Program-made: the position numbers and the translations under genes
Notes under the pieces: model-generated
Databases searched by the model: none
What the model saw: the letters and a program-made list of their open reading frames with translations, nothing else
Told to the model about the DNA's origin: nothing
Shown: positions 1 through 64,000 of the stretch, piece by piece
How the letters are laid out: each line of letters starts with the position of its first letter
Numbering within the stretch: position 1 is the first letter of the stretch
Source of the DNA: Vibrio litoralis DSM 17657
GTDB lineage: Bacteria > Pseudomonadota > Gammaproteobacteria > Enterobacterales > Vibrionaceae
NCBI RefSeq assembly: GCF_000426765.1
Contig: NZ_KE384568.1
Span: forward strand, 1 to 64,000
DNA: 64,000 bases
Reading direction: 5' to 3'

Positions 1-16
1 GAATAACGTTTTAATT

Positions 17-92
17 TGGAGCGACACACGAGGTTCGAACTCGTGACCTCAACCTTGGCAAGGTTGCGCTCTACCAGCTGAGCTAGTGTCGC
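17..92 (-). tRNA. tRNA-Gly (anticodon GCC)
   Basis: The minus strand folds into a 76-nt cloverleaf. The acceptor arms GCGACAC and GTGTCGC pair, the anticodon stem CAACC/GGTTG encloses loop TTGCCAA with anticodon GCC, the T arm contains GTTCGAAC, and the 3' CCA is encoded. Position downstream of orn matches the glycine tRNA cluster next to orn in other gammaproteobacteria. Confidence 0.95.
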
Positions 93-298
93 TTTGCGTT
101 TCTCGTGGTAATAAAACGTTACACTTCGAGAATCGTCACCCTGAACGTCTTTCGTTGTTCAGGGCTGCGAATTATAAGAGCATTTTTTTTTGATGCAAGT
201 ACTACTTCAAAAAAAATGTAAATATCTATTCAATCGTTGAAAAATAACTCAACTTGCGCTTTATAGCCGCACTTTTTATAGCAACCGACTGAGAATTA

Positions 299-853
299 TT
301 AAATTTTAAACACGCTTGAACGATAGTACTGTAATTCTGCAATCGACTCACGAATATCATCAAGCGCTAAATGACTACCTGATTTTGAAAAACCATCAAG
401 CACTTCTGGCTGCCAACGACGAGTTAACTCTTTAATTGTGCTGACATCTACATAGCGATAATGGAAATACTCTTCAAGTACTGGCATGTGTTTGTATAAA
501 AAACGACGATCTTGACCAATACTGTTACCACAGATAGGGGATTTACCTTTTGGCACCCATTGTTCTAAAAAGGCAACAGTTTGAGCAACCGCATCATCTT
601 CAGAAACCGTACTCTCTTGAACACGTTTGACTAAACCGCTATTGGTATGGGTATTAGTACACCAGTCATCCATCTTAACCAGTTCAGATTCCGGCTGATG
701 AATGGCAAGAACAGGTCCTTCAGCTAGAATATTCAATTCACTATCAGTCACGATGGAAGCGATTTCAATGATTTTATGTGTTTCAGGATCAAGTCCTGTC
801 ATTTCTAAGTCGACCCAAATTAAGTTTTGGTCACTGAAAGACGCATTTGACAT
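299..853 (-). CDS. orn: Oligoribonuclease Orn
   Basis: This is a 3'-5' exoribonuclease that degrades 2-5 nt RNA fragments, including the pGpG left from c-di-GMP turnover. The 184-residue length is normal for Orn. The DEDDh active site is visible: D15 and E17 in [13 protein letters not shown]115 in [10 protein letters not shown], and H161/D166 in HLALDD. The gene is divergent from rsgA with about 110 bp between them, the same arrangement as in E. coli. Relevant to the window because a diguanylate cyclase lies near 31.5 kb. Confidence 0.96.
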
Positions 854-963
854 AGATGTTTGCCTTTTTTATCCAGAAAAGAGGTATCATACTCTGCTTA
901 TATAGAAAGCCAAGACACACAGTGTGTGAATTTAAAGTATCCGATAAGGAATAAGTATAACCT

Positions 964-2016
964 GTGGCAAAAAAGAAAAAACTCACTAAAGGCCAAGTTC
1001 GCCGAGTTCGAACCAATCAAAAAAAACGTCTGACTCAAGAAGATTCCATTCAATGGGATGAAAACATGTTGGGCGGTATGCAAAAAGGCTTAGTGATCTC
1101 TCGCTTTGGTCAACATGCCGATATTGAAGATCTTGAAACTGGCGATATTCAACGCTGTAATTTACGCCGAGGCATTGAAAGCCTTGTCTCTGGCGATCGC
1201 GTTATTTGGCGTCCGGGCCTTGAGTCTATGGCGGGTATTTCTGGTGTGGTTGAAGCGGTCGAACCTCGTAGTTCAGTATTAGTTCGTCCCGACTACTACG
1301 ATGGCGTAAAACCGGTGGCTTCCAACGTGGACCAAATGGTGATCGTATCGTCTGTTCTTCCAGAGCTATCACTGAACATTATCGACCGTTATTTGATTGC
1401 CGCTGAAACACTCAAGATTGCCCCACTCATCGTATTAAATAAAACCGATTTAATTCCTCAGGGCGAAGAGCAACAGTATCGCCAAGCGCTTAGTCATTAT
1501 AAAAAAATTGGCTATGAGGTGTTATTTGTCAGCCGCGAAACCGAAGATGGCCTAGCAGAATTACAAGAAGCCCTTAAAGATCGTTTAAGTATCTTTGTTG
1601 GCCAGTCCGGTGTCGGTAAATCAAGCTTAGTCAACGCCTTGATGCCTGAAGTGAAGGTACTTGAAGGTGATGTGTCTGAAAACTCAGGCCTAGGTCAACA
1701 CACCACCACCACAGCCCGCTTATACCATTTTCCGAAAGGCGGCGATCTTATTGATTCTCCGGGAGTTCGTGAATTTGGCCTATGGCACTTAGAGCCTGAA
1801 GAAGTCACCCAAGCCTTTATTGAGTTTCGTCCATACCTTGGTGGCTGTAAATTCCGTGATTGTAAGCATAATGACGATCCTGGCTGCTTACTACGCGAAG
1901 CGGTTGAAAAAGGCGATATTCCTCGTGTTCGTTTTGAAAACTACCACCGCATTATAGAAAGTATGGGTGAAAACAAAGCCAATCGACAATTTTCTAAAAA
2001 TAAGAAAGACTTATAA
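964..2016 (+). CDS. rsgA: Small ribosomal subunit biogenesis GTPase RsgA
   Basis: This circularly permuted GTPase acts in late 30S maturation. G4 (NKTD, residues 159-162) precedes the P-loop GQSGVGKS (213-220), which is the diagnostic permutation. An N-terminal basic stretch and OB-fold come first. The C-terminal zinc knuckle is [14 protein letters not shown], with ligands C295, C300, H302 and C308. The start is GTG at 964, giving 350 residues. The gene is divergent from orn and followed by psd, as in E. coli. Confidence 0.96.
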
Positions 2017-2126
2017 CGCTAATTCAACACTCTATTTCAAATAGCTGACAATGTGTGTTCTTTTAAGTAAAATCGGCTACCCTTTTCGTAACTCAGACGA
2101 AATGCTCAACAAAAACGGATATTCAC

Positions 2127-3035
2127 GTGATAGATAAAATTAAAGTGACTCTGCAATACTGGATCCCACAACATGGCTTAACTCGCCTGATGGGTAAATT
2201 GGCCTCAGCCAAAATGGGCAGCCTCACTACCGCGGTTATTCGCTGGTTCATCAAGCAATATAACGTCAACATGGACGATGCGGTACATTCTGATCCGGCT
2301 TACTTCAATAGCTTTAACGAATTTTTTGTTCGTGAATTAAAAGAAGGTATTCGCCCGATAGCTGAAGGTAGTAGTGTGATCACTCACCCAGCTGACGCTC
2401 GTACGAGTCAGTTTGGCCCAATTGAAAATGGTCGCTTAATTCAAGCGAAAGGCCATGATTTCTCAGCTCAAGAGCTATTAGGTGGCGATGCAAAATTAGC
2501 GGAAGAATTTATCGATGGTGAATTCGCAACGTTATATTTATCGCCGAGTGATTATCACCGCGTTCACATGCCTTGCGATGGTACGCTACGTCAGATGATT
2601 TATGTTCCTGGCGATCTATTTTCAGTTAACCCACTGACAGCCGCGAATGTACCTAACCTATTTGCTCGCAATGAACGTGTGGTGTGTATTTTTGATACGG
2701 AATTCGGCCCAATGGCACAAGTACTAGTGGGTGCCACCATTGTCGGTAGCATCGAAGTTATCTGGGGCGGCACCATTACGCCACCAACCGGTTCATCGGT
2801 ACACCGTTGGAACTATGAAACTACCGGTGATAAAGCGATTCACATCAAGAAAGGTGAAGAAATGGGTCGCTTTAAACTTGGCTCAACCGTGATTAACCTA
2901 TTTGCAAAAGATCAGATTCGTTTTGATTCAACAATGGCTGAGGGTGAAAGAACCGTACTCGGTACGCCTTACGCCCACGCTATCACTAATGATGCCGAAA
3001 CAGCGAGTACTGAGCCTCAATCAGAGCAAGACTAA
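2127..3035 (+). CDS. psd: Phosphatidylserine decarboxylase proenzyme
   Basis: The enzyme converts phosphatidylserine to phosphatidylethanolamine at the inner membrane. The autocleavage motif LGST (residues 251-254) is present; cleavage between G252 and S253 creates the pyruvoyl group on the alpha chain. HRVHMPCDG carries the conserved histidine of the catalytic site. The start is GTG at 2127, 302 residues, with an acidic tail after the core. It is followed by a strong rho-independent terminator. Confidence 0.95.
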
Positions 3036-3054
3036 AGCATAAGATAAACTGTCG

Positions 3055-3084
3055 AGGGCTACCATGATTTGGTGGCCCTTTTTT
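3055..3084 (+). terminator. Rho-independent terminator of psd
   Basis: The inverted repeat AGGGCTACCA / TGGTGGCCCT (3055-3064 and 3070-3079) is followed directly by a run of T. It lies 20 bp after the psd stop codon. Confidence 0.9.
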
Positions 3085-3181
3085 ATGCGCTCAATTTTCT
3101 CATTAGTCAATTCCCACTAGCCAAGCCCTTCTCAATTCCACTACTATGAACACTTAATCTTCGAGTTCAGGTTATTTAATT

Positions 3182-3895
3182 ATGTTAATCATTGCTCACC
3201 GTGGCGCGCGCTCTACCCATCCAGAAAATACCTTAACCGCGATACAAGCGGCAATCGACATGGGGTGTAAAGCGATTGAAATTGATGTACATGAGCACGA
3301 TGGGCAGTTTTGGGTGATTCATGACAAATGGCTGAATCGCACCACAGATCATGTGGGCAAGCTCCATTGGATGAGTAGTGATAGGCTCAAAAAAGTCGTG
3401 GTCGAAAAAACCGAGCCCCTACCGACCTTATTAGATGTACTAAAACTGGTTAACGGTCAATGCGCGCTTAATATTGAGCTAAAAGGTGTTCAGCATCTCG
3501 AACTACTTTACCTTCATCTTCAATTTGCCACCGAGCAATGTCAGTTCGACAGCAATCAATTGATCATTTCCGCGTTTAACCACAGCTGGTTGCAACAAAT
3601 CAAACAAGACCAACCACAATGGCTCATAGGTGCACTTACCGCCTCAAAAGGCACCGATAAAGCTGCTTTTGCCAAAAATTTAAATGCCACCAGCTTGAAT
3701 TTAGATATCGATGTGGTCGATGAAGATTATGTTCAGCACGCCAAAGAACTTGGTTTACAGGTCTATGTTTATACGGTCAATCGCCCAGAAGATTGGCAAT
3801 GGTTGTCAGAAATGGGGGTTGATGGCGTGTTTTGTGATTGTCCCGCTGAAGCGATAAAACACTACCCTCAGGCTGATGGATTTTCTTGGAATTGA
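3182..3895 (+). CDS. Glycerophosphodiester phosphodiesterase (GDPD family)
   Basis: This predicted cytoplasmic enzyme (UgpQ-like, no signal peptide) hydrolyses glycerophosphodiesters to glycerol-3-phosphate and an alcohol. The GDPD signatures are visible: IIAHRGARSTHPENT at the N-terminus (catalytic HRG), EIDVHEHDGQFWVIHD with the E-x-D metal ligands and second catalytic His, and NIELKG. The 237-residue length suits the short cytoplasmic type. It stands alone between the psd terminator and a REP cluster, and the Shine-Dalgarno is weak. Confidence 0.88.
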   Translation: MLIIAHRGARSTHPENTLTAIQAAIDMGCKAIEIDVHEHDGQFWVIHDKWLNRTTDHVGKLHWMSSDRLKKVVVEKTEPLPTLLDVLKLVNGQCALNIELKGVQHLELLYLHLQFATEQCQFDSNQLIISAFNHSWLQQIKQDQPQWLIGALTASKGTDKAAFAKNLNATSLNLDIDVVDEDYVQHAKELGLQVYVYTVNRPEDWQWLSEMGVDGVFCDCPAEAIKHYPQADGFSWN

Positions 3896-4163
3896 AGAGA
3901 GGACGTTTCACTCGAGAGCTGAAAAGCAAAAGGTTATTACGATAGAAGTAGAACTACCAGAGCGTCATCCTGGACAAGTGAGGGACGAACGCGATTCAGG
4001 ATCTCCTAAAGCGCGTTGAGACCGGTTTAATTTATTGTGTAAGTAACGTGTTGTTGGAGATCCCGCATCTTCTTCGCTTAGGCTCATGTGCGGGATGACA
4101 TTTTTGGCCCTACTTCTCGCATCTCGAGCGTAGCGTCCTCGGCTCTCGTCGTTGCTCTTCCTG
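3896..4163. repeat. Intergenic REP pair (inverted) and palindrome remnant
   Basis: No gene. A REP-like hairpin at 3964-4006 (GTCATCC...GGATCTCC) and an inverted partner at 4056-4099 (GGAGATCCCGC...GCGGGATGAC) form a BIME-like pair separated by about 50 bp. The second stem (ATCCCGCA/TGCGGGAT) differs from the first (ATCCTGGA/TTCAGGAT) yet both pair. A degenerate member of the GAGC/GCGAAGCGC palindrome family lies at about 4115-4158. Confidence 0.75.
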
Positions 4164-5132
4164 CTAAGCTCTAGGAAATGGAAACGCCGTTACCTGATCA
4201 ATATGATCCGCGCCGATCGCCAGCATCACTAAGCGATCAATTCCTAGCGCAACCCCTGCGCATTGAGGTAATCCTGCCTCTAACGCAGCAATCAAATGGT
4301 GGTCAATCGGCTGTGGTTGTAACCCCATCTTTACCCGTTGCTGATTATCTTGCTCAAAACGCGCTAGCTGCTCTTTGGCATCATCCAACTCATGAAAACC
4401 ATTGGCCAGTTCTATGCCTTTAAAGTACACCTCAAAGCGATCGGCAACTCGTGGATCTTGTTGATTAATCTTGGCTAAGGCCGCTTGCGATGCGGGAAAG
4501 TCATAAACCATCACCGGCATTTTCTGGCCGATATGCGGTTCAATCCCAACGCTGAATAAAAGTTGCAGTAAGGTATCTCGATTATCTTCTGGTTCAGCAA
4601 TATCGGCCAAGTCTAAGCTCGCGGCCACTTCTTTTAATTGCCCCATGGTCGACTCTAACGGACAAATATCGAGTACCCGTAAAAAGGCTTGTTGATAGGT
4701 GATTTTTTCACAAGTTTCACAGCCAAGTACCATTTGTAAAAGCGCATCCATTTCTGCCATTAAATCATAGTGATCAAACCCCACTCGATACCATTCCAAC
4801 ATCGTAAATTCAGGGTTGTGATAACGGCCATTTTCTTCATTACGAAATGCTTTATTTATTTGATAGATCGAACCACTACCGGCCGCCAATAAGCGCTTCA
4901 TATGAAACTCTGGGCTGGTCATCAAAAATACGTTTTTTCCAAACGCATATTCCGGTCCAATAAATTCAGTTTTAAAGGTATGAAGATGAACATCGGTAAC
5001 CGTCGCGTGGCTCATGGCTGGCGTATCCACCTCCAGAACCTGTCGGTCGGCAAAGAACTGACGGATAGAAGTAATGATCGAAGCACGTTGCTTTAATTGA
5101 GAAATTGAACAAGAAGGCTGCCAAGTATGCAT
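4164..5132 (-). CDS. epmA: EF-P beta-lysylation ligase EpmA
   Basis: This is a class II lysyl-tRNA synthetase paralogue lacking the anticodon-binding domain (322 residues). It ligates (R)-beta-lysine onto EF-P Lys34. Class II motif 2 is [20 protein letters not shown] and motif 3 is [12 protein letters not shown]. The protein begins directly with the catalytic core, which distinguishes it from LysS. Its target gene efp and partner epmB lie about 4 kb away on the other side of frdABCD. Confidence 0.95.
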
Positions 5133-5407
5133 AAAGAACTCAAAACAAATGAAAGTACGCTCAGTTTAATTAAACTGCTAACGATAACCAAGCCCTACCT
5201 TAAAACCTAAGCGACTTATCACTATTGAAACAACCAATCAAAAGCTACTACTTTAGGGTAGCAAAGTGCCTATTTACCCCTGTCAGATCAATTTATTATT
5301 CATCATTATTTCCTACACTTATGGCGCACAAAATTTATAACTACTATTTTTCCAATCGTGCTCGTGAAACAAAGCTCTTATGAGCACACCTACTCTGGAG
5401 GATAACT

Positions 5408-7225
5408 GTGAAAGTCATAACCACAGATATCGCAGTCATCGGCGCTGGCGGCGCTGGTTTACGTACTGCAATTGCGGCAGCAGAAGCAAACCCTGAACTT
5501 GAAGTTGCACTGATCTCAAAAGTGTACCCTATGCGTTCACACACGGTTGCTGCCGAAGGCGGTTCAGCGGCAGTTATCAAGGAAGAAGACAGCTTAGATA
5601 ATCACTTCAACGATACCGTTGGTGGTGGTGACTGGCTATGTGAACAGGATGTTGTTGAATACTTCGTAGCGAATTCAACTCGCGAAATGATCCAAATGGA
5701 GCAATGGGGTTGCCCTTGGAGCCGTAAAGAAAATGGCGATGTCAACGTACGTCGTTTTGGTGGCATGAAAATCGAACGTACTTGGTTTGCGGCCGATAAA
5801 ACTGGCTTCCATATGCTACACACTCTTTTCCAAACCTCGATTAAATATTCAAACATCAAACGCTTTGATGAGTATTTTGTGGTTGACCTTCTTGTCGATG
5901 GCGAAGATGACGCCAAAGAAGCACAAGGTATTGTGGCGATCCACATGTCTGAAGGTGAGTTAGTGGCGATTAAAGCAAAATCAGTGGTACTGGCTACTGG
6001 TGGCGCGGGCCGCGTTTACAACACCAACACCAATGGCGGTATCGTAACAGGCGATGGCATGGCGATGGCTTACCGTCACGGCGTACCACTACGTGATATG
6101 GAATTTGTCCAATATCACCCAACTGGCCTACCAGGTACAGGCATCTTGATGACCGAAGGTTGTCGTGGTGAAGGCGGTATTATCGTCAACAAAAATGGCT
6201 ACCGTTACCTACAAGATTACGGCATGGGCCCTGAAACGCCAGTCGGCGAACCTAAGAACAAATACATGGAACTCGGTCCACGTGACAAAGTTTCTCAAGC
6301 GTTCTGGCATGAACAACAAAAAGGCAACACCATCAAGCACCCACTTGGTGATGTTGTGCACTTAGATCTTCGTCACCTAGGTGAAGAATACCTACAAGAA
6401 CGTCTACCGTTCATCTGTGAGCTAGCAAAAGCCTACGTAAACGTTGACCCTGCGAAAGAGCCAATTCCAATTCGTCCAACGGTTCACTACACCATGGGTG
6501 GTATTGAAACGAATGGTCAATGTGAAACTCGCATTAAAGGTCTATTCGCAGTAGGTGAATGTGCGTCTGTTGGCCTACACGGTGCAAACCGCCTAGGTTC
6601 AAACTCTCTGGCTGAATTTGTAGTATTTGGTCGCGTCGCGGGTGAACACGCCGCTGAACGCGCTAAAGAATTCAAAGGCTGGAATGAAGACAACATCAAA
6701 CGTCAAATCAGCGATGTAGAAGCTCGCATTCAAGCGCTATTAGATAATGATGGCACTGAAAGCTGGTCTGATATACGCACAGAAATGGGTCACACCATGG
6801 AAGCAGGTTGTGGTATCTACCGTAAAGAAGACTTGATGCAAGCGACTATCGATAAGCTAACTGAGCTTAAAGCACGCTACAAGAAAGTGGGCATTAAAGA
6901 TAAAGGTAAAGTGTTCAACACTGACCTACTTTACGCTATCGAAGTGGGTTATGGCTTAGAAGTGGCAGAAGCGATGGCACAATCTGCTATTCGTCGTAAA
7001 GAGTCTCGCGGTGCACACCAACGTTTAGACGAAGGTTGTACCACTCGTGACGATGAGAACTTCTTGAAGCATACGCTATCTTTCTACCAAGAAGACGCAG
7101 CTCCTGTGATCGACTACAGCTCAGTGAAGATCACTAAGTCTCAACCGAAAGCTCGCTTGTACGGCGCAGCGGCTGATGAAGCTGCCGCCAAAGAAGCGGC
7201 TGAACAACAAGCGCAGGAGAAATAA
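5408..7225 (+). CDS. frdA: Fumarate reductase flavoprotein subunit FrdA
   Basis: This is the catalytic subunit of anaerobic menaquinol:fumarate reductase on the cytoplasmic membrane face. The FAD-binding GxGxxG is in [13 protein letters not shown] (residues 10-22). H45 in SHTVAAEGG is the covalent FAD attachment site, and the substrate-site segments HPTGLPGTG and [15 protein letters not shown] are present. The start is GTG at 5408 behind the strong Shine-Dalgarno TGGAGGA. Length is 605 residues, with an Ala/Glu-rich tail. It is first of the frdABCD operon; the next start is 2 bp after its stop. Confidence 0.97.
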
Positions 7226-7227
7226 TA

Positions 7228-7974
7228 ATGTCTGCGAGTCAAACAAGAATTCAGAAAGTTAATATTCTGCGTTATAACCCAGAAACCGATAACGAACCGC
7301 ATCTACAAACGTTCGACGTACCTTGTGATGACACTACATCGATCCTAGATGCGATTGGTTACATCAAAGATCACCTAGACAAAGATCTGTCTTACCGTTG
7401 GTCTTGTCGTATGGCGATCTGTGGTTCATGCGGCATCATGGTTGATAACGTACCAACGCTGGCTTGTAAGAGCTTTATGCGTGACTACCCAACTGGCGTG
7501 ACCATCGAGCCTCTTGCTAACTTCCCTATCGAGAAAGATCTTATCGTTGATATGACCCCTTTCATCGAACGTTTGGAAGCGATCAAGCCATACATCATTG
7601 GTAACGACCGCAAACCAGAAGACGGCACCAACAAGCAAACTCCAGCGCAAATGGCGAAATACAAACAATTCGCAGGCTGCATCAACTGTGGTCTTTGCTA
7701 CGCGGCGTGTCCTCAATTCGGTTTAAACCCTGAGTTCATCGGTCCTGCAGCATTAACTCTGGCACACCGTTACAACTTAGATACCCGTGATAACGGTAAA
7801 GCTGAGCGTATGAAGCTTATCAACAGTGATAATGGCGCTTGGGGCTGTACCTTTGTTGGTTACTGTTCAAAAGTGTGTCCAAAACACGTTGATCCAGCCG
7901 CAGCGGTAAACCAAGGGAAAGTGGAATCTTCAATGGATTTCGTGATCTCTATGTTCAAATCTGAGGAGATCTAG
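7228..7974 (+). CDS. frdB: Fumarate reductase iron-sulfur subunit FrdB
   Basis: This subunit carries electrons from the membrane anchor to FrdA through three Fe-S clusters. The [2Fe-2S] ligands are in [10 protein letters not shown] followed by a downstream Cys in TLACKSF. The ferredoxin-type clusters are in [13 protein letters not shown] and [14 protein letters not shown]. It has 248 residues, slightly longer than in E. coli, and lies between frdA and frdC with almost no spacing. Confidence 0.97.
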
Positions 7975-7975
7975 A

Positions 7976-8359
7976 ATGAGCAATCGTAAGCCTTACGTTC
8001 GTCCTATGAATCGTACTTGGTGGAGCAAGCATCCGTTCTACCGTTTCTACATGGTTCGTGAAGCAACGGTATTGCCGTTAATTCTGTTTACCTTGTTCAT
8101 GCTTTGCGGTCTAGCAAGCTTAGTGAAAGGCCCTATGGCTTGGGTAGAGTGGCAACACTTTATGCAAAACCCACTAGTGATTGCGATTAACATCGTGGCA
8201 TTAGCCGGTAGTTTATTCCATGCGGCAACTTTCTTTAGCATGATGCCACAAGTGATGCCTATCCGTTTAGGTGGCAAATTAGTAGAGCCGAAAATGATTA
8301 TTGCCGCACAATGGGGCGCAGTTGCTGTGATCTCACTGATTGTATTGGCATTGGTGTAG
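7976..8359 (+). CDS. frdC: Fumarate reductase membrane anchor FrdC
   Basis: This 127-residue protein has three hydrophobic helices and the N-terminal signature [18 protein letters not shown] with a conserved Glu shortly after (VREATVLP), a region that contributes to the quinone site in the family. It starts 1 bp after the frdB stop and its stop is followed by the frdD Shine-Dalgarno. Confidence 0.95.
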
Positions 8360-8369
8360 GAGAGAAGAA

Positions 8370-8732
8370 ATGATTAATCCAAACCCAAGACGTTCTGATG
8401 AGCCAATCTGGTGGTCACTATTTGGTGCTGGCGGTACTTGGTTTGCCATGATCACGCCAGTAACGGTTTTAGTACTGGGTATCTTAATGCCACTAGGTGT
8501 GTTTGATGCGGGAACTTTTAACTTTGTTCGCGCTCATGCCTTTGCAAGTAGCATTATTGGTGGCCTATTTATTATCGCCTCAATTGCACTACCAATGTGG
8601 CATGCAATGCACCGTGTTCACCACGGCATGCACGACCTAAAATTCCACACAGGGATCCTAGGTAAAATTGCTTGTTACGCAGCGGCTGCAATTGTCTCTG
8701 TTCTCGCGATTGCTTATATTTTCTTACTGTAA
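8370..8732 (+). CDS. frdD: Fumarate reductase membrane anchor FrdD
   Basis: A three-helix membrane anchor of 120 residues that starts [16 protein letters not shown] chose the ATG at 8370 because it follows AGGAGAG by 5 bases. The frame extends upstream to 8340, overlapping frdC, but that extension is unlike the family N-terminus. The last gene of frdABCD, followed by a terminator. Confidence 0.95.
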
Positions 8733-8753
8733 GTAAATATCGTTAATAGATTG

Positions 8754-8783
8754 AAAAGCCGGCATTTTGCTGGCTTTTTTGTT
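8754..8783 (+). terminator. Terminator of frdABCD
   Basis: The hairpin AAAGCCGGC / GCTGGCTTT (with a T opposite G mismatch/wobble) is followed by TTTTTTG, 22 bp after the frdD stop. Confidence 0.85.
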
Positions 8784-9190
8784 TTGGAAATAAGGTTTCG
8801 GTGCTCGTATCTCGAACGCTTTGCTTCTCGTAACTCGAAAAAACAGTCGTCATCCTTGAGGAGCCTAGGCGACATCGAGGATCTATACACTACTCGTGCT
8901 CAGTAGATTCCCACTCTCGCCTTAGGCTAGGCAGGAATGACGGGATTTTGTTACCTGTTCGTTACTTCAAATTGCGTGGAGAAAAGATACCTAAAGCTAG
9001 ATCGTCATCCTGAAAAGCGACGAAGGAGCGCAGTTCAGGATCTCCCAAAGGTACGCTGAAGAATTAAGGTTTTTTAATAAGTCACGTATTGTTGGAGATC
9101 CTGAATCTTCTTCGCTTAGGCTCATGTTCAGGATGACATCGTTTTATTTCGTTTCTCGTTAATAGTGGCTAATAACTTTATTCCCTTAAC
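8784..9190. repeat. Intergenic repeat cluster: two inverted REP pairs plus palindromes
   Basis: No gene. A member of the CTCG...GCTTCTCG palindrome family lies at 8804-8841. REP pair 1 is 8849-8885 (stem ATCCTTGA/TCGAGGAT) with partner 8903-8941 (GTAG head, stem ATTCCTGC/GTGGGAAT read on the other strand). REP pair 2 is 9004-9045 (ATCCTGAA/TTCAGGAT) with partner 9094-9137 (GGAG head). Each pair is arranged as inverted hairpins with a short AT-rich spacer. Confidence 0.75.
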
Positions 9191-9225
9191 AAAAAACGGG
9201 CCGCTGAAAATTCAGCGGCCCGTTT
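9191..9225 (-). terminator. Terminator of efp
   Basis: The perfect 15-bp stem AAACGGGCCGCTGAA / TTCAGCGGCCCGTTT is followed on the minus strand by a T run. It sits 55 bp beyond the efp stop. Confidence 0.92.
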
Positions 9226-9280
9226 GCCATTCTTCGAGCTACGAGCAGCGAAGCGCCCTAGCTACGAGAAACGTAAAATA

Positions 9281-9847
9281 TTACTTAACACGACCAACAT
9301 ATTCGCCAGTACGAGTATCCACTTTCACTACTTCGCCAATCGCGATAAATAATGGAACGCGAACCACTGCGCCAGTGCTCAATGTTGCAGGTTTGCCACC
9401 GGTACCTTGAGTATCACCTTTAAGGCCAGGATCGGTTTCTATTACTTCAAGCTCAACAAAATTTGGCGGAGTCACCGTGATAGGGGTATCATTCCACAAC
9501 GTTAGAGTACAAACGTCATTTTCAACTAACCATTTGGCCATATCGCCGACTGCTTTCACGTCTGCTGCAATTTGCTCAAAGGTTTCGTTGTTCATGAAAT
9601 GGTAGAATTCACCATCGTTATATAGGTAACCTAGTTCTACATCAACTACGTCAGCCAGTTCAAAGCTTTCACCTGACTTGAACGTTTTCTCTAACGTTTT
9701 TCCAGACAAAAGTTTGCGAAGCTTAACGCGGTTAAACGCTTGCCCTTTACCAGGCTTAACGTATTCATTTTCGATGATTGAGCAAGGCTCATTATCCAAC
9801 ATGAATTTTAAACCGCCTTTGAATTCATTGGTGCTAACTGTCGCCAT
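9281..9847 (-). CDS. efp: Translation elongation factor P
   Basis: EF-P relieves ribosome stalling at polyproline. It has 188 residues in three beta-barrel domains, with the modification loop VKPGKGQAF containing Lys34, the residue that EpmA/EpmB beta-lysylate. Both modification genes are nearby (epmA at 4.2-5.1 kb, epmB immediately divergent). The efp and epmB start codons are only 32 bp apart, so at least one promoter must overlap the other gene's 5' end. Confidence 0.97.
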
Positions 9848-9879
9848 GATTTCCTCTATTATTCTTCGAGTTCAATTTA

Positions 9880-10956
9880 ATGCCCGATATGATAACCCGA
9901 AAAGTCATTTCTGTTGAGCAAAAGTGGCGTAAAACCTCGCCAAATACCCGACAAAATGATCCAACTCGACAAAATTATTGGTTAACCGAATTATCACAGG
10001 CGATTTCAGATCCCATGCAATTGCTTGAATTACTGGAAATCGATCCTACCCCGTGGTTATCGGGGTTAAAAGCACGTCAGTTATTCGCCCAACGCGTTCC
10101 TAGAAGTTTTGTTGATAGAATGGAAAAAGGCAATCCACATGATCCTTTATTACGCCAAGTGTTGCCTTTAAATGAAGAATTTGAAATACATGATGGATAC
10201 TCAACCGATCCTCTAGATGAGCAAGACAATGTGCTGCCCGGCTTATTACATAAGTATCGTAGCCGAGTACTGATGATCGTCAAAGGTGGTTGCGCGATTA
10301 ACTGCCGCTACTGTTTCCGTCGCCACTTTCCCTATCAAGACAACAAGGGCAATAAAACCACTTGGCAACAAAGTCTAGACTACATTGCTCAGCACCCTGA
10401 ACTCGATGAAGTGATTTTGTCAGGCGGCGATCCATTAATGGCAAAAGATGCAGAATTGCAGTGGCTTATCGAGAAAATCGCTCAAATCGAACACATTAAA
10501 ACGCTACGGATCCATAGCCGTTTACCGGTCGTGATCCCACCGCGCATTACTGATGACTTATGCCAAATCCTCCAACAGACTCGCTTAAATGTCGTGCTGG
10601 TGACGCATATAAATCACGCTAATGAAATGAATGATGAACTAAATGATAGCTTAAACAAGCTACGCCAAGTTGGTGTGCACTTACTTAACCAGAGCGTATT
10701 ATTAAAAGGCATTAATGACTCGGTCGAGGCTCAAGCAGCATTAAGCCACGCTTTATTTAATGCGGGTGTTTTACCTTATTACTTACACTTACTGGATAAA
10801 GTACAAGGCGCTGCTCACTTTTATGTGTCAGATGACAAGGCGAGACAAATCATGTCGGAATTACTCAAGCAAGTATCAGGCTACCTAGTCCCTAAACTGG
10901 CACGAGAAGTGGGTGGTGAGGCGAGTAAAACCCCTATCGATCTTCATTTATTTTAA
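9880..10956 (+). CDS. epmB: EF-P lysine 2,3-aminomutase EpmB (radical SAM)
   Basis: EpmB converts (S)-lysine to (R)-beta-lysine for EF-P. The radical-SAM cysteines are in CAINCRYCFRRHFPY, preceded by LLHKYRSRVLMIVKGG. The segments LSGGDPLM, RIHSRLPVVIP and LHLLDKVQGAAHF are typical of the family. It has 358 residues. The N-terminus from 9880 carries about 17 residues more than I recall for E. coli EpmB, so a later start is possible. A LysR gene follows after 12 bp. Confidence 0.95.
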   Translation: MPDMITRKVISVEQKWRKTSPNTRQNDPTRQNYWLTELSQAISDPMQLLELLEIDPTPWLSGLKARQLFAQRVPRSFVDRMEKGNPHDPLLRQVLPLNEEFEIHDGYSTDPLDEQDNVLPGLLHKYRSRVLMIVKGGCAINCRYCFRRHFPYQDNKGNKTTWQQSLDYIAQHPELDEVILSGGDPLMAKDAELQWLIEKIAQIEHIKTLRIHSRLPVVIPPRITDDLCQILQQTRLNVVLVTHINHANEMNDELNDSLNKLRQVGVHLLNQSVLLKGINDSVEAQAALSHALFNAGVLPYYLHLLDKVQGAAHFYVSDDKARQIMSELLKQVSGYLVPKLAREVGGEASKTPIDLHLF

Positions 10957-10968
10957 TAAGGCTGCATT

Positions 10969-11910
10969 ATGGAATTGGAAGATATTTATCGCCGCGATCT
11001 TAACTTACTTATTGCCTTACGGGTATTAATTGAAGAAGGCTCGGTGAGCAAAGCTGCCCAGCGTTTGAACTTGAGTCAATCTGCAATGAGCCGGGTTTTA
11101 GGTCGGTTGCGAGTACTACTCGACGATCCTTTATTTACTCGCCAAGGGCAACATCTCATCCCCACTCAAAAAGCCTTGGATTTTAATCAATCTCTTACTC
11201 AGCCCCTTGAGAATATCCGCGATATCTTATCCCCTCAAGAATTTGAGCCTAAAGCGTGCTGCCAAAAATTCACCATCGCCACCACCGACTATGCGATGCA
11301 AACCATTCTACCATTTGCCCTACCGCGTATTTATCAAGAAGCACCAAATCTGCAACTTGAACTCGTTCCGCTACAGCATAATAATCTCGTCCACCAGCTA
11401 ACAACCCAAGGTGCCGATATCGCAATCTGCCGGCCGACTTATTCAGTTGCGCCACTACACAGTGATATTCTCGGCAAAGTCAGTGTGTTTTGCCTATTGT
11501 CGAATAACCATCCACTAGCCAATGTTGAACTGACATTGGATGATTATTTAAATAGTCACCATGCGATGATTGCGATTAGTGATGGGGTTAAAGCTCTAAT
11601 TGATGAAGCGCTTTCTGACTACCCTAGCCCGAATTTAGTACTACGCTCTTATCATTTAGAAGCAGCATTAGCGGTAATGGATACTCTACCTTTGATTGTT
11701 ACCGTGCCGGCTGATCTTGCCTACCTAGTGGCGAAACGCCACAACCTAGTGATTAAACAACTACCTTTTAACTTAACCCCATTTGATTATTCTTTAATTT
11801 GGCACTCACGTTGCGATCATGCCGCCTCACAACACTGGCTTAGAGGCGTATTAAAACAAGAATGTGGCAAGTTAATCGCAGAAAGGGTTAAAGTGATGGG
11901 GATAGAATAA
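10969..11910 (+). CDS. LysR-family transcriptional regulator
   Basis: A 313-residue regulator with an N-terminal winged HTH (LNLLIALRVLIEEGSVSKAA followed by RLNLSQSAMSRVLGRLR) and a C-terminal periplasmic-binding-like effector domain. It starts 12 bp after epmB, so the two may be co-transcribed. The next gene (acuI) converges on it, so the usual divergent-target clue is missing. I cannot name its target or ligand. Confidence 0.85.
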   Translation: MELEDIYRRDLNLLIALRVLIEEGSVSKAAQRLNLSQSAMSRVLGRLRVLLDDPLFTRQGQHLIPTQKALDFNQSLTQPLENIRDILSPQEFEPKACCQKFTIATTDYAMQTILPFALPRIYQEAPNLQLELVPLQHNNLVHQLTTQGADIAICRPTYSVAPLHSDILGKVSVFCLLSNNHPLANVELTLDDYLNSHHAMIAISDGVKALIDEALSDYPSPNLVLRSYHLEAALAVMDTLPLIVTVPADLAYLVAKRHNLVIKQLPFNLTPFDYSLIWHSRCDHAASQHWLRGVLKQECGKLIAERVKVMGIE

Positions 11911-12108
11911 AGGGGTTAAAGGTTTCTAGTTTCTAGTTTCTAGTTTCTAGTTTCTAGAAAAAGAGTATCGAGTCTCGTGGCTCGGGCGCTTTACTGCTCG
12001 TAACTCGAAAAGAAAAAAAGCCAAGCAGCGACTCATGTCAAAGCACTGCAAGGCCTTTAAATTTCTGATTTTTCTAGGAACTAGGGACTAGCATCCTAGC
12101 GACTCACT
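11911..12108. repeat. CTAG heptamer array and palindrome repeat
   Basis: No gene. Five perfect tandem copies of TTTCTAG occupy 11923-11957. A palindrome-family copy (CTCGGGCGCTTTACTGCTCG core) lies at 11972-12012. A second, inverted CTAG-rich segment (CTAGGAACTAGGGACTAG) lies at about 12074-12092, so the two arrays face each other around the palindrome. Confidence 0.7.
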
Positions 12109-13089
12109 TTAAATTTTAACCACGACACGACCAGTTACTTGACCATTGGTAATGTCTTCTGCGTATTGTGGTACTTCTTCTAAAGTAATTTCTGAACAGG
12201 CTTGTTCAAAGTAACTGGCTGGAAGGATCTCAACCAATTTATTCCACGCGGCAATACGCTTTTCTGCTGGGCAATTGACCGAATCGATGCCTTGTAGACG
12301 CACATTACGTAAGATGAAAGGCATCACCGTTGTTGGTAAGTCAAAACCAGCGGCTAGACCACATGCCGCAACAGTAGAATCGTAATCCATCTGAGCCAAC
12401 ACCTTAGCGAGAACTTTACTACCTGCAGTATCAATCGCCCCCACCCACACTTGTTTTTCAAGCGGACGAGCTGGCTCTTCAAATTCTGAACGGTCAATAA
12501 TACGAGAGGCGCCACGTGCTTCAAGCCAAGGGCCGTTGGTTTCTACACGTCCAGTCACTGCTGCGACTTTATAACCAAGTTGGCTTAATAACGTGACAGA
12601 AACTGAACCAACACCACCACTTGCGCCAGTCACTAGGATCTCACCATCTTCAGGTTTTACGCCTGAGTCTAAAATGGCTTGTACACATAGCATAGCAGTG
12701 AAACCAGCGGTGCCGATCATCATAGCTTGTTTAGGATCAAAGCCTTGAGGTAATGGTACTAGCCAATCTGCTTTTAAGCGTGCTTTTTCAGCCATGCCGC
12801 CCCAATGGTTTTCACCTACGCCCCAACCCGTTAGAACGACTTTATCGCCTTCAGAATAACGATTATCTTGAGACTCTAAAACCGTGCCGGCGAAATCAAT
12901 GCCAGGTACCATTGGAAAATTACGAATAATTTTGCCTTTACCTGTTACGGCTAGGCCATCTTTGTAGTTAATTGAAGAGTAATCAACCGCAACCAGTACT
13001 TCACCTTCCGGCAATTGGCTTTCATCGAGTGTTTCAATGTTTGCGATTGTACGTTTGTCTTCTTGGTTAAGAACTAAAGCTTTAAACAT
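12109..13089 (-). CDS. acuI: Acrylyl-CoA reductase AcuI (YhdH family)
   Basis: This NADPH-dependent MDR-superfamily quinone-oxidoreductase-like enzyme reduces acrylyl-CoA to propionyl-CoA and handles toxic acrylate. It has 326 residues: a GroES-like N-terminal half with SSINYKDGLAVTGKG and VPGIDFAGTV, then the Rossmann motif VTGASGGVGSVSV. The open frame extends upstream to 13200, but the ATG at 13089 has the Shine-Dalgarno GGAGATGTT region and begins MFKALVL as the family does. The upstream 37 residues look like translated promoter DNA. Confidence 0.9.
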   Translation of the reverse strand: MFKALVLNQEDKRTIANIETLDESQLPEGEVLVAVDYSSINYKDGLAVTGKGKIIRNFPMVPGIDFAGTVLESQDNRYSEGDKVVLTGWGVGENHWGGMAEKARLKADWLVPLPQGFDPKQAMMIGTAGFTAMLCVQAILDSGVKPEDGEILVTGASGGVGSVSVTLLSQLGYKVAAVTGRVETNGPWLEARGASRIIDRSEFEEPARPLEKQVWVGAIDTAGSKVLAKVLAQMDYDSTVAACGLAAGFDLPTTVMPFILRNVRLQGIDSVNCPAEKRIAAWNKLVEILPASYFEQACSEITLEEVPQYAEDITNGQVTGRVVVKI

Positions 13090-13405
13090 AACATCTCCAA
13101 CGTGTGGGTTAGCAATTCGACTTAATATGCTGGCAGTATAGGTAATAAACCTTAATAAAAATAGTGATAACAACGCATACAAACTATGCATAAAATGCAT
13201 AAATTAACCAACTATCAATGTATTTTTAACATTACAAATAAAGTGCTTGTAAACAAACGACGATAGAAAGCATTTACCTTAGAGATAAAAAAATATCATC
13301 AACAATCAACTAGATCTCGAAGCCAAAAATCGTCATATTCCATTTTCTTGCTACACCTCTTTTATCATTAATTTCATTCACCTTAATTAAGGAAAATCTC
13401 CATCA
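13090..13405. other. Divergent intergenic region acuI/mgtC-like
   Basis: This AT-rich 316-bp spacer must hold the promoters of acuI (minus) and the MgtC-like gene (plus). I see no repeat-family member, hairpin terminator or recognisable operator in it. A Shine-Dalgarno (AAGGAAA) precedes the start at 13406. Confidence 0.5.
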
Positions 13406-13933
13406 ATGAATCCGGTATGGCTTAATATTGACCCCTTTGATTGGTGGTCTCTCGCTGCCTGCGCAATTAATGGCACTTTAATTGGCTTAGAGCGTCAGCT
13501 TCGTGGCAAACCAGTCGGTATTCGCACCGCGATATTAATCATTTCCGGCACTTATTTATTTATGGCGATGGCGGCCTCTCTGTCTCCCAATACGCTCGAC
13601 CAAGCACGAGTTCTAGGGCAAATTATTACCGGTGTCGGCTTCTTAGGCGCAGGCGTGATGATGACCATGGACGGCAAAATTCATGGCGTGACGTCTGCGG
13701 CGGTAATTTGGGTTCTCGCGGCATTAGGATTAATGATCGGTCTTGGCCATCAAACTCAATCCATCATTTTTACCGCGTTAGCACTCGCGGTGTTATTGGG
13801 GGTAGATAAAGTCGAAAAGAGCTTTCAAAGCCTACGTCGTGGCGTACACCAAACGATGCAAAAACGCCGTCGCCCTAAGACAATTAATATGAATCGAGTG
13901 ATCGTGAAAGAAGAGCAAAGCAGCGAAGATTAA
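13406..13933 (+). CDS. MgtC/SapB-family membrane protein
   Basis: A 175-residue inner-membrane protein with about four hydrophobic segments. The MgtC signature is seen in LIGLERQLRGKPVGIRTAIL and in GVGFLGAGVMM. The family modulates F-ATPase or membrane potential under low Mg2+ or acid stress. This is the short form, ending in a basic cytosolic tail (KRRRPK) without the C-terminal ACT-like domain of Salmonella MgtC, so the exact role is unknown. Confidence 0.85.
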   Translation: MNPVWLNIDPFDWWSLAACAINGTLIGLERQLRGKPVGIRTAILIISGTYLFMAMAASLSPNTLDQARVLGQIITGVGFLGAGVMMTMDGKIHGVTSAAVIWVLAALGLMIGLGHQTQSIIFTALALAVLLGVDKVEKSFQSLRRGVHQTMQKRRRPKTINMNRVIVKEEQSSED

Positions 13934-13976
13934 ATTGAGACAAGGTTTGTCTATACCTAATACGCCCAAACCCCAA

Positions 13977-14023
13977 TATACCCAAGTAACCTCTTAATTC
14001 AACATGCCGGGGTTACTGGGTAT
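13977..14023. terminator. Hairpin between convergent genes (possible bidirectional terminator)
   Basis: The inverted repeat ATACCCAAGTAACC / GGTTACTGGGTAT brackets 17-20 bases between the convergent mgtC-like and modF genes. Its arms begin with the CCAAGTAAC sequence also found at the ends of the MITE-like repeat, so it may be a deletion derivative of that element. No clear T run. Confidence 0.4.
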
Positions 14024-14041
14024 AAGCGTCTTCTGAACATA

Positions 14042-15508
14042 TCAAAGCGTTTTTATTTCTACTTGGTATCCCATATCTGAGCTACCAACAAAGTCCACAT
14101 AGTTACGGATCGCCGGCAGTGCATCATCGCTATGATGAGAAACATACAAAATCTGACTCAAATTCTCTTCGGCGATCATATTGAGGGTATTCATCACCAG
14201 CTTACGGTTAATGAAATCTAATCCTTGATAGGGTTCATCGAGAATCAATAACACTGGCTGCTTAATCAATGCGCGCCCAATTAATAGCAACCTCTGCTGA
14301 CCATAATCGAGTTGTTTAAAGCTGGTTCTCTCAAATTGACTCATGTGCAAAATCGCCAGCCAATCTTTGGCTGAATCCATCTGCTTTTTACTTGGCTTTT
14401 GATAGAGCCCTATCGAATCAAAGAAACCGGAAAGCAAGACTTCTATGGCGCTGCAATTAACCCGATACTGCAAGTGCAAGGCAGATGACACAATGCCGAT
14501 TTGCTCTTTTACCTGCCAAATCGTTTCGCCACTACCACGAGGCTTGCCAAACAAGGTTATATCATTGCTATAGCACTGTGGATGATCGCCAAGAATCAAA
14601 CCGAGCAAGGTACTTTTGCCACAACCATTCGGGCCACGCACTTGCCAATGTTCACCATTATTAATTCGCCAATTCACCTCTTTGAAGATTAAACCATCGG
14701 TGTATTCGACTTTGCCATTTTTAAGCTCCACTAGAGGATCGGGATATTTGGCTTGATAACGCTGCTGCTTAATTAGTTCAAGTACTTGCTGACTACGTTG
14801 CTGCGATAGAGCATTGAGCTGAGCCATGACTGGATGCTCATGCCACTCGCTGATAGTCATAGGATCGCTTAGACGATGAATGATGTTGCTCGCGTTATCA
14901 ACTTCTACATTAAACATCGCCACATGGGTAATGCAGTCTGGTAGTTCATCTTCACGGGAAGTAATGATCAACAATTGGATCGACGTCGAAAGGGTTTGCA
15001 GTAATTGGGATAATTGCTGCTGATGGGAAATATCAAGTCCAGCGTAAGGCTCATCGAGTACTAATAATTCTGGCTCAATCGCCAGCGCTCGGGCTAACAT
15101 GACTCGACGGGTTTCTCCTGTTGAAAGCTGACGAAAGCCGCGCTGACGTAGATGAACTAGATCGGTTAACGCTAACAAGCTCTCTAGTTGCTCAGAGTTG
15201 CTGCACACTTCCGACACTAGTGATTCGACACTCGAACCATAGTCCAAACGATCCATAAAATCCGTGTCATCATCTGCTAATTCTTTTTCGAGCAACTGTT
15301 GTTGAAGATACAAAGAAACCCAGCCCACTTTTTTAAGTCGACCTTCAATCACTGCATCTTCTAGTTTGAGATCGCCAGCTAACAAACGACCAAGCAAAGA
15401 TCCGGCATGGCTATAGGTTGAAAATATCCCCCAATGCTGGCCTGCTTCCATCGTCCAATCATCAATTTTCAATCCATAACAACTATCAATAAGGTTTTTT
15501 ATCTGCAT
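14042..15508 (-). CDS. modF: ModF-like protein with tandem ABC ATPase domains
   Basis: Resembles E. coli ModF, a duplicated soluble ABC ATPase linked by name to molybdate transport but of unproven function. NBD2 is complete: Walker A GPNGCGKST, signature-like LDYGQQR, Walker B LLILDEPYQGLD. NBD1 keeps LSTGETRR and LLVLDEPYAGLD, but its Walker A reads GIFSTYSHAGSLL, lacking the GxxGxGKS lysine. I start at the ATG at 15508 (MQIKNLI); the frame is open to an ATG at 15541. No modABC genes are nearby. Confidence 0.85.
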   Translation of the reverse strand: MQIKNLIDSCYGLKIDDWTMEAGQHWGIFSTYSHAGSLLGRLLAGDLKLEDAVIEGRLKKVGWVSLYLQQQLLEKELADDDTDFMDRLDYGSSVESLVSEVCSNSEQLESLLALTDLVHLRQRGFRQLSTGETRRVMLARALAIEPELLVLDEPYAGLDISHQQQLSQLLQTLSTSIQLLIITSREDELPDCITHVAMFNVEVDNASNIIHRLSDPMTISEWHEHPVMAQLNALSQQRSQQVLELIKQQRYQAKYPDPLVELKNGKVEYTDGLIFKEVNWRINNGEHWQVRGPNGCGKSTLLGLILGDHPQCYSNDITLFGKPRGSGETIWQVKEQIGIVSSALHLQYRVNCSAIEVLLSGFFDSIGLYQKPSKKQMDSAKDWLAILHMSQFERTSFKQLDYGQQRLLLIGRALIKQPVLLILDEPYQGLDFINRKLVMNTLNMIAEENLSQILYVSHHSDDALPAIRNYVDFVGSSDMGYQVEIKTL

Positions 15509-15706
15509 CGCCAAAATAATTTCATCCCTATAAAAACACACACCAACACAGCACGTACAAACAAAAAATTAACACAAAAAACACATCATTGAACTATCTT
15601 TTATTAATCGCTAAATCAAAGCAATAAATGACATTAATTTTACATACCTCCTTATTTTCAGAGTAAGTTACCCCTCATTATCTACTCAAATACACAGGTA
15701 TTTATC

Positions 15707-16084
15707 ATGTTAAAACGCACTCTAGTACTATCACTTGCTCTTGCTTCTACTTTTGCTTCTGCTGCAACTCTTACAGATAAGCAACAGCAAAACATTGATG
15801 ATATCAACGCTCAGCTACAACAAGTTGAAGCAACAGCTGCTTCAAACATTGAGTCTCTAACTAAAGATCTTGATGCAGCAACAGCGAAAAAAGACCAAAT
15901 GAAGCTTAACGCTCAAATCAAACTGAATGAGCAAGCAAAAGCGAACGCTGAAAGACAACAAAAGCAAATGGAAGAGTTCACAGCGAAAGTTGAAGACTTA
16001 ACTGATGACCAAGTAAAAGACATCCAAAACAAAATGGATGAGCTAAAAGAAAAAGCAGACAAAATCGCAGAAGACCTAAAATAA
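15707..16084 (+). CDS. Small secreted coiled-coil protein, function unknown
   Basis: The 125-residue product has a clear Sec signal peptide (MLKRTLVLSLALASTFASA, cleavage before A-T-L). The remainder is hydrophilic, rich in Lys, Glu, Gln and Ala and lacks Pro, Gly and Cys, as expected of a single long helical coiled coil. Probably periplasmic. I do not recognise a named family. A Shine-Dalgarno is weak (ACACAGGTATTT). Its terminator lies beyond a MITE-like insertion. Confidence 0.75.
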   Translation: MLKRTLVLSLALASTFASAATLTDKQQQNIDDINAQLQQVEATAASNIESLTKDLDAATAKKDQMKLNAQIKLNEQAKANAERQQKQMEEFTAKVEDLTDDQVKDIQNKMDELKEKADKIAEDLK

Positions 16085-16106
16085 GTCGCGATTTAGCTAA
16101 ACGCTT

Positions 16107-16374
16107 ATAACCAAGTGACTTCAAGATGCAGAATTCAGAGCTATCATCCAAGCCTTTAGGCAAGGAAGATTGGCGAAGGAATGTAGGCACCTTTCAAACC
16201 AATCTGACGCGGCATAAAAGTTTGAATGAAGCTCCCGAAGGGTAAGTTAAAACAAGCTTTATACTGCGTTAAATTGAGCAGAGATAGAATAACTATGATC
16301 ATATTCAATTTGCCTTGCCTAAAGCTTGTTTTATTCTTGCTGAAACTCGCATCTTGAAGTTACTTGGGTATATA
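16107..16374. repeat. MITE-like element with inverted terminal repeats
   Basis: A segment of about 265 bp is bounded by CCAAGTGACTTCAAGATGC (16111-16129) and its inverted copy GCATCTTGAAGTTACTTGG (16349-16367), 18 of 19 matching. It has no coding capacity. Truncated relatives occur at 36077-36120 and, more diverged, at 43811-43850. It lies between the small coiled-coil gene and a terminator. Confidence 0.65.
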
Positions 16375-16377
16375 ACT

Positions 16378-16414
16378 ATCCCCTTGCGCTAATGAAGTGT
16401 GAGGGGATTTTTTT
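16378..16414 (+). terminator. Terminator downstream of the coiled-coil protein gene
   Basis: The stem ATCCCCT / AGGGGAT (16378-16384, 16402-16408) with an 17-base loop is followed by a run of seven T. It would serve the plus-strand gene at 15707, from which it is now separated by the MITE-like element. Confidence 0.65.
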
Positions 16415-16473
16415 GCTTGCGATTCTCCTCGGCAGGTAATCAACCTCAACTATGGTTATTAAACACGTTTAAT

Positions 16474-16506
16474 AAAAAAGGCTCACAACCTAAGCTGTGA
16501 GCCTTA
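16474..16506 (-). terminator. Terminator of the groESL operon (beyond the intron)
   Basis: The perfect 10-bp stem AAGGCTCACA / TGTGAGCCTT is followed on the minus strand by TTTTTTATT. After removal of the intron it would lie about 60 nt past the groEL stop, the normal place for the operon terminator. This shows the intron entered between stop codon and terminator. Confidence 0.88.
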
Positions 16507-16606
16507 ATATCTTTCTCTATATATGTTTCGCTATGAGAGATTTAGATAGCAAGTAATCCGCAGATGTCGGGTAGCAGTAGCACATTACTGTGCTACCGCC
16601 CCCTAA

Positions 16607-16640
16607 GAACCGTACGTGCGAGTTTCCCTGCATACGGCTC
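16607..16640 (-). ncRNA. Group II intron domain V catalytic hairpin
   Basis: A 34-nt hairpin beginning GAGCCGTATG and ending CGTACGGTTC when read on the minus strand, with the AGC catalytic triad near its 5' end and a GAAA apical loop. It is followed 5 nt later by domain VI. This is the most conserved part of the ribozyme and it is intact. Confidence 0.93.
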
Positions 16641-16686
16641 AAGTCTTTATAAACTGACACCTAGATGTCAGCCAGCAATTAGTAAT

Positions 16687-16914
16687 TCAACCTTTCGGAG
16701 GGAAAGGATCATTACCGTAAGAATCACGTTCACGAATTGTTCCATCTTTACGATGAACAAAGGCTTCTGATTCTTGTTTTTTGGCAATATCTCTAGCGGC
16801 TTTAGCAGCCTCTGCTTGAGTTTCATGCCGGCTTGTAAAACGCTCATTGCCTGCGCCTTTTACTCCCCAGCCTCCATCGGGATGTGGTACCGCATGTTGA
16901 TTTTTACTAGTCAT
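16687..16914 (-). CDS. DUF2188-family small protein carried inside the intron
   Basis: A 75-residue protein with the DUF2188 pattern: HAVPHPDGGWGVKGAG, a TSRHETQAEAAKAARDIA helix, then a C-terminal HRKDGTIRERDSYGNDPFPP. The family's function is unknown to me. A Shine-Dalgarno (AAGGAA) sits 10 nt before the ATG. The gene lies between the end of the maturase ORF and domain V, so it is within intron domain IV, on the same strand as the maturase. That is not a usual component of group II introns, and it looks like captured cargo under coding constraint. Confidence 0.85.
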   Translation of the reverse strand: MTSKNQHAVPHPDGGWGVKGAGNERFTSRHETQAEAAKAARDIAKKQESEAFVHRKDGTIRERDSYGNDPFPPKG

Positions 16915-17012
16915 ATATAGGGTTCCTTATAGTTACCTAAAACACCTGTATATAACATTAGTACTGATTATTTACACATGCAAAATATAGTATTATTAAT
17001 TTTCATTTAACA

Positions 17013-18680
17013 CTATATAGAACTACTTCCACTATGGATTTGCCTATGACAATTAACGTGTAACATCATCAAATTCGATATATTGTCATTTCCACCATCC
17101 ACTCTTCTAATTATGTGGTGTACATCCCACTCATCTTCCGAAGTAAATTCTTGCTTACAAACTGTACATTTGTAATCTTGGCTTTCAACAATTTTCCAAA
17201 GCTTCATGTTACCTGCTATCGATTTTTTCAATCGTTGCATCTTCAAACGTTCAAAATATTGTTCATCTTCAGGTAAGTAACAATTCGCTAAAGATCGAAT
17301 TTTCACATGCTTATCGATTTTTACTTTCGATGCACTCAACAACCGATAGTATCCATCTTCTTTGTTCCCTCTTGGTGCACTAAATACCCAATTCCTATCT
17401 CCTACCGTCTTAAAATATTTATTTTTAATCCAGCGTTTACGGCGATTTGCATGAATACGTCGGCACCAACGCCAAAGCATTTTCCAGATTCTATAATCTA
17501 GATACTTAAACATCTCACTAGCACAGATCCAACGATGGTAGTTACACCAACCTCTGATCATAGGATTAAGCTTCGCAATAATTGCGGATGCTGGCACCGT
17601 TTTGTGACTATTTAGATAGTCTTGTATCCCCTTCAAGAATGTCTTTACGTTTTTATTCGACGGTTTGATTAACATCTTCCCGTTATATTTCCGTACATTC
17701 TGCCCAAGAAAGTCAAACCCTTCATTTATATGCGTTATCAATGTCTTTTCTTTTGAAAGTTCCAGCCCTCGCTCAGCCATAAAGGCTTTAACAATGGGGA
17801 GGACTTCTTTCTCCAGTAATTCTTTTGATATACCAGTAATTATAAAATCATCGGCATAGCGCACATAATTGACCTTAGTTTTGTAACTGGCTTTAGTATT
17901 CTTTTTCCCAAAGTGAGATTCGAGTACATTTTCCAGTCCATCTAAGGCCATGTTGGCAAGTACAGGAGAAATAATTCCACCTTGTGGTGTGCCTGCCTCT
18001 GTTAAGTTAAAACTTCCAGATTCTATGAATCCAGTTTTTAGCCATTTTTTGAGAATTGTTTTATCCATTGGAATATTATCAATTAACCAATCATGACTAA
18101 TGAAATCAAAACACCCTTTGATATCCCCTTCCAGTACCCATTGAGCACTCGCTTTTCGACTGAGGTTCACGAAACATTGTTCGATTGCATCAGCACATGA
18201 GCGATGAGGACGAAAGCCATAGCTATTTCGATCCGCTAATGTTTCCGAAACAGGTTCTAAAGCTAGCAAGTATAGTGCTTGCATTGCTCTATCACGCATA
18301 GTCGGTATACCTAACGGTCTCTTCTTACCATTTGCTTTCGGTATATAAATACGTCTTAACGGTTTAGGTTTATACCCTTTTCGCTTTAACGTTTTTATAG
18401 CTTCCCATTTCAAAAGTGGTGAGCTCCAAATTACTTTGTCTACACCTGGTGTCTTCTTTCCACGGTTTTCAGTTACCCTTCTAACCGCAATAGCTTTAGC
18501 TGAAAATGAGTGAACAAGCATTCGTTGAAGCTGTTTCACTTGTCTCCAATTTTTGTTCCTAGTTGCTTTTGCAATACGTACTTGTAGTCTCTTCACTTGA
18601 CCATAACATTGCTCCCAATTAATGGAATGCCATTGTGTAATCTCGTGTGAGAATGCAGGTACATTTTTAGTGGTACTCAT
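17013..18680 (-). CDS. ltrA: Group II intron-encoded protein (RT/maturase/HNH endonuclease)
   Basis: The 555-residue protein supports splicing and retrohoming. The RT fingers-palm region contains PTMRDRAMQALYLLALEP, the AGTPQGGIISPVLANMALD block and the catalytic YADD (about 275-278). The maturase X domain is around NPMIRGWCNYHR. The C-terminal HNH endonuclease shows CTVCKQEF, DVHHI and NLMMLHVNCHRQIHS. I start at the ATG at 18680 (MSTTKNVP), preceded by GAGG; the frame extends to 18719 without support. No frameshift or missing active-site residue is visible, so it is probably functional. Confidence 0.95.
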   Translation of the reverse strand: MSTTKNVPAFSHEITQWHSINWEQCYGQVKRLQVRIAKATRNKNWRQVKQLQRMLVHSFSAKAIAVRRVTENRGKKTPGVDKVIWSSPLLKWEAIKTLKRKGYKPKPLRRIYIPKANGKKRPLGIPTMRDRAMQALYLLALEPVSETLADRNSYGFRPHRSCADAIEQCFVNLSRKASAQWVLEGDIKGCFDFISHDWLIDNIPMDKTILKKWLKTGFIESGSFNLTEAGTPQGGIISPVLANMALDGLENVLESHFGKKNTKASYKTKVNYVRYADDFIITGISKELLEKEVLPIVKAFMAERGLELSKEKTLITHINEGFDFLGQNVRKYNGKMLIKPSNKNVKTFLKGIQDYLNSHKTVPASAIIAKLNPMIRGWCNYHRWICASEMFKYLDYRIWKMLWRWCRRIHANRRKRWIKNKYFKTVGDRNWVFSAPRGNKEDGYYRLLSASKVKIDKHVKIRSLANCYLPEDEQYFERLKMQRLKKSIAGNMKLWKIVESQDYKCTVCKQEFTSEDEWDVHHIIRRVDGGNDNISNLMMLHVNCHRQIHSGSSSI

Positions 18681-19709
18681 CTTGCTATCCTCAGGTTCGC
18701 ACCGCCAAATAGATAGCAAAGATCTACCTCGTTAGAGGTGAGTTCTTCACCTCTATAAGGTAGGTACATAAACAGGGCAAGCCTGCGCGTCAACTTTACA
18801 AGTCTTCTTGCAATTAAAGACCAGATGAAAGTCTGCACTCTTTCGAGTTGAGGCAAAGTCTGAACCTCTATCTAAGCCATTACAGCCTAGCATTCGCTTT
18901 ATCCATCCTCCTCTACCCGCTAACCTAACAGGATTCCTTACGGTTTCCCTGCCCAAGGGCAGATTATCGGGCTTACCAAGTTCCTATGTTTACACAAACA
19001 ATGAATTAGGTTCTACCTATTCTCCGGTGGTACAACAGTAGCGCATCCCCAGATGTAAAAAGGATGACCTGACCACTTACCTTTTGGTTAGAGCGTAACA
19101 ATGACATTTCGCTCATCGCGGCTGACGGAGTTTAATAGTAGTTCACATACGTTAACCATATCATTAAGCCTAGCCTCTCAACTTCTTGTCACTAGAAGTA
19201 TCCATTACAAAACTCACGTTAAATAATGCCTTTCAGGGAGTACATTGCTGGGAAGCTTCGAACAATTCCGTTACCAGAACCGCACTATCCCTAGGCTACA
19301 ATTTGCTACAAAATTGGTTTCATCACCTTTCGGTGTGAAACAATGCAAACATAAGCTTTAGTCACACTGACTGTAAAAAAAATAATCCTCTTGTCGTTGA
19401 GATGCACTGAGACATCTTCAATTAAGAAGCCTTATTTCATGTTTTTGTCTTAAGACAAAGTGTCCTGTGGGATAGTGAAATAACCACTATTACAGGTATG
19501 TGAAAGATAATAATACTGACTGACATTAGTCAGTCAGTATTTTCTCTTTTGGGAACGAATTTAATCGTTTAGGTTAGGTGTCCTGAACACTCGTAATGAG
19601 CTACCATCATTTCATTCAGGGGATGGTTTAACGGCTACTCCTTAATGGATTCTCCATTAATCTTAGTTAAATCAATAACTAAGAGACAGTCAGCGCGACA
19701 CTTGTCGCA

Positions 19710-21706
<1,997 letters not shown>

Positions 21707-21780
21707 CTGTGCATCTCTCCTGATTAGATGTTCATATTAATTAAAGACGCCGATCTTATTTGTATCGGTCTGCTTAGATA

Positions 21781-21808
21781 GGTTGGGGGGGAAGAGGGAA
21801 AATCCAAG
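21781..21808 (-). promoter_or_regulatory. Candidate sigma-32 heat-shock promoter of groESL
   Basis: On the minus strand CTTGGA is followed after 13 bases by CCCCCAACCTAT, resembling the sigma-32 pattern CTTGAA-N13/14-CCCCAT. It lies about 75-100 bp before the groES start. Matching by eye only. Confidence 0.5.
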
Positions 21809-22114
21809 GGTCAACGAGAAAAAAATTGTGATGGAGATCAGAATAAAGAAAGTTGTGAGTAGAGCATTCGTCTCTCGTCTATCGGGCGCTTCGCTGCTCG
21901 TGGCTCGAATAGAAGTAAAAGTCCCTAGTTTCTAGTTCCTGGTTCCTAGGAAGAGCAAACAGCGATCGCTATTACACGAAACACAAAACCCGCAACACGC
22001 TACTTCTCCTCGGCTCCCGAGTGAAACGTCCCCGACTCCCGGATCTCGCTTTACCCTAGTCACAAGTAACAAAAAGCCTTATCCTAACTACTTCATCATC
22101 AGCGAATCATTTCC
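21809..22114. repeat. Intergenic repeat cluster upstream of the MATE gene
   Basis: No gene. A palindrome-family copy (CGGGCGCTTCGCTGCTCG) lies at 21871-21909. A CTAG array (CCCTAGTTTCTAGTTCC-type) lies at 21922-21952. An AAGAGC...GCGATCGCTATTACACG unit, also seen near 23706, lies at about 21951-21980. Confidence 0.6.
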
Positions 22115-23464
22115 ATGCAAGATAAACACGGCTTATTGACTGGCCCTATCTCCCAAGTATTACAAACCATGACCTTACCTATGGTGGTTGGGCTGTTGGC
22201 GATCTTAACTTTTAACCTAGTCGATACCTTTTTTATCTCACTACTTGGTACTCATGCGCTTGCTGCGATTAGTTTTACCTTCCCTGTCACTTTTGGTGTG
22301 AGTTGTATTACGTTAGGCATTGGAATGGGGTTATCCGCCAATGTTGGTCGCTTGCTTGGTCAAGGAGATACTCGCAATGCGGCGCGTTTTTCCACTCATG
22401 GCCTTATTCTCGCCATATTATTAGTCACTCTTGCTTCTACGCTTGGCTTGCTGGCTATCGAGCCACTGTTTCGCATACTCGGTGCAACAGATGATTTACT
22501 TCCGCTAATCAAGCAGTACATGCAAATATGGTACTTCACCATTCCACTATTAGTCATTCCTATGGCAGGTAATAGTGTGATTCGCTCAACGGGTGATACT
22601 AAAACGCCAGCTAAAATCATGATGACTGCAGGTCTAATTAATGGCGTACTCGATCCATTGCTGATTTTCGGTTACGGCCCATTCCCTGAATTAGGTATTC
22701 AAGGCGCAGCCATTGCCAGTGCAGTCAGTTGGTTCGGCGCTTTATGTGCTGCGTTATATATTTTGATCAAACGAGAAAAACTATTAGCACCGCCACAAAT
22801 AAAACGAATTTGGCAAGATTGGGCTCAGATATTAAAAATTGGCACACCAGCGGCTTTTTCGAGTGCCATGAACCCACTTTCCGGTGCTATTTTAATGATG
22901 ATGCTGGCAAGTTTTGGCACTGAAGCGGTAGCCGCTTATGGCGCGGCGCAGCGAGTAGAATCGATTATGATTATTGTCTTAATGTCACTAGGTTCTGTTC
23001 TCACACCATTTATTGCCCAGAATATCGGTGCCAACCATCAAGAGCGCAGCTTTAGTGCTTTATTCCTTGCGATGCGGTTTGCGGTTATTTTTCAATTTGG
23101 ACTATTTATCTTGATGGTGCCGCTCAGCATGCCAATCGCCTCTGTTTTTAGCCAAGAACAAAGCGTACAAGATTTCTTATGGCACTTTTTGATTGTGGTG
23201 CCGATAAGCTATGGTTTCCAAGGAGTAGTGATGATGTTAGTCAGCTGCTTAAATGCCATGCACCTGCCAGTAAAAGCCTTCCTATGGAATTTCTCGCGCT
23301 TGTTTATTTTTACTCTACCTTGCGCTTGGCTAGGCAGCTTAATGAGTGGCGTCGAAGGGTTGTTTATCGGTATTGCGCTTGGCAATGTGATTGGTGGAAT
23401 GTTGGCGTATGGGTATGCGGTGAGGATGAGGAAAAGTTCCTTGTTCCTAGTTTCTAGTTCCTAG
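22115..23464 (+). CDS. MATE-family multidrug efflux transporter
   Basis: A 449-residue inner-membrane protein with 12 predicted helices in two homologous halves. Typical MATE features are the opening TGPISQVLQTMTLPMVVGLL, FNLVDTFFISLLG, GLSANVGRLLGQGD and the mid-protein GAAIASAVSWFGA. It probably exports cationic compounds by Na+ or H+ antiport; the substrate cannot be told. Its last codons (SSLFLVSSS, stop TAG) are translated from a CTAG repeat array, so the original C-terminus appears to have been replaced or extended by repeat DNA. Confidence 0.88.
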   Translation: MQDKHGLLTGPISQVLQTMTLPMVVGLLAILTFNLVDTFFISLLGTHALAAISFTFPVTFGVSCITLGIGMGLSANVGRLLGQGDTRNAARFSTHGLILAILLVTLASTLGLLAIEPLFRILGATDDLLPLIKQYMQIWYFTIPLLVIPMAGNSVIRSTGDTKTPAKIMMTAGLINGVLDPLLIFGYGPFPELGIQGAAIASAVSWFGALCAALYILIKREKLLAPPQIKRIWQDWAQILKIGTPAAFSSAMNPLSGAILMMMLASFGTEAVAAYGAAQRVESIMIIVLMSLGSVLTPFIAQNIGANHQERSFSALFLAMRFAVIFQFGLFILMVPLSMPIASVFSQEQSVQDFLWHFLIVVPISYGFQGVVMMLVSCLNAMHLPVKAFLWNFSRLFIFTLPCAWLGSLMSGVEGLFIGIALGNVIGGMLAYGYAVRMRKSSLFLVSSS

Positions 23465-23821
23465 GAAAAGCAAATACGTAGCTCGGGTATAGGACGCTAC
23501 GCTGCTCGTGGCTTGGAAAAGATAAGAGCAAAAGCAATATAGGAATTCAAGAGAGCTCGTCATCCTGAACATGAGCCTAAGCGAAGAAGATTCAGGATCT
23601 CCTACAGTCGATGGCTCACTCAAAAGGTCTATAACTATCAGAACGTTTTAGAAGATCCTGAACTACGCTCCTACGTCGCTTTTCAGGACGACGACGACCA
23701 TTTAGCGATCGCTGTTACACGCAATACGAAACCCGCAACACGTTATCACCTTTAATCTCTTCGGCTCTCGCTTTCCGAGCCACGAGCAACGAAGCGCCCT
23801 AAGCTCGGAAACACATCTATT
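23465..23821. repeat. Intergenic repeat cluster: inverted REP pair and palindromes
   Basis: No gene. The CTAG array that ends the MATE gene stops here. Palindrome-family copies lie at 23478-23519 and 23774-23815. A REP pair lies at 23559-23602 (GTCATCCTGAAC...TTCAGGATCTCC) and 23650-23692 (GAAGATCCTGAAC...TTTCAGGACGAC). Confidence 0.7.
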
Positions 23822-24643
23822 TTAAATCCCCGCCCCATCAATAAGCTTATGGCCATTGCCATTAAACGCTTGGTCCATATCTTCCGATGGCTTGTCACTT
23901 TGTGGACGACCAACTATTTTGGCGGGAACACCGGCAACCGTAGTGTGAGGAGGAACCGCTTGAAGTACAACAGAACATGAGCCAATCTTCGCCCCTTCAC
24001 CCACTTCAATATTACCAAGAATTTTTGCGCCTGCGCCAATCATCACCCCTTCTCGGATCTTAGGATGACGATCACCACATTCTTTACCAGTACCGCCAAG
24101 TGTCACATCTTGCAAAATAGATACATCATTTTCGACCACCGCGGTTTCGCCAATCACAATACCAGTTGCATGATCGAGCATGATGCCTTGACCGATACGC
24201 GCTGCCGGGTGGATATCAACCTGACACGCGACCGAAATCTGGTTTTGCAGATAAGTTGCTAAGGCTAAACGACCCTGTTTCCATAGCCAATTTGCCACAC
24301 GATAACCTTGTAGCGCATGGTAGCCTTTCAGGTACAACAAGGGCGTCGAATACATAGAAACCGCTGGGTCACGATTCACAATCGCACAAATATCACAAGC
24401 CGCGCTATCGGTGATAGAAGGATCATCTTTAAAGGCTTCTTCCACCACTTCACGTACCGTCATCGGGGGCATAGTCGCCGTTCTTAACTTATTAGCTAAG
24501 ATATAGCTCAGCGATGCGCCGAGGCTATCGTGATTAATGATCGTCGAGTGATAAAAGCTCGCTAGCATCGGCTCTTGTTCCGCCTGACGTCTCGCTTCAT
24601 CAACAATCGTATTCCAAACTTTTTGTTTTTGGCAGTGTTTCAT
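23822..24643 (-). CDS. cysE: Serine O-acetyltransferase CysE
   Basis: It acetylates L-serine with acetyl-CoA, the committed step of cysteine synthesis. 273 residues: an N-terminal helical domain, then left-handed beta-helix hexapeptide repeats with DIHPAARIGQGIMLDHATG (catalytic His) and the GGTGKECGDRHPKI loop. It belongs to the yibN-secB-gpsA-cysE neighbourhood. The Shine-Dalgarno (AGGA, 6 nt before ATG) falls within a CTAG repeat (CTAGGAAC). Confidence 0.96.
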   Translation of the reverse strand: MKHCQKQKVWNTIVDEARRQAEQEPMLASFYHSTIINHDSLGASLSYILANKLRTATMPPMTVREVVEEAFKDDPSITDSAACDICAIVNRDPAVSMYSTPLLYLKGYHALQGYRVANWLWKQGRLALATYLQNQISVACQVDIHPAARIGQGIMLDHATGIVIGETAVVENDVSILQDVTLGGTGKECGDRHPKIREGVMIGAGAKILGNIEVGEGAKIGSCSVVLQAVPPHTTVAGVPAKIVGRPQSDKPSEDMDQAFNGNGHKLIDGAGI

Positions 24644-24999
24644 ATATGTTCCTAGTTACTGGTCCCTAGTAAAACTCGGATTTCGTCTATCGGGCGCTTC
24701 GCTGCTCGTGGCTTGAGTAAAGTTCCTAGTCCCTAGTCCCTAGTTCCTGGTTTCTAGGAAGAGCGGTTCCGCGATCGCTTTGTGTTACGAGGAAAAGCCA
24801 CAGCAAATACGAATATCAAAAACCCGTCATTCCTGCCGAGCCTAGGCGAGAGCGGGAATCTACTCACAGTGCGCTGAATATAGATCCTCGATGTCGCTTA
24901 GATTCTTCAAGGATGACGCCTTTTTGCGCCACTTATTTAAGCTTTTATCTTTTTCGAGTTACGAGAAGCAAAGCGCTTGAGAATCGAGCAACATTCGCT
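24644..24999. repeat. Intergenic repeat cluster between gpsA and cysE
   Basis: No gene. CTAG-rich segments at 24647-24670 and 24721-24760, palindrome-family copies at 24682-24718 and 24954-24990, and a REP pair at 24826-24864 (stem ATTCCTGC/GCGGGAAT) and 24881-24917 (stem ATCCTTGA/TCGAGGAT read on the minus strand). The full set separates genes that are usually close together in this neighbourhood. Confidence 0.7.
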
Positions 25000-26022
25000 T
25001 TACCCTTCCGCTTTCTTCTGTCTCGCTAACAAATCTTGCGCTGCGAGACGGGCATCTTTTCCTTGATACAACACTTGATAAATTTGTTCAACAATCGGCA
25101 TTTCAACGCCCATTCTGTCGGCTAATAGCCAAACTTCTTTGGTGTTTCGGTAACCTTCGACCACTTGGCCAATTTCAAGTTGTGCAGTATCGACATCTTT
25201 GCCTTTACCTAACGCTAAGCCAAAACGGCGGTTACGCGATTGGTTATCGGTACAAGTTAACACTAAGTCACCTAAGCCCGCCATTCCCATAAAGGTTTCA
25301 GGTTGAGCACCTAATGCTGCGCCTAAACGACACATTTCCGCAAGGCCACGAGTAATTAACGCGGTACGTGCATTAGCGCCAAATCCAATACCATCAGACA
25401 TTCCTGCGCCAATCGCAATGACATTCTTCACCGCGCCACCGAGCTGCATACCAGTAAAGTCATTATTGGCATACACTCGAAGAGATTTACTGCAGTGAAT
25501 GGTTTCTTGAAGATCTTTAACAAATTCCGCATCTGGTGAGGCGACCGCAATCGCAGTCGGCATGCCAGCCGCTAATTCTTTAGCAAATGTCGGTCCCGAC
25601 AATACTGCAAGAGGAATTTGATCGCCGAGCACATCATGCGCGACATCTTTTAACAAACGTCCAGTCTCAGGCTCTAAACCTTTAGTTGCCCAGCAAATAC
25701 GAGTATCACTACGTAAATGAGGCTTTAAGTTATTTAGTACGATACCAAATACATGACTCGGTACGACCACCAGCAAGTCTCGGCTCGCGGCAACCGCTTT
25801 CGACAAATCCGATTCAATAATCAATGACTCTGGAAAATCAATGCCAGGTAGAAACTCTTCATTAGAACGGTCTTGTTCTAAAGCCGCCATATGCGCAGGC
25901 TCATGCCCCCATAAAATCACTTTAGAGCCGTTACGTGCTAAAGCAATCGCTAACGAAGTACCGTATGACCCCGCACCGATCACTGTCATTACGACATCAT
26001 TATTGGCAGTTGAATTTGTCAT
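25000..26022 (-). CDS. gpsA: Glycerol-3-phosphate dehydrogenase [NAD(P)+] GpsA
   Basis: It makes sn-glycerol-3-phosphate from dihydroxyacetone phosphate for phospholipid synthesis. 340 residues: Rossmann motif [43 protein letters not shown] containing the catalytic Lys, and [12 protein letters not shown]. It lies between secB and cysE, as in E. coli. Confidence 0.96.
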
Positions 26023-26368
26023 GGTGAGACCTTTAAATAGTTAATAGCGTTGCTCGAGCGCTTCGCTGTTCGTTACTCGTATGTCGAAAAAGACAAGAGC
26101 GATAACTTTGCTATTACACGCAACTCGTCATACGAAACAAGCTGCTTTTGCTGCATGTTACGTGAACGCTTCATCTGCGAGGAAAGATCATTCGAATCAC
26201 GTTTAGCGCCAGCTGTTACACGCAGCTCGAAACACCTAACCCGATACAATCTCTCTTCGGCTTTCGAGAAGCGAAGCGACCTAGCTACGAGTAACGAGCC
26301 TGTAAGCACAAAGAGCGAGACACTGCTGTCTTCGCTCTTTTAGTTTAGCCTGAGATTAAAAAGCGATA
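26023..26368. repeat. Intergenic palindrome repeats between secB and gpsA
   Basis: No gene. Palindrome-family copies lie at 26049-26090 (GAGCGCTTCGCTGTTCG) and in opposite orientation at 26256-26300 (GAGAAGCGAAGCGACC). Between them lies a unit with TTACACGCAACTCG, related to sequences near 23716 and 27740. A hairpin AAGAGCGA / TCGCTCTT at 26320-26340 followed by TTAGTTT could terminate plus-strand transcription. Confidence 0.55.
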
Positions 26369-26830
26369 TTACGCTTCTTGTGGTGCTTGCTCAGCTTGTT
26401 GCTGTAGGTAGTTCATGAACAAAGCATCAAAGTTAACTGGCGCTAAGTTCAATTGTGGGAACGTACCTTTAACCACTAGGCTAGAAACCGTTTCACGAGC
26501 GTATGGGAATAGGATGTTCGGGCAGAATGCACCTAGACAATGTGCTAATTGGCCTTCTTCCATATTCTCAGCAGTAAAAATACCACCTTGTTGGATTTCA
26601 CATAGGAAAGCCACTTCTTCAGCGTTTTTAACCGTAACCGTTAAACGAAGAACCACCTCATAAACATTTTCACCTAGCTCACGGCTTTGTGTGTCTAAGT
26701 CTAGCTTCACATCTGGTTCCCATTCTTTTTGGAACATTTGTGGTGCCGTTGGTGCTTCAAAAGAAAGATCTTTCAGGAAGATACGTTGAATAGTGAAGTT
26801 CTGTTGTTCTTGAGGTGCTGCTTCAGCCAT
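26369..26830 (-). CDS. secB: Protein-export chaperone SecB
   Basis: A 153-residue cytosolic chaperone that keeps preproteins unfolded and passes them to SecA. Core segments [20 protein letters not shown], the CEIQQGGIF loop and [16 protein letters not shown] are canonical. It lies between the rhodanese gene and gpsA. In E. coli grxC sits between yibN and secB, but here the 112-bp gap holds only repeat DNA. Confidence 0.97.
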
Positions 26831-26942
26831 GATGGAGTCATCCTTATTAATTAAAATTTTGTCGATTATCGAGCGCTTCGCTGCTTGAACGCTGCGCTTC
26901 TAGTGGCTCGAGTAACGAGAATCGAGCCATCGAGAACCGTGA

Positions 26943-27398
26943 TTACTTCTTACCTTTCTTACTTGCTGGCTTATCAGAAACCAAAGGTAAGTTATTTTCA
27001 TTCCAAGCCGTCATACCGTTTTTCAGCATATTCACTTTTTCAAAGCCGGCTTTGGCTAACAGGTTAGCACTTTCATGTGACGTTTGACCTGTCTTGCATA
27101 CAACAATGATTGGGGTCGCTTTGTATTTTTCAATGCTAGTGATAGCACCAGATTTGATTTCAGATGGCAAAATGTGAACTGAGCCCGCAATATGACCACG
27201 TTTAAACTCATCGTTAGTACGAATATCAACCACAACACCATCTTCACGGTTAATAAGATTCGTTAATTCACTCGCACCGATTGTTTTATATTTAGAGGTT
27301 GATGACTTAAAGATAGTCGCGACGAGGGCAGCTAATACAGCAACCCAGACTAAAGACAAAATCATGTTCTGTTGAAAAAATTCGATATATTCTTGCAT
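26943..27398 (-). CDS. yibN: Membrane-anchored rhodanese-like protein (YibN family)
   Basis: 151 residues: an N-terminal transmembrane helix (MILSLVWVAVLAALVATIF), then a single rhodanese domain with the active-site loop CKTGQTS (C101) and a Lys/Ser-rich tail. A sulfurtransferase role is inferred from the fold; the physiological substrate is not known. Its placement before secB-gpsA-cysE supports the YibN assignment. Confidence 0.88.
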   Translation of the reverse strand: MQEYIEFFQQNMILSLVWVAVLAALVATIFKSSTSKYKTIGASELTNLINREDGVVVDIRTNDEFKRGHIAGSVHILPSEIKSGAITSIEKYKATPIIVVCKTGQTSHESANLLAKAGFEKVNMLKNGMTAWNENNLPLVSDKPASKKGKK

Positions 27399-28370
27399 GC
27401 CCTACACTCATAAATGCACTAGCTGGGAACATCCACAGCCAAATATTAGAAAGGCCAGAGTATAACGGGCAAAGCGGCAAGAGGCGAGAGTAAAGGTGGA
27501 AAAGACGATTTGGATAACAAAAAACTGAAAAGAAGCTCCTAGTCCCTAGTTTACTAGTTCCTAGAAAGAGCGGTTTCGCGATCGCTTACTATTAATCGTA
27601 ATGCACAAATCCCAACATAAAAACCGTCATTCCTGCCGAGCCTAAGCGAGAGCGGGAATCTACTCTCCACACGCGAAATATAGATCCTCGATGTCGCTCA
27701 GGCTCCTCAAGGATGACAATTAACCTTCAATACTCGCTGTTACGCATAACTCGTAGTACACAATCTCAACAAAAAAACGTCACTCCTGCCGAGCCTCAGC
27801 GAGAGCGGGAATCTACTCTCCACACGCGAAATATAGATCCTCGATGTCGCTCAGGCTCCTCAAGGATGACAATTAACCTTCAATACTCGCTGTTACGCAT
27901 AACTCGTAGTACACAATCTCAACAAAAAAACGTCACTCCTGCCGAGCCTCAGCGAGAGCGGGAATCTACTCTCCACGAGCTGTAAACTATTACGGATTAA
28001 ACGATTCGACACGCTTTTAATAGATCCCCTATCTTCTTCGCTTTGGCTCATGTAGGGGATGACGACACATTAAATTCCTAATTCACGCTTTCGCTTTTCC
28101 GAGCCACAAGAAGCGAAGCGCCCTAGCCACGAGAAACGAAACCGCCTTCCCACCTATCAAACCCATCGTTTAATTCGATTTTCATCTAGACTAATTATTA
28201 GGCATAATGCATCCATAGCTTGAAAATTAACACCAAATAAATGTGACACCAAAGGGATGAGTATCAGTTAAATTGATCTCCCCCTACAGTTTAGAGCGAA
28301 AAGTGTAGTAAAATTACGCTCAGATTAGATTCTAAATTAAAAGAGTTTTTAAATTAAACGAGGTTTGAAC
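27399..28370. repeat. Long repeat-filled intergenic region with 153-bp tandem repeat
   Basis: No credible gene in about 970 bp. A CTAG segment lies at 27537-27566. A REP pair (27626-27717) is followed by an exact 153-bp tandem repeat: unit 27718-27870 and a partial unit 27871-27975, each holding GTCACTCCTGCC...GCGGGAATCTAC and, in the complete one, TAGATCCTCGA...AAGGATGAC. A single REP lies at 28019-28063 (stem ATCCCCTA/TAGGGGAT) and a palindrome-family copy at 28093-28140. The last 200 bp carry the yibN and gpmI promoters; I cannot assign them exactly. Confidence 0.8.
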
Positions 28371-29915
28371 ATGTCAAATAAGAAGCCAATGGCTCTAGTA
28401 ATTCTTGATGGTTGGGGTTACCGCGAAGACAACAGCGACAACGCTATCGCAAATGCAAATACTCCTGTTTTAGATGGTTTATTTGCTACCCAACCAAACA
28501 CCCTAATCTCTGCATCAGGTTTCGATGTTGGTCTACCTGACGGTCAAATGGGTAACTCTGAAGTTGGGCACACAAATATCGGCGCTGGCCGCGTGGTTTA
28601 CCAAGACCTTACTCGTATTACTAAATCTATCGCTGATGGTGAATTCAAAGACACGCCAGCACTAGCCAACGCAATTGATAAAGCAGTAGCGGCTGGTAAA
28701 GCCGTTCACATCATGGGTCTTATGTCTCCAGGTGGCGTACACAGCCATGAAGACCACATCTATGCAGCAGTACAAATGGCTGCTGAGCGTGGTGCTAAAA
28801 AAGTTTACGTTCACGCTTTCCTTGATGGCCGTGATACTCCGCCACGTAGTGCGAAAAACTCTCTACAACGCTTCCAGGATTTATTTGCTGAATTGAACCT
28901 AGAAGAAGGCCGTATCGCTTCTCTTATCGGTCGTTACTACGCAATGGATCGTGATAACAACTGGGATCGCGTACAAAAATCTTACGACTTATTAACTCAA
29001 GCGAAAGCTGAATTCACTTTTGATTCTACAACCGCAGGTCTTGAAGCAGCTTACGCTCGTGATGAAAACGATGAGTTCGTTCAAGCAACAGAAATCCGTG
29101 CGGAAGGCCAAGCAAGTGCGGCTATCGTCGATGGCGATGCGGTGATCTTCATGAACTACCGTGCTGACCGTGCGCGTGAAATCACTCGTACTTTCGTACC
29201 TGATTTTAACGGCTTTGAGCGTGAAGTATTCCCAAGTATCGACTTTGTTATGCTGACTCAATACGCTGCAGATATTCCACTACTTTGCGCATTCCCACCA
29301 GCATCATTAGAAAACACTTATGGTGAGTGGCTATCAAAATGTGGCAAAACTCAGCTACGTATTTCTGAAACTGAAAAATACGCACACGTGACTTTCTTCT
29401 TCAATGGCGGTAAAGAAAACGAATTTGAAGGCGAAGAGCGCCAATTGGTTGCTTCTCCAAAAGTGGCGACTTACGACATGCAACCAGAAATGAGCGCACC
29501 TGAGCTAACTGACAAGCTTGTTGCGGCAATCAAATCTGGCAAGTTCGATGCTATCATTTGTAACTACCCGAATGGCGACATGGTTGGCCACACTGGTGTT
29601 TACGATGCAGCAGTAAAAGCGTGTGAAGCAGTTGATGAATGTATCGGTCGTGTGGTTGAAGCGATTAAAGAAGTCGATGGTCAGCTATTAATTACGGCCG
29701 ACCACGGTAACGCAGAAATGATGATCGACCCTGAAACAGGCGGCGTTCACACTGCACACACAAGTCTTCCTGTTCCACTGGTTTACGTGGGCAATAAAGA
29801 TCTTGAATTCAAACAAGGTGGTAAGCTGTCAGATCTAGCGCCAACCATGCTTGAATTAACTGGTATGGAAATCCCTGCAGAAATGACAGGTCAGGTTATT
29901 GTTAATCTAAAATAA
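28371..29915 (+). CDS. gpmI: 2,3-bisphosphoglycerate-independent phosphoglycerate mutase
   Basis: This Mn2+-dependent glycolytic mutase interconverts 3- and 2-phosphoglycerate. 514 residues of the alkaline-phosphatase superfamily, with ILDGWG at the N-terminus, the phosphoserine nucleophile S63 in [30 protein letters not shown] and the metal-ligand segments [13 protein letters not shown] and [10 protein letters not shown] start at the ATG at 28371 preceded by ACGAGG; a TTG 6 bp upstream is in frame but unneeded. envC follows, as in E. coli. Confidence 0.96.
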
Positions 29916-30027
29916 TCCCTATCAATTGCATGTTTGTCTGATATATCATAACGCTTCATCAGGCTTTCTATACAATTTGTACCCAAAGAATTGCCTTAAT
30001 TTAGGCCTTCTTTTCAGGTATAGAACA

Positions 30028-30058
30028 AGGCTCATCAATACGGTGAGCCTCATTCTTG
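30028..30058 (+). terminator. Hairpin between gpmI and envC (weak terminator)
   Basis: The stem AGGCTCA / TGAGCCT (30028-30034, 30044-30050) is followed by CATTCTT, a poor T tract. It could partly terminate or attenuate transcription from gpmI into envC. Confidence 0.4.
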
Positions 30059-30073
30059 GGAAATGTTTCGTTT

Positions 30074-31234
30074 ATGACAATGACTTCGTCAGTATCTCAT
30101 TCAAGCGCCAGTTTACGTGTTTCGTTTTCTGGCGTTTTTATCTGCGCTCTACTTAGCTGTTTTTCTCTTTTCACCACTTCCGCTCATGCTGCATCAAAAG
30201 AAGAGTTAAAAGGCGTATCCGCTGAAATATCTCGCCAAACCTCATCGTTAAGCTCTCAGCAAAAAAAGCTCAACCAATTGCAAAGCGAACTAAAAAAACA
30301 CGAAGTCGCCATCTCAAAACTCGGCCAAGAAATCCGCAGTAACGAGCGAGAACTATCGCAAGTTCAAGCCAACTTAACCGAATTAAAATCTCAAAAGCGT
30401 CAGCTAGAGCAAACCAAACAGCAGCAAACTGACACACTCGAGCAACTGATCAAAACTTACTACCTCACGAGTCGTAGCAATAACCTGCCACAAATTATTC
30501 AAGGCGGTGACGCAGAAAAGATGGATCGTATTAGCCAATACTTCCAACACTTAGCTCAAGCACGAACCGAAGCAATTGAAGCGCTAGCGAAAACACAAAG
30601 TGAATTAACCGAAAAAGAACGTCAACTTTCAGAAGAAGAAAATCGCCAGTCGACTCTGCTTGCTAACAAAAAAGCCAAGCGTGATGATTTGGTTAAAGCA
30701 CAAAGCCAACGTAAAGGCACCGTTAATAAAATTCAAGGTAATATCCGTAGCAACCAAAGCAAACTGGCTGAACTACGTCGCAACGAAAACCGTCTAAAAG
30801 CCGAAATAGCCAAAGCGGCCAAACGTAACATTTCGCCAATGAATGGATTAGGATCATACCGAGGCAAACTTCCTTGGCCACTGAAAGGCAACATCCTGCA
30901 TAACTACGGCACACCACAAAGCGGACAAATCACTTGGAAAGGTATCGTGATCAACGCCAAACAAGGCGAAGCAGTTAAAGCGGTACATTCAGGTAAAGTA
31001 GTATTTGCCGAGTGGCTACGTGGATACGGTTTAGTACTACTGATCGACCATGGTAAAGGCGACATGACCTTGTATGGCTATAACCAAACCTTGTTGAAGA
31101 AAGACGGTGATGTAGTTGCAGCAGGCGAAACCATCGCCCTTGCCGGTAACACCGGTGGTCAGTCACGACCTTCACTGTATTTTGAGATCCGCCGTAATAG
31201 TCAGGCGCAGAATCCGAGACGTTGGTTGAAGTAA
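30074..31234 (+). CDS. envC: Murein hydrolase activator EnvC
   Basis: A periplasmic activator of the amidases AmiA/AmiB at the division septum, recruited by FtsEX. About 386 residues: signal peptide ending TTSAHA, two long coiled-coil blocks (about 40-250), then a C-terminal LytM domain (about 275-386). The LytM domain lacks the zinc ligands: the first-His region reads ITWKGIVINA and the final HxH position reads LYGYN, as expected of a non-catalytic EnvC. The start may be the ATG at 30074 or 30080; a TTG at 30056 is also in frame. Confidence 0.93.
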   Translation: MTMTSSVSHSSASLRVSFSGVFICALLSCFSLFTTSAHAASKEELKGVSAEISRQTSSLSSQQKKLNQLQSELKKHEVAISKLGQEIRSNERELSQVQANLTELKSQKRQLEQTKQQQTDTLEQLIKTYYLTSRSNNLPQIIQGGDAEKMDRISQYFQHLAQARTEAIEALAKTQSELTEKERQLSEEENRQSTLLANKKAKRDDLVKAQSQRKGTVNKIQGNIRSNQSKLAELRRNENRLKAEIAKAAKRNISPMNGLGSYRGKLPWPLKGNILHNYGTPQSGQITWKGIVINAKQGEAVKAVHSGKVVFAEWLRGYGLVLLIDHGKGDMTLYGYNQTLLKKDGDVVAAGETIALAGNTGGQSRPSLYFEIRRNSQAQNPRRWLK

Positions 31235-31467
31235 CACGGCCAAACCACATAGAGTAAAAACAATCTATCCGGTTGCTTTTTACTTTTTCACAATGATTCA
31301 CATGGCAACATGGCCGTGGCATGAGCCAAACCAATCATGATTTTTACTCCCTCGTACCCTCTAAAATATTAACAGTCTGTGTATTAAGCGCTTCCATTTA
31401 AATATCACTCACTTATACTTAATCGTAATATTATGGAGCGACGAATTAATAAGGGAAATACCTCTTT

Positions 31468-33498
31468 ATGCCCCAACTGAACACCACTCTTCCCCCTCTA
31501 GAAAATAGCAAGTTGGGCAATAAAAGAGCACTAAAAGCCACCGTTAAGCGATTCTCGCTAATTTTTGGTCTATTCACTCTTCTATGTCTGATTTTAGGTA
31601 CCTATTGGTATCACTCATACACCAAAACTTTAGAAGAGAAGCTACTCGCGCAAGAGGAAGTGTTTGTCGCCACCACAACTCATTCATTGCAAAAAGAAAT
31701 GCAAGTACAGCTGACCGTGCTGCAAATGACATCTAAATCCAAAGTGATTTCAGACTACTTCAAACCGGGCTCAAACAAAGACGCTTCGAATATCATTGGC
31801 CTCTTTTCAAACCTCACACGCGCTTTTCAGTATTATGGGCAAGTTCGCTTATTCGATTTATCAGGTAATGAACATATTCGAGTGAATTATCATCAAGGGG
31901 TTGCCACTCAAGTTCCTCAAGAACAACTACAAAACAAATCTAGCCGCTATTATTTTCAAGAAGCTTTAGCACTAAAACCTGGAGAGAGTTATATTTCTCA
32001 AATGGATTTAAATGTTGAGAATGGAAAAGTTGTCACACCTCACCAGCCAACACTCAGGTTTGCTACTAAAGTTTTAGATAATAATGGTAAAGCCGTTGCG
32101 ATTCTTGTACTCAACTATTTAGCTCGAGATTTACTAGAAAATTTTCGCCACCAAACGAAGCTACGTATCAATGGTCAAAGCATGCTCATTGATAAGCAAG
32201 GTTATTGGCTAAGTAACCACGACAGAAGCAATGAATGGGGACTTAACCTAGGTCAACCCGATAATGACTTTAAACATCGCTATCCACTTGCATGGCCAGA
32301 CATCTCCCAGAATAAGAGTGGGATCCTCAAAACCCCTAATGGTTTATTTCGCTATCAAGCTATTGAACCGTTAGATTTCAGCTCCATAGAAGGCCCTGCT
32401 ATAAAAGAGTCCGAAGAACTTAAAATCCCTGTATCTAAACATTCAATTGCCAATACCGATTGGAAGCTGGTTATTTTTCTCCCCAATGAAACCATTCAAA
32501 AGCATTCTATTTTCTACAAACCGATCCCTCGAACCACCTTTACACTTTTGTATCTTTTTAGTGGCCTGATTATTTATCTACTAATCAGCAATTCCGAGCA
32601 AAAGAAATCTCGTCGAAAAATCAATAAAAAGATCAGCTCGGAGATGAAAGATTTATATGAAAATGCCCCCTGTGGCTACCATAGCTTAGATGCTAATGGG
32701 GTTGTTACTCGCATCAATCAAACTGAATTGAATTGGTTAGGCTATGAGAGACACGAGGTCATCGGGCAATCTTTTTCCAAGTTTCTAACCCCGGTTAGCC
32801 AACGTACCTTTACGGTATTTCTAGATAATCTTCTTAAATCAGAAGAAATCGATGGCATCATTTTGGAGGTACAAACCAAACAGGGAAGAACCTTCTTTGT
32901 ATCGACATCGGCTGTGTCATTATTTAATGAAGGCCAATTTGCTATCGCGAGAACCTCCGCTTTTGATATTACCGAACGAATAGAGCTCGAAAAGCGCCTA
33001 GAGTATATCGCCCATACTGATGTATTAACTGGAATCAGTAACCGACGACACTTTTTCGAACGAGTGACTCCTATTTTCAAACGCCATTTGGCGACCCAAG
33101 AGCCATTATCATTGTTAATGATCGATATCGATCACTTTAAGCAAGTCAATGATGGGTATGGACATGATGTTGGCGATATGGTTTTGCAACAAATAAGCCT
33201 AACCATACAGCAGCATATAGGGGACAGCGATATATTTGCGCGCTTAGGCGGAGAGGAGTTTGTGATTGTCACAACAGATAATCAAGAGGCGGCACTAAAG
33301 CTAGCCGAAAACATTCGAAAAGTAGTCTCTGAGCAACCAATTGAAATTTCAGACAATGAGACATTAAGTGTTACTTTATCGATTGGAGCCGTAGCGATCA
33401 CGCCAGATATATCGGATGTCGATGATATGCTCAAGAGAGCCGATATAGCCCTTTATCAAGCCAAAACTAGCGGTAGGAATAGGGTTGTTGCTTCGTGA
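31468..33498 (+). CDS. Membrane sensor diguanylate cyclase (PAS-GGDEF)
   Basis: 676 residues. A first transmembrane helix (about 30-50), a periplasmic sensor region (about 52-350, Cache-like by its position and its GYWLSNHDRSNEWG segment), a second helix (about 357-375), a PAS domain (about 391-505) and a GGDEF domain (about 510-676). The active site reads RLGGEEF (592-598), so synthesis of c-di-GMP is expected. The RxxD inhibitory site upstream reads GDSD, so product inhibition is probably lost. The signal is unknown. It stands alone between envC and a repeat cluster. Confidence 0.9.
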   Translation: MPQLNTTLPPLENSKLGNKRALKATVKRFSLIFGLFTLLCLILGTYWYHSYTKTLEEKLLAQEEVFVATTTHSLQKEMQVQLTVLQMTSKSKVISDYFKPGSNKDASNIIGLFSNLTRAFQYYGQVRLFDLSGNEHIRVNYHQGVATQVPQEQLQNKSSRYYFQEALALKPGESYISQMDLNVENGKVVTPHQPTLRFATKVLDNNGKAVAILVLNYLARDLLENFRHQTKLRINGQSMLIDKQGYWLSNHDRSNEWGLNLGQPDNDFKHRYPLAWPDISQNKSGILKTPNGLFRYQAIEPLDFSSIEGPAIKESEELKIPVSKHSIANTDWKLVIFLPNETIQKHSIFYKPIPRTTFTLLYLFSGLIIYLLISNSEQKKSRRKINKKISSEMKDLYENAPCGYHSLDANGVVTRINQTELNWLGYERHEVIGQSFSKFLTPVSQRTFTVFLDNLLKSEEIDGIILEVQTKQGRTFFVSTSAVSLFNEGQFAIARTSAFDITERIELEKRLEYIAHTDVLTGISNRRHFFERVTPIFKRHLATQEPLSLLMIDIDHFKQVNDGYGHDVGDMVLQQISLTIQQHIGDSDIFARLGGEEFVIVTTDNQEAALKLAENIRKVVSEQPIEISDNETLSVTLSIGAVAITPDISDVDDMLKRADIALYQAKTSGRNRVVAS

Positions 33499-33811
33499 TT
33501 CGAATAGAAAGAAGGCCCTAGCTTCTGGTTCCTAGGAACCTAGGAACCTAGGAACCTAGGAAGAGCAACTTTAAGTTCGCTTTACTTATAACGCCAACTA
33601 AATAAACCGTCATCCTGAAAAGCGACGTAGGAGCGCAGTTCAGGATCTCCCTCCAAAAATTGAGATTCACGCGCTGTAGGAGATTCCAAACAGTTCGTCC
33701 CTCACTTTTGGAATGACGGGATGACTCTCGGTTCCAGAGTGAAGCTTCTTCGCACCCAGCTCTGCTCTTAGCTTTTCCACGAAACACGTCACTCGCAACC
33801 ATCTTTTCATC
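33499..33811. repeat. Intergenic repeat cluster: CTAGGAAC octamers and REP pair
   Basis: No gene. A CTAG-rich block at 33516-33562 includes about three and a half tandem copies of CTAGGAAC. A REP pair lies at 33610-33651 (stem ATCCTGAA/TTCAGGAT) and 33676-33717 (GTAG/GGAG head, stem ATTCCAAA/TTTGGAAT read on the minus strand). An AAGAGC junction follows the CTAG block, as in other copies. Confidence 0.7.
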
Positions 33812-34777
33812 TCAGCACTCAAATTTCTTCGCCATAATTTCAACAAACTTATCAACCAGACCAATTGGTAATGCATTAATCCCTGCGGCAGCGCGTCGGC
33901 CACCACCGGTTGCAAACTGATTACACACCTCATCCGCCCCTTCTCGACGATTTAATGGTGCGCGAACACTTACCGTATAATCTGTTTGGTTTTCATTAAG
34001 CGTTAACACTGCAAATGCCTTATCGGGATTTTGATTTGCTAATTGATTACCAAAATCACCACTGATGCGTCTCGCCCAAGCTGCGTTAGGTAATAAGAAA
34101 ACTTCGTAATCTTCCGCTTCAAAAGTCGCTTTAATATCTTCAAGCTGTGCTAGATCTTGCTCGTAACCGGCTTTTAATTGATAAAAAACTGATGAAGTGT
34201 CATCCAATAACTCAAATGGATTGGTGTAAGTAAGTAGCGTTTGAAAAAGCTCAGCAGGAGCAATATGAAGATCGGCCAAGCTCGCGCCATAGCCATTGTA
34301 ATTAATCAATGTGCCGAGTTCTTTTAGGAAGAAAGTTTGAGAGCTTGTTAAGCCACTTTGGTGCGATAAAGATATCGCGCGCTTTGTCATATTATCGCCA
34401 AAGGCACCGGCAATCGCCCAAGTTTGAAATTGACCTTTTAGATGTTGATTGATCAACAAACTGGTGCAAGTTTCAGCATCAAGATTGATTAAAGTAGTGA
34501 GGTATGGAGATTGGGGAATATCACCACTTTGATGGTGATCGCAATAAAAGGTAGGTACGCCCTGCTCTAATAGAGAAATTAAAGCAGAACGATTTTTATC
34601 AAGAGAGATATCAAGAACCATAAGCGAAGAAACATCCGTTTTTGCTGCCACTTGAGACAGCAGTTGAATATCCCGCTTTACACCGGTAATCAACTGACTA
34701 TCTTTAGGCTCAGCAAGACGCAATTGCAACAAAGCAATAATGCCATCCGCATCACCATTAAACACATCGTAGTGCAT
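33812..34777 (-). CDS. DHH-family phosphoesterase
   Basis: 321 residues with the DHH superfamily motifs in order: FNGDADGI (motif I), LDISLD (II), CDHHQSGD (III, the DHH signature), and a C-terminal DHHA1-type region with GGGRRAAAGI. The superfamily includes NrnA-type oligonucleotide phosphatases and RecJ exonucleases. The short two-domain form suggests a small phosphodiester substrate, but the specific one cannot be assigned. It is followed on the same strand after 41 bp by nothing of related function. Confidence 0.8.
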   Translation of the reverse strand: MHYDVFNGDADGIIALLQLRLAEPKDSQLITGVKRDIQLLSQVAAKTDVSSLMVLDISLDKNRSALISLLEQGVPTFYCDHHQSGDIPQSPYLTTLINLDAETCTSLLINQHLKGQFQTWAIAGAFGDNMTKRAISLSHQSGLTSSQTFFLKELGTLINYNGYGASLADLHIAPAELFQTLLTYTNPFELLDDTSSVFYQLKAGYEQDLAQLEDIKATFEAEDYEVFLLPNAAWARRISGDFGNQLANQNPDKAFAVLTLNENQTDYTVSVRAPLNRREGADEVCNQFATGGGRRAAAGINALPIGLVDKFVEIMAKKFEC

Positions 34778-34818
34778 AAAAATCCTTTTAAATGCGAATA
34801 GAAAGTAAAGTCCCTTTA

Positions 34819-35985
34819 TTAATCCGCCCCAAACAAATCGCGGGTATAAACCTTCGCCTCAACATCGGCAAGCTCTTCAACCATACGGTTTGAGACAATC
34901 ACATCCGAGATTTTTTTAAACTCATTCAAATCTCGGATCACGCGAGAGTGAAAGAAATCATCTTCTTTTAACACTGGCTCATACACTACCACTTCGATCC
35001 CTTTGGCTTTCAAGCGCTTCATAATGCCTTGAATACTTGAAGCTCGGAAGTTATCAGAGCCCGCTTTCATAATTAAACGATAAATGCCGACAACTTTTGG
35101 ATCACGCTTCAAAATTGAATCTGCCACGAAGTCTTTACGAGTACGATTGGCATCGACAATGGCACCAATAATATTATTTGGTACAGAATCGTAGTTAGCA
35201 AGAAGCTGCTTAGTATCTTTTGGTAAACAGTAGCCACCATAGCCAAATGACGGGTTGTTGTAATGATTGCCAATACGAGGGTCTAACCCCACACCTTCGA
35301 TAATTTGACGCGCATCCAAGCCGTTGGCTTCCGCATAAGAATCCAATTCATTAAAATAAGCAACTCGCAGAGCAAGATAAGTGTTAGAGAATAACTTCAC
35401 CGCTTCCGCTTCGGTTGAATCGGTAAACAGCACATCGATATTTTGTTTAATCGCCCCTTCCACTAATAAGTTGGCAAATACTTTTGCACGCTCAGATTTC
35501 TCACCCACAATAATGCGAGATGGGTGCAAATTATCAAATAAAGCACGGCCTTCACGTAAAAACTCAGGCGAGAACAAAATATTGTCACATTCAAACTCTT
35601 GCTTAATATTCGCAGTATAACCCACAGGCACCGTCGATTTTATCACCATCACCGCATTTGGATTAATCGCCATAACATCACGAATCACCGCTTCAACTGA
35701 TGATGTATTAAAGTAATTGGTTTGTGGATCGTAATCAGTAGGCGTCGCGATCACGACAAATTCTGCATCTTGATAGGCGGCTTGTTTATCTAACGTCGCG
35801 GTCAAGTTGAGGTCTTTTTCAGCAAGAAACTGTTCAATTTCAGCATCAGCAATTGGGGATTGCTTGTTATTTATCATCTCCACTTTTTCAGGGATGATAT
35901 CAACCGCAACCACTTCATGGTGTTGGGATAAAAGAACAGCATTTGATAGGCCGACATAACCGGTACCTGCGATGGCAATTTTCAT
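34819..35985 (-). CDS. ugd: UDP-glucose 6-dehydrogenase
   Basis: Oxidises UDP-glucose to UDP-glucuronate, a precursor for surface polysaccharide. 388 residues: NAD-binding [19 protein letters not shown], the catalytic cysteine in [15 protein letters not shown], and the C-terminal UDP-binding half. It is the short Ugd type. I start at the ATG at 35985, with TGAGA upstream; a TTG 12 bp earlier is in frame. It is divergent from wza and marks the edge of the polysaccharide locus. Confidence 0.94.
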
Positions 35986-36343
35986 AATTTTTCTCAATCA
36001 ATAAAGCGTTACGATGACCTTTAGGTTTACCCTAAATAAACCTAAAGGTACGTGATAAAGTCAATAATCACTATTCTATACCCAAGTAACTTCAAGATGC
36101 GAATTCCAGCAAGAATAAAGCTCGAACTACTGATAAAAAAATGTTACCGAATTGAAATAAAATTATCATTTGTTATTGAAATACATACACAATATCAATA
36201 CATACTTGTAATGTATGTTTATTTATTGGATGAGTTCGAGTATCATTCGAAAACTTTAAATCCTAGTACTCCTTAGACCCCATTTAAAAGTCATAAGAAC
36301 AGGTACAATACTGGTTGAACATTAAGAACCTACAATGGAATGT
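35986..36343. promoter_or_regulatory. Divergent regulatory region ugd/wza
   Basis: A 350-bp AT-rich spacer between ugd (minus) and wza (plus) that should carry both promoters. A truncated end of the MITE-like repeat lies at 36077-36120 (CCAAGTAACTTCAAGATGC followed by a stretch matching the inner right end of the 16.1-16.4 kb element). No ops/JUMPstart element found here. Confidence 0.5.
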
Positions 36344-37591
36344 ATGAAAATAACTAAAAGATCACTATCACTTCTCTTCGCTAGTATATTACTTTCAGGT
36401 TGTACCATGCCAGGCTCACACTTGAGCTTATCTGGGAAAAATGTCATCGACTCAAATCCTAGATCTGATTCAAACCAAGAGGGATCAGAAGATGATTTAT
36501 CCAGCCGTGTCAGCGTGTATAAACTTTCACCCAATACTGTTATGGGGTTAAGAGCAACGCCCATATCTTCTCGTAGTAACCTTCAACTTGACGAACAAGT
36601 CGCGAAATACAAGTACTACATTGGCCCTGGTGATATTTTAAACATCACTATTTGGGATCACCCAGAACTGACAATTCCTGCGGGTTCATATCGTAGCTCC
36701 AGCGAATCGGGTAATTGGGTTCATTCTGATGGCACCATTTTCTATCCATACATTGGCACCGTTCATGTTGAAGGAAAGACGGTTACCGAGATTCGTGACG
36801 AAATTGCCAATCGATTAGCCAAGTACATCGAAAGCCCACAAGTTGATGTTAACGTTGCTGCTTTCCGCGCGCAAAAAGCCTATGTCACAGGTGAGATAAA
36901 ACAACCCGGTCAGCAACCTATTACCAACGTACCTTTAACCATTTTAGATGCCATTAACCGCTCAGGCGGCTTAACCCCAGATGCTGATTGGCGTAACATC
37001 ACTTTGACACGTCAAGGTCAGGGCCAGGAAGAAAGCATTTCTCTTTATGCGTTAATGCAACGCGGTGATTTGACCCAAAATCGACTTCTACGAAGTGGTG
37101 ACATAATCCATGTCCCTCGTAACGACGGTCAAAAGGTCTTCGTGATGGGAGAAGTGAATAAACCGCAACTATTAAAAATTGATCGTTCAGGAATGAGCTT
37201 AACCGAAGCACTTAGTAGTGTAGGTGGAATTAATGAAATAGATGCTGATGCAACGGGTGTGTTTGTCATCCGCTCTGCCAAAAATGACAAACCAATCCCC
37301 CAGCAAGCAACCTCGGTGGAAAGCACACAGCCAAACAACACCGAAAAACAAAATACAAAGAATGGCGAACCGCAACAAAAACCACCAATCGCTAATGTTT
37401 ATCAACTCGATATCAAAGATGCAACGGCACTAGTTCTTGGTACTGAATTTCAAATGCAGCCTTATGATATTGTGTATGTTACCGCCGCACCTATCACCCG
37501 TTGGAACCGTGTTATTATGAAACTATTACCAACCATTAATAGCTTCAACAACCTATCCGAAGGCTTGAATTATTACACTGATTTGAAGTGA
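36344..37591 (+). CDS. wza: Outer-membrane polysaccharide export protein Wza
   Basis: This outer-membrane lipoprotein forms the octameric capsule export channel. Lipobox LLSGC (Cys20 from this start). The family segments [19 protein letters not shown], the [14 protein letters not shown] (PES) repeat, [19 protein letters not shown] and [11 protein letters not shown] are highly Wza-like. Between IRSAKNDK and the conserved IANVYQLD there is an extra Gln/Asn/Lys-rich loop of about 30 residues. An upstream in-frame ATG at 36335 is possible. It is followed by wzb and wzc. Confidence 0.94.
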
Positions 37592-37623
37592 TTATCTAAA
37601 CGTTGATAACATAAAGGCACAGC

Positions 37624-38067
37624 ATGTTTGAAAAAATACTCGTTGTCTGTGTTGGTAATATTTGTCGCTCTCCAACAGGTGAGCGACTATTACAACAACA
37701 CCTACCAAATAAGCATATTGAATCTGCAGGCATTGGGACAGAAAAAAGTGGGTTAACTGGCAAAGCCGCAGATAAAACCGCTAACGAATTGGCGTTATTG
37801 CATGGTATAGATTTATCGGGCCATCAAGCAAAACAGCTCACACCAACCCTTTGTCAAAATTATGATCTTATTCTTGTCATGGAAAAAGGACATATTGAAG
37901 CAGTATGCAAAATTGCTCCCGAAGCAAGAGGGAAAACCATGCTCTTTGGGCATTGGATGAATCAAACTGACATTCCCGATCCGTACATGAAAAGCCGGGA
38001 AGCTTTTGAACACGCATACACATTATTGGAGAAATCCACTCTAGCTTGGATGAAAAAGATCAAATAA
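37624..38067 (+). CDS. wzb: Low-molecular-weight protein tyrosine phosphatase Wzb
   Basis: 147 residues. The P-loop is CVGNICRS (C9-x5-R15) and the general acid is D119 in the DPY motif. In such operons the phosphatase dephosphorylates the tyrosine kinase Wzc, whose cycling is needed for polymer export. It lies 32 bp after wza and before wzc. Confidence 0.94.
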   Translation: MFEKILVVCVGNICRSPTGERLLQQHLPNKHIESAGIGTEKSGLTGKAADKTANELALLHGIDLSGHQAKQLTPTLCQNYDLILVMEKGHIEAVCKIAPEARGKTMLFGHWMNQTDIPDPYMKSREAFEHAYTLLEKSTLAWMKKIK

Positions 38068-38151
38068 TCAGTCCTGACCGTTCGGTGGTTTTCATCGCAA
38101 TCAAGATGTATCAGAGGCTCGTATTTTAACCTTAATAAGTAGTTGGAACAA

Positions 38152-40338
38152 ATGAGTGTAAATAGCAGCACACAAAAATCAACAACACCTAATACTCACT
38201 CTAATAGTGATGTTATCGATTTGGGTAAGCTCTTTGGTATTCTCTTAGATCATAAGTGGATCATCATTCTTACTACTTTTATATTTGCCGTTCTTGGTGT
38301 GAGTTATGCCTTACTTGCCACCCCAATCTATAAAACCGACGCACTTATTCAAGTGGAACAAAAAAGCACCGGCATGCCTGCATTAAATAGCGAAATGACC
38401 GATCTTTTTAATGCAGAATCACCGGCGGCCACCGAAATTGAAATTCTAAAATCGCGTATGGTTTTAGGTGAAACCGTTGATAATCTAAACTTAACAACCG
38501 TCAGCAGCGCCAATCACTTTCCAATCATAGGTAAAGGCTTCGCCCGGTTATTTGGCGATACTCAACATATAAAAATCAGCCGCTTTGACGTTCCTGATAG
38601 CGCAGAGCCGCAAGCCTATACACTGGATATCATCAATCCAGAAGAAGGTTTATTCCGATTATCTAATGAAAATGAAGAGCCCATTTTAGAAGGTAAAGTA
38701 GGCGAATTGGCGAAAGGAAATGGTTACTCATTGTTTGTGCTTAATATAAAGGCCCAAGCTAATGATAGTTTTACGCTTTCTAAAATCAGCCGCCTTGATG
38801 CAATCCAAGACCTACAAAAAAATCTATCCGTTAGTGAACGAGGAAAGCAAACTGGCATTTTGCAGTTATCACTTACAGGCGAAAACCGTACTGATATTCA
38901 AGCTATTTTGAACGACATCAGCCAAAACTATTTTATGCAAAACGTTGAGAGAAATTCAGCAGAGGCAGAAAGTAGCTTAGCCTTTTTGAAAAAGCACCTA
39001 CCGTCAGTCAAAGAAACACTGAACGATGCAGAAGATAAGTTAAATCATTACCGCCAAACCAATGAGTCTGTCGATCTTACGATGGAAGCTCAATCGACAT
39101 TAAATGTCATGGTTTCTCTCGAGTCTCAGCTTAATGAATTAACCTTTAAAGAAAGTGATATCTCTAAGTTATACACCAAAAACCACCCAGCTTATCAATC
39201 TTTATTATCGAAACGACAAACCTTATTAGACGAAAAAGCTCGCTTAAATAAACGCATAGAAAAGCTACCTAAAACTCAGCGAGAAATTTTGCGTATGACT
39301 CGTGATGTAGAAGTTAACCAACAAATCTACGTTCAACTGTTAAACAAGGTACAAGAGCTTAATATTATTAAAGCCAGTACGGTCGGCAACGTTCGAATTA
39401 TTGATGGGGCACAAAGTTTTTCTCAACCGGTTAAACCGAAAAAACCACTTATTGCAGTATTGGCTACCTTACTCGGTGGGATGCTATCTGTGGCGTTGGT
39501 ACTACTAAAAACTGCCATGCACCGCGGTATTGAATCCGCTGAAGCGATTGAAGATATCGGTCTACCCGTTTATGCCTCGATACCACTTTCAGAGTGGCAA
39601 ACCGATGTTGAAAAAAAACAAGAAAAAAGAAAACAACCTTTTCCTATCGAGCAATCTTTACTTGCCGTTGCTAATCCAGCAGACCTTTCTATTGAAGCTC
39701 TGAGAAGCCTGCGAACTAGCTTACATTTTGCTATGATGGAAGCTAAAAATAATATTTTAATGATTTCAGGGCCTAGCCCCTCACTAGGTAAGTCCTTTGT
39801 CTCAACCAACATGGCTGCGGTTATCGCGCAATCAAACCAAAAGACATTATTGATTGGTGCAGATATGCGTAAAGGGCATATCCATAAAACACTGAACTGC
39901 AATTTATCTCCCGGCCTATCCGATTACCTCAGTGGGGCATCTCGCCTTGAAGATATTATTCAACCATTACCTGTTGATAATTTAAGTTGTATTAGTCGAG
40001 GAGAGATCCCACCTAATCCATCAGAATTACTCATGCACCCACGCTTTAAGCAATTACTGGATTGGGCCTCTGAAAACTTTGACTTTGTTTTAATTGATAC
40101 ACCACCAATTTTAGCCGTCACTGATCCAGCCATTATTGGCCAACATGTAGGCACAACACTGATGGTTGGTCGCTTTGAAAAAACCACAGTGAAGGAAACT
40201 GAATTAGCACTACAGCGTTTCGAGCAAAATGGTATAGACGTGAAAGGCTTTATTCTTAACGCTATTGAGAAAAAAGCCGCCTCTGCTTATGGTGGTTATG
40301 GTTATTACCATTACGAATATAAAAACGAAAATTCCTAA
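38152..40338 (+). CDS. wzc: Polysaccharide co-polymerase tyrosine kinase Wzc
   Basis: 728 residues, an inner-membrane chain-length regulator and BY-kinase. An N-terminal Wzz domain begins after helix WIIILTTFIFAVLGV. A long periplasmic coiled-coil region with the conserved SVSERGKQTGIL-like segment (LSVSERGKQTGILQLS) follows, then TM2 (LIAVLATLLGGMLSVALVLL). The cytosolic kinase has Walker A GPSPSLGKS (about 540), Walker A' LLIGADMRKG and a tyrosine-rich tail (YGGYGYYHYEY). I use the ATG at 38152; a TTG at 38143 is in frame. Confidence 0.94.
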   Translation: MSVNSSTQKSTTPNTHSNSDVIDLGKLFGILLDHKWIIILTTFIFAVLGVSYALLATPIYKTDALIQVEQKSTGMPALNSEMTDLFNAESPAATEIEILKSRMVLGETVDNLNLTTVSSANHFPIIGKGFARLFGDTQHIKISRFDVPDSAEPQAYTLDIINPEEGLFRLSNENEEPILEGKVGELAKGNGYSLFVLNIKAQANDSFTLSKISRLDAIQDLQKNLSVSERGKQTGILQLSLTGENRTDIQAILNDISQNYFMQNVERNSAEAESSLAFLKKHLPSVKETLNDAEDKLNHYRQTNESVDLTMEAQSTLNVMVSLESQLNELTFKESDISKLYTKNHPAYQSLLSKRQTLLDEKARLNKRIEKLPKTQREILRMTRDVEVNQQIYVQLLNKVQELNIIKASTVGNVRIIDGAQSFSQPVKPKKPLIAVLATLLGGMLSVALVLLKTAMHRGIESAEAIEDIGLPVYASIPLSEWQTDVEKKQEKRKQPFPIEQSLLAVANPADLSIEALRSLRTSLHFAMMEAKNNILMISGPSPSLGKSFVSTNMAAVIAQSNQKTLLIGADMRKGHIHKTLNCNLSPGLSDYLSGASRLEDIIQPLPVDNLSCISRGEIPPNPSELLMHPRFKQLLDWASENFDFVLIDTPPILAVTDPAIIGQHVGTTLMVGRFEKTTVKETELALQRFEQNGIDVKGFILNAIEKKAASAYGGYGYYHYEYKNENS

Positions 40339-40351
40339 AAAGCATAATATA

Positions 40352-40395
40352 ATGCCCCTCAATATCAAATAAATACTGCGGGGCATCATTGTTAT
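40352..40395 (+). terminator. Terminator downstream of wza-wzb-wzc
   Basis: The stem ATGCCCC / GGGGCAT (40352-40358, 40380-40386) with a 21-base loop is followed by CATTGTTATT. Positioned 14 bp after the wzc stop. Confidence 0.6.
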
Positions 40396-40596
40396 TACGC
40401 CTTCCAACCACCACGTTCGCATTCACACAAACTAGAAATATTAGCCAAACCATTCAAGTGTCAAATTATTGAAAACAAAACACCTTACAATACTTACAAT
40501 TGCCTAACAAATACACTAAAGTAGGCAAGTCTTTGACATTGCTCTAGATGCTTAATCACATCTACACACTTTATTTACAATATTTATGGGGTAAGG

Positions 40597-41514
40597 ATGA
40601 AAAATCATAAATCCAAAATTTTAGCGTTATGTATCACCAGTGCACTTTTATATGGCTGTGGAAGTGATAGTGATGACTCAAGCTCTAGCACGATGGAAGT
40701 ACAAGCTTACGATGGTCCTGTTCGTGGCATGATTGCCAATTATAGCTGTGATGACGGTTCAACAGGTTCAAGTAAAGCTACCGATGATGATGGCATGGCT
40801 GTTTTATCTGGTACATTTGCTGATGCACCTGAAACGTGTTCTGTTACTTATAAGGGCAATAGCGATGCGGTAGATATGGAAAATGGCCGCGATATGTCTG
40901 GCGTAACATATTCTGCGCCTAAAGGACTATTTTCTAAAGGTGAGCCTGCAACCGTTTCTCCTTTAACATCATTAATTGATAAACAATTAAACGGTGCGGA
41001 GTACAATGAGTCTACCGCTGCCGACGTGCTTGCCAGTTTGGGCTTAGATGAAATAGCTAACAATGGTATTAGCATCAAAGAGCTTCTTTCAGATACTGGT
41101 TCTGCTGTAGAAAAGCTTAAAAATAGCAATAAAGCGTTATTTTCGAAATTAGCGGCAACTAAAATGATTTTATCAGATGCAGTTAGTGCCTTACCTGATG
41201 CTGATCCAAGCCAAATTGCATTTGTTACTAAAAAGCTTTCTGAATCATTAGTGAAAAGCAATCCTGACTTTCCTATGAATAACTCAGGCAAAGAAATTGT
41301 CGTTAACTTAAAAGAAAAATTTAAAACATCAGACTTTGCCGATAAAGTTGAATCTGGTGAAATTTCAGCGGGTGACATTGAGCAGGCTCTAAAAGATAAT
41401 ACAGCCGATGCCACTCAACCTGAGCCGACGGACCCTGAAACACCACCAGCGACAGGTGGCACAGGTGGCACAGGCGGAACTGGTGGCAGTGGCTCTACTG
41501 GCACTGGTGCCTAA
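40597..41514 (+). CDS. Predicted lipoprotein of unknown function, low-complexity tail
   Basis: 305 residues. The lipobox LLYGC gives lipidation at Cys21, with no Asp at +2 (GSD follows), so outer-membrane sorting is likely. The mature part begins with an acidic Ser/Asp linker, then a small domain with two cysteines (NYSCDDG, ETCSVTY), then a helical region, and ends in Pro/Thr then Gly-Gly-Thr repeats. I do not recognise a family. It sits between wzc and the YjbH-like gene on the same strand, which suggests a role in export or attachment of the polysaccharide. Confidence 0.75.
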   Translation: MKNHKSKILALCITSALLYGCGSDSDDSSSSTMEVQAYDGPVRGMIANYSCDDGSTGSSKATDDDGMAVLSGTFADAPETCSVTYKGNSDAVDMENGRDMSGVTYSAPKGLFSKGEPATVSPLTSLIDKQLNGAEYNESTAADVLASLGLDEIANNGISIKELLSDTGSAVEKLKNSNKALFSKLAATKMILSDAVSALPDADPSQIAFVTKKLSESLVKSNPDFPMNNSGKEIVVNLKEKFKTSDFADKVESGEISAGDIEQALKDNTADATQPEPTDPETPPATGGTGGTGGTGGSGSTGTGA

Positions 41515-41536
41515 TTACCCACTCACTTTAATCACG

Positions 41537-41572
41537 TAAACGCCGCCATATTATGCGGCGTTTACTTTATTT
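41537..41572 (+). terminator. Terminator between the lipoprotein and YjbH-like genes
   Basis: The perfect stem TAAACGCCGC / GCGGCGTTTA with an 8-base loop is followed by CTTTATTT. It begins 23 bp after the lipoprotein stop and would work in both directions. Confidence 0.85.
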
Positions 41573-41597
41573 AACTGCATACTGACAAGGAATAAGC

Positions 41598-43724
41598 ATG
41601 GTCATGCAGGTTATTTCAGAGAGATCTCTTACCCCCTCGACAATAACGCTATCAATAGCACTATTATTTACATCACCTTCAATTGCCAATACCTCTATTG
41701 TAAATCATGGTTCCGTTCAACCATTAGCCTCCCACCAAAGCTTTACAGGTTTAACCAATACACCTAACGCTCAAGTGGTACAAACCGGTGACTTTAGTTT
41801 TTACTACGGCCAAGGGGTTCCTTACCAACAAGGTATTGGTGATTTAGATAATTGGGTAGGTAGTTTTGGGTTATTTCCGGGATTAGAAGTTGGCGGACGA
41901 ATTGTTACTCAAACCTACGATTGCAATACTTATACAGAGTCAGGTTGTGGTATTCGTGATTTATCGGCCTCTGCCAAATACCAGTTGCCTTTTATCTACG
42001 ATTATACTGGCTTTAACCTGGCTATCGGCGCTCAAGATATTGGCGGTGCGGCCAATAACTTTCAAACAACCTATATTGTTGCCGATAAAGCCTTTGAGTT
42101 TATTCCTATGCGTATAAGTGCCGGTTACGGACAGTCGAAGAGCGCGTCAGGTATTATGGATGGCCCATTTGGTGGCGTAGAAATTCAACCACTGTCATTT
42201 TTGCAGCTAACCGGTGAATACGATGCGACCGAGTTTAACTCCAGCATCAAAGCCATGACTCCAGAAGGTTTATTGCCTTACGACATTCAAGTCAGTGCTA
42301 ATTATCAGGTTTATACCACTCGTGAAGATACCGATCAGGATATTTGGGGAGTCAATGTCACGGCGCCAGTAATGGGGTATCAAGACAGTCTACCCTATCG
42401 TTCGAGTCATGAAGGAAAACCCTCTCCACAAAACTTAATTGGTGCCGAACTTTCTACTGCAGATTCTGCTAACCTTACGCGCCTCACTACTGCATTAGAA
42501 AAAGAAGGTTTTGTTAACATTCAAGTAGGAAAGCGTAGCAATACTATTATTGTGGCGCTTGAAAACCGTCGCTATAACCGTAACCAAATGGATGGTGCTG
42601 GTGTTGCACTAGGGTTAATTACCGCTAACACCGGGCAAGAATTAAAAGACAGTTTAGATATTCAAACACCTGAAACCGCTGTTAACTTGGTGATGCTCTC
42701 CAATGGCATTCCAATGATGTCGATATCAACCGAAGCTAACTGCTATCGTGAGTTTTTAACGACAGGCATCCAGTGTAAACAATTAAGCTTTGCCACTGCA
42801 GATTTAAATAATGCGCTCGACAACACCACTTGGCAACACCACAAAATAAACTCAGGCATTGGGCGTGCTCAGGTGATCGTTTCACCGGCTACTCGTTATT
42901 CATTAGCAACAGAGTATGGCGTTCTTGACTATTCATTAGCACTCGCGACTAATGCTTACCTACCTTTATGGCAAGGTTTTGCTGTAGATGTTCGCTATTT
43001 ATTACCAGTAGATAATAGTGACGATTATGAAGAAGGTCGAATTTGGGGCAATAGTCAATTTGACAATGAAATCGATCGAGCCGTTGTACATCAAGCATTT
43101 CGCCTACCGTTTAACCTCATGACGCAATTTTCTGCCGGTTACGTGTATGGTGGATATTTAGGTGGTTCCAATGAAACCACTTGGTACTCACCGGAAGGCT
43201 ATCATTCACTGAGTATGCAAGTGAGTGAATTTACCTACAAAGATGATACCGATGAGTATGGGAATGCAATGGAAGATAAAGGCACCTTACTGGGTAGCTA
43301 CCGTTTATCTATTCCGCAATACAACTGGCAATTAGAAGTCACTGCAGGGGAGTTTTGGCAAGGTGACCGAGGCATTCAAGCCACCACCAACCACTGGCTT
43401 GGTGATGTTAAAGTCTATGCTTCTTACCTTAATAGTGAAGATGAACAATTTGTCACTGCTGGTGTTTCTTTCCCGCTGACGTTCTGGCGTGATATGAAGC
43501 CAAGATATGTACAGTTAAGAGGCATAGATGAATTTAACCTCTCGGCACAAACCCGTATAGGTGAAACTCACAATCAACTCAATACAGGCCTAGGTACATC
43601 ATTAGACTTCCAGCACAACCTAGCAAGACAATACTACAACCGCAATCGCTTTACACCGAGCTACTTTGAAAGCAATACCATGCGCTTAAGGAATGCGTAT
43701 TTGAGGTATTTGGAAGAAAGGTAA
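41598..43724 (+). CDS. YjbH/GfcD-like outer-membrane beta-barrel protein
   Basis: 708 residues with an N-terminal signal peptide (cleaved near SPSIANT). The family pattern is an early GLTNTPNAQVVQTGDFSFYYG strand, then many alternating aromatic strands ending in RLRNAYLRY, as in the YjbH/GfcD proteins linked to exopolysaccharide export. The start may be ATG 41598 or 41604. It sits beyond wza-wzb-wzc and the lipoprotein, consistent with a role at the outer membrane in secretion of the same polymer; the exact function is unproven. Confidence 0.82.
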   Translation: MVMQVISERSLTPSTITLSIALLFTSPSIANTSIVNHGSVQPLASHQSFTGLTNTPNAQVVQTGDFSFYYGQGVPYQQGIGDLDNWVGSFGLFPGLEVGGRIVTQTYDCNTYTESGCGIRDLSASAKYQLPFIYDYTGFNLAIGAQDIGGAANNFQTTYIVADKAFEFIPMRISAGYGQSKSASGIMDGPFGGVEIQPLSFLQLTGEYDATEFNSSIKAMTPEGLLPYDIQVSANYQVYTTREDTDQDIWGVNVTAPVMGYQDSLPYRSSHEGKPSPQNLIGAELSTADSANLTRLTTALEKEGFVNIQVGKRSNTIIVALENRRYNRNQMDGAGVALGLITANTGQELKDSLDIQTPETAVNLVMLSNGIPMMSISTEANCYREFLTTGIQCKQLSFATADLNNALDNTTWQHHKINSGIGRAQVIVSPATRYSLATEYGVLDYSLALATNAYLPLWQGFAVDVRYLLPVDNSDDYEEGRIWGNSQFDNEIDRAVVHQAFRLPFNLMTQFSAGYVYGGYLGGSNETTWYSPEGYHSLSMQVSEFTYKDDTDEYGNAMEDKGTLLGSYRLSIPQYNWQLEVTAGEFWQGDRGIQATTNHWLGDVKVYASYLNSEDEQFVTAGVSFPLTFWRDMKPRYVQLRGIDEFNLSAQTRIGETHNQLNTGLGTSLDFQHNLARQYYNRNRFTPSYFESNTMRLRNAYLRYLEER

Positions 43725-43770
43725 AAACAACTTATACCAAATATCTGCAAATAAAATAGATAAAATAAAA

Positions 43771-43815
43771 AGCCCGTATGACATTACTCTCATACGGGCT
43801 AATAGTTTTTTACTC
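43771..43815. terminator. Bidirectional terminator between convergent operons
   Basis: The perfect stem AGCCCGTATGA / TCATACGGGCT (43771-43781, 43790-43800) is preceded by AAAATAAAA (a T run on the minus strand) and followed by AATAGTTTTTTACT. It separates the plus-strand export genes from the long minus-strand biosynthesis operon. Confidence 0.9.
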
Positions 43816-43855
43816 TTGCTGAAAATCGTATCTTGGTGTTATTTGGGGGCATCAA

Positions 43856-45847
43856 TTAATGAAGAAAGCCTAAATTGGTATGAGACTCTAAAGGACCGAC
43901 GGGTAATTCTTTATTTTCTAAACGTGCTTTCCATACTAAATCACCAATATCATCAGAAGGATTAAAGCCTGTTTGAGAATTTATTAACAAAGTTCGGATG
44001 CGTTCATGATCAAAGTTGTGACAAGCCTTATCAAGCTCAGAGAGAAGCTGATTATAAGTCTCTAATTTTAAGTACAACTCATTAGCCGTCATGATTCTAT
44101 TATGACCAGTCGCTCCAACGCCTTTATCACCGATTAAGAGCTCCTCATATAACTTCTCACCTGGTCGTAATCCGGTATATTTAAGTTCAATATCACCATC
44201 CGGGTTGTCTTTTGAACGGATATCCAACCCAGACAAGTGCACGAGGTTTTTCGCTAAATCGACAATTTTAACCGGCTCACCCATATCGAGAACAAACACA
44301 TCTCCGCCTTTGCCCATTGCCCCTGCCTGGATCACTAACTGAGCCGCTTCAGGAATGGTCATAAAGTAACGAATAATGTCTGGGTGAGTAATAGTGATCG
44401 GCCCGCCCATTTTGATTTGCCTTTTAAATAAAGGAATGACGGAACCTGATGAACCCAACACGTTACCGAACCGAACCATAGAGAAACGAACATAATGATC
44501 CCCTTTCTCTTGCTTTACCTTTTCTTCTTCCGCTAACGCTTGTAGCCCCAGCTCCGCCATGCGCTTTGTCGTCCCCATGACATTAGTGGGTCTGACTGCT
44601 TTATCGGTTGAGATTAACACAAAGTTACTGACTCCAGCCTCAATCGCAGCCTTGGCAGCATAGAAAGTTCCAAAAACGTTATTTCTCACCCCTTCTACAA
44701 CATTATATTCAACTAATGGAACATGTTTATAAGCGGCCGCATGGTAGACGGTATCAACCTTAAAGCTTTTCATTATCATAACGAGGCGATTAATACGTTG
44801 CACTGAGCCTAGCAACGGAATAATGTCCACCTTCAGTCCTTCGGCTACCACTAAGTTAGAAATTTCTTTTTCTATTTCATACAGCGCATATTCACTCAAT
44901 TCAAACAGCAACAATGATTTGGGATTTTGCTTTACAATTTGTCGGCATAATTCTGAACCAATAGACCCGCCTGCGCCTGTCACCATCACAACTTGGTTTT
45001 CAATATTTGATTTTAATAAGGCGGTATTGGGAGATACTGCTTCACGGCCAAGTAGATCCTCAATTGGCACATCCACCAACTGGTCGATACTGGATTTCCC
45101 GGTCACAATATCAATCATGGCAGGAACGGTTTGAACTTCTACAGGGTATTGTAATAAAGAATCAAGCACTTCCCGTCGCTGAGATCTAGTAGCAGAAGGG
45201 ATGGCTAATAAAACTTTATTGATGTTGTGTTTATCGATAATTGAAGAAAGTTTGTTGGGTGGATAAACCGCAATACCAGAAATAACCGCATTGGTTAAAG
45301 ATGGATTGCCATCAATAAAAGCCCTTACTTTATAATTAGATGATTGGATTAAATGCGCGAGCTGACGGCCAGTATCACCAGCACCATATATAATGACCGA
45401 CTCTTTAGAACCAGATAAATCTAACTCTTTAGTTACTAAACTACGGACTAACATTCGCGCTCCACCACAACTAGCATAAAGCAAGGCAGCGTATATGAAT
45501 GGAATAGATCGTGGCACGTCCGCCTGAAGAAAATACGCGAAAAAGACAATAAAGAGCGAAGAGATAATAGAGCCAATAGCAATAGTCAGCAGCGCCTTTA
45601 AGTTCAAATAGCGTAAAATAGCGCGATATAAGCCTAGCTTAGTGAACACAATTAAAGTCACAGGTACTAGGCATGCGAGTACCAAGTGATTACCAACATC
45701 TAACTCTGTTAATGCGTCATAGCGAATCCATTGTGAAGAATAAAATGCAAAAATAATAAAAATAGAATCGACGGTTAAACTAACAGCCCTTTTTACTTTT
45801 CTCGGCAACTTCAATATTTGATAAAAATAGCGCTCAAAAGTATCCAT
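43856..45847 (-). CDS. pglF: Membrane nucleotide-sugar 4,6-dehydratase (PglF/WbpM family)
   Basis: 663 residues: about four N-terminal transmembrane helices, a first Rossmann-like domain (VIIYGAGDTGRQLA), then the catalytic SDR domain with VTGAGGSIGSEL, AAAYKHVPLVE and STDKAVRPTNVMGTTKRM. In this family MGTTK replaces the usual YxxxK. It makes UDP-4-keto-6-deoxy-GlcNAc. With the neighbouring aminotransferase, acetyltransferase and PglC-type transferase it forms a PglFEDC set. Last gene before the bidirectional terminator. Confidence 0.88.
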   Translation of the reverse strand: MDTFERYFYQILKLPRKVKRAVSLTVDSIFIIFAFYSSQWIRYDALTELDVGNHLVLACLVPVTLIVFTKLGLYRAILRYLNLKALLTIAIGSIISSLFIVFFAYFLQADVPRSIPFIYAALLYASCGGARMLVRSLVTKELDLSGSKESVIIYGAGDTGRQLAHLIQSSNYKVRAFIDGNPSLTNAVISGIAVYPPNKLSSIIDKHNINKVLLAIPSATRSQRREVLDSLLQYPVEVQTVPAMIDIVTGKSSIDQLVDVPIEDLLGREAVSPNTALLKSNIENQVVMVTGAGGSIGSELCRQIVKQNPKSLLLFELSEYALYEIEKEISNLVVAEGLKVDIIPLLGSVQRINRLVMIMKSFKVDTVYHAAAYKHVPLVEYNVVEGVRNNVFGTFYAAKAAIEAGVSNFVLISTDKAVRPTNVMGTTKRMAELGLQALAEEEKVKQEKGDHYVRFSMVRFGNVLGSSGSVIPLFKRQIKMGGPITITHPDIIRYFMTIPEAAQLVIQAGAMGKGGDVFVLDMGEPVKIVDLAKNLVHLSGLDIRSKDNPDGDIELKYTGLRPGEKLYEELLIGDKGVGATGHNRIMTANELYLKLETYNQLLSELDKACHNFDHERIRTLLINSQTGFNPSDDIGDLVWKARLENKELPVGPLESHTNLGFLH

Positions 45848-45888
45848 AACTTCCTCTCATTTCTCCCATATTCATTTCAAACGCTCTC

Positions 45889-47070
45889 TCAATTCACTTT
45901 CTGAGCTTGCTGCAGTACAGCGCGAATAACATCCGTTGTTTTCAGCAGTTCTTGACGTGTTAAGGTAGGGTGCACCAAAAACATCAAACTGGTTTCACCT
46001 AATAATTTTGCATTAGGTAAGCTTTCTTTCGGTCGCCACGAGGTATTATCAAAGGCCTTTTCTAAATACACTTCCGAGCAACTTCCTTGAAATGCCGGTA
46101 CACCTCGCTCAGCAATCGTTTCAACGATACGATCACGTGTCCAGCCTTCTGCAAGGCATTCCTGTTCAACAAACAAATAGTGTTTATATTCCGCATGCAG
46201 TACATCACTTGGCACCTTAACTCGACGAACAACATCCAAATCAGCAACCGCTTCATCAATAAGAGCCGCGTATGCTTGGCGCTTAGCGGTCCACTCTGCC
46301 ATGCGTTGTAATTGAATACGACCAATCACAGCTTGCATTTCTGTCATGCGCCAATTGGTACCAAAGTTTTCATGTAACCAACGAAACCCCGGTGGGTGTT
46401 GCTTGTTATAAATAGCATCAAAGCTTTTACCGTGATCTTTATAACTCCACATCGCAGACCACAACGCTTTATCATTGGTTGTCACCATGCCGCCTTCACC
46501 GCCTGTAGTCATGATTTTATCTTGGCAGAACGACCACGCACCGATATGACCAATCGAACCGACACTCCGCCCTTTGTATTTTGCGCCATGCGCCTGAGCA
46601 CAATCTTCAATCACATAAAAACCATGTTTTTCGGCCAATGCCATGATCGGATCCATATCCGCAGGCATGCCCGCCAAATGCACCACAATCACCGCTTTGG
46701 TTTTCGGGGTAATCACCGCTTCAATAGTTGAAGCTTCAATATTTTGGCTATTGAGATCCGCATCAGCAAACACCGGGGTAGCCCCTGCGGTAACGACACT
46801 TGAAACTGAAGCTAAAAAGGTTCGAGGTGTGACAATCACTTCATCCCCTTCGCCTACATTCAGCGCTTTTAATGCAAGATCTAACGCCAGTGTGCCATTA
46901 CTCACTGCCACGGCGTATTCCGAGTCGGCCCACACTGCAAATTCTTTTTCAAATTCTCGGCATTCTTGGCCGGTCCAGTAATTGACTTTATTTGATAGCA
47001 ACACGCGGCTAACCGCATCGGCTTCTTGTTGAGTAAAAGAAGGCCAAGGAGAAAAAGGGGTGTTTAACAT
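45889..47070 (-). CDS. pglE: DegT/DnrJ/EryC1 sugar aminotransferase (PglE-like)
   Basis: 393 residues, PLP-dependent. The Schiff-base lysine is in SFCQDKIMTTGGEGGMV, with SNGTLALDLALKAL binding the cofactor phosphate and VIEDCAQAHGAKY holding the conserved Asp. Predicted to aminate the C4 keto sugar made by the PglF-like enzyme. It lies 41 bp upstream of that gene and 91 bp downstream of the acetyltransferase. Confidence 0.85.
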   Translation of the reverse strand: MLNTPFSPWPSFTQQEADAVSRVLLSNKVNYWTGQECREFEKEFAVWADSEYAVAVSNGTLALDLALKALNVGEGDEVIVTPRTFLASVSSVVTAGATPVFADADLNSQNIEASTIEAVITPKTKAVIVVHLAGMPADMDPIMALAEKHGFYVIEDCAQAHGAKYKGRSVGSIGHIGAWSFCQDKIMTTGGEGGMVTTNDKALWSAMWSYKDHGKSFDAIYNKQHPPGFRWLHENFGTNWRMTEMQAVIGRIQLQRMAEWTAKRQAYAALIDEAVADLDVVRRVKVPSDVLHAEYKHYLFVEQECLAEGWTRDRIVETIAERGVPAFQGSCSEVYLEKAFDNTSWRPKESLPNAKLLGETSLMFLVHPTLTRQELLKTTDVIRAVLQQAQKVN

Positions 47071-47112
47071 GAAGTGTCCTTACAAAAAGATAAAATCAAT
47101 ATTCTAAAATTT

Positions 47113-47150
47113 GTCATTCCCAAAGAGCCGCAAGCAACATCAGGAATCGA
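47113..47150. repeat. Single degenerate REP between pglD and pglE
   Basis: GTCATTCC...GGAATCGA encloses a loop with GAGCCGCAAGC, resembling the core-genome REP loops. It is the only REP copy I find in the polysaccharide locus. Confidence 0.5.
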
Positions 47151-47161
47151 CTTACCGCAAA

Positions 47162-47803
47162 CTAATCACTAGAAGTAGGCTTTAATACATTCGCTGGCGC
47201 GCCAATCGCAACACAGTCATTAGGGATATTCTGAATCACTACCGCACCAGCACCAATCGTTGTATTTTCACCAATATTAACAAGCTGTTTTGTGACCGCG
47301 CCAATACCCAGCCAAACAGCATCACCAAGGCAGCTTCCACCGGCTAGTGCCGAATTTGGCGATAAATGAACAGCGTCGCCGAGTACACAATCATGTTCGA
47401 TTACTGATCCTGTATTAATAATGCCCCCCATGCCTACTTGAGCAAAAGGATTCACAACCGCATTCGCCATCACCACACTACCAACCCCTAATAGAGCATA
47501 CTGGCTCACTGTTGCAGTTGGGTGAATGAGTGAGACTAAGGGAGCTTGCTTATCACGCAGCAGCATCAACTTATTTAAACGAATAAAGTTATTACCAATC
47601 GCAACAACGCAAGCATCATAATCTGAAAGGTTGGCATACAAATCATGGCTATTACCGACAATAAGCCAATGTTCAAGCTGACATTTTACAGGCCAAGCAT
47701 CATCATAAAATTCAATTCGTTGATAACCATTTAGTTCAGCAAGCTCTGCCAGCACCTTGCCATGGCCACTCGCCCCTAAAATAGCAATACTTTTAGAGGT
47801 CAT
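47162..47803 (-). CDS. pglD: Sugar O/N-acetyltransferase (PglD-like)
   Basis: 213 residues: a short N-terminal Rossmann-like domain (IAILGASGHGKVLAELAEL), then left-handed beta-helix repeats with the catalytic His in GSVIEHDCVLGD and HLSPNSALAGG. Predicted to N-acetylate the C4 amino group to give UDP-diNAc-bacillosamine. Its start overlaps the pglC stop by one base, so translation is coupled. Confidence 0.85.
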   Translation of the reverse strand: MTSKSIAILGASGHGKVLAELAELNGYQRIEFYDDAWPVKCQLEHWLIVGNSHDLYANLSDYDACVVAIGNNFIRLNKLMLLRDKQAPLVSLIHPTATVSQYALLGVGSVVMANAVVNPFAQVGMGGIINTGSVIEHDCVLGDAVHLSPNSALAGGSCLGDAVWLGIGAVTKQLVNIGENTTIGAGAVVIQNIPNDCVAIGAPANVLKPTSSD

Positions 47804-48393
47804 TATTGTGAACCTTTAAACTTTTCAATCGTGACATGTCCATCAGAGGCAATCCCCTCACGCACAAATACTTTTTTCACCGTGAGAAGCAAAATCTTTA
47901 AATCTAACAATAAACTTTGATTCTCCACATACCACACATCAAGCTTGAATTTATCTTCCCAGCTAATCGCATTCCGGCCATTCACTTGCGCCCACCCTGT
48001 GATCCCAGGGCGAACATTGTGCCGCTTAGCTTGTTGTTGGTTATATAAAGGCAGATATTCCACTAATAATGGACGAGGGCCCACTAAACTCATGTCACCT
48101 TTTAATACGTTCATTAAGCCCGGTAATTCATCAAGGCTGGTTGAACGTAATAAAGCGCCAAAGGTTGTCATACGCTGCTCATCAGGCAAGGGATTGCCAT
48201 TGGCATCTTGCGCATCTAACATAGAGCGAAACTTCATCATCTTAAATACATTGCCATTCAAGCCCGGGCGATCTTGGGTAAATAAAATCGGCGAGCCTAA
48301 TTTGAAACGGGTTAGAATAGCGGTAATGAGGATGACCGGAGATAGTGCAATTAATGCCGATAAAGCAATCAAAAAATCTAAGCAACGTTTCAT
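47803..48393 (-). CDS. pglC: Initiating sugar-phosphate transferase (PglC-like, monotopic)
   Basis: 196 residues of the bacterial sugar transferase family: one re-entrant membrane helix at the N-terminus ([20 protein letters not shown]), then KMMKFRSM, the catalytic DE in [20 protein letters not shown] and GPRPL, and GWAQVNGRN. The short PglC form transfers phospho-bacillosamine-type sugars to undecaprenyl phosphate. A second initiating enzyme (wecA) occurs at 57.4 kb. It overlaps the upstream glycosyltransferase by 4 bp. Confidence 0.88.
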
Positions 48394-49544
48394 TTAGCTT
48401 CCTTATCCATAACATTTATTGGTGCAGTCTCTACTGGATCTAATTCCATAATTCTCATTAGTGCTTTGTTTACTTTATGAACATCAAATTTATCTTCAAC
48501 CATGGTTCGACTTGCCGATGCCATACCTTGCCACTCATCTTGATGTTCAATAAACCAAATCATTTTTTTCGCTAATTGCTCAGCATTGGCTTTTTCAACT
48601 AAAAATCCGTTATATCCATTCACAACTGTTTCTCGGCATCCCGGAACATCAGTCGTTAAAATAGGACGCCCAGTTGCCATGGCTTCAAGCACGGTTCTTG
48701 GTAAACCTTCATGATAAGAAGGTAATACAAAAATATTGCAGTTTTCGATATAAGGGCGAACATCCGTAGTCGCCCCCACATAATCCACAGATTGGTTAAC
48801 GTTTAAACGCTCTAACTCACTTAATGAAACACCATCTGGTGACGGATCTTCAGGGCCAACTAATTGAAAATAAGCGTTCGGGTACTTTTGCTTTACCTTA
48901 TCGGCAGCGGCAATGTATTCCCTTATGCCTTTGTCACCCAACAAGCGAGCAATCAATAAAAATTTAGGTTCGGAGGTTAACGGCTTAATTTCAAAATGAG
49001 CAACATCCACCCCTGAACCATTAACCACGCAGGTTTTATGTTCTGGCACTATGCCTTGGTCAATAAATACTTGACGATTATCAGGATTTTGGAAAATAAC
49101 TTTTTCAGCATTTTTTAATGCAGATTGATACAAGAAAGCCACTAGCTTCATTAACAGATTCTTTTTCCAAGATCCCTTTTGAAAAGCAAAACCAAGGCCA
49201 GTCACTAAAGCATAAAAACGGCAATTAGGCACAAAACGAGCTGCTAAACCGCCCCAAATAATAGGTTTGATAGTGTACGCTAAGATTACGTTTGGCTGCT
49301 GTTGCTTAAAAATAGATCGGAGACTGAAGAACGTTTTTATATCTTGGGTAGGGCTTAAACCATTACGATGAATAGCAACATCAATATACTTAGAACCAAG
49401 TGATTCAATAGTGGTAATTTCTTCCTCTTTAGCGCCGGAAGCTAATGAGGTAACTTCCAACCCAATTTTTTTTAATCGCCGAAGAAGTTGCCCTCGGAAA
49501 TTATATAAGGATGATGGCAGTGCTCCTATTAATAGTATTTTCAT
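48390..49544 (-). CDS. Glycosyltransferase, family 4 (GT-B)
   Basis: 384 residues with a typical GT4 layout: N-terminal [20 protein letters not shown], central [13 protein letters not shown] and the C-terminal donor site [19 protein letters not shown] with the E-x7-E motif. It resembles PglA-type enzymes that add HexNAc to lipid-linked bacillosamine, which fits its position just before pglC, but specificity is inferred. It overlaps both neighbours by 4 bp. Confidence 0.82.
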
Positions 49545-50635
49545 TTATATTCAAACTCTAATGCTTCTTGAATTTCTGCCCAGTAATTATCTACATCCCT
49601 TAATTGTACAAAATCTTTATATTCCTCGTTTTTAATTAAAGGTAGCTTTATTTTATTCGCTAAAGTAGTTCTCATTTCCTCTACTGAAAAACCATCAGTA
49701 ACCGTTATACTGGGTATTGCATCCAGATCCCCTGTACAAGGCGTTATAACGATATCATTCGTACCTGAAGCCATCATTTCGATAAGTACATTAGGAAACC
49801 CTTCGGAAAAGGATGAAATAATACCTAAATCAGCTTTAGCCATATATTGATAAGGATTTTTAACATTACCAATAAATTCAACTTTATCTAATAAGTCGTA
49901 CTCTCTACACAAATCAGTTAAGATACCCCTTAATTCGCCATCTCCCACTATAGTTAGCGTGAAACTTTCTTTTACATCTCTGAGAGCTTCAAGTACCAAC
50001 TTATGATTTTTTATATGAATAAGTCTACCAACCATAATCATAGAGAAAGTGCCTGGGTTAGCTTTCATAACTACATTATTATTAGATAGCTTGACTATTG
50101 CATCTATATCAATTGGGTTAGGAATAACTTTACTATTTTTTGCAATCCTCTCACCTCTATGAGATGATATTTTTTCACGCATCAAGCTTGTCTGGCATAT
50201 GAGCAAATCTTGATTTCCATATGATAAATAAATAAGATCAATTAATAATTTTTTTAATCCAGAAAACCGCATGCTTAATATAGATGACTCTCTTAATACT
50301 AATTTCCCACATTTAAATAAAGATAGTCGACGAGAAAGACACAGAAGTGAATTAACATGCGCATGGGTTGAATAGACTAAATCGGCAGATTCTATTAATT
50401 TTTTATAGAACACCAAAAATGAAACAAATCCAAATTTCACAGATCCTTTATAGGCATAATTAATTGATACATTATCAATATTGATAAATTCATCCCAACA
50501 ACCACTATTGTCTAATGATAAGAAATAAACAAACACTTTATTCTGCTTATTGCTAGATAAATAGCGGACTAAATTCATCGCTACACGCTCAGCACCACCC
50601 AGCCGATCAGTAGGAAGCAAAAATAGAAAATTCAT
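49541..50635 (-). CDS. Glycosyltransferase, family 4 (GT-B)
   Basis: 364 residues: N-terminal FLLPTDRLGGAERVAMNLV acceptor-domain glycine motif, central SMIMVGRLIHIKNHKLVLEA, and the donor-site motif ISSFSEGFPNVLIEMMASG. The DNA is distinctly AT-rich compared with the core genes, as are the next three genes upstream. Substrate cannot be assigned. Confidence 0.82.
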   Translation of the reverse strand: MNFLFLLPTDRLGGAERVAMNLVRYLSSNKQNKVFVYFLSLDNSGCWDEFINIDNVSINYAYKGSVKFGFVSFLVFYKKLIESADLVYSTHAHVNSLLCLSRRLSLFKCGKLVLRESSILSMRFSGLKKLLIDLIYLSYGNQDLLICQTSLMREKISSHRGERIAKNSKVIPNPIDIDAIVKLSNNNVVMKANPGTFSMIMVGRLIHIKNHKLVLEALRDVKESFTLTIVGDGELRGILTDLCREYDLLDKVEFIGNVKNPYQYMAKADLGIISSFSEGFPNVLIEMMASGTNDIVITPCTGDLDAIPSITVTDGFSVEEMRTTLANKIKLPLIKNEEYKDFVQLRDVDNYWAEIQEALEFEYK

Positions 50636-50639
50636 TTTA

Positions 50640-51647
50640 TTAAACCAAGTTAGAAATCATAAAATTTTCCGGAATGAAGCTACCAGAGTGCCAAGTCAAA
50701 GAATCATCCCAATATCCCAAGCAAGGCTCATATACCTTACTAGTAAAACCATAACTTATTTCAATTATTTTCCATCCACTTCCATCAAAAACAAAATCAA
50801 ATGCACAACAATCAAATTTAAGTCTATGACAAATATCAAAGGCTAGTCTTAACGGCTCAGAAAGATCTTCCTTAATATCATAAACAATATTACCAGAGCC
50901 AGAGGCTCTAAAATCATTACTTCTTATCATCCGTTTAATGGCAAAAGCCTTACCATTTATAACAATTATTCTATAATCACAATCTAGATTAGGGATAAAG
51001 TCTTGAACATAAAAATAACCTTTTTCATTCGAAAAATCCTTATTCACACCTTGCCTAATAAATATTTTGCAGATATTTTTAAATACATTAAACGATGCCT
51101 TAATCGATGGCTTCTTTTTGAAATTTAAAATACTATCAACAATTTTCTCCCTGACAGGTTGCTTAGGGACCCCCTTTGAAAACATTCTATTAATATACTT
51201 AACTGTTTCATTATTATTCTTTAATAATTTAACATTTGATGCACCAGCACCGCCAGCAAGTTTAAAAACCAAAGGAAATTCATCTCTATCATGCGCCCAT
51301 CGTAGTGCGTCTTCCTTTTTATAAAATACATATGTATTAATCAAAGGTGCACTTATTGATTCTAACAAATATTTTTGTGCGATTTTGTCATCAAAATGCC
51401 ATGACATATTAAAAGAAGGGAAAGTCTTTACACCTTTTATAGATAATGAGTGCATTAATGACTTTGCAAATTTTGTTGCAGAATAATCATTATGATGAAA
51501 GTGCCATAATAAAACATCGCCACAATTAATAGTTTTTGATACATCTGTTGAGTAACAATTGATAAGCCTATAATTAACGCTATTAACTTCACAATACTCA
51601 ATCCACTTAACACTAAAACTAGAATCATCCTTATGAATATAAATCAT
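50640..51647 (-). CDS. ATP-grasp family ligase in the polysaccharide operon
   Basis: 335 residues. After an N-terminal domain, LVFKLAGGAGASNVKLL resembles the ATP-grasp lysine and glycine-rich loop, and CDYRIIVINGKAFAIKRM plus CAFDFVFDGSGWKIIEISYGF resemble the C-terminal metal-binding strands (the usual E-x-N reads E-I-S). ATP-grasp enzymes join a carboxylate to an amine. Embedded among glycosyltransferases and wzx/wzy, and downstream of UDP-HexNAcA genes, it may amidate a uronic acid with an amino acid. No specific family is recognised. Confidence 0.7.
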   Translation of the reverse strand: MIYIHKDDSSFSVKWIEYCEVNSVNYRLINCYSTDVSKTINCGDVLLWHFHHNDYSATKFAKSLMHSLSIKGVKTFPSFNMSWHFDDKIAQKYLLESISAPLINTYVFYKKEDALRWAHDRDEFPLVFKLAGGAGASNVKLLKNNNETVKYINRMFSKGVPKQPVREKIVDSILNFKKKPSIKASFNVFKNICKIFIRQGVNKDFSNEKGYFYVQDFIPNLDCDYRIIVINGKAFAIKRMIRSNDFRASGSGNIVYDIKEDLSEPLRLAFDICHRLKFDCCAFDFVFDGSGWKIIEISYGFTSKVYEPCLGYWDDSLTWHSGSFIPENFMISNLV

Positions 51648-53008
51648 ACCAACCTTAATCGTTTAATAGTAACTTTAATGAGATATAAAAAAGCAACAAT
51701 GAACACCAAAAAAAAAGCACGGGAAATAGTATTTGGAACAAAAGTTAAAAATGCAGAAAATAACAACCACAACAAATATGGAACCCATGTTGTTTTTATA
51801 TCATACGATTCACAAACCTTCCATGCTTTATTTAAGCTTGATAATACCCAACCTACAGTAACACCATACAAAACCCCACCAATCAAAGGCATAAAATAAG
51901 ATGAATAACCAATAAGTCGAGTAGGCACTGTACAATCGTTAGTATTAAATGCACTTGAATTCAAACAAGACAATGGCATTGAGACAGAATCAGGATTAAG
52001 AATCCCCAACCCCAAATTATTCAACAATGAGCTAGGAATAAAGCCTGTAATTGACAATATTATTTCTATTGGTATGTGCACACCTGTAGATAAAAAGGAA
52101 TCAACACCAGCATCAACCGAATACCACAAATATGACTGTTCATGAACCAACTTTAAAATCACATCTAGCAAATTAACACTTTTCTCAACAAAAACAGCAT
52201 TTCCTCCATCAACAAATGAAGACATTACATTACCAAATGATTTACCATAAAATAAAATCACACTACCAATTGTAAATGTAAGTATTAAAGCGATAATTTT
52301 TTTTACACTCAATTTTTTAGCACCCATCATAGTAGTAAGAAATAAAGGGAGCATTAAATATGTCAAGAGTATAGTTCTACTTACAGAGTTCAAGTATGCT
52401 AAAATAACTAAAATACAATACAATATTACTAACCACCATTTATTTTTCACGCTTGACTTAATTAAATAAGGAATGAAACACGCTGAGTATAATGATATAT
52501 AAGAAATACTTTTTAGAAAAAGAAAACCCGTATCCCCATCATAATGATTAGATCTCATTGAGGACGCCATCATTAATGCATTCTTAAGACCAAAACTATA
52601 AAAATATAGACAATTAGAAACAACACCAATAATTAATAAAAATTTAAATATAAACTCAGGATTAGACACTAAGCTTTCAATTTTTAATGTAATATCACTT
52701 CTAACACCAGAGCGAAGAGTTATATAACTTGTAAAAAATAAAGACATCGCATAAAGAAACAGGTGTAAAGCAGTCAAAAAACCAGGATCATCGTTTAAAA
52801 TATGATATTGATAATTAATAAAACTTACATCAGAAATATTATTAATATCAAAAATCGGGGCAAGTGAGAATGCAAAAAAATGCCATAGTAAAAAAGTGAT
52901 AAATAAAAACCCAAATTTACTGTATCTAATTTGAAAATATAAGGTTCCAATTAAAAACAAACCAACTATAGAATACATAAAAACATACAAGTAAATCAAA
53001 TCAGACAA
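51644..53008 (-). CDS. wzy: O-antigen/capsule polymerase Wzy
   Basis: 454 residues with about ten to twelve hydrophobic helices and one larger hydrophilic loop near the C-terminal third (LGLGILNPDSVSMPLSCLNS...), the architecture of polysaccharide repeat-unit polymerases. Sequence identity in this family is very low, so the call rests on topology and position next to wzx. Strongly AT-rich. It overlaps wzx by 8 bp and the ATP-grasp gene by 4 bp. Confidence 0.75.
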   Translation of the reverse strand: MSDLIYLYVFMYSIVGLFLIGTLYFQIRYSKFGFLFITFLLWHFFAFSLAPIFDINNISDVSFINYQYHILNDDPGFLTALHLFLYAMSLFFTSYITLRSGVRSDITLKIESLVSNPEFIFKFLLIIGVVSNCLYFYSFGLKNALMMASSMRSNHYDGDTGFLFLKSISYISLYSACFIPYLIKSSVKNKWWLVILYCILVILAYLNSVSRTILLTYLMLPLFLTTMMGAKKLSVKKIIALILTFTIGSVILFYGKSFGNVMSSFVDGGNAVFVEKSVNLLDVILKLVHEQSYLWYSVDAGVDSFLSTGVHIPIEIILSITGFIPSSLLNNLGLGILNPDSVSMPLSCLNSSAFNTNDCTVPTRLIGYSSYFMPLIGGVLYGVTVGWVLSSLNKAWKVCESYDIKTTWVPYLLWLLFSAFLTFVPNTISRAFFLVFIVAFLYLIKVTIKRLRLV

Positions 53009-54275
53009 CCTTAGGGATATTCCTTAACATTAAAATAACTTTAATAATTAAAAATAAATTTAAAAAAGCACCAAGGATAGAAAAACACAAAACATAATCC
53101 ACGCTACTCAAAGTTAATAAGGAGCAAGCAAATAACAACAAAACCCTTAATATCAATGAAATTACTTCATATTTAAGATAAAACTTATTCATCCCTATAA
53201 CAGGTAAAGTTACATTACAACACTTATTAGCAAAACCAAAGAACTGCCATATAGCAATGTAAGATGCAAACACTCCAGCTTGAGTCCACTCTTTACCTAA
53301 AAATACTGTGAATAGAATATCCCCATAAAAAAACACAAAGCCAAAAGGTACTATACCTATTCCGGCCAGTAGTAAAGTAGATTTAACAACTAATTTTAAT
53401 ACATCATTTCCATTATTTATTTCATGAGTAACTTTTTTTAAGAAAACATTACCAACAGCATTACCAATAACAACAGCAGGAAGTGCAAGCATTGATGTTG
53501 CTAAAGTATAATATCCAACAACACCAAGGCCAAAGTTAGAAGTCAGGAAAAAAACAGGTAAACTTCTAGATAAAGGGTTCAGTAATAATTGAGGGGTTCT
53601 GAATTTAGGAAAATCACTATACTTTTTTAATGATGGCGATACAAAAATAAGTTTTACTTTTGAAATAGACACATCATGAGTATACTTATTCCAAAAAAAC
53701 TTATTGAAGTATAATGATGATAAAATTTGAGTAACAACCCCTATTAATGCACCAATTATTAGATAATTCGCCTGTGGGTCGAGCCACCCAGTGATTAACT
53801 TAAATATTATAACCGTGATTGAAGATATTATTGTTGCCTTAGCAAAAGTCGAAAACAATCCAAACCTGATTAATATCTGCTGATTAATTTGTAACATACC
53901 AGACAGAAAAAACATCAAAGGTATAAAAATAACAAACCCTATAGGAACATCAAACAGATCCATTACTAGTTCATTAAACAATAATAACAACAAAGAAATA
54001 ACACTTAAAATCACCACAATAAAAAATGACTTAATTGCTATATTTCTAGATATGAAATTATATTTAGGTATTGGAATTGCATACACATAAGCTAATGAAA
54101 TAACTGGTATAAATATTGAAGCAAGAGCATTAAATGTTCCCAGCACTCCAAAAGCTTCTGGCCCATATAACCTTGTAATTAATGGAGTACTTAAGATATT
54201 TAATATTTGTGCAAGAGCGGTACCACTAAAGATAACAAGTACATTTTTAAAAAAAGTACTTTTAACATTTATCAT
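53001..54275 (-). CDS. wzx: Polysaccharide flippase Wzx
   Basis: 424 residues with about twelve helices, of the Wzx/oligosaccharide flippase (MOP) family. The opening [20 protein letters not shown] followed by [15 protein letters not shown] is characteristic. It moves undecaprenyl-linked repeat units across the inner membrane. I start at the ATG at 54275, which overlaps the tviC stop as ATGA; the frame extends to 54290. AT-rich like wzy. Confidence 0.88.
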
Positions 54276-55288
54276 TGCGTAATATACCAACCCATAGCCT
54301 TATCAATCCCTTCCAAGATCTTAAACTCTGGCTTATACCCTAAATTACTCACGGCTTTACTGACGTCCGCTTGTGAGTGCCTTACATCGCCCGCTCGGAA
54401 GTCTCGGTAAATTAATTCACCTTTGACTTCTACACCCTGTGTATTAAGTGCGGTTTGTATCGATGAATATAAATCGTTAAGCGTGGTACGGTCACCTACG
54501 GCGACATTGTACACTTGGTCTTTCACTTCTTCAGGCGCGGTCGCGGCCAGTATGTTCATCTGTACGGTATTTTCGATAAAGCAGAAATCTCGGCTCGTTT
54601 CACCATCACCATTAATGAAGACATCTTCACCGTTGATCATCGCAGCTGTCCATTTTGGAATCACCGCGGCATAGGCTCCATTGGGATCTTGACGTTGTCC
54701 GAATACATTAAAGTAACGCAGTCCAATGGTTTTAAAGCCATAGGTACGAGCATAAACACCGGCATAAAGCTCATTGACGTATTTTGTAACAGCGTAAGGG
54801 GAAAGCGGATTACCTATGTTTTCTTCTACTTTTGGTAGTGCTGGGTGATCCCCATAGGTTGAGCTACTTGCCGCATAAGTAAAGCTTTTTACACCTTGCT
54901 CTTTTGCAGCCTGTAACATGTTAATAAAGCCCGTAATATTAGCAGCATTGGTAGTGAGGGGATCGGCAATAGAGCGCGGTACTGAACCTAAGGCAGCTTG
55001 ATGAAGTACGTAATCCACCCCTTTTATGGCTTTTTCACAATCGCTGTATTCGCGAATATCACCTTGATGAAAGGTAAAGTTATTCCACTGAGCTTCTGAA
55101 ACCAGGCTTTTGACTTCATCAAGATTATGTTGATGACCTGTGGCAAAATTATCTAGCCCTATAACGGTTTGATTCAGCTTTAAAAGCGTTTCTAAAAGAT
55201 TAGAGCCGATGAAACCTGCAACGCCCGTGACAAGCCATGTTTTTGGTTGTGCTAGCAGTTGCTCTTTGATGATTTGATATTGAGACAT
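54272..55288 (-). CDS. tviC: UDP-HexNAc(A) C4-epimerase (WbpP/TviC type)
   Basis: 338 residues of the extended SDR family: [17 protein letters not shown]-binding motif, [13 protein letters not shown] and the catalytic YAVTKY (YxxxK). It closely matches WbpP/TviC, which interconvert UDP-GlcNAc/UDP-GalNAc or their uronic acids. With the adjacent WbpO/TviB-type dehydrogenase it makes UDP-GalNAcA, as in Vi antigen. I use the ATG at 55288, which has GGGA 10 nt upstream; the ATG at 55294 has no spacing for a Shine-Dalgarno. Confidence 0.88.
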
Positions 55289-55370
55289 GAGCATTCCCGT
55301 TAAGTTTGAATTTAAACTAGGCTCTTAAAATTGAACCTAGTTATTAGTTTTTCGCTTTCTTCACAATCTG

Positions 55371-56651
55371 TTACAGACGCATGTCAACATCTTGTTTTGG
55401 TAATACGTATTTTAGGTCGTAAAGGACGTGCTCTGCTTTGCATAGTTGATGGATTTTTTTCGCCCCCATCACTTTGAATTGCTCGTGGCCTACGGCTAAG
55501 ATCACTGCATCGTAATGCGCTTGCTTTGGCTCGGTCGTAATAGATAAGCCATATTCATGTTGTGCTTGTTCTGTTGAACACCAAGGATCAACAATATCGA
55601 CATTGATATTGTATTCTTTTAATTCTGAAACAATATCAACCACTTTGGTATTACGTAAGTCTGGGCAGTTTTCTTTAAAGGTTAGCCCCATCACTAATAC
55701 GTTAGCGCCTTCAACGTGAATACGTTTTTTGAGCATTTGCTTAACAAGCTGAGATACGACGTAGTTGCCCATACCATCGTTCAAACGACGGCCCGCTAAA
55801 ATCATTTCAGGATGGTAGCCAACGGTTTGTGCTTTATGAGTCAGGTAGTATGGATCTACACCAATACAGTGACCGCCCACTAAGCCCGGGCGAAATGGTA
55901 AAAAGTTCCATTTCGTACCAGCCGCTTCTAGTACTTCTAAGGTATCAATATCGAGTTTGTTAAAGATAATTGAAAGCTCATTAATTAAGGCAATGTTGAC
56001 ATCACGTTGGGTATTTTCAATCACTTTAGCGGCTTCAGCTACTTTGATTGATGATGCTTTGTGTGTACCGGCGGTAATAATGCTTTTATATAAGCTATCG
56101 ACAAATTCTGCAATTTCCGCGTTTGAACCAGACGTCACTTTCAAAATATTCGTCACACGGTGCTCTTTATCACCTGGGTTAATGCGCTCTGGTGAGTACC
56201 CAGCAAAAAAGTCGACGTTAAATTTAAGGCCAGACACTTGTTCTACGACAGGAAGGCATGCTTCTTCGGTTGCACCAGGGTACACGGTCGATTCGTAAAT
56301 AATTACATCACCTTGCTTTACGATGCTACCTAACGCTTCCGAAGCTTTAATAAGAGGGGTTAAATCTGGTTGTTTATGCTCATCAATTGGCGTAGGTACC
56401 GTCACTATGTATACATTACAAACGGCCAAATCATTTAATTGACTGCTATATTGCAGTTTATTAGCTTCGGCAAGCTCTTCTGATGAACACTCTAATGTTG
56501 AATCGGTCCCTGCATCAAGTTCAGCAATACGTGATGCATTAATATCAAAACCTAACGTAGGGAATTTTTTACCAAACTCCACAGCCAAAGGAAGCCCTAC
56601 ATACCCTAAGCCAATGATGCCAATTTTTACATTATCTAATGAAATATTCAT
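55371..56651 (-). CDS. tviB: UDP-HexNAc 6-dehydrogenase (WbpO/TviB type)
   Basis: 426 residues. NAD-binding [18 protein letters not shown], the active-site cysteine in [19 protein letters not shown], and [20 protein letters not shown] are typical of the WbpO/TviB subgroup, which oxidises UDP-GlcNAc or UDP-GalNAc rather than UDP-glucose. It is the first gene after the ops-containing leader, so likely the head of the RfaH-dependent operon that runs down to pglF. Confidence 0.9.
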
Positions 56652-56827
56652 ACGTGTTCTCTTTCCTAATTTTCTAATTTTCTAAATAGGTATGAAATCT
56701 AAGACACAAATTCATCCATAAAAGCCACCTCTACCTTGGTGATGTATGCACCAAAACAGCATTAAAACTCACTCTAACCAATGCATTATACGATTACTAC
56801 GAATTTTTCACTCGTTTAACAAGCGTC

Positions 56828-56839
56828 CACGCTACCGCA
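56828..56839 (-). promoter_or_regulatory. ops element (RfaH recruitment, JUMPstart-type)
   Basis: The minus strand reads TGCGGTAGCGTG, matching the ops consensus GGCGGTAGCGTG at 11 of 12 positions. It is oriented toward tviB and the long polysaccharide operon, as expected for RfaH antitermination. Confidence 0.8.
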
Positions 56840-57050
56840 CAGGATTTCCTTACTTAGAAACCTGACAGGGCTAAATATGTTGGGCAATAATAGTGAGTAT
56901 TACGAAGAACGACGGAAAGGGATAATAACGATAAAATGATGTCAAATCCGTGACAATCTTACTGTAATTCAATGAAGCTCTACTTTTTTGTGAACTGCCC
57001 TGTAATAATCTTGACGCTTAGTTGTAACATACAAAATAAAGATAACTGAC

Positions 57051-57065
57051 CGATAATCATTATCG
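57051..57065. promoter_or_regulatory. Fur-box-like palindrome
   Basis: CGATAATCATTATCG is a perfect 7-1-7 palindrome matching the Fur model TGATAATNATTATCA at 13 of 14 defined-position pairs except its outermost bases (12 of 14 defined bases). It lies about 400 bp upstream of tviB. Binding is inferred from sequence only. Confidence 0.35.
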
Positions 57066-57411
57066 CGGCTTATACTACATGGTTTTCAATGATTTAAAAC
57101 CAAAATTTAAGTCAAGATTTGTCAGCAATGCCTGATTTTTAATCATTGTACGCGATAGTCTCATAAATGAGAATGGTTCTTAGTTATAAATTAACTTATT
57201 TCTACTTCTACCCTTCCGGTGTGTAGAATTTTGCATGAATGGGATAACCAAGCTAATGCGGACTTGAACATTGGTTAAGAAGTTGGTGTGCGCGGTAGGT
57301 GGATCACATTGATAATTAACATCATCGCAATCCATCCTATACACTTTGCGCATTGGTGGGAGAAATGGGGGGGATTGGTTTGGCTTAAAAATGAGAAAAA
57401 TAGGGTAACGA

Positions 57412-58482
57412 TTATTTTTTCTCACCTAGTTTAAGTTCTCTAAGTTTTGCAGTAATACGCCATATATTTGACAACAGAATAGTATATAGTATGAAGCTAG
57501 CGATAAATAAATAAAACATTACATATTCAGGAATATTAATGATTTCACCATAAATCCCAAATGCAGCACATAAAAGACTAATACTACAAATTGCAATTAA
57601 CGTTTGGTTAGAGTTTAACCCTAACCGTTGAAATATATGATGTAGATGCTCTCGATCTGGCTTAAATGGCGAGCACCCCCTGCGAATACGTCGAATCATA
57701 ATAGCAGCCATATCGATCAGTGGAACTGCAATCAACCACAATGCAGTGACAGGTCTCAACGGAGGTTTTGTACCATTTTGGCTAGCAACTAATAGAAACC
57801 AAATAACAGTAAAGCCAATCACCATGCTACCAGCATCTCCCATGAATACTTTTCGCTTACGCCCAAAAGCACCAAGGTTAAGCAGAATGTATGGCAATAT
57901 AATCACAATAAGAACCAGACACAGATAAGCAAGGTTATGTTGCCCATCATGCAATAGCATCAAACCTAAGCCACCAAAAGTCACTATGGAAAGACCGCCC
58001 AGCAACCCATCAATACCATCTACCATATTAAAAGCATTAATCGCACCAATCACGGCAATAACAGTGATCGCATAACCCAAGACACCAAGATCAACATTGC
58101 CATACCCAAAAACATTACCAATGGTATGTAGTTGTAAGTTGGCAATGTACATCATCGCGACCGATAAAATAGCTTGCACCGCAAATCGAACTTTAAAATT
58201 GAGATCGTATTTGTCATCTAACGCCCCTACAGCCACCAATACAATGATCGATGCAGCATAGAGGTTTACCCCTGGCAACAATGTTGGGTTATTAAATAGG
58301 AAGTACAAAAAAGTAAAACAAATAGAGATCCCCCCCACCAACGGCACCGCACCTTTGTGGAACTTACGTTCATTAGGTTTATCTACTAAGCCTATATTTT
58401 TGGCCCACTTTCGTAGAAGAAAAAGGATGGCAAAGGAGATGAGAAACATAAAGATTAAATCTATGAAAGTAGACAAGGTCAT
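57412..58482 (-). CDS. wecA: Undecaprenyl-phosphate GlcNAc-1-phosphate transferase WecA
   Basis: 356 residues with about eleven helices. It transfers GlcNAc-1-P to undecaprenyl phosphate and so starts repeat-unit synthesis. Motifs: PNERKFHKGAVPLVGG, DDKYD (D89, D90, D93), NAFNMVDGIDGL, FMGDAGSM and the cytosolic loop DREHLHHIFQRLG (HxHH). The C-terminal half is strongly WecA-like rather than WbpL-like. It follows wbuC and fits initiation of a GlcNAc then L-FucNAc unit. Confidence 0.9.
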   Translation of the reverse strand: MTLSTFIDLIFMFLISFAILFLLRKWAKNIGLVDKPNERKFHKGAVPLVGGISICFTFLYFLFNNPTLLPGVNLYAASIIVLVAVGALDDKYDLNFKVRFAVQAILSVAMMYIANLQLHTIGNVFGYGNVDLGVLGYAITVIAVIGAINAFNMVDGIDGLLGGLSIVTFGGLGLMLLHDGQHNLAYLCLVLIVIILPYILLNLGAFGRKRKVFMGDAGSMVIGFTVIWFLLVASQNGTKPPLRPVTALWLIAVPLIDMAAIMIRRIRRGCSPFKPDREHLHHIFQRLGLNSNQTLIAICSISLLCAAFGIYGEIINIPEYVMFYLFIASFILYTILLSNIWRITAKLRELKLGEKK

Positions 58483-58554
58483 CCTCTAAATACGAAATTC
58501 AAGGTAAATAAAAAGTATTAATAGATAAGTAAATAAGTATAGCTAGTTATAATT

Positions 58555-58953
58555 TCATAAGAATGATTTTGGTTGCTCGGCATCAAAAGGGCCCTCTTTC
58601 ACTTCAAGTATCAAAGCCTTATCAGATACACATTCCAAGCTATGAATATCCATAGGCTTCAGCTCAACAGAAACCACACTTTCAGCAGGACCAACTAAAA
58701 CACTTCTAACTATACTGCCATCATTATTATGAAGGTTAAGGCGAATACAGCCATCAAGCACTGTAAACATCTCCCATTGATGAGGCTTAGCATGGTAATG
58801 AGGTTCAACATAACTACCGTTAACTAAACCTATCAATAAGCGTTGTACTTTATCTTGATGGGTACCATGTAACAAATAATGAGAGCGCTTTCTCTCACTC
58901 GATTTTGCTTCTCTGTATAACCCTTCAATTACTGTTTTATCAATCAATTCCAT
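58555..58953 (-). CDS. wbuC: WbuC-family cupin
   Basis: 132 residues with a cupin core: PHYHAKPHQWEMFTVLDG (metal-binding His and Glu) and the later DIHSLE. WbuC proteins accompany fnlABC-wbuB in L-FucNAc-containing O-antigen clusters, but their catalytic role is not established. The gene abuts the wbuB stop without a gap, so the two are translated together. Confidence 0.85.
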   Translation of the reverse strand: MELIDKTVIEGLYREAKSSERKRSHYLLHGTHQDKVQRLLIGLVNGSYVEPHYHAKPHQWEMFTVLDGCIRLNLHNNDGSIVRSVLVGPAESVVSVELKPMDIHSLECVSDKALILEVKEGPFDAEQPKSFL

Positions 58954-60144
58954 TTAATTGATCTCAGATAATATGGTCGTTACGGCTGCTTGCACTGAAA
59001 ACTCAGCGGATAATAACTTATATGCAGATTTTCCCACTTCTTCACGTCGTTTACTATCAGCACATAGAGCAACAGCTGAAGCTAACAAAGCTGCATCATC
59101 ACCATTAACATGAATAAACCCCGCATTAGATTCATTAACAAGAGGCATTAAATCATTGCCTTGATTTACGCTACCTAGAATTGGCAAAGACTCAACCATA
59201 TAACCAAGCAACTTACCTGGGAAGTTATGAGCCGTATGATGAGAAGCCAAAGAAAACAAACCAACATCCACTTCAGACAATAATTGCTTAAACTCGTCTT
59301 GATCAACAGAAGATAAGTAGGAAAAGTTAGATAATTGCCATTCTTGTGATAACTGATTAATCAACTCAACTTCATCACCTTGGCCAACAAAAAGAAAATG
59401 AGCATTTTCATACGATTGCATATTTTTAGCTAGTCGCATCAAATTCGTCATATCTTGTGCATGGCCAATATTACCGCCATAAAAATAGATCACTTTACCT
59501 TGTAGGTTTAGATCTTCACGATACGACTTGCGATTTTTTGAAGAATGAGGAACCAAAGATGCCCAATTCCTAAGAACCTGTAACGGGTATTGAACGTTTT
59601 TTGCTTTAAAAACCTCAACATTTCGTTCAGACATTAAGCCAATCATATCTGCTTGCTTATAAGAAATATGCTCAAAGTATCTAAAATATTTTTCGATCAT
59701 AGATCCGGAACGGATCATCCCGGCATCTATCGCCCATTGAGGAAAAAGGTCTCTTAAAACTAAGTAAGCTGAACACTTACACCGTTGTTTTATTTTCTTT
59801 ACTAATGGACCAAAGAAGATCGAAGGTGAATAATAAACAACAGCATCAAATGACTCTTGGGTCACTTCTTTTGAAATAGCTCGCCAAGCGTGAAAAGATA
59901 ACAATGTTTCGTTTATTGCTCTTTTTACTTTACCGACATCTTTGATCTCACCACTTTTAAAGCGCCATATAGAAACGTTATCTAGTGACTCTTTAATTAA
60001 TGTATTTGATTGCGCAATATCTGGTGTAATAACCGTGACCGAGTGCCCTTGAGCAGTAAACTCACAAGCTAATTCATGAAACATTTTAGCCCCGACTCTT
60101 GTGCTATGAGGCAAATAGTCATCAATGATAAAAGCGAGCTTCAT
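58954..60144 (-). CDS. wbuB: Glycosyltransferase WbuB (probable L-FucNAc transferase)
   Basis: 396 residues, GT4 fold. N-terminal FIIDDYLPHSTRVGAKMFHE, central VIYFYGGNIGHAQDM and the donor-site region. In E. coli O26-type clusters, WbuB between fnlC and wbuC transfers L-FucNAc to lipid-linked GlcNAc; the same order here supports that assignment. Its start overlaps the fnlC stop by one base. Confidence 0.86.
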   Translation of the reverse strand: MKLAFIIDDYLPHSTRVGAKMFHELACEFTAQGHSVTVITPDIAQSNTLIKESLDNVSIWRFKSGEIKDVGKVKRAINETLLSFHAWRAISKEVTQESFDAVVYYSPSIFFGPLVKKIKQRCKCSAYLVLRDLFPQWAIDAGMIRSGSMIEKYFRYFEHISYKQADMIGLMSERNVEVFKAKNVQYPLQVLRNWASLVPHSSKNRKSYREDLNLQGKVIYFYGGNIGHAQDMTNLMRLAKNMQSYENAHFLFVGQGDEVELINQLSQEWQLSNFSYLSSVDQDEFKQLLSEVDVGLFSLASHHTAHNFPGKLLGYMVESLPILGSVNQGNDLMPLVNESNAGFIHVNGDDAALLASAVALCADSKRREEVGKSAYKLLSAEFSVQAAVTTILSEIN

Positions 60145-61274
60145 TAGTATTCTTTCCAGACCACACGTTTAACATAATCCGTATAGGAGTGGATTATTCT
60201 CACCATTTTATCGGATACGTTAGGCATACTGTAATCATATACTGGGCGCAATAAACGTTCATCGCCTAATGGCTGAGATTCTAAGATATTCAATGCTTGC
60301 AATACACGCTCAACCTCTAAGCCAACCATCATTACTGATGCTTCTTCAAACCCTTCAGGACGCTCATGAGCTTCACGCAGATTTAATGCGGGAAAATTCA
60401 TAATCGAAGATTCTTCAGTAATGGTTCCACTATCAGATAGTGCTGCTTTCGAATTCTTTTGAAGATGGTTGTAATCGTGAAACCCTAATGGTTTTAATAA
60501 TTGAATATTTTTATGGAATTGTATTCCTTGAGCTTCAATTTTACTTCTTGTACGAGGGTGAGTTGAAACAATCACTGGAAAATTATATTTTTCGGCAACG
60601 GTGTTTAAAATATTTGCCAACTTTGCTAGTTGCTTCGGTGAATCTACATTTTCTTCTCTATGAGCACTTACGACAAAAAACTTACCTTTTTGGAGTCCTA
60701 AACGCTGCAAAACATCAGAACTATCTATTTGGGGCATGTAATGATTAAGCACTTCAAACATCGGGCTACCCGTTTTAATTACCCGGTCAGCAGGAATACC
60801 TTCTGCTAATAAATAATCACGCGCAATAGTACTGTAAGTAAGATTAATATCTGCAATATGATCGACTATTTTACGATTTGTTTCTTCAGGAACTCGTTGA
60901 TCAAAACAGCGATTACCGGCTTCCATATGAAAAATTGGTACCTTTCTACGCTTTGCTGGCAGCGCTGAAATACATGAATTGGTATCCCCTAAAACGAGCA
61001 TCGCATCTGGTTTTATTTCATCAAGAACCTGATCAACTTTAATAATCACTTGGCCAATAGTTTCTGCTGCTGAAGAACCCGCAGCATTCAGGAAGAAATC
61101 GGGTTTTCTAACTCCTAAATCATTAAAAAACAATTCATTTAACTCAAAGTCATAGTTTTGGCCAGTATGCACGATGAGGTGTTCACAGTGCTCATCTAAC
61201 TTTGCCAATACACGAGAAAGGCGAATAATTTCTGGGCGAGTACCCACTACTGACATTATTTTTAATTTTTTCAT
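60144..61274 (-). CDS. fnlC: UDP-L-FucNAc-forming 2-epimerase FnlC/WbjD
   Basis: 376 residues, a WecB-type non-hydrolysing UDP-sugar 2-epimerase: VVGTRPEIIRLSRVL, VHTGQNYDFELNELFF, HMEAGNRCFDQRVPEE (NR instead of the LR found in WecB, as I recall for FnlC/WbjD), SAHREENVD and SDSGTITEE. Catalyses the last step to UDP-L-FucNAc. It is third in the fnlA-fnlB-fnlC order. Confidence 0.9.
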   Translation of the reverse strand: MKKLKIMSVVGTRPEIIRLSRVLAKLDEHCEHLIVHTGQNYDFELNELFFNDLGVRKPDFFLNAAGSSAAETIGQVIIKVDQVLDEIKPDAMLVLGDTNSCISALPAKRRKVPIFHMEAGNRCFDQRVPEETNRKIVDHIADINLTYSTIARDYLLAEGIPADRVIKTGSPMFEVLNHYMPQIDSSDVLQRLGLQKGKFFVVSAHREENVDSPKQLAKLANILNTVAEKYNFPVIVSTHPRTRSKIEAQGIQFHKNIQLLKPLGFHDYNHLQKNSKAALSDSGTITEESSIMNFPALNLREAHERPEGFEEASVMMVGLEVERVLQALNILESQPLGDERLLRPVYDYSMPNVSDKMVRIIHSYTDYVKRVVWKEY

Positions 61275-61292
61275 TTTTCTTTCTCTCTATGA

Positions 61293-62396
61293 CTACAGCG
61301 GGCGAGCAAAGGTATCTGGTGCTTCACGATCAAAGATTTCATTTGCCCATAACATAACAATCATCTCTTCATCACCAATATTAGTAATATCATGCGACCA
61401 TCCAGGAACCGTTTCTACAATTTGTGGCTCAACACCATCGGTATGAAGCTCATAACGCTCACCTGTAATAATGTGTTCAAACTTAAATAGAGCTTTACCT
61501 TTTAATACCAAGAATTTTTCATTTTTAGAATGGTGGTAATGCCCACCACGAGTAATGCCTGGATGTGCTGTAAAAAATGAAAATTGCCCAGAATCTTTCG
61601 TTTTGAGCATTTCACTGAACACTCCACGTTCATCCCCATAACTAGGAATAGCGTAATTAAACTGCTCAGGCGTCATATAACTGAGGTAAGTTGAATAAAG
61701 CGCTCGCGCAAAGCCTGTTCCTACATTTTCTGTTATTAAGTTCTCACGGCTTTGTTTGAATGCTCTAAGTAACGTTGCCACTTCGCCAACAGTTGTCGAA
61801 AACTCTTGATGAATAAGTTGCTGGCCAGATGGTGTATTACTATTAAGTAGCGATATAAAACTTTGACAGACATCATCAATATAAACCAGGGTCACAGGTG
61901 AGTCGGGATTATGAATGGTAATATCGATATCGTTTAATGTGTTATAGCAAAACGTAGCAACAAATGAGTTATAATTGGGGCGACACCACTTGCCAAAAAC
62001 ATTAGGTAACCGATAAATATAATAAGAAGCACCGGTTTCAATACCATATTGCTCAACCGATTTTTCAGCTAAAGCTTTACTACGTCCATACGCATTATCT
62101 TGGTTGGCCTGGGTCGAAGAGCTAACAACTAAAGTAGCAGTTTTATTAGATGCATTTAACTCACCGATGATGTAGTTAGTAAAATCGGTATTTCCTTCCA
62201 AAAACTCGGATTCATTCTTAGGTCGGTTTATACCAGCCAAATGGTAAACAAAATCAGCTTCGCGAAGTGAATGTTTTAATTGCTCCGGCGATGTATCTCG
62301 ACCAATTTCAATTATATCTTGATGGCCTTGTTCACGGAGCATGACACATAAATTTTTACCAATAAAACCTTTTGCTCCAGTAACAACAATTTTCAT
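61293..62396 (-). CDS. fnlB: Bifunctional epimerase/reductase FnlB/WbjC (CapF family)
   Basis: 367 residues in two parts: an N-terminal SDR domain (VTGAKGFIGKNLCVML, YGRSKALAE) and a C-terminal cupin domain (HPGITRGGHYHHSKNEKFLV, WSHDITNIG). The fused layout is diagnostic of WbjC/FnlB/CapF, which epimerises C3 and reduces C4 of the FnlA product. It starts directly after the fnlA stop. Confidence 0.9.
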   Translation of the reverse strand: MKIVVTGAKGFIGKNLCVMLREQGHQDIIEIGRDTSPEQLKHSLREADFVYHLAGINRPKNESEFLEGNTDFTNYIIGELNASNKTATLVVSSSTQANQDNAYGRSKALAEKSVEQYGIETGASYYIYRLPNVFGKWCRPNYNSFVATFCYNTLNDIDITIHNPDSPVTLVYIDDVCQSFISLLNSNTPSGQQLIHQEFSTTVGEVATLLRAFKQSRENLITENVGTGFARALYSTYLSYMTPEQFNYAIPSYGDERGVFSEMLKTKDSGQFSFFTAHPGITRGGHYHHSKNEKFLVLKGKALFKFEHIITGERYELHTDGVEPQIVETVPGWSHDITNIGDEEMIVMLWANEIFDREAPDTFARPL

Positions 62397-63434
62397 TTAC
62401 ACTCCCTCTGGCACAATAAGGCTTCCAGCTTCAATGTCTGCAATGAAATCAAGCTTATGTAATAACTTAATCATGCCATCGACATCTAAGCGTTCAGTGT
62501 TATGTGAGTTATAATCTTCGATAATAGAAAGGTCTTTCTCACCTTCTTCATTAAATTTTGAGTAATTTAAGTCGCGATTATCTGAAGGTATGCGGTAATA
62601 GCCACCTTGATCTTCAGCGACGAACATCTCTTCACGACTACATAGTGCTTCATAGAGCTTTTCACCATGACGAGTGCCTATAATGCCGACTGAGTGATCT
62701 GGCTTATTTGTGATCTTAAGCAGTGCCTTTACTAGCACATCAATTGTGGCTGCTGGTGCTTTTTGCACAAAAATATCACCATTTGAGCCATGTTCAAACG
62801 CATGGAGTACCAAATCAACCGCATCATTTAGAGTCATCATAAAACGAGTCATGTTAGGGTCAGTGATCGTGATTGGTTGATCGCCAATAATTTGTCGCAA
62901 AAACAATGGAATAACAGACCCACGAGATGCCATAACGTTACCATAGCGAGTCGCACAAATGGTGGTACTGGTGTGCTCAAGATTACGGCTTTTAGCAACG
63001 ATGACTTTTTCCATCAGCGCTTTGGATATTCCCATAGCATTAATAGGGTAAACGGCCTTGTCGGTACTTAAACAAACAACACGCTTAACATTATGAAAAA
63101 TTGCCGCTTCTAAGACATTCTCAGTACCTATAACATTAGTTTTGACAGCCTCAAGTGGATAAAACTCACAAGAAGGTACTTGCTTGAGCGCTGCAGCGTG
63201 GTATACGTAGTCAACACCACGCATCGCATTTGAGATACTCTGCGGATCCCGTACATCACCAATATAAAACTTCAGTTTAGATGAGTTATATTTTTTACGC
63301 ATATCATCTTGTTTTTTCTCATCACGAGAAAAAATACGAACTTCTTTAATATCGGTCTCTAGAAAGCGATCGAGCACGGCATTACCAAAAGAGCCAGTAC
63401 CACCTGTGATTAGTAAAACTTTGTTTTTGAACAT
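62397..63434 (-). CDS. fnlA: UDP-GlcNAc 4,6-dehydratase/5-epimerase FnlA/WbjB
   Basis: 345 residues, SDR type without transmembrane helices: LLITGGTGSFGNAVLDRFL, AAALKQVPSCEFYP, STDKAVYPINAMGISKALME. This is the inverting-type soluble relative (WbjB/CapE) that begins UDP-L-FucNAc synthesis from UDP-GlcNAc. It precedes fnlB and fnlC in the conserved order. Confidence 0.9.
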   Translation of the reverse strand: MFKNKVLLITGGTGSFGNAVLDRFLETDIKEVRIFSRDEKKQDDMRKKYNSSKLKFYIGDVRDPQSISNAMRGVDYVYHAAALKQVPSCEFYPLEAVKTNVIGTENVLEAAIFHNVKRVVCLSTDKAVYPINAMGISKALMEKVIVAKSRNLEHTSTTICATRYGNVMASRGSVIPLFLRQIIGDQPITITDPNMTRFMMTLNDAVDLVLHAFEHGSNGDIFVQKAPAATIDVLVKALLKITNKPDHSVGIIGTRHGEKLYEALCSREEMFVAEDQGGYYRIPSDNRDLNYSKFNEEGEKDLSIIEDYNSHNTERLDVDGMIKLLHKLDFIADIEAGSLIVPEGV

Positions 63435-63446
63435 AATTAGTCAACT

Positions 63447-64000
63447 CTATTTTTTATGTGATTCATTCAATTTGGATTGAATAATACTAACGTAATTATT
63501 TGCCCTATCTTCTGCTACAGATAAATTTTTAGTTATTGAATATCCTAGATTAACCTTTGTTTCTTTTAAATTTTCATCGGAAAGTAACCGAACTATCTTT
63601 TCAGCAATATCAAAAGGATTTAATGGATCAAAGTAAACAGCTGAATCCTTACAAATATCTTTTATAAAATCTCTATTGGAAGCAATAACGGGCGTTCCCA
63701 TGCACATAGCTTCTATTGGTGATGCAGAAAAACACTCAAGAAGGCTTGGAAATATTAGCGCATCAATTTTAGAATAAAAATCAGGACATTGCTGAGCAGA
63801 TAAAGAACCAACGCTATAAAAATTGTCAATCTGGTCAAACTTCAAAGAGGCCATCTCTTCATCAGTTAAGGTGAAAATAAAATTCAAGTTCAGGTCATAC
63901 TCACGAATGAGAATATCATTAACCATAATTAAAATATTTAAATTTTTATGTGGATATGCCCGACCAATAAACCCTAGAATAGGTTTATTATTTTTTGGTA
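63447..64000 (-). CDS. Glycosyltransferase family 4, partial (5' end beyond window)
   Basis: The frame remains open through the window edge: upstream of the internal Met at 63926 it continues KPILGFIGRAYPHKNLNIL, the start of a GT-B C-terminal donor domain. The donor-site motif IFPSLLECFSASPIEAMCMG follows, then a short helical tail. At least 184 residues are visible. It lies 12 bp before fnlA in the same operon. Substrate unknown. Confidence 0.85.
   Translation of the reverse strand, partial: PKNNKPILGFIGRAYPHKNLNILIMVNDILIREYDLNLNFIFTLTDEEMASLKFDQIDNFYSVGSLSAQQCPDFYSKIDALIFPSLLECFSASPIEAMCMGTPVIASNRDFIKDICKDSAVYFDPLNPFDIAEKIVRLLSDENLKETKVNLGYSITKNLSVAEDRANNYVSIIQSKLNESHKK

Follow-up and report, generated by a model that had tools for sequence, protein, structure and literature searches.

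The window, a stretch of 64,000 nt from Vibrio litoralis DSM 17657 (contig NZ_KE384568.1, positions 1 to 64,000), contains a groEL gene whose stop codon is split by a long insertion encoding two gene-like open reading frames (Table 1). By each sequence test that we made, the insertion is a group II intron: the conserved RNA segments D1-D4 and DV-DVI (RF02012 and RF00029) and a YADD-bearing reverse transcriptase with a maturase domain are all present, and the domain V core, GAGCCG..., is read at 16640-16607. The single full-length match to the intron within its own genome is the intron itself.

Table 1. Features of the interrupted groEL locus in the window, and copies of a ~280-nt element in other introns of the same lineage
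Feature	Coordinates	Strand	Evidence
groEL 5' exon, ends ...ATGATGTA	19711..21353	-	ORF and sequence
Complete group II intron, 3145 nt, GTGCGAC...CCCGAC	16566..19710	-	Sequence, Rfam, length, junctions
Group II intron D1-D4 segment (RF02012)	19174..19317	-	Rfam, E 6e-18
Intron-encoded reverse transcriptase/maturase (RVT_N, RVT_1, GIIM, HNH; YADD present)	17013..18719	-	ORF and domain matches
Variable cargo cassette, 354 nt, running from just past the last conserved maturase His codon up to the 3' arm of domain IV	16680..17033	-	Boundary comparison
AAGGAA, Shine-Dalgarno-like, 8 nt upstream of the cargo gene	16923..16928	-	Sequence
DUF2188 / PDC-S16 cargo gene, 75 aa, ATG start, complete	16687..16914	-	ORF, Pfam, PADLOC
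Domain IV 3' arm: ATTGCTGG, variable hairpin, TTATAAAGACTT	16641..16679	-	Sequence and boundary comparison
Domains V and VI (RF00029)	16566..16642	-	Rfam, E 4.9e-10
3' exon start ATCTGCGG; splicing would restore the TAA stop	16558..16565	-	Sequence, junction survey
~280-nt element copies	L052:6733-6997, L065:6746-7043, L073:6731-7010
~280-nt element copies	L075:6731-7008, L064:6750-7012, L079:7038-7317

The intron's first bases directly abut the end of the groEL exon, and AT follows its last base. Splicing would join TA to A and yield the stop codon TAA, while in the unspliced transcript the first G of the intron would yield TAG. Consequently, GroEL is predicted to end correctly with or without splicing. 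Judged from its sequence, the window intron has the TA|A insertion position of a lineage that targets the groEL stop codon.

A DUF2188 gene inside domain IV

A sequence-only reading of this DNA had described a complete 75-codon gene, with its own Shine-Dalgarno sequence and a DUF2188 signature, between the maturase stop and domain V. Both observations hold. The open reading frame, with its ATG start and ribosome-binding motif, lies 98 nt past the maturase stop and 46 nt ahead of the domain V core, and its product matches Pfam DUF2188 (PF09954) across the whole profile (E 2.2e-23, 82.6 bits, cut-off 22). Six other introns of the lineage contain homologues that are 57-65% identical over almost their full length, and the closest pair of intron copies (Photobacterium angustum and V. 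rotiferianus) has a pS of 0.73 and a pN of 0.09; the window's reading frame is therefore more than a chance one. DUF2188 is thus confirmed as intron cargo, intact, located in domain IV, conserved at the protein level and shared with other introns of the lineage. The same reading had named as its refutation that groEL-site relatives lack the gene and that flanking repeats mark a separate insertion. Most groEL-site relatives do lack it, but no direct repeats were found across 16560-17060, and a separate recent insertion of DUF2188 was set aside on that ground.

The predicted structure of the protein has a mean pLDDT of 83.7. Foldseek returned no match at E up to 0.001, and no sequence relative was found in the PDB up to E 1. 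Comparison with AcrIF5- and YegP-like folds was weak (best Z 5.0 for 7f45 and 3.8 for 2k8e), and the AcrIF5, YegP and HicB-like matches were too weak to build on.

A lineage of introns at the groEL stop codon

We collected related introns by a maturase search of 296 genomes of the family, which gave 22 same-clade loci (the window's included) and a second copy in one genome (G276); the same-clade maturases from family genomes other than the window's own are 79-83% identical. GTDB contigs yielded 34 loci when scanned, although 14 of these repeat places already found in the family genomes, and samples of 394 genomes of the order and 369 of the class added three more introns of the lineage (two in G619 and one in G623) together with more distant ones. 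After merging duplicate loci (L098 repeats a G619 copy) and dropping incomplete ones, the lineage set contains 41 introns. Left out of the counts were L066, where domain V was not found in the 402 nt after the maturase, and the archaeal loci L082-L084, with 36-47% identity and alignments that end short of the maturase C-terminus. The lineage spans Vibrio, Photobacterium, Salinivibrio, Parashewanella, Marinomonas, Alcanivorax, Halomonas, Nitrincola, Reinekea, Spongiibacter, a Glaciecola metagenome-assembled genome (MAG) and others.

The groEL site is occupied in 38 of the 41 introns, corresponding to 36 genes, two of which bear a tandem pair. The remaining three are on a MAG contig without flanks, in a partial Parashewanella locus and at an ectopic site in Marinomonas flavescens. 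Among 37 distinct 5' junctions, 32 read ATGATGTA|GTGCGAC and two read ATGATGTA|GCGCGAC; the other three read ATGATGTGATGCGAC and have an in-frame TGA stop instead. The next base after the intron is A in 36 of the 39 introns that have a next base.

Several loci show further arrangements. The ectopic M. flavescens intron (L070:3914) bears cargo, occupies a site with the same sequence as the end of groEL (GGGCGGCATGATGTA) and lies downstream of genes that, judged by eye, look like ParD and ParE. Tandem complete introns stand behind one groEL in L108 (G276, with different cargo) and in L109 (G619, both empty), and intron-end/intron-start junctions are likewise present in L072 and L096. The stretch from the intron's 5' end to the maturase varies among lineage members; in Halomonas socia (L067:1543-5001) the 5' part is ~2.4 kb longer than in its relatives and contains extra reading frames, which we take to resemble an IS66-type transposon.

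A slot between the maturase stop and domain V

Between the maturase stop and domain V lie 205-707 nt in 35 of the 41 lineage introns and 15-61 nt in the other six, whereas this distance varies from -2 to 54 nt in 29 introns of sister lineages. These sister introns have maturases that are 49-58% identical, and no groEL junction or groEL gene was seen up to ~1.5 kb upstream of their maturases. A slot longer than 100 nt is accordingly found in 35/41 lineage introns and 0/29 sister introns (Fisher's exact p 8e-14, uncorrected for relatedness). The sister set is a sample, composed of eight of many family rows with ~50% identity, 20 loci from the order and class genomes, and L080, and its members are not independent, as L105/L107, L095/L100, L093/L099 and L103/L106 are pairs from the same genome.

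The slot has recognizable edges. Its left edge follows the final conserved His codon of the maturase's HNH domain, a codon that was located in all 41 introns. On the right, it is bounded by a GTTGCTGG-like motif (located in 34/41 introns, allowing up to 2 mismatches of 8), a hairpin and a CTTATAAAGGCTT-like end ahead of domain V. Divergence starts at the conserved His codon in two close pairs, the two G276 copies and G007/P. halotolerans. These are the only two of ten pairs that align in register at the left edge, and the boundaries are defined by them together with the located His codon and motif.

What the slots carry

DUF2188 is present in seven of the 41 introns: those of the window, V. 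penaeicida (where the slot has a second reading frame), V. rotiferianus, P. angustum, V. mexicanus, Reinekea and a Pseudomonadales MAG. DUF1508 occurs in four introns in all, as the sole content of three slots and once together with DUF2188 (Reinekea). Six slots contain reading frames related to lambda ea8.5, above the Pfam cut-off in all five that were scanned, and a membrane-like protein is common to two. Eight other contents are one-offs among the 35 loaded slots, including matches below the Pfam cut-off to NarE in one slot and MarR in another. Four slots (the first copy in L108, L069, L053 and L111) have antisense micro-ORFs encoding hydrophobic peptides of 25-26 aa, directly followed by GC-rich hairpins, an arrangement that we take to resemble type I toxin genes. 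The V. splendidus slot is the one unexplained content among those loaded, and six introns have empty slots.

A conserved ~280-nt element lacking a long sense reading frame stands alone in four slots and beside DUF2188 in two. It starts with GGAGG and a short TTG reading frame (mostly MTKLL...), followed by conserved non-coding blocks. Rfam gave no match within the element at four of its six loci (L052, L065, L073 and L079), and a plasmid search with one member as the query gave no match. An exact 17-mer of the element is shared by 29 viral contigs, but neither of two other conserved blocks (14 bases, matched with up to 2 mismatches) lies within 350 nt of it in any of these contigs, and a stricter exact pattern was found in none of 274 class genomes.

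Cargo proteins were chosen by eye from lists of reading frames and, micro-peptides apart, the named ones lie on the intron's sense strand. The longest antisense frame slightly exceeds that of DUF2188 in V. mexicanus and the NAT4 MAG, and the two strands tie in Halomonas LBP4, with a longest frame of 53 aa. The labels of the six DUF2188 members outside the window, of G007 (DUF1508) and of P. halotolerans (ea8.5) were assigned by alignment rather than by Pfam.

Cargo is exchanged between closely related introns

The sequence-only reading had proposed that the DUF2188 gene moves wherever the intron moves. That proposal is not supported: most of the lineage carries something else or nothing in the slot, and near-identical introns differ in cargo. 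Pairs of introns with maturases that are 94.7-99.1% identical have unlike cargo: P. rosenbergii (ADP-ribosyltransferase-like) and G133 (empty), P. angustum (DUF2188) and G115 (ea8.5), V. penaeicida (DUF2188) and Salinivibrio, G007 (DUF1508) and P. halotolerans (ea8.5), H. socia and Halomonas LBP4, two Marinomonas, and two Pseudomonadales MAGs. Behind one groEL in G276, two complete introns lie head to tail; their maturases are 99.1% identical, and one contains an antisense micro-ORF, the other ea8.5. As a counter-case, some close pairs keep their content, and both Alcanivorax introns have the non-coding element. Across the maturase tree, 28 changes of cargo type are needed for the 41 introns and 17 hand-made types, where the minimum possible is 16. 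The best reading of these comparisons is that slot content turns over at a far higher rate than the intron evolves.

On a tree of 82 rows and 75 columns, from which identical, short and stop-containing rows were excluded, the seven intron copies of DUF2188 are scattered and need five state changes. The reading had suggested a check of congruence between intron and DUF2188 phylogenies; constraining the seven copies to one clade was rejected (p-AU 0.017, from 75 columns and a tree with many unresolved forks). A fixed partnership between intron and DUF2188 was rejected on the basis of this distribution and these trees.

DUF2188 and DUF1508 are conserved at the protein level. Three Vibrionaceae pairs of DUF1508 have dN/dS values of 0.03-0.10, and ea8.5 pairs, where estimable, have values of 0.19-0.42; synonymous sites are saturated in most other cargo pairs.

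Transcription signals

A promoter scan of 16500-19900 found 7 sites against 8.5 expected, with no promoter-like site on the intron strand between the maturase stop and the cargo start, so the cargo is probably read from intron transcripts. Terminator-like hairpins in the same interval numbered 9 against 1.8 expected. On the groEL strand, strong terminator-like inverted repeats lie at 19712-19691, the very start of the intron, and at 19541-19512. Because of these hairpins in the intron's 5' part, simple co-transcription of the cargo with groEL is doubtful. They could end groEL transcripts early, so that attenuation, or a promoter internal to the intron, is possible.

A probable anti-phage role of DUF2188

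Relatives of the window's DUF2188 protein were found in 477-484 plasmid records (342 from Klebsiella), in 28 phage records and in 107 viral contigs, of which the best 80 were kept as viral loci. The sequence-only reading had left the family without a function, and the family can now be placed better, as a candidate for defence, by a PADLOC match and by its frequent defence-like plasmid neighbours. The window's protein matches PDC-S16, a candidate defence family of PADLOC, over positions 1-75 of 75 (E 3e-38). In the consulted part of the source paper, PDC families are described as named by guilt-by-embedding, with validation pending for most (PMC12988326).

We compared eight plasmid neighbourhoods, picked for diversity rather than randomly. 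In six of the eight, an XRE/HTH-type regulator, in some cases together with ImmA/IrrE, is divergently encoded upstream of DUF2188; a TIR-domain gene follows DUF2188 in three; and patatin and nucleotidyltransferase genes, a pair that we read as CBASS-like, adjoin it in two. The Rhizobium johnstonii neighbourhood encodes an S8 peptidase together with an ATP-binding protein, a Klebsiella plasmid has a DUF2384-RES pair ~700 nt beyond DUF2188, and the Salipiger plasmid has no evident effector. An anti-phage role would be the most likely function of DUF2188, and the window intron's slot is probably loaded with an immune gene.

Of 16 cargo proteins submitted to PADLOC, DUF2188 alone gave a strong match, and this result does not establish 'defence' as a general label for the slot. 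One membrane cargo matched tm_HEPN weakly (E 0.0015), and its homologue in the Glaciecola MAG had no PADLOC match.

Discussion

We propose that the window intron is a member of a lineage of group II introns that is specialized for the stop codon of groEL and has a swappable cargo slot in domain IV, here occupied by DUF2188, and we assign this reading a probability of somewhat under 60%. The slot, 3' of the maturase gene, would accept one or two short genes or elements, which may be transcribed within the intron and translated from their own ribosome-binding sites. The cargo would benefit the host or the element, most likely in conflict with phages, and thereby favour the intron's persistence. 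Lineage introns may reach groEL by retrohoming and could stack in tandem, and cargo would be exchanged when introns recombine or when the reverse transcriptase switches templates. The expression, splicing and mobility of the window intron, and the anti-phage activity of its cargo, are proposed here as parts of this model.

The alternative that survives best, though we consider it unlikely, is passive capture, in which an insert-tolerant domain IV collects mostly neutral DNA as short mRNAs are caught by template switching. The diverse and unrelated slot contents and the six empty slots are consistent with it, as is the finding, in the consulted part of a study of engineered introns, that inserts are best placed in the DIVb loop (PMC3898094). 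However, neutral capture does not readily account for the protein-level conservation of DUF2188 and DUF1508, for the recurrence of the same families (DUF2188 in seven introns, ea8.5-like genes in six, DUF1508 in four), or for the loading of 35/41 slots against none of the 29 in sister introns.

We also give a low probability to selfish modules for addiction or competition (toxin, antitoxin or immunity genes), which would protect the intron against being lost and not the host against phages. The hydrophobic antisense peptides and GC-rich hairpins in four introns point this way, as does the weak NarE-like ADP-ribosyltransferase match, below the Pfam cut-off, in one slot; DUF2188, DUF1508 and the ea8.5-like genes, however, are mostly single genes with no evident partner. 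The four slots with micro-ORFs and the four with the element alone count against our main reading, since selfish or neutral content fits them too. Finally, it is highly improbable that DUF2188 is a helper of the intron, such as an RNA-binding cofactor for splicing or retrohoming: it does sit beside the maturase and recurs in seven lineage introns, but the other 34 do without it, its family is also found on plasmids, in phages and in viral contigs, and a tblastn search with the maturase (E up to 1e-10) found no match in 80 viral, 14 Vibrionaceae and 4 plasmid or phage DUF2188 loci.

The proposed groEL-targeting lineage with a swappable slot resembles several known systems. Bacterial group II introns are usually described with no gene other than that of their own maturase. 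In our searches of an open-access library, no title or abstract opening reported natural, exchangeable cargo in group II introns, which is not a claim of absence from print. The insertion site is like that of the Azotobacter groEL introns and the 'specialized lineages' of Michel et al. (2007); in the consulted part of a further paper, an Azotobacter group II intron lies at or close to the groEL stop codon, a large insertion at the intron's 5' extremity is reported for an Azotobacter-type subset, and cargo is not mentioned (PMC4465626). The loci that we compared include no Azotobacter intron. In engineered targetrons, domain IV has delivered foreign genes, including a phage-resistance gene, as far as the consulted part of that study goes (PMC3898094); in contrast, the cargo of this lineage is natural, recurrent and exchanged during evolution. 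The window's DUF2188 matches the PDC-S16 and Pfam DUF2188 profiles at full length, but its carrier is a group II intron, not a plasmid, phage or immune-type operon. The slot works like an integron's gene cassettes, with swappable small genes at a fixed site, whereas the carrier is a self-splicing retroelement and the window's two gene-like reading frames are the maturase and DUF2188.

More tentatively, and with appreciably less confidence than in the slot itself, the lineage might constitute a natural retro-cassette system: a ribozyme-borne retroelement with a safe harbour at the stop codon of an essential stress gene, which would spread interchangeable immune or addiction cassettes, use its own reverse transcriptase to acquire and swap them at the RNA level, and stack them as introns in tandem behind groEL.

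If the proposed cargo slot is real, the known carriers of accessory genes, such as integrons, islands and prophages, would be joined by retroelements. A conserved and harmless site in a stress operon would serve as a dedicated slot with fast turnover, and would offer a new hunting ground for small immune genes. The introns of this lineage may also provide natural templates for cargo-bearing targetrons.
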